Position numbers and translations under genes: made by a program
Origin: a virus
Strand: one strand, 5' to 3'
DNA length: 25,901 bases
IMG/VR virus record: IMGVR_UViG_3300046522_000403
Coordinates: 1-25,901 of that record
Notes under the pieces: model-generated
What the model was told of the DNA's origin: nothing
Databases searched by the model: none
Seen by the model: the letters and a program-made list of their open reading frames with translations, nothing else
Shown here: piece by piece, positions 1 through 25,901 of the stretch
Layout of the letters: every line of letters begins with the position of its first letter
Numbering within the stretch: the first letter of the stretch is position 1

Positions 1-515
1 GCCTCAGACTCTCCAGCCACCGGGGCCGGGTACTTGCGGGCGATCCACTGAACCGCGATCTGCCGGGCATTCAGCTTGTAGCCGCGTCCCGTCGGCCAGT
101 CCTTCTCCGCGACCATCCGGTCCGCCGCGGCCTCAACCTCGGCCACCTTCGCCTTCGGAGCCCGCACATTCAGGACCGACTTCGCCAGACCCGCCCCATA
201 TACCGCACGCTGCGGACGCTCCGGAACGAACCGGCCGGACAGGAACGCCTCCCAGCCCTCCAGGACATCCGCGCTCAGGTTCTCCGACCCCTCATAGGCG
301 CGCAGGTGCAGCGCCGACTCAATCGGGATCGCAATGTTCGGGTCCCCGCCCTGCGAAGACCGGGCCTCGGCCTGTTCGGCCGCGTTCAACGCGTACTCGA
401 GAACGGTCTGCACCGCATCCGCCTGCCGTACGGCGCCACGCGAACGCAGTGACTCGATGGCCAGCTCAACCTGCGGGGCGGCTTCAGTGACGCGGGCGCG
501 CTTGCTCGGGGGCAT
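1..515 (-). CDS. Hypothetical protein, 3' end cut by the window edge
   Basis: I do not recognise this protein. The open frame starts at ATG 515-513 and stays open to base 1, giving at least 171 residues. It begins MPPSKRARVTEAAP and is rich in Ala, Glu and Arg, with likely helical segments and no membrane segment. A GGAAGGA ribosome site lies about 12 bases upstream of the ATG, which supports this start. Codon use is typical of a real high-GC gene. It is transcribed away from the basic-protein/PP2C pair, with a palindromic intergenic region between them, so the two units may share a regulator. Its function is unknown. Confidence 0.75.
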   Translation of the reverse strand, partial: MPPSKRARVTEAAPQVELAIESLRSRGAVRQADAVQTVLEYALNAAEQAEARSSQGGDPNIAIPIESALHLRAYEGSENLSADVLEGWEAFLSGRFVPERPQRAVYGAGLAKSVLNVRAPKAKVAEVEAAADRMVAEKDWPTGRGYKLNARQIAVQWIARKYPAPVAGESE

Positions 516-607
516 GGAAACGGCGTGTCCTTCCGGTCGCCGGCGCCGCTCTGTGCGTCCGGGCGGGCGCCGCGTGTGGGGTGTGGGCACGCCTAGTCTC
601 CTCCATT

Positions 608-623
608 TTCTATTGCGCGCACA
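608..623. promoter_or_regulatory. Candidate operator half site facing the leftward gene
   Basis: The sequence TTCTATTGCGCGCACA contains the reverse complement of GCGCAATAGAA, an 11-base string found again at 688-698. The two copies are inverted relative to each other between two divergent genes. This suggests a shared DNA-binding protein. Just to the right lies another dyad, CACACCC/GGGTGTG (620-626 and 629-635). No clear -35/-10 pair for the leftward gene could be assigned. Confidence 0.45.
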
Positions 624-679
624 CCCGGGGGTGTGTGCTCCCGGGACGTTCCCGGTACCCCAGATCATACGCATCCTTA

Positions 680-711
680 TATTGCGTGCGCAATAGAAGA
701 CTGGGTAAGGT
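680..711 (+). promoter_or_regulatory. Candidate promoter with overlapping palindromic operator
   Basis: TATTGCG-TG-CGCAATA (680-695) is a perfect palindrome with a 2-base centre. It overlaps a plausible promoter: -35 TTGCGT (682-687), an 18-base spacer and -10 TAAGGT (706-711). The position over the -35 box suggests repression of the rightward basic-protein/PP2C unit by a dimeric regulator. The regulator is not identified; the ribbon-helix-helix protein at 5.5 kb is only one candidate. Confidence 0.55.
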
Positions 712-743
712 GGTCACACACCACAGCAACAGGGGGAACCACC

Positions 744-1103
744 ATGAAGGCCAGCAGCCGCAGCGCACGCCACACCATCCGCACCCGCGCTGCCCAGGCC
801 CGCGCAACCCGCCGTGCTCACCAGGCCGTTGCCACCGGAACCCCCCAGAGCGCCCGCACCCACCTTCTCGCCGCCGGCATCGACCAGGCCACCGCCAAGC
901 GCTTCGCCGGCGCCTTCTCCCGTGGCGTCGCCGCCGACGCCACCACCGACACCGTCATCAAGCTCAAGGGACGCCGCCGCAAGACCGTCCCCGCCAAGCT
1001 CTACAGTGCGACCGCGTTCGCCGCCCGTCTCGCGGTGTACCGCCCCAAGGACCTCACCGCCGCGGCCCGCTTCGAGCAGGCCGCCCACCGTCTCGCCGCG
1101 TAA
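744..1103 (+). CDS. Small basic hypothetical protein
   Basis: This 119-residue protein starts MKASSRSARHTIRTRAAQ and is very rich in Arg, Ala and Thr, with a strongly basic N-terminal third and an internal KLKGRRRK cluster. That composition suggests nucleic-acid binding, but no known domain is visible. ATG 744 is preceded by AGGGGG at a 7-base spacing; a longer upstream reading would run through the promoter and is less likely. The stop at 1103 is 10 bases from the PP2C start, so the two genes probably form one transcript driven from the palindromic promoter at 680-711. It has no membrane segment or signal peptide. Function unknown. Confidence 0.75.
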   Translation: MKASSRSARHTIRTRAAQARATRRAHQAVATGTPQSARTHLLAAGIDQATAKRFAGAFSRGVAADATTDTVIKLKGRRRKTVPAKLYSATAFAARLAVYRPKDLTAAARFEQAAHRLAA

Positions 1104-1113
1104 GGGGCCCCTG

Positions 1114-1827
1114 ATGCGTACCCACGCCACCGCACAGCTCATCGGCGACCGCTCCCACCAGTGCGACGCCACCGCCACCTACACCCACAACGGCGTCCGC
1201 TCCTACGTGCTCCTCGACGGCATCGGTTCCACCGACGAGATCCGCGACTGGACCCGCACCGCCGCCCGCCGTCTGGCCCGCTCCGCCGCCGTCCACGCCG
1301 ACGCCGAGGCCGGCTTGCGGGCCGTGTACGCCCGGTACGCGGCCGAGCCCGACCGGCAGGACCCGTTCAACCGTCTGCCGACAGCGTGTGCCGTCGTCGC
1401 CGTCCACGCGCCGGGGAAGCCGCTCACGGTCGCTTGGTGCGGCGACGCCCGCGCCTACGTCCTCACCACCAGCGGCACCATGCTGCGGCTGACCGAGGAC
1501 CACAACCTGCGGCGCGTCTGGCCGCCTCACGGCAACCGCAACCGGATCACGTCGTGGCTGGGTTCGGAGCTGACGGACCAGCAGGTGAAGAGCGAAGTCG
1601 GGCACCCGGCGATCGATACCGCGATCCGGCACCCGGCCGGTGAGCGTCTCCTCCTTGCCTCCGACGGCGCCTACGAGCCGCTCGAGGACAACGGGCTCAC
1701 CCTGTCCGACTACCTCACCGGCACCCCCGCGGAAGCCGCCCGCAGCTTCACCGAGTCCGCCATCGCCTTTGCCGGTGGCTACGCGGACAACGCAACCGTC
1801 CTCGTAGCCGACTTGCCGCACGCATGA
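1114..1827 (+). CDS. PP2C-family serine/threonine phosphatase
   Basis: The 237-residue protein carries the ordered motifs of PPM/PP2C metal-dependent phosphatases: an early conserved Asp (D18 in QCDAT), LLDGIGS (D35-G36), WCGDARAYVL (D111), LTEDHN (128-131), LLLASDGAYEPLED (D184) and ADNATVLV (D225). These acidic residues normally bind two Mn or Mg ions that activate water for phosphoester hydrolysis. The protein is about the size of a bare catalytic domain, with no membrane segment or sensor domain, so it should be cytoplasmic. The start is ATG 1114, close behind the basic-protein gene; a reading frame open further upstream is only a shadow. No partner kinase is in the window. Substrate unknown. 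Confidence 0.9.
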   Translation: MRTHATAQLIGDRSHQCDATATYTHNGVRSYVLLDGIGSTDEIRDWTRTAARRLARSAAVHADAEAGLRAVYARYAAEPDRQDPFNRLPTACAVVAVHAPGKPLTVAWCGDARAYVLTTSGTMLRLTEDHNLRRVWPPHGNRNRITSWLGSELTDQQVKSEVGHPAIDTAIRHPAGERLLLASDGAYEPLEDNGLTLSDYLTGTPAEAARSFTESAIAFAGGYADNATVLVADLPHA

Positions 1828-1829
1828 CG

Positions 1830-1862
1830 AAGGCCACTTCCCTGATACGGGAGTGGCCTTTT
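1830..1862 (+). terminator. Rho-independent terminator after the PP2C gene
   Basis: AAGGCCACT (1830-1838) pairs with AGTGGCCTT (1852-1860) and CCC (1840-1842) with GGG (1849-1851), with one bulged T and a 6-base loop. The stem ends in TTTT. It starts 2 bases after the PP2C stop codon. Confidence 0.9.
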
Positions 1863-2349
1863 CACACTGATCGCGCACGCGCATCGTAACCCGAGAACTC
1901 CCCATGCAGGTAGATGCGTTGTGGAACTTTCTGGGGGCGTGCCTGCGGGCCCGGCTGGTGGAGAGCGCGGGCCCGCGGCAGGGGCGGGAGCGCAAACTGG
2001 GGGTACTCGCTGCGACCGCCGTCCGGGCACCGTACGTCCCACAGGCCCCACAACGGAACACCTGGGACGTGCGGAATTCCCCTGGCCGGCACGCCGCACA
2101 AGGAGCGGGGGCAACGCGCGGCCGTCCGCGGCATACGGTGCTGGTACCGGCCCCGGCCGCCACCCCCGGCCCCCGGATACCCCATCTGACCTGCACGATT
2201 ACAAAACTTCGGCCCCCACCCTCCAGCCCGCACACGCGCGCCGCCCACCCCGCACATCCCCACGCCCCGCACCACAACCAGCACCAGGGCTGAGGTCCCT
2301 CAGAAGTTTTGTAATCGATCACCGGGGGGTTTTCGGGCAGGATAGGGGC
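1863..2349. other. 487-base non-coding region rich in inverted repeats
   Basis: No convincing gene is present: the open frames here have low-complexity Pro/Arg/His content and no ribosome site. The stretch contains at least three dyads. GCGGGCCCG/CGGGCCCGC has arms at 1945-1953 and 1968-1976. ACGTCCCA/TGGGACGT has arms at 2034-2041 and 2063-2070. The 15-bp pair at 2196-2317 is listed separately. Its position directly upstream of a recombinase-like gene makes it a candidate for recombination, replication or regulatory sites. No direct evidence decides between these. Confidence 0.55.
2196..2317. repeat. 15-bp perfect inverted repeat flanking 92 bases
   Basis: CGATTACAAAACTTC at 2196-2210 is exactly inverted as GAAGTTTTGTAATCG at 2303-2317. 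The arms are AT-rich islands in very GC-rich DNA, and the right arm ends 32 bases before the start of the recombinase-like gene. The 92 bases between them are C-rich and hold no gene. Possible roles are binding or crossover sites for a recombinase, or paired operators; neither is shown. Confidence 0.7.
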
Positions 2350-3213
2350 ATGGACCCCGAGGAACTGCTCACCGACTGGCTCGCCACCAGCGCCCTGCGG
2401 CCCTCCACCCGCGCCGAATACCACCGCGAAGTGAGCAGCTTCCTCACCTGGTGCACCCGCCAGCCCCGGCCCGTCGACCCCATCGCGGCCCGCCCCGCCG
2501 ACATCGCCCAGTGGTCCTACGACACCTACCTCCACGAACTCCTGCCCGGCCGCGCCTTCGACGGACCCGACGCCCTCGGCTACCTCGCCGACCGCCACCC
2601 CGACGCCGCCCGCAGCCACGACCGCCGCATCACCGCCCTCACCGGCTACTACGACGCCGCCACCACCCGACGCATCATCACCATCCCCCCCGACCTGAAA
2701 GTCCTACGCTCCGGCGTCCCCCGCCCACCCGGCGCCAAAAACCGGCTCACCCCCCGCGAACGCGCCGTCCTCCTCGCCTGCACCGGCGCCTGGGGACCCA
2801 CCCGCTCCAAACACTGGGAACGCGACCAGCTCTGCGTCTACCTCCTCCTCGAGGGCCTACGCCCCGCACAGATCGTCCGCATCGACCGCCGCCACCTCTA
2901 CCCCCAGCCCGACGGCTCCTGGGACCTGCGCGCACCCGACGACGCCGAGAACGTCGGCAAAAAGTTCAACCTCGACCCCCTCACCGGCGCAGCATTGAAG
3001 GCCTACCTGGCCGTACGCCCCGAGCCCGCCGACCCCTCCGAGCACGCCCTCATCCTGTCCAGCCGCGGCACCGCCACCTTCTCCCGCTGGCCGAACAAAC
3101 TGATCGGGCAGATCACCGCCACCCACCCGCTGCTGGCCGAACGCGACCCCGCCATCACCGCCGACGCCGTCGCCCACACCGGCCTGTGGGACACCCCCGG
3201 CCAGGGCGACTAG
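2350..3213 (+). CDS. Tyrosine recombinase-like protein lacking key catalytic residues
   Basis: The 287-residue protein looks like a tyrosine recombinase. An N-terminal helical SAM-like DNA-binding region (about 1-105, with RPSTRAEYHREVSSFLTW) is followed by a catalytic-type domain with the Arg I motif LEGLRPAQIVRI (R171) and a beta-hairpin Lys region (K204/K205 in VGKKFNLDPL). Where active enzymes have T-P-H-x-L-R-H-T, it reads TADAVAHT (270-277), so the box II His and Arg are Asp and Ala. It ends ten residues later, before the region that would carry the His/Trp and the nucleophilic Tyr. Codon use is normal up to the stop, so this is not an obvious frameshift. ATG 2350 follows AGGA at a 7-base spacing. 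It is probably catalytically inactive and may act as a DNA-binding accessory protein. Confidence 0.75.
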   Translation: MDPEELLTDWLATSALRPSTRAEYHREVSSFLTWCTRQPRPVDPIAARPADIAQWSYDTYLHELLPGRAFDGPDALGYLADRHPDAARSHDRRITALTGYYDAATTRRIITIPPDLKVLRSGVPRPPGAKNRLTPRERAVLLACTGAWGPTRSKHWERDQLCVYLLLEGLRPAQIVRIDRRHLYPQPDGSWDLRAPDDAENVGKKFNLDPLTGAALKAYLAVRPEPADPSEHALILSSRGTATFSRWPNKLIGQITATHPLLAERDPAITADAVAHTGLWDTPGQGD

Positions 3214-4310
3214 GGACGCGTCGTGAAGCGGTCAACGAGGCGGTCGTACACGGCCACGGCGGCCGCCGCGTGCTGCCGGCGCCGCGCGCTGGAGTCCCGC
3301 CGGCGGATGTAGCGCAGCGTCGTCTCGATCGCGGCGTGGTCGGCGTACTCCTGGATCTCCTCAACGGGCGTACGCGCGTCGTGCATGTGGGTCAGCTTGG
3401 AGGCGCGCAGCACGTGCGGCGTAAGGTCTCTGCCCGGTAGGACGCCTGCCTGCTTGCCGAGTCGGGTGAGGAGCCGGTCGATGGCGTGCCGGTCCATGGG
3501 CTTGTCGTCGTCGTCCAGGAGCAGCGGCCCGTCGGTGCGGTCGGTGGTGGCGACGTCGATCAGGTCGCACAGCCGTTCCGGTAGGGGCCACACGCGCCCC
3601 TTGCCGCCCTTCCTGCGCAGGTCCAGGGTGCGTTCCCCGTTCGTCTCCTTCAGGTGGTGCAGCTGCGCGATGACGGCTTCGGAGACGCGTCCGGCCAGTG
3701 TGTACAGCAGGACCGGGGCGAGGGCCTGCCGGGCGGTGCCGGCGGCGTTCACCACCGCCTGGAACTCGGGGACTTCAAGGATCGGCGTGGCGGTCGTCTC
3801 GTCACGGGGATCGACCTTGGGCCGGTCGTGCTTGGTCACCGGGGAGAAGAGGGTCTGGTCCTTGGTCTTCCACCGGGCGTACTCGGACAGGGCGGTCAGC
3901 ACGGACAGACGCCGGTTGATGGTGCGAGGCGCCTTGCCCTGTGCTTTCTGGGTTTTGGTCCAGGTCTCGATGATGCCGGGGGTGATGGCGCCGACGAACA
4001 GGCGCTCGTGTCCGCCGAGTTCGCGTGCTACCTGGGCCCACAAGCGGAGGTCGTCGGCGTAGGCCTGCTTGGAGGTGATGGCGGGGACGGCTTCGGAGCC
4101 GAGCCAGGAGGTGACGAGGAGGAAGGTGTCGCGGTCCAGGAGCTCGGCGAGGATCTCGAGCCGGTAGCGGCGCTCGCCGAGGCGTCGGTTGACGGGGTCG
4201 CGGGGTGCGACGGTGCCGAGGACGTCGCGGAGCCAGAACAGGGCCTCTTGCGCGGCGCCCGGGCGTTCCAGTTCCGCGCGCGGTCTGGCGGTGACGGTCT
4301 GGTCGGTCAC
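3210..4310 (-). CDS. int: Tyrosine recombinase / phage integrase
   Basis: This 366-residue protein has the full catalytic set of tyrosine recombinases: R208 in TLAGRVSEA, a beta-hairpin Lys (K234 or K237 in RRKGGKGRVWPL), H299 and R302 in TPHVLRASK, H325 in DHAAIETT and nucleophile Y334 in TLRY. The N-terminal half contains a core-binding helical domain (about 55-160). It should integrate and excise the phage genome, although the attachment site is not identified. The start is taken as GTG 4310, whose GTGA overlaps the stop of the upstream small gene; an ATG at 4361 lies inside that gene and is less likely. The C-terminus is basic (IRRRDSSARRR). Its stop codon overlaps that of the opposing recombinase-like gene in a shared CTAG (3210-3213). 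Confidence 0.92.
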   Translation of the reverse strand: MTDQTVTARPRAELERPGAAQEALFWLRDVLGTVAPRDPVNRRLGERRYRLEILAELLDRDTFLLVTSWLGSEAVPAITSKQAYADDLRLWAQVARELGGHERLFVGAITPGIIETWTKTQKAQGKAPRTINRRLSVLTALSEYARWKTKDQTLFSPVTKHDRPKVDPRDETTATPILEVPEFQAVVNAAGTARQALAPVLLYTLAGRVSEAVIAQLHHLKETNGERTLDLRRKGGKGRVWPLPERLCDLIDVATTDRTDGPLLLDDDDKPMDRHAIDRLLTRLGKQAGVLPGRDLTPHVLRASKLTHMHDARTPVEEIQEYADHAAIETTLRYIRRRDSSARRRQHAAAAVAVYDRLVDRFTTRP

Positions 4311-4579
4311 GACTGCAGTTCCATCTTCACGGCTGGGGTGATGCGGAACCGGTGCGCGCACGGCTCGAAGGTTACGAGGTCGTCGGGCAGGCCTTCACTG
4401 TGCCGGATCGCGTTGGGTCGGTCTGCGCAGTCGGGGCAGGGCGGAAGAGGCGGGTAGTCCGGGACCTGCAGCACGTTGGTGTCGATCTCATGCTCGCGTC
4501 TGCGCAGTTCTTCCCGCAGCCACCACAGCGTCTCTGCGTTGATTTCGGAAGCGCTGTTCTGTTCGCGTTGGTCCGTCAT
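4307..4579 (-). CDS. Small Cys/His protein coupled to the integrase
   Basis: This 90-residue protein starts MTDQREQNSASEINAETL. It has a charged helical N-terminal half and a C-terminal half with CPDC (49-52) and a later Cys-x-His (EPCAHRF), which may form a zinc site. I recognise no family. Its stop overlaps the integrase start by GTGA, so the two are translationally coupled. That position is compatible with a directionality factor or a regulator, but this is inference from location only. There is no clear ribosome site before ATG 4579. TAGGCT lies six bases upstream, so a leaderless start from a -10 box is possible, although a good -35 box is not evident. Confidence 0.65.
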   Translation of the reverse strand: MTDQREQNSASEINAETLWWLREELRRREHEIDTNVLQVPDYPPLPPCPDCADRPNAIRHSEGLPDDLVTFEPCAHRFRITPAVKMELQS

Positions 4580-4654
4580 GATCCGAGCCTACTCGCTTCA
4601 TTCTTAACACACGTTATGCGCATCCCTCAGGCGGATCGTGCCGCGAGCACCGAT

Positions 4655-4682
4655 GCGTCGGATAGGAGAGGTTATCCGACGC
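4655..4682. terminator. Perfect 10-bp hairpin, probable terminator or operator
   Basis: GCGTCGGATA (4655-4664) pairs with TATCCGACGC (4673-4682) around an 8-base loop. It begins 7 bases after the stop of the leftward gene at 4689-4991, the place expected for a terminator. It has no T-run, which is common for high-GC actinomycete terminators. It also lies upstream of the 4307-4579 gene, so a regulatory role is an alternative. Confidence 0.55.
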
Positions 4683-4688
4683 CACACG

Positions 4689-4991
4689 TCATGATCCGCC
4701 AGTCGCTCCCGGCGACGGCAGTCCGAGCACGGTCACGAACCGGTAGGCGCGCGGCTGGGACTCTTCCCGCCCCCTCACGATGAACAGCTTCCCGCCGGAC
4801 TCGACCACGATCTGCTCCTGGCCGATGAGCTTCAACTCGCCGGTGTACAGACGGGAACCACTGCGCTCCTGGTCGTCCTCGACAAAGGTGACGTTCTGGC
4901 CGACGCGGAGCGGGGCGCCGGTGTAGTCGACAGACTCGGGCTGGGGCGTCTGGGGGCTCATGCCTCTACCGTCCCATGGATGGCCGGCCAT
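4689..4991 (-). CDS. Small hypothetical beta-rich protein
   Basis: I do not recognise this protein. The body (GAPLRVGQNVTFVEDDQE and VVESGGKLFIVRGRE) alternates hydrophobic and polar residues, as expected for a small beta barrel of SH3 or KOW type, with no membrane segment. ATG 4991 (100 residues) is chosen because GGAGG lies 3 bases upstream. ATG 4961 (90 residues, MSPQTPQPES) has an AGAGG that sits almost on the start, and ATG 5039 has no ribosome site. It lies 75 bases downstream of another small leftward gene and just before a 10-bp hairpin, so the two probably form a short transcript. Confidence 0.55.
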   Translation of the reverse strand: MAGHPWDGRGMSPQTPQPESVDYTGAPLRVGQNVTFVEDDQERSGSRLYTGELKLIGQEQIVVESGGKLFIVRGREESQPRAYRFVTVLGLPSPGATGGS

Positions 4992-5066
4992 GTTCCTCCG
5001 GCCCGAACGCTCGGCTAAAGGAACATTACTTGGAGCCAAGCGGCACGTTGCCCGGGCGCGGGCGCG

Positions 5067-5324
5067 TCAGGGCCCCGTCTTCTCCGCGATCCAGCGCTCG
5101 AGCGCCGCCTGCTCCTCGGGTGAGGCGTTCCTCTGCGCGTAGCCGCGGACCACGTCGTAGAGGCGGCCCCGGAGATCGCCGAACTCGTCGAAGCGCTGGA
5201 GGACCGCCCGGCAGAACTCGCCGATGGAGACGTCGTCGTCCTCATCGGCCTTGGCGGCCGCATCGTGGAAGGCGGCCACAACAAGAAGGTGCGCGGTGGC
5301 CTCATCGTCGGGACTCGCGTACAC
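5067..5324 (-). CDS. Small acidic hypothetical protein
   Basis: The protein from GTG 5324 has 85 residues, starts MYASPDDEATAHLL and is acidic and mostly helical (FHDAAAKADEDDD, EEQAALERWIAEKTGP). No family is recognised. GGGGGTGG lies 4 bases before the GTG. An ATG at 5462 would give 131 residues, but the extra N-terminus has poorer codon use and would cover a dyad and promoter-like sequence (5340-5400), so the shorter form is preferred. It is divergent from the ribbon-helix-helix gene at 5513 and may be controlled with it. Its fold and function are unknown. Confidence 0.55.
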   Translation of the reverse strand: MYASPDDEATAHLLVVAAFHDAAAKADEDDDVSIGEFCRAVLQRFDEFGDLRGRLYDVVRGYAQRNASPEEQAALERWIAEKTGP

Positions 5325-5374
5325 GGGCCCACCCCCGTCCGGATCTTCCCTTGGGAGAGGCGAGCTTATCGCGC

Positions 5375-5389
5375 CTGACGTAGCGTCAG
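5375..5389. promoter_or_regulatory. CTGACG-TAG-CGTCAG dyad upstream of a leftward gene
   Basis: A perfect 6-bp inverted repeat with a 3-base centre lies about 50 bases upstream of the preferred start at 5324. A third CGTCA half copy is at 5396-5400. TTGAC-like and TAAGCT-like boxes occur nearby on the minus strand but with short spacing, so the promoter itself is uncertain. Confidence 0.35.
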
Positions 5390-5469
5390 ATTCTTCGTCA
5401 GGAGCGATTCTGCGCTCGGGCTGCCCAGTGAGGAGAAAGCCCGACGCGCGCACTCTCGCCATTCCGCAT

Positions 5470-5505
5470 CACATTGGTGCACATGTGGTGCGCTTCTGAT
5501 AGGGT
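5470..5505 (+). promoter_or_regulatory. Possible leaderless promoter of the RHH operon
   Basis: TAGGGT (5500-5505) stands 7 bases before ATG 5513, the spacing expected for a -10 box of a leaderless transcript. TTGGTG (5474-5479) could be a -35 box, but the spacing to TAGGGT is 20. An inverted repeat CACAT/ATGTG (5470-5474 and 5483-5487) overlaps it and may be an operator, for example for the RHH protein itself. Confidence 0.35.
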
Positions 5506-5512
5506 TGACTTC

Positions 5513-5737
5513 ATGGCCGACGTGAGCAACCTGAAGCAGTCCAAGCGAATGAGCGTCACGCTCATCCCCAAGGCCAATACCGAATTGGAGTGGCTCCAGG
5601 GTCACACCAATCTCAGCCAGGCCGACATCATCAACCGCGCGATCCAGATCATGGGGTTCCTGGAGCGACAGGCCGCCGACGGCGGTGAACTCCTGATCCG
5701 CAAGAACGGCGAAGTCGAGAAAGTCACCATCATCTGA
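5513..5737 (+). CDS. Ribbon-helix-helix (CopG/Arc-like) DNA-binding protein
   Basis: This 74-residue protein has the layout of a ribbon-helix-helix regulator: a short beta strand with alternating residues (RMSVTLIPKA, about 12-21), a first helix (NTELEWLQGHT) and a second helix beginning with Ser (LSQADIINRAIQIMGFLERQ, about 33-52). Such proteins bind DNA as dimers through the strand and usually repress their own operon. ATG 5513 is chosen because a likely -10 box is just upstream; an in-frame ATG at 5474 would place that box inside the gene. It leads a group of three plus-strand genes lying between oppositely transcribed phage blocks. Whether it regulates lysogeny, the phosphatase operon or only its own group is unknown. 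Confidence 0.75.
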   Translation: MADVSNLKQSKRMSVTLIPKANTELEWLQGHTNLSQADIINRAIQIMGFLERQAADGGELLIRKNGEVEKVTII

Positions 5738-5749
5738 AAGGAGGACAGC

Positions 5750-6139
5750 TTGTCCATCTCACCCGCAGAGCTGGCCGCTCTGCCCACTGCACCCACCGTC
5801 TCAGCCGCTCTCGATGACGCGGCCCGCTACGCCGACGACGGCGCCATCCTGGCCCTGTCCCGCGCCGTGTACGGGTCCACCAACCCGGCCGACTACGCAG
5901 CCGTCGTCAGCCCCGAACACACCCTCGCCTGGGCCACCGGAATTATTGCGACGGCGCGCATCATCGACCCGGCCATCAGCTCGGACTTGCCCGACGGATC
6001 TTGGGACGAGGACCGATTCGGAGGCGTTGTCCTGGAGGCGCACCAGTTGCTCACCGGATGGGCGGAGGCGCGCCCCTCGGAGGAGCTCGCTGACCTGTTC
6101 CGGACCGCTGCCCGCGACGTCCGCGACCACGAGAAGTGA
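5750..6139 (+). CDS. Hypothetical protein in the RHH operon
   Basis: I do not recognise this 129-residue protein. It is acidic and mostly helical (MSISPAELAALPTAPTVS at the start, EELADLFRTAARDVRDHEK at the end), with no membrane segment or signal peptide. The start is TTG 5750, strongly supported by AAAGGAGG five bases upstream and 12 bases after the stop of the RHH gene. It is therefore co-transcribed with the regulator. Position in a small cassette of reversed orientation fits a lysogenic-conversion gene, but the sequence does not show what it does. Confidence 0.75.
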   Translation: MSISPAELAALPTAPTVSAALDDAARYADDGAILALSRAVYGSTNPADYAAVVSPEHTLAWATGIIATARIIDPAISSDLPDGSWDEDRFGGVVLEAHQLLTGWAEARPSEELADLFRTAARDVRDHEK

Positions 6140-6150
6140 GGACACCGACC

Positions 6151-6444
6151 GTGGCAGCAACCTTCCAGATCACCAACGACCGTCGCACGATCGACCTTCG
6201 AGTCAGCGGCATTCCCGGCATCCAACTCCCCAACGGGCTTGCCGTACTTCCGGTCGGCGTTCGGATCGACTACGACCGAGCCTCCTACGGCGACCACGTG
6301 GAAGTCCGTATCGACGGGCGCGACGGCAATGGCCACCTCGACTACTACAACCTCACGGCCCCGGAGACCTGGCCCACTTGGCTGACCGGACTGGTCGACA
6401 AGTACCGACTGGCCGACCCCATCGCGTCGGACGACGACAAGTAG
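6151..6444 (+). CDS. Hypothetical protein, last gene of the RHH operon
   Basis: This 97-residue protein starts MAATFQITNDRRTIDLRV and is rich in beta-type alternation (VRIDYDRASYGDHVEVRIDG), with an acidic tail (ASDDDK). No family is recognised. GTG 6151 is preferred because GAGGA (6138-6142) is 8 bases upstream. Another GTG at 6136 lies within the end of the previous gene and has no ribosome site. It is followed after 60 bases by a strong hairpin that should end the operon. No membrane segment is seen. Confidence 0.7.
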   Translation: MAATFQITNDRRTIDLRVSGIPGIQLPNGLAVLPVGVRIDYDRASYGDHVEVRIDGRDGNGHLDYYNLTAPETWPTWLTGLVDKYRLADPIASDDDK

Positions 6445-6503
6445 GGACGCCGGGAACGGCGGTCCGTAGACGACAGCATCATGGAGTAGCAGAGAACTCA
6501 TGG

Positions 6504-6540
6504 CGGTGCCCCCGGCTGAGGAAAGCAGCCGGGGGCACCG
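6504..6540. terminator. Bidirectional terminator between convergent operons
   Basis: CGGTGCCCCCGGCTG (6504-6518) and CAGCCGGGGGCACCG (6526-6540) form a perfect 15-bp stem with loop AGGAAAG. It lies between the end of the plus-strand RHH operon (6444) and the end of the minus-strand late operon (6550), so it can stop both. There is no long T-run, as is common in this kind of genome. Confidence 0.9.
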
Positions 6541-6549
6541 TCGTGCAGG

Positions 6550-6807
6550 CTACTTCAGACGGACCGTCACCTGGCCGCCCGCGGCTATCTGCTCCGCGAA
6601 CTGCGTCAGCTCCGGGTCTGTGATGCTGCCGCCACCCGTGCCGCGGCTCCACGCACCCTGCACGGCACGCTTTACCTCGTCGACCGGCTTCCCCTCGCAC
6701 TGAGCAGTCAGCGCGTTCAACTGCCGGGTCAGATCGGCAGCCATCTTCCGCACACCGTCGTTGACGACCTTCTTGATCGCCTTGTCGTCGAACTTGATCT
6801 TGGCCAC
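6550..6807 (-). CDS. Small hypothetical protein, end of the late operon
   Basis: The 85-residue protein starts MAKIKFDDKAIKKVVNDG. It has a Lys-rich helical N-terminal half, a single Cys (QCEGKPVDEVKRAVQ), a Gly-rich linker (GTGGGS) and a short C-terminal strand (QVTVRLK). GTG 6807 follows AGGAGG by 5 bases, a strong ribosome site, so it is probably well translated. It is the last gene before the 15-bp terminator and lies beyond the tail and lysis genes. I recognise no domain; small proteins in this place are often accessory (moron) genes. Confidence 0.75.
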   Translation of the reverse strand: MAKIKFDDKAIKKVVNDGVRKMAADLTRQLNALTAQCEGKPVDEVKRAVQGAWSRGTGGGSITDPELTQFAEQIAAGGQVTVRLK

Positions 6808-6911
6808 GCGGGCCTCCTCGTGCAGGGACTCCCGGGCTCATAGAGCCCCGCGGGCTCCCGGCAATCCGAACTGTCCCCAACGGTACCGGGCGCCACCGAC
6901 AACCAGGCCCG

Positions 6912-7067
6912 CTACTTCTTCGCCTGCCGTTCCAGGACTGGGGCCAGGCAGACGACGCACAGCGGGCAGCCGCCGAGCCCGTACCGGTGGGTGGGGTGGC
7001 CGCAGCCCGCACACGGGCCGACTTGGGCGGGCGGGCAGACGGGGGCGGGAGGGACAGGCGTGGTCAT
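6912..7067 (-). CDS. 51-residue zinc-ribbon-like protein
   Basis: The short frame starts MTTPVPPAPVCPPAQ. It contains CAGC, a downstream CPLC and another nearby Cys within about 25 residues (CAGCGHPTHRYGLGGCPLCVVC), which looks like a small zinc-binding knuckle. Start ATG 7067 is taken, with ATG 7076 as an alternative; neither has a clear ribosome site, so translation may depend on read-through from the collagen-like gene 38 bases upstream. Function unknown. Reality is supported by the clustered Cys pairs and by the lack of another gene here. Confidence 0.5.
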   Translation of the reverse strand: MTTPVPPAPVCPPAQVGPCAGCGHPTHRYGLGGCPLCVVCLAPVLERQAKK

Positions 7068-7074
7068 GGAGCCC

Positions 7075-7088
7075 ATCGTACGTACGAT
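7075..7088. promoter_or_regulatory. Perfect 14-bp palindrome
   Basis: ATCGTACGTACGAT is fully self-complementary without a spacer. It lies between the stop of the collagen-like fibre gene and the zinc-ribbon gene, overlapping the alternative start of the latter. It may be a protein-binding site; no function can be assigned. Confidence 0.3.
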
Positions 7089-7104
7089 CGGACCGGGAGC
7101 GCGG

Positions 7105-8412
7105 TCATGGGCCCACCGCAACCCACGGCCCGGCGAAGTCCGTCCCGATGTTCGACGCGGGAGTGATCGACGCAGGCAGTGCCGTCCGGCCGGTCCCGTT
7201 CTTCGCGAACCGGTACGCCGCCACAGCCAGGCCCATGTTCGCGGCCGTGTCGACACCGGTCCAGCCGGAACCGCGGGTCAACGTCGGCGTGACCGACGCG
7301 TTGAACAGCATCGCAACCCAGTAGAACGATCCGGCCGACAGCGCCGTGGCCGGGATAGGGGTGGCCTTCAGCGTGGCCGAGGAGAACGACGTGTCCACGT
7401 TCGCGGACGCCAGGAGCGTGCCGCTGGAGTTGTACAGGCCAGCCCAGTTCTGGTTGGTGACGGCCGATGACCCGGTGTTCGCCACCCACCAGTAGAGTTT
7501 CGTGACGTTGATGGCCGCAGCAATGTCGACCCGGGTCAGGTACAGAGTCCCGCCGGTCAACTGGGTGGAGTTCACGGCCAGAGCCGGGTCGTAGCACCAG
7601 GCGGCGGCCCCATGGACGGCTGGCGTGTCGGTGCCGTCAGCGCCTGACGGCCCCTGAGGCCCAGTCGCGCCGGTCGCTCCTGCCGGGCCTGTTGCCCCGG
7701 TGTCACCCTTCGGCCCCTGAGTTCCGGTGGCGCCTGTTGAGCCTGCGGCTCCCTGGGGGCCGGGATCCCCTTGCGCTCCGGTGTCGCCCTTGGGTCCTTG
7801 GGTGCCGGCTGCTCCGGTGGGTCCTTGCGGGCCCTGGTCTCCGGTGTCCCCCTTGGGGCCCTGCGCGCCTGTTGGTCCGGCCGGCCCGGTGGCCCCGGTG
7901 GCGCCGGTGGGTCCCTGCGCTCCGGGATCACCGGTGTCGCCTTTCGGTCCCTGTGCTCCGGTGGCTCCTGCCGGTCCCGTTGGTCCGGTCGCTCCCGCAG
8001 GTCCGGGATCGCCCTGCGGGCCAGGGGGGCCAGACTGCCCCGTGCCGAGGTAGACGACGGTTCCCTGTCCGGTCTGGGTGCTGGACAAGTCCGCACGGAT
8101 CGACCCCACCCAGTACGAGCCGGTCTCCGGGACGACGATGTAAGTGACGATCGGTGAGCCGTCGCGGGCGCGCCCCTCTTGGATGGCCCACAGGGTGTCG
8201 CCCGACTGCGACTCGATGAGCGTGTTGGCGGTCAGCGTGACCGTCCATACCCCGTCGCTGGCCGCCTGGATGGGGACGTCCTTGACCAGCTCGCCCGACA
8301 CAGAGGCGACGTAGCCGACTGCGGGCTGCCCCGTCACGTCGACCAGGGTCGCTTTCATCTCCACCCGCTGCGGAGCGGCCGCGCCGATCAGCTTGCCGGT
8401 CACCGTGGTCAT
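7105..8412 (-). CDS. Collagen-like tail fibre / putative receptor-binding protein
   Basis: This 435-residue protein has three parts. Residues 1-125 form a beta-rich N-terminal domain ([31 protein letters not shown]), likely the attachment to the tail or a spacer. Residues 128-260 are about 44 uninterrupted Gly-X-Y triplets in which the eight-residue unit QGPKGDTG recurs four times, so a collagen-like triple helix is expected. Residues 265-435 form a globular C-terminal domain rich in Trp, Tyr and Thr, which in phage fibres usually trimerises and binds the host surface. ATG 8412 is preceded by AGGAGA. It lies among the lysis genes, downstream of a second collagen-like gene with a membrane anchor. 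Confidence 0.8.
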
Positions 8413-8422
8413 CTGGCTTCTC

Positions 8423-9118
8423 CTAGCTGCGGCGGGAAAGCAGGTTCAGCGGGAGCAGGCCTGACGAACTGTCGCTCGGGGAGGGCTGCTGGCTGGGACT
8501 GGGGGATGGAGACGAAGTCGGTTCCGGGTTGGCGGTGCTGGTCTGCGTGCACCGGTAGCGCGGGTTGTCCGGGTCGAAGCCGTCGACGGGGACGCACCGG
8601 TACTCGTTGCCGTACTGATCGGTGTACGTCCACTCCGACGGCGGCGCACCGTTTTGGCCGTTCGTACCGTCTTTCCCGTTCGTTCCGGCGGCGCCGTCGG
8701 CCCCGTTCTGGCCGGCCGGGCCGGTGGGCCCGGGCACGGTGGAGTCCGCCCCCTTAACTCCCGCGGGGCCGACAGGACCGGACGGGCCGGGGCTGGGGGT
8801 GATGGTCGGCGCGTCCTTGCCCGCCGCGCCGGAGGGGCCGGGAGGCCCGGACGGACCCGGTGCGCCGACCGTTGCCTTGCCAGGCTCGCCGCGGGATCCG
8901 GGAGGCCCAGCCACCGGCTTCTCCCCCAGCGACTGAACCTGGCGGGCCAGCGCATCACGGGCGTCATTGGAGGTACGCAGGTCCCGATCCTGAGACACGA
9001 CCTTGACGGACAGCCACCCCAGCAGCAGCACGACGAACACCAGGGTGACCGCGATCAGATACTCCGCGCGCGGCAGCTTGATGGTGCGGCGCGGCGGCTT
9101 GTGCTTTCCCTCAGTCAC
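8423..9118 (-). CDS. Membrane-anchored collagen-like protein
   Basis: The 231-residue protein has a short basic cytoplasmic N-terminus (1-20, [11 protein letters not shown]) and one membrane segment (about 21-41, [18 protein letters not shown]). A short helical or coiled-coil stretch (43-66) follows, then a discontinuous Gly-X-Y region (about 71-158, with [10 protein letters not shown] and [10 protein letters not shown]). The C-terminal domain has two Cys (C175, C190) that could form a disulfide, and a Ser/Pro tail. By the positive-inside rule the collagen-like part should lie outside the membrane. GTG 9118 overlaps the stop of the XhlA-like gene as GTGA, so both are made together. It could be a spanin-like or anti-lysis component, or a surface protein; no such function is established. 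Confidence 0.75.
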
Positions 9119-9468
9119 TTGGAGACCACCGCCCAGACGGCGACGCCCACCGACAGGACGGCCATGAGGACCGGGATGACGGCCTGGTACAGGCGCTTCT
9201 GCCGCTCTTCCTCGCGCCGCTTGGCCTCGTCACGCTGGTACTGCTCGAAGTCGTCCTCGAGCTTCCCGGTCGCATCGTTGGCACGCTGAAGGTCCGCCTG
9301 GATCTGGGACAGGCGTTGTTCCGTGTATGCGGTCTGGATGGCGTAGACATCGTGACTGACGACCTTGTCCAGGCGGGAGTTCAGTTCGGCGAATCGGGTG
9401 TCCAAGCGTCCGATCTGCCGACCCAATTCGCCTAGCGTCACCAGGTTCGGGTCAGCAGATTCGGCCAT
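9115..9468 (-). CDS. Coiled-coil protein with C-terminal membrane anchor (XhlA-like, lysis-associated)
   Basis: The 117-residue protein has a long predicted coiled coil (about 10-92, with heptads such as LGRQIGRLDTRFAELNSRL and KLEDDFEQYQRDEAKRREEE) ending in a basic patch. One C-terminal membrane segment (about 95-115, AVIPVLMAVLSVGVAVWAVV) follows. This is the architecture of phage XhlA/haemolysin-like proteins that work with holins. ATG 9468 begins MAESADPNLVTLGEL. It lies directly downstream of the holin gene and is coupled to the membrane-bound collagen-like gene, so the three probably make one membrane module of host lysis. An alternative is a tail-less membrane scaffold of unknown use. 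Confidence 0.7.
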   Translation of the reverse strand: MAESADPNLVTLGELGRQIGRLDTRFAELNSRLDKVVSHDVYAIQTAYTEQRLSQIQADLQRANDATGKLEDDFEQYQRDEAKRREEERQKRLYQAVIPVLMAVLSVGVAVWAVVSK

Positions 9469-9507
9469 GTCGTGCTCCGTGTGGGGGGCGTAATCGTGCG
9501 GGCAAGG

Positions 9508-9891
9508 TCAGGACACAGGCCGCGGCTTCACAGGGCTGGACTCCTCGAGCGGTGTGACCGGCACAGGCGCGGTGACCTGGGTCCGCTCGAACAGCGCCAG
9601 CAGCGCGGCGACCATCGCCATCACCAGGGCCTGCTTGTCCGCGGACCAGTCCAGGCCGAACCCGACGAACAGCGCCATCACCGTCTGCGCGAGCTGGATG
9701 AGGGCGGCCGCCCAGGCGCCGCTGTGGGCGACGATGGCGAGCCACACGCCGACACCGGCGGCCAGAATGGCGTTGATGAGGGTCTGCTGATCCGCGGTGA
9801 CGTCCATGCCGAACGCGGTGAGCAGCTTCAGAGCTGCGGCGGCGAAGCCAAGCAGCAGCGCCGGCTCTCGGCCGAAGATCTTCGGGGACAC
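9508..9891 (-). CDS. Putative holin
   Basis: The 127-residue protein has about three hydrophobic segments (near 10-28, 40-60 and 65-96 of MSPKIFGREPALLLG..., including ILAAGVGVWLAIVA and LIQLAQTVMALFVGF) and a short polar Pro-rich C-terminus. Size, topology and position next to the endolysin fit a phage holin that permeabilises the membrane and releases the amidase. GTG 9891 is chosen because GAAGGAG lies about 6 bases upstream; the frame is open further upstream but has no ribosome site. The segment MDVTADQQTLINAIL and a later similar DWSADKQALVMAMV suggest an internal duplication of a hairpin unit. Confidence 0.8.
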   Translation of the reverse strand: MSPKIFGREPALLLGFAAAALKLLTAFGMDVTADQQTLINAILAAGVGVWLAIVAHSGAWAAALIQLAQTVMALFVGFGLDWSADKQALVMAMVAALLALFERTQVTAPVPVTPLEESSPVKPRPVS

Positions 9892-9932
9892 GGTGGTCTC
9901 CTTCTGGGTGTGGGTGTGATGGGGAGCGGGGG

Positions 9933-11189
9933 TCAGACGTTCGGAACGTGCAGGGCGTCCCACGACTTTTTGCCGGGGATGCCGTCGCACTCGGCTGCTG
10001 TCCAGCCGAGGTGGTTGGCCTTGGAGTACTTCATCTGCCAGGCCGCGTAGGAACGGCGGTCTGAGTTCGTCCAGTCCGGGCCCGGGCCGTTGATGTACTT
10101 TCCGCAGCCCTCGGCGACCAGCCGCTTCCCCATTGCCGTGATTACCGCGCTGTGGCGGCCGCCGTGGAAGAACGCGCTGCCGGGGAACGGCTCATGGACC
10201 GGCTGAGCAGGCTTCGCCGGAGTGGGAGGCGTGGTGGGCTTCGACGGGGCAGACGGGGCCTTGCCCGGGACGATGCTGGTGTCGATGGCGCCCGGGTCCC
10301 AGTGGCTGTTCCCGGGAACCTGACCGTGGGAGAAGTGGCCACCCTTGCCCTGCCAGACACTCCGGTCCCGGGGCGCCTTCGCGACCGCGGTCGCCGTACC
10401 CAGCGGATTCCCCGCAGGCCACACGTCGGGCACGCCGTGGGCCCGCCCGGCCGCGAGCAGCTTCTGGAAGTTCGGCTTCTTCGCCGGGTCGAAGCCCTTC
10501 GTCCACGGGGAGGCCGCCTTACCGAGGACCTCCACCTGGATGCAGACCTTGCCCTCGCGGTTCGTGCGCCGCGAGCCGTCGTTCTGGAGCGCCCGCGCGG
10601 ACTGGGTGAGCGGCCCGAACTGACCGATCTTGTCTGTGTCGGGGTCGTAGATGACCTGCGGCTCGGAGGCGACGCGGATCAGGTAGGCGGCGACGCTCGT
10701 GAAGTACGAGGCACCAGACGGGGACTCGGTGGTGTGCCAGACGAAGCGGGGCGGGTTGCCGGGGTAGTCCATCGCGCCGCCGATGGACTGGTCACCGACC
10801 CTGATGGCGGCGGAGATGTACGCCGGGCCCGCCGTGGCGCCGCGCGGCAGGTCGGAGGCGTCCGAGACGTCCCGATCTGCCATCTCCTGAGCCGTGACAG
10901 TACTGTCAGCCACCTTCTTCGGGTCCAGGTCGGGCTCGTATACCCGGTACTCGGCGGCGTCGGTGGGCACGTACACGTCCAGGTCGCCGTCACTACGCAG
11001 CACGCAGAAGGCGCCCTCGATGTGCGGGTGCTCCTTCACGAACCGCGGGGACGACTTGAGCGCTGCGATGGCGCGGACTTCATCGACGTGGGCCTGGTCG
11101 ACGGTGCCCAGATAGGTGGAGGTGCTGAGCACCGAGGTGTCGGGGTCGGGAGACTCGAGGTGGTCGACTGCGACGTGGTAGGTCGTCAT
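9933..11189 (-). CDS. Endolysin: zinc amidase with C-terminal peptidoglycan-binding domain
   Basis: The 418-residue protein has three regions. The N-terminal 125 residues match no domain I know. Residues about 145-305 resemble zinc N-acetylmuramoyl-L-alanine amidases of the Amidase_2/PGRP type, with H152 in FVWHTTES and SHGQVPGNSHWDPG (H288, H296, D298) as likely zinc and catalytic positions. A Pro/Ala linker (310-336) leads to a C-terminal domain (340-418) with GPGPDWTNSDRRSYAAWQ and DGIPGKKSWDAL, typical of actinobacterial wall-binding modules. It should cut the bond between muramic acid and the peptide stem after holin release, as it has no signal peptide. ATG 11189 overlaps the stop of the upstream peptidase gene as ATGA. 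Confidence 0.85.
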   Translation of the reverse strand: MTTYHVAVDHLESPDPDTSVLSTSTYLGTVDQAHVDEVRAIAALKSSPRFVKEHPHIEGAFCVLRSDGDLDVYVPTDAAEYRVYEPDLDPKKVADSTVTAQEMADRDVSDASDLPRGATAGPAYISAAIRVGDQSIGGAMDYPGNPPRFVWHTTESPSGASYFTSVAAYLIRVASEPQVIYDPDTDKIGQFGPLTQSARALQNDGSRRTNREGKVCIQVEVLGKAASPWTKGFDPAKKPNFQKLLAAGRAHGVPDVWPAGNPLGTATAVAKAPRDRSVWQGKGGHFSHGQVPGNSHWDPGAIDTSIVPGKAPSAPSKPTTPPTPAKPAQPVHEPFPGSAFFHGGRHSAVITAMGKRLVAEGCGKYINGPGPDWTNSDRRSYAAWQMKYSKANHLGWTAAECDGIPGKKSWDALHVPNV

Positions 11190-12007
11190 CGGGAAGAGTC
11201 CAATCGGGGCTGCACCAGGTCGATCTCGTCGCGGAGGGCCTGGTAGAGGGCGAGGGACATACGGAAGTGGCCGACGTCGCCGAAGGTTGTCGACCAAGAA
11301 TTTCTGGCGCGGAGGATGGTGCGGGCGTAATCCAGGTCGCTGGACTTGTCGAAGGCGACGTCCTCGAGGGCGGTGATGCACACCTCGTGGCCGCCAGCGA
11401 CCGGGGATGAGGCCCAGTTGGGGATGTCGTCCAGCAGAGCGGACGCGCCGACCGGTTCGAACCAGTCGGAGTACCAAGGGACGCCCATGAGGACAGGCCC
11501 GGTCTGCAGGTCGCGGCACAGCTCGAGGGCTGTGGTGGCGTGCCCGTACTGGTCGATGAGGCCGCGGGCGCGCAGGGCCTTGGCGACGCCGAGGCCGGAG
11601 GATCCGCAGTCGTCGGAGGGCCACGCCTGGTCGTGCCACTGGTCGCGGTGGGTGGCGTCGGAGTACAGGCCGATCGCCCACCGCTCGGCGGCGACCGGGT
11701 CGGTGACGTCCAGTCCGGCCGCGGACAGGGTGTCGGCGTCCTGGAGGATGGAGATGAGTGCGGTGGCGGCGTTTGCGGTGCAGGAGCCGAGCGCGTCCAC
11801 GTCATCGACACCGTCGATCAGCGAGGTGTGGATGCCCTGCGCGAGGAGGTCCTGCTGGTCGAGGACCGGGACCTTGGGTGCCCACTCGGTCGGCTTGAGT
11901 GGTTCGCCGGTGTAGCGGCGCCGGTAGGCGAGGCTGCGCGGGTCGAGCACCATGTGCCGGCCGAGTTGGCCGGTGACGTCGTACTGCTTGATGTCGAGGT
12001 CGGGCAC
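11186..12007 (-). CDS. Papain-type (C1A) cysteine peptidase
   Basis: The 273-residue protein shows the three catalytic boxes of papain-like peptidases in order: GSCTANA (C76), GGHEVCITAL (H207) and RNSWSTTFGDVGHFRM (N236). DDCGSSGLGVAKALRARGL (133-150) is also typical of bacterial members. There is no signal peptide or long propeptide, so it should be cytoplasmic or packed into the virion. GTG 12007 is preceded by AAGGAG at 9 bases. Its gene lies between the tail fibre block and the endolysin and is coupled to the latter. It could degrade host wall or surface proteins during entry or lysis, or process a phage protein; the target is not known. Confidence 0.85.
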   Translation of the reverse strand: MPDLDIKQYDVTGQLGRHMVLDPRSLAYRRRYTGEPLKPTEWAPKVPVLDQQDLLAQGIHTSLIDGVDDVDALGSCTANAATALISILQDADTLSAAGLDVTDPVAAERWAIGLYSDATHRDQWHDQAWPSDDCGSSGLGVAKALRARGLIDQYGHATTALELCRDLQTGPVLMGVPWYSDWFEPVGASALLDDIPNWASSPVAGGHEVCITALEDVAFDKSSDLDYARTILRARNSWSTTFGDVGHFRMSLALYQALRDEIDLVQPRLDSSR

Positions 12008-12154
12008 TCGCCCGTGCTCCTTGCACTCCCCGCGCCCAGAGCTGACGTTGTGGCGGACCGCTGTGGTGCGGTCGTCCCTCGGGGGTGTGGAACACGGGGG
12101 CGGAGGGTCGCCCGCGATCAGGCTACGGCTTGGCGGGGCGGGTGTTGCCCCCGC

Positions 12155-12376
12155 TCAGCTGCCGTTGGATGCGGTGGCGACGCTGCGGACGGTGAGGGGC
12201 AGGTCGGCGCAGTTGCCGCACAGCGTGATGGGCAGGTACATCTGGCCGTCGGGGTCCCAGACGCGGCCGGAGACGGCGGGGGCGGTGTCGGCGGGGATGT
12301 CGTTGCGGCAGTTGTCGCACATGGTGATGGTGGTCTGCGCGTTGCAGGTGGGGCAGGTTTCGGTTCGGGTGGCCAT
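12155..12376 (-). CDS. Small zinc-ribbon protein
   Basis: The 73-residue protein carries three CxxC pairs: CPTC (8-11), CDNC (20-23) and CGNC (53-56), which suggests one or two zinc sites and a zinc-ribbon fold. A beta-type segment (GRVWDPDGQMYLPITLC) joins the second and third pairs. ATG 12376 follows AAAGG at about 7 bases and lies 10 bases after the tail fibre stop. It is the second of three small Cys-pair proteins or domains in this window. Its function is unknown; a structural or chaperone role for the fibre is possible but not shown. Confidence 0.7.
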   Translation of the reverse strand: MATRTETCPTCNAQTTITMCDNCRNDIPADTAPAVSGRVWDPDGQMYLPITLCGNCADLPLTVRSVATASNGS

Positions 12377-12386
12377 TGGGGGCCTT

Positions 12387-15300
12387 TCAGAAGGTGGGCC
12401 ATGCCATGCCGGACAGGCTCAGGTTGGTGATGGTGCCGGTGATGTCGAAGATGCGGAGTTCGCCGAGTTCGTTGACGAGGAGGGTGGCGTCGCCGCTGGT
12501 TTGCGGCGCCCGGTGGGGGAACGCATGCCGGATGAGGGGCCAGTACCCGGAGGGCAGAGTGGCGAGGAGGGTCCCGTTGGAGACGGTGCCTGCGTTGAGC
12601 CGTCCCACGAAGTAGGCCATGCCGTCGACACTCTTGCGGACCGATGCGGTGCCGTAGTTGACGGCGTCATAGTTGGTCCAGCCGCTTTGCAGGGAGATGT
12701 TGGCGCTCTCCCCGGAGGCGGGCTTGACCCGGCCTGCGACCGTGGTGTTGCCGTCTTTGTCGACGGTGAATTTGTCCGCGCCTCCCATGTTCAGGCGGAA
12801 CAGATTGCCGGTATGACCTGCGTCGCTTTGGGCGTACAGGGCGGTGCTGCTTGAGGCTGGTGCGAAGACCTCGAGGCGGGATTTGTTGAGCTGCGAAAGC
12901 CCCACGAAGAAGTTGAGATTATTGTCCTGGGTGGTGTCGGTGCTGTTGCGGTAGCCGACGGTGGCGGTTGTGCTGGTGAGGGCGACGCGCCCGCCGATAC
13001 TGGTGTTGGTGTCGGAATCGCGGACGCGTTCGGCGGACCAGAAGTCAGCTCCTGAGTCCATGCCGAAGATAGTGCGCCATTTCATGTCGGTGAATCCGGA
13101 TCCGGTGGCCAGGCCCGAGTTCATGCCCAGGATGGCGCTGGCACCGGACACGTTGATGATGGCCGATGCTGTTTGACCGACGTTCGTCAGCTTCAGGTTG
13201 GGGAACGCGTTGTTCGGGTCGAGTTGGAGGATGGCCCCGTTGGTGCCCTTGACCAGCAGCCCTGTGGCGGACAGTTCGCCGATGGCGGTGCCGCTCGAGT
13301 TGTAGACGAGGACCTTGTTGGCGTTCGCTTCGTTGAGGGTGATGCGCTGCCCGGAGGCTGCGGTCTGGATGAGGGCGCCGGTGATGGTGCCGCCGGTGAT
13401 GGTCTTGCCGGTGATGGCGTCCGCGGCGAGCGCGGTCGCGTCGACGGCCCCGGCCTGAATCTTTCCGACGGTGATGGCGTTCGCTGCGATCTCGGCCGCT
13501 GTGATGGTGAGCGCGGCAATCTCCCGCGCGGTGACAGCGTCGGTTGCGATTTTCCCGGCGGCGATGGCGTCCGCAGCGATGTTCCCGGCGAGGATCGTCA
13601 GGGCGGCGATCTTCTGGGTGGTGATGACGCCGTCCTGGATCTGGGTGCCGCCCAGGACGGGGCGCAGCGCGGCGTTGTCGAACCACACCGTGCCAGCGGA
13701 GGCCTGGTTGGACTCGCACCAGATCGTGGCCTGCACGGTGGTGGCCGGGGCGGTACCGGTGAATGTGATCCGGGTCCAGCTGCTGCCACCGATGACAGGA
13801 GGGGACGCCTGCGCACTGCTGAAGCCGAGGACGGCTCCGGTGGCGTCTTCCCATCGGGCGAACATCTTCACGACGGCTGTGGAGGTGTAGCTGCTGGAGG
13901 TCTGGTAGTCGGTGGCCAGGAAGAGCTGCTCTCCGGGCAGGATCGGCAGGGTGGTGATTTTCAGGGACCGGGTGGTGGCCGATCCGGCTGTCGCGTCGAT
14001 TTTCAGGCTCTTGGCTGACCCGTTGCCCTTGGTGGCGTCCACTGACCAGAAGGCGTTCCCGGACACGAGGGCCGCGGTGTAGGCGCCCTCGAAGCTGGGG
14101 TCGGACAGCATGTTGGCGCCGCCGGTGACGGTGAGCTTGTCGGTGGTGATGGAGCCCGCGGCGATGGCGCCGGCGGTGACGGCGTTCGCGGCGATCTCGG
14201 AGGCGGTCACCGACGATGCGGCGATCTCCCGCGCGGTGACGGCGTCGGCGGCGATCTTCCCTGCGGCGATGGCGTCCGCTGCGATGTTCCCCGCCTGGAT
14301 CGTCAGGGCGGCGATCTCGGCGGCCGTGACGGACCCGGCGGCGATCATGCCGCCCGCGACCAGGGTGCGGACCTCCGCGTTGTCGAACCACGCCTCGCCC
14401 GCTGTCACCGCGGAGGCTTCGACGAGGAGGACGGCGGTCGTGGTGCCGGCGGGGGCCTGCACCTGGGCGGTGGCCCGCGCCCACGGGGCGCCGGGCGAGA
14501 ACGTGTGATCGGCGACGCCGTAGCCCAGGACCGTGGCGGCCGCGTCCTCGTAGCGGAACATCAGCTTGACGCCGCTGCCGTTGAAGAGCGCGGACGTCTT
14601 GTAGTCGACGGCCAGGTAGTGGCGTTCCCCGGGCAGGACCGGGTAGCGGGCGAGTTCGATGTTCCTCCAGGTGGTGAACCCGCTGGTGCAGTCGACGTGC
14701 AGGGCGTGCGCACTGTTGTTGCCGGGGGCGGTGACGGACCAGTCGGCGTGTCCGGCGATCAGGGCCGCGGTGTAGGCGCCCTCGAAGCTGGGGTCGGGGG
14801 CGAGGTTGCCGATGCCGAGGGCCAGTTCGTCCGAGCCGATCGCGCCTGTGGCGACCTTCGCCTTGGTGACCGCGTCGTCGGCCAGTTTGGTGCTGGTGAT
14901 GACCAGGTCGGCGAGCTTTCCGGTGGTGACGGCCAGATCGGCCAGCTTGGCCGCGAGAACCGCGCCGTCCTGCAGTGCGGTGGACCCGATCGCGCCCGTG
15001 GCGACCTTCGCTTCGGTGACTGCATCGTCCGCAAGCTTCAGGGTGGTGACGATGCCGTCCACGATGTCGTCGGCGACGACCGGGGTGGGCCCGAACGGGC
15101 CGATCGTGGCGGACGGTGTGGAGGCGGTGCCGGAGGTGTTGCGGGCGACCAGGCGCACGTAGACGGGCGCGTCGCAGGGGACGACTACGGTGGCGCCCTG
15201 CGCGGTCTCGATGGTGCCCTGCAGCGTGGCGGGGACCGGCTCGTACACGGCGGTGATCGCGGCGTGGACTTCGACGCGCTGCCAGTCCAGCGGGATGACC

Positions 15301-15578
15301 GCGCCGCCGGCGAACGTGCCGTCCCAGGAGACGGTGACGCCGCCGAGGACGGACGCGACGATCGGGTCGGACGGCTGCGGCGGCGCGGCCCCGTTGACGA
15401 TGTTCACCGCTGCGGTGCCGTCGGCCTGCACGCCGACCAGGCCCTTCAGGCCGCCCGTACTGTCACGAATCTCCACCGAGGTGTTGTCGATGGAGGCGTG
15501 GGACAGCCGCGGGGAGCGCTCCATGCGGGTCAGGCGGGCGTTCAGCTGCTGGAGTGCACGGCCGATGTCGATGCTCAC
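12387..15578 (-). CDS. Large modular tail fibre with two carbohydrate-binding-like modules
   Basis: The 1063-residue protein is built of repeats. After an N-terminal attachment region (1-65) and an FN3-like domain (about 71-162) come three blocks of ten-residue repeats (about 181-252, 411-482 and 646-737; units such as [10 protein letters not shown] and [10 protein letters not shown]). Between them lie two jelly-roll-like modules (259-405 and 489-640) that both begin [12 protein letters not shown] and end WFDNA, as in CBM4/9-type carbohydrate-binding modules. The C-terminal 320 residues look like a fibre tip ([24 protein letters not shown]). It should bind host surface glycans. GTG 15578 has GGAGG 8 bases upstream, at the end of the hub gene. 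Confidence 0.85.
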
Positions 15579-15579
15579 G

Positions 15580-16683
15580 TCACACGCCTCCGTACTGGTA
15601 CATGGAGGCCGGCTTGAGGCTGATGACGGCCTGCGGTCCGCCCTGCGCGGTCGGTTTGATGGTCCAGCCGGTGATGCGGCACCAGCCGGTGTAGTCGGTC
15701 CACGCGTTGTGGATCCGGACGTAGATGTCGTCGCCGACCTGCCAGGACCCGAACGGAGCCGCGGTGGTGTTGCGGATGGTGACCTGCTCTACCGAGCCGA
15801 GGGTCTGCCGCCAGGCACGTTCCCATTCCACGCGCTGCTTGAGGACGTCGTTGCCGTTGATCTCCGGGTAGTCGACGGCGGCCTCGAGGCGCAGGCGCCC
15901 GTTGCGGACGGCGGAGATCTGCCGGAGTTTGGCGCTGCCGTCCCCGGCACCGGAGCCGATGACGACCTGCGCGTAGTCGTCGCCCGCCAGGGCCTCTTCC
16001 GGCTCTTCGATGATGTTGACGCCGGACGCGATGGTGATGTCGGTGCGGCGCGCGCCGAGGCGGGGCCAGCCGAGCCGGATCCGCTTCACCACATCCGTCT
16101 TGGCCGCATTCCAGGAGGTGGCGCACGTGTAGTCGGGGGTGGCGTCGTCGGAGACGATCTCGTCGACCTGGTCGCCCAGCGCTTTCATGTCGTACCAGAA
16201 GGACTGGTACGGCTCGGCCGGGGTGCCGAGCTTCGACGTGGACGTGGTGGAGTCGACGAGGACGCCGAGGTTGCCGTCGGCGAGGGACTGCGCGTACGTC
16301 CAGATGTTGCGGATCACGTCGCAGCGGTCGGCGTAGACGTAGGGGCCGCGGCCGCCGTGCTGGCCGTCCACGTCGAACCGCTTCTGCAGGTACGACGACC
16401 AGGACGCGGCCTCGATGCTGTAGTCGTTGCCCTGGGCCCGGACGTCCCAGACGATGCCGCCCCACTGCAGCTGGCCGGCGGATTCAACGTAGATGAGCGT
16501 GTTGCCGGGGTCGGCGAGCGTCGGGCTCGAGGCCACCAGGCGCGGCGACAGCTTCCCTGACAGGCTGCCGGGTCCGTTGAGTTCGTCGCCGTACTCGAGG
16601 TCCGTGACGGGCAGAGCGGTGGACAGCCAGGCGCCAGTGAGCGCGTTCTGTGTGAGGACCCGGTCGGGCAGGGGGCCCGTCAT
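15580..16683 (-). CDS. Tail hub / baseplate minor tail protein (Tal-like)
   Basis: The 367-residue protein follows the Dit-like and second tail protein genes and precedes the fibre, the place of the tail-hub (Tal) protein of siphoviruses. Early motifs such as [12 protein letters not shown] and [24 protein letters not shown] resemble the beta-domain of actinophage minor tail proteins that begin with a binding surface for Dit. The middle is rich in Trp and Tyr, and the C-terminus has [19 protein letters not shown]. No peptidase or lysozyme motif is seen. ATG 16683 overlaps the previous stop as ATGA, and its own stop lies one base before the fibre GTG. It probably joins the tail tube to the fibres. 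Confidence 0.7.
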
Positions 16684-17615
16684 CGGGGCGCCTCGAGGAA
16701 CTCGATGTCAGCGATCAGGGTGGTGGATACGTCGACACCGACCTTCCCGGCGTTGCCGGCGAACCCGCAGGCCTGGAAGCGGAGGGTCTGGCTGGTGCCG
16801 CGGTAGGCGGAGGGGATGGTGAGGGTGTCGCCGAGGACGATGGTGCCGCGGCGGGTGCCGGTCTGGTTGTCGTCGAGGTTGACGGACTGCACGGTCAGGG
16901 AGGCTCCGAACGTGGCGCGCAGGCCGCCGAAGAACGCGGCGGTGTTATAGCGGATCTGTCCCACGGACAGGGACAGGACGGCCTTGGTGGCCCAGGAGGG
17001 GATAGCCACCGACCAGCCGGCCGCGGTGGAGAAGTTGCTGTACGTGCCGGAGGTTCCGCTGATGTCGGTGGACAGGGATGCCGGGGACTGGGTGAGGAGG
17101 GTCCGCTGGCGGCGCGGGTTGGCCACCTGCCGCAAGTCGGTGATCATTGCGTCGGTGATGGTGCTGGTACTCGAGGGGATGTCGATCCGGGCCAGCGGAA
17201 TCCCGGTCCGCCCGTCGGGGATGGCCGTTGCCGAGGACGACACGTTGGAGATCACCTGGAAGTAGGTGACCTGGTCGACTGCGGGGTTGAGGGTTCCCTC
17301 GTACTCGGGGTCTTCCACGCGCAGGATCACCATGTCGGACCGGGCGGACCCGCCGGTGGCGGCGATGTCGACGTTGACGGCCCCGGTGTTGCACACCGAG
17401 TAGTGCCCCTGGAAGGCGTTCACGCGGCCCTGGATGACGCCCGAGCCGTCGCCGACGGTGACCCCGGCGCCCGGGGTTGAGCGCTGCGTCACCTTGAGGT
17501 CGTCGCCTTCGGTGATGCCTTCGGCGCCGCGCGCCAAGTCACGGACCAACATGCGGAACTGCTGCGCCGAGTGGGTGGCCCCGTTGGTGAGGATCGGCCG
17601 CGGAAACAAGGACAT
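16680..17615 (-). CDS. Minor tail protein
   Basis: The 311-residue protein starts MSLFPRPILTNGATHSAQQFR, which is like the first residues of actinophage minor tail proteins that carry a short anchor helix and then beta domains. Residues 45-80 have VTVGDGSGVIQGR, a common appendage motif of phage structural proteins, and the last 130 residues are a separate beta-rich domain (LSLSVGQIRYNTAAF to TLIADIEFLE). GAGGAGA lies 8 bases before ATG 17615 and overlaps the previous stop. It is coupled to the hub gene by ATGA. It is probably a baseplate or fibre-like component; the C-terminal domain may be a binding module. Confidence 0.7.
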   Translation of the reverse strand: MSLFPRPILTNGATHSAQQFRMLVRDLARGAEGITEGDDLKVTQRSTPGAGVTVGDGSGVIQGRVNAFQGHYSVCNTGAVNVDIAATGGSARSDMVILRVEDPEYEGTLNPAVDQVTYFQVISNVSSSATAIPDGRTGIPLARIDIPSSTSTITDAMITDLRQVANPRRQRTLLTQSPASLSTDISGTSGTYSNFSTAAGWSVAIPSWATKAVLSLSVGQIRYNTAAFFGGLRATFGASLTVQSVNLDDNQTGTRRGTIVLGDTLTIPSAYRGTSQTLRFQACGFAGNAGKVGVDVSTTLIADIEFLEAPR

Positions 17616-17628
17616 GACTCGGCTCTCC

Positions 17629-18531
17629 TCAGAGGGCGGTGTAGGCGTCGCGCCAGGTCAGGCGCATGCGGGCGGAGTTGGTGGCGTCGAACGCGGTCCA
17701 GCGCATCTCCGACTGGCCGGGTGTCAGGGAGAACAGGTCGATGCGGGAGGACGGGGACAGATAGGCGGAGGCGTTGCCGCCGTTGTCCCAGGTGACGGTG
17801 CGGTAGCCGGGCCGGGTGTCGATTTCCACCCACCGGCCGGCGGTGAGGTTCAGCGTCGGCAGGGCGAGGGTGCGGCCGGTGGGCACGTGAATGACGGACA
17901 CGTTGGAGCACGGCCCGGTGATGCGGATGATGGGCCAGGCGTCGGCATCACCGTTGTTGGTGACCCAGCCGGGCCGGTCGGCGGCCACGGTGCCGTCCTG
18001 CACGTAGATCGGCGCGGTGACGGGGGCGGCGAACCCGCCGCCGGTCAGCCAGCCGAGCGGGATCTCGGTGGTGGATTCCTCGTCGGCGTAGAACGTGGGG
18101 TCGTGCGCGAGGAACTCGAGGTCGATGGGCACGTAGCCGTGGATGACCTGCTTGTATTCCGGGTCCAGCTTGCGCACCCGGCCTGTGAGCTGCTTGACCG
18201 GGCGGCCTGGGCGCTTCAGGCGCAGCGTGACCCCTTGCCCGCCGACCAGGCGTACGGACGGGGTGTCGGACACGGCCTGTAGGGAGGCGACCATGTCGTG
18301 GCAGGCGTCCGGGTCCCCGGGGATTTTGATCGCCGCGTCGAACTGGACCTGGCGGCCTGACCAGTAGTCGGGGCCGGCGAACTGGCCGTCCATGGAGGGC
18401 TGGTCGGTGTCGTTGTCCCGTACGGGAGGGCGGCCGAGACCGCTGGTCTCGATCACGTTGACGGCGGTGCCGGAGCCGATGAGGACTCCGCCCAGGTCGT
18501 ACTGCCAGTCGTCCAGCTCAAGCAGCGGCAC
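17629..18531 (-). CDS. Distal tail protein (Dit-like)
   Basis: This 300-residue protein follows the tape measure, as expected for Dit, which forms the ring at the tail tip. The N-terminal half has the usual pattern of the siphovirus tail-component family (WQYDLGGVLIGSGT, MDGQFAGPDYWSGRQVQFDA, then HDMVASLQAV). The C-terminal half is a galectin-like beta domain (NNGDADAWPIIRITGPCSNV, RWVEIDTRPGYRTV). GTG 18531 lies 14 bases inside the end of the tape measure gene, with GGGGAGGGG upstream. This overlap suggests coupled translation. The length is normal for an actinophage Dit. Confidence 0.8.
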   Translation of the reverse strand: MPLLELDDWQYDLGGVLIGSGTAVNVIETSGLGRPPVRDNDTDQPSMDGQFAGPDYWSGRQVQFDAAIKIPGDPDACHDMVASLQAVSDTPSVRLVGGQGVTLRLKRPGRPVKQLTGRVRKLDPEYKQVIHGYVPIDLEFLAHDPTFYADEESTTEIPLGWLTGGGFAAPVTAPIYVQDGTVAADRPGWVTNNGDADAWPIIRITGPCSNVSVIHVPTGRTLALPTLNLTAGRWVEIDTRPGYRTVTWDNGGNASAYLSPSSRIDLFSLTPGQSEMRWTAFDATNSARMRLTWRDAYTAL

Positions 18532-21500
18532 GGGCGGCCACCCCTCCCCTGCGGGCCCGGCGCACGCTGCGCCCGACCTGGCTTCCGATGTCCGAGGCGG
18601 TGGCGTTGGTGCGGACCGCGGTGACGCTGACGTGGGTGTCGCCGTCGCCTCGGACGATGACGACCGGGCGGGTGGCGGCCACGTCGGTCAGGCCGAGGCC
18701 GAAGCGGTGGGCCACATCCGAGAGGACGGGCAGCGCGTGGCGCCGCTTGTTCGGCCCGAGGGGCAGGTAGGCCTCGCCGCCGGTCTCCGGCTCCGCGAAG
18801 GTGACCGCGCCGCCGCGGGTGGTGTAGATCCCGGCCCGGATGCCGCCGTTGGCGTACGCGAGGTGCTTGTTGGCCTTGCCCAGATCGGACAGGAAGCGGG
18901 TCGCGCGTGATCCCAGCGACTTCTTGATCTGCCCAGACGCCTTGGTGGCAACGGTAATGATCTCGTCCTCGCCAAGGCTGGTGGTCGCGGCGACGTCATG
19001 GATGCCGGTCTTGCTGTTCTTGATGGCGGCAATGATGGAGACCAGTTCGGACACCTGGTCGGAGGTGAGCGCGTTGTTTGCCGTCTTCGCGGCCGCGTTG
19101 GCGGATCCGGCCTTCTTCTTGTCCTTCACCGCAGCCGCCGCCAGGTCCTGGGCAGCCTGGTCGTTCTGCGCGGCCAGTTGCGAGGCGAGGTCCCCGAAGC
19201 CCTCGGCTGCCAGCTTGGCGAGGTTGTCGGAGAACGTCTTGTTGAGGACGTTGGCCTTGCTCAACTGCCGCGTGTAGTCCGTCAGGGAGGCCTTGGCGGT
19301 CTTCTGAAGGTTCCGCAAGGCGGCGGCCATGTCGTTGATGTACTTCGTCGACCCGTGCGCCATCTTGCGGGCGAGCTGCATACCGTCCTCGCCCATCCCC
19401 GCCAGAGCGTCCGCGACATCACCGCCCACCCGGTCGGCAACCGTCTTCAGGTCGTTGTTCCATCCCACAGTGAGCTTGCTGATTGACTTGAGCTTCTTCT
19501 CGACCGCGCCCAGGTCGAAGTATTCGACCTCCTTGGTCTGCCACTTGCCTTTGACTTTGACCTTGACGTTCTTCGTCTTGTGGCCGGCCTGGCTGGCGTC
19601 GCTGCCGGAGTACAGGGAGCCCGTGGTGGGGTCGTAGCGCCAGTCGGTGACGCTGCCGTTGGCGTTCCACTGGATTGCGCGCGGGTCGCCGCCAAGACGC
19701 CGAACGATCTCTTCGGTGATCTTCCGGGAGCGGGGGCGCTTGGATGCGGCAAAGGGCACGTAGCCCTCGCCCTGAGTCTCCGGCTCACCCCATACCCGCC
19801 ACGATCCGGCGGGGGCGATCTGTGCGACGTGGTTCTCTGAGCCGCCGGCGAACTGGCGGATGCCGCCGCGCTGGATGCCGCCGTTGGCGTAGTAGTCCCA
19901 CACGCCGCCATTGGCGTTCTTCGACACGCCGCCCTCGCCCGACGTCGGGCGGCCCACGGTGCTGTACACGGCGCGGGTCTCACGGACCGTGAGGACGCGG
20001 TTGGTGGTGTAGGTGGTGGCGGTCTTCCCGTCCAGGGCCTCCAGGGCGCGGCGTACCGCGCTGATTGATCCGAGGGATTCCCCGTTGGCCGTGTACACCT
20101 CGGTGCGTCCGTCCGGGAGCTGGCGGGTTTTCAGGCCGACCGCTTCCAGCGCATGGATGGCAGCAGCATTCAGCGTGCTGACCACGATGCTCTTCGCCCC
20201 AGGCGTCTTCAGGATTTCCGCCTGGACCTCACGGAGACCGGCGGTTGCCTTTTCCCGCTCCAGCTTGATGATGGTTTTGATCTGGTCGGGCGTGCCCAGC
20301 AGCGTGTTGACGTACTCCGTGGCCTTCTTTTTGTTTCCATCGAAGGCATCAGTTGCTAGGCGCAGCATCTGCGTGCGGAGCTTGCTGGACTTCGTCGTCA
20401 TCGAATCCAGCGACTCACCGGCAGCGAGACCGGACGCGATCATTTCGTCCTGGGACTTCGCGGCCGTGGACATGGCCTGTCCGTTCTTCCGGCCGGCGTC
20501 CGTGTTCAGGTCGAGGGTGGCCCCGTTCTTCTTGAACGATTCCGACAGGTCGTCTACGGCCTGCTCGAAGGAGATTTGAGCGTCGTAGGCGGACCGGTTG
20601 GCGTCGTTCAGGGCGACGATGCTGGCGCGCAGCCCGTCGGCGGACTGCTTCTGTGCGTCGAGTTTCGCCGACGTGTCCTGGGAGGCCTGGCCGAAGATGC
20701 CCATGGACTGGGTGGCGAGGTCCTGTTCGAACTTTGCGTCGGCGAGGGCGCTCTTGTAGTCGTCCAGTTCGCCTCGGAGCTTTGCGGCTTCCTTGGGCTT
20801 GAGGCCCTTCAATATGTCGGCGAGTGCAGCCTTGGCCAGATCAGCTTTGCCGCCCCTGACGAGGTTGGTCAGGGACTTGTCGATCGCGTCGGCGTTCTTG
20901 GTGAACTCTTCGGTGGCGTCACCTGCGTTCAGGAAGCCGCCCGTGACGCTTGCTCCCCAGTTGTTGATGCTTTCCACCACGCTGGGGTTGGTGACCTTTT
21001 TGATCTGGTCTTGCAGCTTTCCGAAGTTTTTCCCGAAGACGCTGGCGGCCTCCCCGGTGGCCTTCCCCGTCTGGCCCAGGTTGCCCAGGGACGTGGTCAG
21101 CTTGTCGACGTCCGGCGGCGCCTTCTTGCCCATGTCGGACAGACCCTTGAGGACAAGGACCACCGCGGCGACACCCGCGACGATGAGACTGGCCTTCGCC
21201 GCGACGCCCAGCGTTGCGAACGCGGCACTCAGGCCGGCGAGTCCTCCGCCCGCCGCAGCGGATGCCGCGGTGAGTCCGGCGATCGCGGTACGAACACGGG
21301 TGATACCTCCGGCAAGGGCCGCCATCCCTGCTCCGGACAGCTGCAAAATCTTCAGGGCGGACGCCACACCGAGGATGATCCCGACGAGCTCCGGGGGCAG
21401 CGCGGCCACCAGCCGGGCGGCCGCGGTGATAAGAGCGAGCATCCCGGGGCCGGCCTGCGCGGCGCCCTGCGCCAGGGTGATGACCGCATGCGAGATGGCG

Positions 21501-23014
21501 CTGATCGCTTCCCGGGCGGCGGGCCCGTTCTGCCGCGCGTAGTCCATGAACGCACCGAGCGCGCCGCCGCCGACGTTGCCCTCGGACAGCACCCGGATGA
21601 AGTGGATGACCTGATCGGTGAGCTGGTCCAGCTTGCCGTCGGTGAACGACGCGATCTTCGCGGACAGTGTGTCGAATCCCGGGGTGGCGATGGCACCGCC
21701 CGCGACGGTAACAAGGCGGCCCAGTTGGGTGGAGGCGGACTTAACCTCGGGCGTCAGACGGGGAATCAGCGTGTCCAGGACGGTGATTCCGTTGGTGACG
21801 GGCTCCATCGTGAAGCCAGCCATGCTGTTGGACCAGTCGCTGAAGTTGCCCTTCAGCGTGGACAGCGCGATCGCGGTGCGCTGGGTCTCCGGCGGAAGCA
21901 GGGCGAGCTGCTTCTGGTAGGCGAGGGATGCCTCCACCGCCTGCTTGGATGCGGCGCCGTGCTGAACGACTGCGTCCTGGTACTTCTTCTCAGCGTCCGC
22001 GGCATCACTCAGCGGGCCGATCTGCCCGGCGAGCGCGATTCCGAACGCGGCCCCGGCTATGCCTGCCGCACCGAACTCGGCTGCAAGGGGCGCCATGTTC
22101 GCGGCCAGGCCGGCTGCGAGGGGGATGGCGGCCGGGGCGAGCGTCATCAGGCTGCTCAGGGCACCCGCGAATCCGCCGTCGCTACCTCCACCTCCGCCGC
22201 TGGGACTGAGGGTGTGGGTAAGGGTCGTCAGGGCGCTGGTGTCGGCGACGACCCGCACAGTGACAGTCTGGTTCATCGACGCCCACCGCACCGCGGCGGA
22301 CACATCCCGGCGCAGCTGCATCGGATCGGCGAGACCGATCGGGATCTCGATGCGGTGGCCCCAGGCAGCCCACCGCACCGCGTCCTGCACGTCGCGGCGC
22401 AGCTGCATGGTGTCGGTCAGGGTGAGACGGACCCCAAGACCCTGTCCGGCGCCTGCCGTGGTTACCGCTGCCTGTACTTCGTCGCGCAGGTGGTCGCCGT
22501 CGACCCCGAGTCGCACGTTGATGCCCTGCCCGGTGCCGGCTGCCGTCAGGGCGGCGTCGACGTCGTCGCGGAGGTGCCCGGCGTCGATGTCGAGGCGGAC
22601 GGTGATGCCCTGTCCGGAGCCTGCGGTGGTCAGAGCAGCGCTGACGTCATCCCTCAGGTGCGCTGCGTCGATGTCGAGGCGGACTCGGGCCGACTGTCCG
22701 CTGCTGGCCGCGGTGAGTGCCGCCTGGACGTCGTCCCGGAGGTGGTTGCCATCAATGTCGAGACGGACCGTGATGCCCTGCCCTGATCCTGCGGTGGTCA
22801 GAGCGGAGTCGACATCGCGGCGCAGGTGATCGCCGTCGATGTCGAGGCGGATGTTGATGGGGTTGGCGGCTTCGGCCCGCAGCTCGGCCAGGGCCCGCTT
22901 CGCGTCGTTGACGCGGTCGGTGAGCTTCCCGGCTTCCTTGGCGCTGTCGCGGAGTGTTGTCGCCAGGTCGGAGCCCTGCCCGGTCAGCTGTACGGAGAGG
23001 TTCCACTGGGACAC
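18518..23014 (-). CDS. Tail tape measure protein
   Basis: The 1498-residue protein is the longest in the window and follows the frameshifted chaperone, the fixed position of the tape measure, which sets tail length and helps DNA enter the cell. Using the usual 0.15 nm per residue, the tail should be about 220 nm. The N-terminal 250 residues contain a 28-residue tandem repeat (described separately). Hydrophobic segments lie near 290-335, 505-560 and 595-640. Two related Gly-rich modules with ANGGI and EPETxGE (about 1033-1105 and 1389-1440) mark the C-terminal half. Start GTG 23014 has AAGGAG 6 bases upstream. No lysozyme or peptidase motif was found. Confidence 0.93.
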   Translation of the reverse strand: MSQWNLSVQLTGQGSDLATTLRDSAKEAGKLTDRVNDAKRALAELRAEAANPINIRLDIDGDHLRRDVDSALTTAGSGQGITVRLDIDGNHLRDDVQAALTAASSGQSARVRLDIDAAHLRDDVSAALTTAGSGQGITVRLDIDAGHLRDDVDAALTAAGTGQGINVRLGVDGDHLRDEVQAAVTTAGAGQGLGVRLTLTDTMQLRRDVQDAVRWAAWGHRIEIPIGLADPMQLRRDVSAAVRWASMNQTVTVRVVADTSALTTLTHTLSPSGGGGGSDGGFAGALSSLMTLAPAAIPLAAGLAANMAPLAAEFGAAGIAGAAFGIALAGQIGPLSDAADAEKKYQDAVVQHGAASKQAVEASLAYQKQLALLPPETQRTAIALSTLKGNFSDWSNSMAGFTMEPVTNGITVLDTLIPRLTPEVKSASTQLGRLVTVAGGAIATPGFDTLSAKIASFTDGKLDQLTDQVIHFIRVLSEGNVGGGALGAFMDYARQNGPAAREAISAISHAVITLAQGAAQAGPGMLALITAAARLVAALPPELVGIILGVASALKILQLSGAGMAALAGGITRVRTAIAGLTAASAAAGGGLAGLSAAFATLGVAAKASLIVAGVAAVVLVLKGLSDMGKKAPPDVDKLTTSLGNLGQTGKATGEAASVFGKNFGKLQDQIKKVTNPSVVESINNWGASVTGGFLNAGDATEEFTKNADAIDKSLTNLVRGGKADLAKAALADILKGLKPKEAAKLRGELDDYKSALADAKFEQDLATQSMGIFGQASQDTSAKLDAQKQSADGLRASIVALNDANRSAYDAQISFEQAVDDLSESFKKNGATLDLNTDAGRKNGQAMSTAAKSQDEMIASGLAAGESLDSMTTKSSKLRTQMLRLATDAFDGNKKKATEYVNTLLGTPDQIKTIIKLEREKATAGLREVQAEILKTPGAKSIVVSTLNAAAIHALEAVGLKTRQLPDGRTEVYTANGESLGSISAVRRALEALDGKTATTYTTNRVLTVRETRAVYSTVGRPTSGEGGVSKNANGGVWDYYANGGIQRGGIRQFAGGSENHVAQIAPAGSWRVWGEPETQGEGYVPFAASKRPRSRKITEEIVRRLGGDPRAIQWNANGSVTDWRYDPTTGSLYSGSDASQAGHKTKNVKVKVKGKWQTKEVEYFDLGAVEKKLKSISKLTVGWNNDLKTVADRVGGDVADALAGMGEDGMQLARKMAHGSTKYINDMAAALRNLQKTAKASLTDYTRQLSKANVLNKTFSDNLAKLAAEGFGDLASQLAAQNDQAAQDLAAAAVKDKKKAGSANAAAKTANNALTSDQVSELVSIIAAIKNSKTGIHDVAATTSLGEDEIITVATKASGQIKKSLGSRATRFLSDLGKANKHLAYANGGIRAGIYTTRGGAVTFAEPETGGEAYLPLGPNKRRHALPVLSDVAHRFGLGLTDVAATRPVVIVRGDGDTHVSVTAVRTNATASDIGSQVGRSVRRARRGGVAARAAA
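22230..22860 (-). repeat. 28-residue tandem repeats in the tape measure N-terminus
   Basis: The unit VRLDID-x-x-HLRDDV-x-AALTAA-x-x-GQ is repeated. The conserved Arg falls at residues 56, 84, 112, 140, 168 and 196 (exact 28-residue, 84-base spacing). Two degenerate units with MQLRRDV and a 29-residue step follow, ending near residue 254. At DNA level the strings around GATGTCGAGGCGG recur. This is a coding repeat and not a CRISPR array. Confidence 0.85.
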
Positions 23015-23032
23015 TGCGGGCTCCTTCCTGGC

Positions 23033-23937
23033 CTATCGGGCGTGGTGGTGGGTGCGGGCGACCTGCATGGCCGCGTGCACGCTGGTGGGGATCAGGAGGA
23101 CCTTCACGCCGTGCCCTTCGTCGCCGTCGGGGACGGTCTTCTGCCGGTCTGCGAGGAGCTGGCAGCCGATACAGCGGTGCGTGATGGCGGTGTAGGCGTC
23201 CTCGTCTCCGCCAGAGTCTTCATCCCATTCCTCGGCGCGTGTGCCGCAGGAGGGGCAGGCCGCCTTGGTGTAGTCGGCCCAGGCGAGTGCTTTGCGCCGG
23301 TCGAGGTCGGACCAGGTGCCGTCACCGAGGCCGCGGAAGTGGCTGTGCGGGATGCGGTAGCGCTCGCACAGCTCCATCTCGGCTCGGAAGTCGGCATCGT
23401 CTCTCAGCCTTTTCCCAGGTCGGTCCGCTGCTGGTGCTGCACGGTCCAGGCGGCGTTCCACAATCCGGCGGCGTCCGCCGAGTGCCAGGTGTCGAGGTAC
23501 TTCTGGGCGGCGTCGGCCGGCATGCCGTCCAGGGAGGCGGCGGCAATGAGGGCGGGGGCGAAGGTGTCCATCGCGTATTCCTGGCCCGCGGCCTCGTCTG
23601 CCTCGGTGGGAGGGTTCGCCTTCTGGAGCTTCTCGAGGTCCTTGCGTTCCAGGGCGGTGAAGCGCAGCACGATGACGTGGTCGTCGTAGGCCTTCTTGGC
23701 GTCCGCGAGTTCGGCGGCAGCCTCACGCGCCTCTCGCTGGTAGATGGCCCGGGCGTCCTTAGCGGCGTCCTTGGGGAGGTCCTTGAGGGCGCGTTGGGCC
23801 TGCTCGTTGGCGTACTGGGCTTCACGGAAGCGGTCGCGGATGTCGGTGTCCTGGCACAGTCTGAACGTGCTGACCGGCTTCTCGATGCTGTCGAGGCGCT
23901 TTGCGAGGGCGTCCCAGGTGCTGCTGGTGTTCGTCAT
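23033..23937 (-). CDS. Tail assembly chaperone, long frameshift product (gpGT-like)
   Basis: A -1 ribosomal slip at GGGAAAA (23416-23410, minus strand) joins codons 1-176 of the upstream chaperone to a second frame that ends at 23033, giving about 301 residues. The added part (RLRDDADFRAEMEL...) has no ribosome site or sensible start of its own. It contains two CxxC pairs (CPSC and CIGC) of a likely zinc site and ends just before the tape measure. In siphoviruses this fusion binds the tape measure and major tail protein during assembly while being absent from the finished tail. The join is inferred from the exact heptamer in the right phase. Confidence 0.85.
23404..23937 (-). CDS. Tail assembly chaperone, short product (gpG-like)
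   Basis: The 177-residue protein starts MTNTSSTWDALAKRLDSIEK and is helical and charged. FRLCQDTDIRDRFREAQ and TALERKDLEKLQKANPP are typical of actinophage tail assembly chaperones. ATG 23937 is chosen because GGAG lies about 7 bases upstream; a longer reading from 23994 lies in a palindromic terminator-like region. It ends ...TDLGKG at the slip site. It sits between the tube protein and the tape measure, as in other long-tailed phages. It should be made in excess over the frameshift product. Confidence 0.88.
   Translation of the reverse strand: MTNTSSTWDALAKRLDSIEKPVSTFRLCQDTDIRDRFREAQYANEQAQRALKDLPKDAAKDARAIYQREAREAAAELADAKKAYDDHVIVLRFTALERKDLEKLQKANPPTEADEAAGQEYAMDTFAPALIAAASLDGMPADAAQKYLDTWHSADAAGLWNAAWTVQHQQRTDLGKG
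23410..23416 (-). promoter_or_regulatory. Programmed -1 frameshift site (G GGA AAA)
   Basis: On the minus strand the codons read CTG GGA AAA GGC TGA, so the heptamer is exactly in the X XXY YYZ phase. Slipping back one base reads AGG CTG AGA GAC and enters the downstream frame four residues before the short product would stop. Position and phase match the conserved frameshift between tail assembly chaperone genes. Confidence 0.85.
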
Positions 23938-23950
23938 TTCGGGTCTCCGT

Positions 23951-24009
23951 GGGAAGGCCCGGCCGGGCGCGCGCGGCGCCCTTCCCAGATACACCGGGGC
24001 CCGGCCGGG
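23951..24009 (-). terminator. Palindrome cluster between tube and chaperone genes
   Basis: The decamer palindrome CCCGGCCGGG occurs twice (23958-23967 and 24000-24009), and GGGAAGG/CCTTCCC (23951-23957 and 23980-23986) encloses the first copy. The region follows the stop of the major tail protein at 24027 and precedes the chaperone start. A partial terminator here would let the tube protein be made in excess over downstream tail proteins, which is common in phages. The strength is not testable by eye. Confidence 0.55.
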
Positions 24010-24026
24010 GGCTCATGGGGGCGGGG

Positions 24027-24488
24027 TTACGGCGCGGTGCCGTTGAACAGCGGGCGGCCGGTGATCGTGAACTGGACGGTGATCTTCGCGGCCTCGTTGT
24101 CGGCGGTGTACGCCTTCGAGTTCGACACGACGGTCACCGGGTAGACGTCCATGCCCTTTGCGCCGGTCGTCTTGCCCTTGGAGAAGATGACGATGAATCC
24201 CGACGTGCCCTTGGCCAGGTCCGTTTCGACGTCGTCGAGGGTGGAGTCCTCGTAGAACGTCAGCGAGGAGTCCGCGGCGGAGTCGTCGCCGCCGATCTTG
24301 GAGACGAACGTGGACGCCATGTCCGGGGTCTCGATGGGCTGGTTTTCCAGCGACCAGCCGTCGATGGCGTTGATCTGCCCCGTGTAGTCGGTGCCGGCCG
24401 TAACCTCGGCGGTCGTCGGGATCAGCGTCGTTGCAACGATGGCGGGCAGGTAGTAGATCTTGGTGGTGCCCTTGCGGTTGAACCTCAT
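24027..24488 (-). CDS. Major tail (tube) protein
   Basis: This 153-residue protein starts MRFNRKGTTKIYYLPAIVAT and has the Gly/Thr/Asp-rich beta pattern of siphovirus tail tube proteins (AGTDYTGQINAIDGWSLEN, FYEDSTLDDVETDLAKGTSGFIVIFS, ITVQFTITGRP). Many copies stack as rings around the tape measure. It lies between the tail terminator and the chaperone pair, as expected. ATG 24488 is chosen because GAGGGG is 7 bases upstream; the frame is open to 24515, but that start lies in a hairpin. The ribosome site is inside that hairpin, which may control expression. Confidence 0.88.
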   Translation of the reverse strand: MRFNRKGTTKIYYLPAIVATTLIPTTAEVTAGTDYTGQINAIDGWSLENQPIETPDMASTFVSKIGGDDSAADSSLTFYEDSTLDDVETDLAKGTSGFIVIFSKGKTTGAKGMDVYPVTVVSNSKAYTADNEAAKITVQFTITGRPLFNGTAP

Positions 24489-24492
24489 GAGT

Positions 24493-24513
24493 GGCCCCTC
24501 GCGGATAGGGGCC
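24493..24513 (-). promoter_or_regulatory. Hairpin covering the ribosome site of the tube gene
   Basis: On the minus strand GGCCCCT pairs perfectly with AGGGGCC around a 7-base loop. The 3' arm contains the AGGGG ribosome site, and ATG 24488 begins 5 bases after the arm. In the mRNA this would hide the ribosome site unless opened by a passing ribosome or bound protein. Confidence 0.6.
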
Positions 24514-24607
24514 AATGGGGACCCCTGCTACACGTGTTGGTGTGGCGGCCACCTGTGGTGGTGGCGTCCGCGTGGGGTCCCGCCGCGGTGCGGTCGTGCA
24601 CGCCCTG

Positions 24608-25075
24608 TCAGGCGGTGGCTTCCAGGTAGAACCGGAAACGGATCACTGAAGTGATGATGGCATCTCCCGTGTCGGACGTTCCCCCCGCTTCCCGGGACTC
24701 CCGGCAGTAGCAGTTGATGCCGGGGATGGTGAGCGGGTACCGGTAGCCGGGGCTGCCGTCGGCCGGCCGTTCAATGATCTCGCGGGCTTTGTCGGCCATC
24801 CACTGCGACTGGACGCCGGTGCCCTGGCTGTCGGGGTGCCCTGGCTGGGGCCCGGACACGAACGTGGCCTGGTAGTCGGAGACTGCGGCGTTGTGCCGGT
24901 CGGCCAGCGTGCCGTCGTCCGAGTTGTGGTCCAGCGGGTAGAGCAGCGTGTACGGGGGTGGGTAGGGCTGCCCGGTGGCCGGGTCCAGCGGGACGGTGAC
25001 CAGACCAACCGGCTTCCCGGTCAGGGTGGCCAGGAGTTCCTGCACGGCGTCGGTGACGGGCTGACGGTCGATCAT
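24608..25075 (-). CDS. Tail terminator / tail completion protein
   Basis: The 155-residue protein starts MIDRQPVTDAVQELLATLTG and has the fold pattern of tail terminator proteins (gpU-like): an N-terminal helix, YTLLYPLDHN, then DAIITSVIRFRFYLEA as a closing strand. It comes directly before the tube gene and after the HK97 gp10-like gene, the usual place. Its start overlaps the previous stop by one base (TGATG). A short non-coding gap of 120 bases separates it from the tube gene. There is no membrane segment. It should cap the finished tail and contact the head connector. Confidence 0.75.
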   Translation of the reverse strand: MIDRQPVTDAVQELLATLTGKPVGLVTVPLDPATGQPYPPPYTLLYPLDHNSDDGTLADRHNAAVSDYQATFVSGPQPGHPDSQGTGVQSQWMADKAREIIERPADGSPGYRYPLTIPGINCYCRESREAGGTSDTGDAIITSVIRFRFYLEATA

Positions 25076-25470
25076 CAGGCGCTCCCGAAAATGCGGTCCA
25101 GGGCGTCCTTGAACGCGTCCTCGTACTGCGTGGACAGCTCGTTGACGGACGGCTCCACGTGCGGCCGGGGTACCTGGAAAAAGTGGCGGCCAATGCTGTC
25201 CGTCATGTCGTAGAAGCCGAACTCGAGGCGCCGCCCCTGCGGCTCACGGGTGCCCACCTCGACTCCCCCGCCATCCGGGACGGCGAACGGCTCCGGTGTC
25301 CAGGAACCTCGGTAGTCGCCAGAGATGACGTTCGGCCCGGGACGTCCGGAGGCGCGCTCCATGATGAGGGCGCGCAGCAGACGGCCCTGCTGCTGTACCG
25401 TCCGGTTCACCTCCGGTCCCACCCTGTCCGCGGCCCGCTCGAGACGGCCGGCGAGCTCATCGAGGTCCAT
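25075..25470 (-). CDS. HK97 gp10-like head-tail joining protein
   Basis: The 131-residue protein starts MDLDELAGRLERAADRVGPEVNRTVQQQGRLL. This long N-terminal helix followed by beta strands (GVEVGTREPQGRRLEFGFYDM) and a final helix (YEDAFKDALDRIFG) is typical of the HK97 gp10/neck family, which joins tail and head. HFFQVPRPHVEPSV resembles the Phe-x-x-Pro-Arg-Pro-x-x segment common in that family. ATG 25470 directly follows the stop of the connector gene. It overlaps the tail terminator start by one base. Its role in assembly is inferred from family and order. Confidence 0.8.
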   Translation of the reverse strand: MDLDELAGRLERAADRVGPEVNRTVQQQGRLLRALIMERASGRPGPNVISGDYRGSWTPEPFAVPDGGGVEVGTREPQGRRLEFGFYDMTDSIGRHFFQVPRPHVEPSVNELSTQYEDAFKDALDRIFGSA

Positions 25471-25901
25471 TCAGCTCGCCTCCCGGGTCTGCTGCACCTG
25501 GTCCAGGCTGGTGATGCGTACGGCGCTGAGGGTTCCTGCGTTCGAGGGGTCCAGGACCCTCCACTGCCGCCCCAGCAGCGCCAGGTCACCGCCCGTATGG
25601 ACTGCGACGACCGTCACAAGCATGTCCCGCTCCGCAATCGGCGCCGACAGCGGGGTGAGCGCCACGTACTTGGAGTTCGTCTCATCCGCCCACGGCAGGT
25701 TCCGCAGCGGCAGCGCGGACAGCCCGCCGGGCGTACCGGCGACCTGGACCGCGCCGATGCCCTCGTACACGGGTTCCGCCTCCGGCCACACGTACTCGCC
25801 CGTCTCCTGGTTGAAGACCGGTGCGCCCGCGGCGGGCCGGGAGAAGCGGACGGTGTCGAGGAGGATGAATCCCTCGAGGAACGCGGCAACCGAGGACAGG
25901 T
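25471..25901 (-). CDS. Head-tail connector protein, 5' end cut by the window edge
   Basis: The frame is open to the last base, so the true start lies beyond 25901; 143 codons are visible. The N-terminal visible part (LSSVAAFLEGFILLDTVRFSRP, FNQETGEYVWPEAEPVYEG) and the middle (RDMLVTVVAVHTGGDLALLGRQWRV) resemble the DUF6093-type connector proteins of actinophages. A GTG at 25791 is a possible internal start but would remove the conserved N-terminus. It precedes the HK97 gp10-like gene without a gap. Its place next to head genes fits a connector or head-closure role. Confidence 0.7.
   Translation of the reverse strand, partial: LSSVAAFLEGFILLDTVRFSRPAAGAPVFNQETGEYVWPEAEPVYEGIGAVQVAGTPGGLSALPLRNLPWADETNSKYVALTPLSAPIAERDMLVTVVAVHTGGDLALLGRQWRVLDPSNAGTLSAVRITSLDQVQQTREAS

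Follow-up and report, generated by a model that had tools for sequence, protein, structure and literature searches.

The plus-strand gene described here encodes a real, constrained protein of the tyrosine recombinase fold that is non-catalytic, and because a fold of this kind has been kept under constraint, a DNA-binding role is likely. The gene lies in a 25.9-kb virus record, which we analyzed at its full length (25,901 nt; hereafter, the window). We hold at about even confidence that the protein binds its own paired half-sites without catalysis, most likely as an autoregulator. The window has phage structural genes in common with ~90-kb Streptomyces plasmids and is syntenic with them, and homologues of its tape-measure gene were found on 48 plasmids, mostly Streptomyces plasmids of 84–94 kb, including pSLE1, pSAM1, and pCQ3. 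It resembles pZL12 and pSLE1 in gene content and synteny, and pSLE1 carries an orthologue of the plus gene; pSLE1 is itself highly homologous and syntenic to pZL12 (PMC4487206). Judging from its sequence, the window is part of a ~90-kb Streptomyces phage-plasmid of the pZL12/pSLE1 type. A search of eight plasmids for the portal family PF04860 also missed true phage-plasmids and was uninformative.

The plus-strand protein has the two-domain fold and Arg I in common with Xer, Cre, and lambda Int; this arginine (R171) is invariant among 24 aligned homologues. Unlike those enzymes, it has D272 and A275 in place of the His and Arg of box II (HxxR), its last Tyr is residue 219 at the latest, and its C-terminus lies 12 residues past box II. 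Box II His/Arg, the second His/Trp, and the nucleophilic Tyr are missing family-wide (DxxA, then an early end). The sequence agrees with the sequence-only reading, which had described R171 as kept, Asp and Ala in box II, and a stop before any Tyr region. Against Pfam, the protein gave a weak N-terminal SAM-like match alone (E = 0.087). Its homology to tyrosine recombinases is nevertheless secure, because the family profile matched XerA (E = 3e-4) and XerH (E = 8e-4), and the predicted structure (mean pLDDT 86.6, built from 22 sequences) was matched by Foldseek to XerA, Cre, XerH, and lambda Int with a probability of 1.00. Profile and Foldseek matches place it in the superfamily with both the core-binding domain and the catalytic-domain fold.

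Table 1. Features of the dead-recombinase locus in the window (strand "." = none assigned).
Feature	Position	Strand	Basis or remark
Inverted repeat, left arm, CGATTACAAAACTTC	2196..2210	+	Sequence; co-varies with right arm across the family
Spacer between arms, 92 bp	2211..2302	.	Never inverted in 10 compared pairs
Inverted repeat, right arm, GAAGTTTTGTAATCG on +	2303..2317	-	Co-varies with left arm; adjoins putative -35
Putative promoter, TCGATC, 17 bp, CAGGAT	2315..2343	+	Conservation in alignments
Dead, C-terminally truncated tyrosine-recombinase-fold protein	2350..3213	+	ATG 2350 to TAG 3213, 287 aa
Palindrome CTAG, source of both stop codons	3210..3213	.	Sequence
Intact tyrosine integrase, 366 aa from GTG 4310	3210..4310	-	R208, H299, R302, H325, Y334
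90-aa ORF overlapping integrase start (GTGA)	4307..4579	-	Sequence; no Pfam or PHROG match

We investigated the distribution of this family. Thirteen plasmid homologues with near-full coverage (47–77% identity) were found on ~90-kb plasmids, weaker ones (27–35% identity) mostly on larger plasmids, and further ones on 19 viral contigs and 13 genome contigs; L004 holds the gene most similar to that of the window (94%). In a profile search, 35 of 393 Streptomyces genomes had a match. Searches for homologues with degenerate patterns miss divergent members, and a scan of genome contigs with the single protein, like one of phage records, yielded no homologue. A literature search found no paper on such dead recombinases. 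All complete close homologues (about 282–295 aa) have the same Asp and the same early end, and nearly all have the same Ala, with a box II of TADxxAHT except in L062 (TADTLSHT). The same residues and end point were retained down to about 50% identity and recurred in plasmid relatives of ~30% identity. More distant members have DVVAHS, DAVTHS, or DFIAATP in box II and likewise a stop codon soon after. Whether the missing residues are always missing was a check proposed with the sequence-only reading: they are in every complete close homologue, and the distant relatives agree. The dN/dS values of ten homologue pairs (0.14–0.62) indicate purifying selection.

The missing catalytic residues and C-terminus would also be expected of a merely broken integrase gene, but the chance of this is negligible given the same residues and end in the complete close homologues and ~30%-identical relatives, together with the purifying selection. 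Moreover, intact recombinases appeared only among the weakest profile matches (about 1e-13 to 1e-15, over the N-terminal part; L135 and L139), where they form an outgroup. The family-wide identical loss, common end, and purifying selection likewise contradict the earlier description of the protein as a decayed recombinase. A pseudogene produced by phage integration into a host gene was rejected, as the gene is borne by phage-plasmids and the same end is conserved. The family cannot catalyse by the known mechanism and should bind half-sites of the recombinase type but leave them uncut.

Upstream of the plus gene lies a perfect 15-bp inverted repeat that the sequence-only reading had missed, and its arm sequence occurs nowhere else within the window. 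Inverted repeats of at least 9 bp with a spacer of 60–130 bp were present in 40 of the 41 distinct homologue upstream regions, compared with 3.6% of 4100 dinucleotide-preserving shuffles, and for repeats of 12 bp or more the figures were 31 of 41 and 0.02%; the lone exception to the 9-bp criterion is the close homologue L063, whose upstream region is rearranged. Among 32 close loci, the arm-to-arm distance was 98–102 bp, and these loci were chosen by a core pattern, which favours agreement between arms: in 97–100% of loci the left arm equalled the right at eight core positions, several of which are themselves variable from locus to locus, and arms of the same locus agreed at 87%, compared with 65% for arms of other loci. 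When 20 sequences were aligned without the core pattern, changes on both sides were seen at 8 of the 12 arm pairs. The repeat is conserved beside the plus gene, and the adjoining promoter is putative. With up to 3 mismatches allowed, each of the plasmids pSAM1, pSLE1, and p1431 contains exactly two copies of the arm.

Distant plasmid homologues (~30% identity) also have perfect long-spaced repeats of 14–20 bp, with unrelated arm sequences (15 bp in L028, 20 in L029, 14 in L030, 18 in L031 and L032, 14 in L127, and 17 in L137). Several other distant homologues, among them L120, L121, L123, and L131, had no obvious upstream repeat. L120 and L121 hold two similar homologues in Streptomyces genomes, one of them near 9.98 Mb of a large contig, and are possibly chromosomal copies with a changed role. 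An invertible switch was rejected because the spacers had the same orientation in all ten related pairs, and a genome-wide regulon, such as that of a phage immunity repressor with many operators, is unsupported, as in the plasmids checked the arms are found beside the gene only. A search with a looser arm pattern was uninformative against its control.

Autoregulation is suggested by the combination of an inactive clamp, two inverted half-sites, a putative −35 region at the right arm, and a −10-like element near the ATG. The dead protein keeps the two-domain DNA clamp of a recombinase without its catalytic residues, and its half-sites would be the two repeat arms upstream of its own ATG, each about as long as one lox-like half-site. 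Protomers on the two arms may interact across the ~100-bp spacer in a loop or bridge, and the bridged arms would control the gene's own promoter, with its putative −35 region directly next to the right arm. This promoter is probably leaderless: the putative element ends 6 bp before the ATG, which is compatible with a leaderless transcript. Gene and repeat would then form a self-contained control module for plasmid upkeep. The fold, family-wide catalytic loss, early end, co-varying arms, near-fixed spacing, single occurrence of the site in each plasmid checked, and independence from the integrase were computed, and we infer that the dead protein oligomerises, that the arms are what it binds, and that its own promoter is under its control.

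Some observations do not fit such an autoregulator well. The range of spacings, 98–102 bp, spans about 0.4 helical turn, so that no single helix face is fixed, several distant homologues lack an obvious repeat, the upstream region of L063 is rearranged, and no target was found away from the gene in the plasmids checked. A pure autoregulator with no target outside its own gene would be odd, so the module would have to do something more. Tentatively, and with less confidence than we give to DNA binding at the arms, the dead recombinase and its half-sites ~100 bp apart may constitute a new type of control element of Streptomyces plasmids, a switch for replication, copy number, or segregation. A recombination synapse would here have become a nucleoprotein bridge that is permanent and does not cut.

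The repeat might instead act as RNA, with a promoter upstream of the left arm yielding a long-stemmed leader or small RNA. In most relatives, a TAGCGT-like promoter element (window, about 2110–2150) is conserved ahead of the left arm; transcription from it would run across the entire repeat. All of the leaders fold strongly. However, consensus folding of 20 leaders gave the 12-bp arm stem only, and an RNA element was set aside for its lack of conserved inner structure; the half-site-like arm length and the DNA-binding fold are better explained by protein binding, which makes the RNA reading highly improbable.

The plus gene meets an integrase gene tail to tail, and the set of catalytic residues ascribed to the latter is complete when numbered from its GTG (Table 1). 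The 90-aa ORF at the integrase start had no Pfam or PHROG match and is probably on the same transcript. In all 12 close plasmid relatives with annotation, the opposite strand downstream carries a recombinase gene, as a rule that of a tyrosine recombinase, either next to the plus gene or separated from it by a few genes; intervening genes are frequent. The plus protein could accordingly be an accessory or directionality factor of the adjacent integrase, be it excisionase-like, a competitor, or an architectural helper. Nevertheless, the integrases beside the plus ORF in 13 phage-plasmids fall into at least six sequence groups, with many pairs less than 30% identical: window/L020/L022; L017/L018/L026; L004/L025/L027; L019/L023 (with pZL12); L016 (with pCQ3 and L037); and L021. 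L024 has a serine recombinase alone in this slot. L004, despite holding the closest relative of the plus gene, has an integrase from a different group than that of the window, and the L016 integrase, which has the plus ORF beside it, is 88% identical to that of L037, where a protein of a different family takes that place.

Divergence of the plus ORF and of the integrase was uncorrelated (r = −0.147, p = 0.93, n = 13). Furthermore, W14 and W15 carry a dead homologue and had no other Phage_integrase match (in W15, the dead protein itself matches), and the repeat adjoins the dead gene, with no copy near the integrase. Neither the linkage to one integrase nor the co-evolution with it that mark a directionality factor was found. 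Read from these sequences, the position downstream of the plus ORF is an exchange slot, and the integrase appears to be a neighbour rather than a dedicated partner of the dead protein, because the slot swaps, divergence is uncorrelated, and the dead protein occurs without it. An exclusive integrase partner is ruled out on the same grounds, and an accessory role of any kind for this integrase is very unlikely. Of the helper, competitor, or direction switch proposed in the sequence-only reading, DNA binding survives as likely, whereas the tie to the adjacent integrase does not; the expected co-occurrence holds for a downstream recombinase in general, but the integrase group varies, and in W14 and W15 no integrase match beyond the dead protein was found. 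Both stop codons do fall within one CTAG, which is one of the few possible 4-bp overlaps of convergent stop codons. The tight pairing read from it is nothing special to these two genes, as the shared CTAG recurs beside an unrelated integrase in L004 and a 59%-identical one in L022.

Another reading takes gene and repeat as a plasmid replicon, with the dead recombinase as initiator and the repeat as origin, possibly a second one beside RepA. It is consistent with a stand-alone gene-plus-site module kept on plasmids of very different content, and with the occupancy of the locus: pZL12 lacks a plus-type protein, and in pZL12-type phage-plasmids the same locus holds pZL12.34c instead, recorded as similar to pFP1.11. 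About 32 phage-plasmids have the tape-measure gene in common; the plus ORF was found in 10 of them, the recombinase-related 34c in 20, and the two together in none (hypergeometric P about 1e-6). The pZL12.34c/pFP1.11 family is also recombinase-related (profile against XerA, E = 1.5e-4) and its sequence stops or becomes degenerate beyond a box II of the EQLRRS type, but it has no convincing direct homology to the plus family (hhalign probability 15%); two of its four members have an HTH-containing insert, and no long-spaced repeat lies alongside. In pZL12.34c (L033:23490-24629) and pFP1 (L035:3368-4624), the degenerate box II reads MEQxRRS, sometimes with a LacI-like HTH inserted, and in L037 the 34c-type gene overlaps the integrase gene by 4 bp.

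Against a replicon, several of the same phage-plasmids carry the 515-aa pZL12.82, similar to pFP1.15c, and the cumulative GC-skew maximum lies about 1–3 kb from its homologue, far from the plus ORF, in 5 of the 5 fully read plasmids having the homologue, although this argument is indirect and transcription can distort skew. No direct iterons were found beside the plus ORF. We infer that pZL12.82 (L038:18632-20179), a RepA-like candidate, corresponds to the proven RepA. The window is a fragment of a larger element, whose own RepA and partition genes may lie beyond its reach. With a RepA-like gene at the skew peak, the case for a sole replication initiator is weaker, and we regard a replicon as rather unlikely.

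A role in DNA processing is quite improbable. Here, the dead protein would mark the repeat, perhaps as a cruciform, for an EndoVII-type junction endonuclease, with dimer or concatemer resolution or nicking as possible outcomes. In NZ_CP109498.1, a homologue (L031:5001-6377) is preceded by an 18-bp inverted repeat and continues at its C-terminal end into a fused EndoVII domain (PF02945, E = 1e-5), and separate EndoVII genes lie near the locus in L021, pZL12, and pCQ3. However, only this single fusion was seen, EndoVII genes are common in phages, and none was identified adjoining the window gene.

Co-option of the recombinase fold for a plasmid function has a likeness in MobK, TcpM, and MpsA, which are tyrosine-recombinase-like relaxases. 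These still have the catalytic pentad and Tyr but no core-binding domain, whereas the plus-protein family is the reverse (PMC8152469). If the plus protein does act as a DNA binder on its arms, a recombinase fold would be under selection purely as a site-specific binder of its own paired sites, across Streptomyces phage-plasmids and large plasmids, in a gene-plus-repeat module that is small and testable in the usual laboratory strains of Streptomyces. The family also corrects a recurrent misannotation, in which its dead members carry the label "site-specific integrase", as on pSLE1; such labels were used to suggest plasmid integration. Two putative integrases were counted on pSLE1, and integration was suggested (PMC4487206); one of these two is very likely the dead protein.

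Next to parA, inverted repeats of the palindrome GTATACCGCGGTATAC were observed in pSAM1 (44453), pSLE1 (32560), and pPsv (39587; record coordinates) and are possible parS sites. In the window, two neighbouring collagen-repeat genes lie on the minus strand (7105–9118), the first of which matches phage tail-fibre families. A PP2C-type phosphatase gene (window 814–1827) lies upstream of the dead-recombinase module; it is present in L004 and L016, is unannotated in several relatives, and is probably exchangeable cargo.
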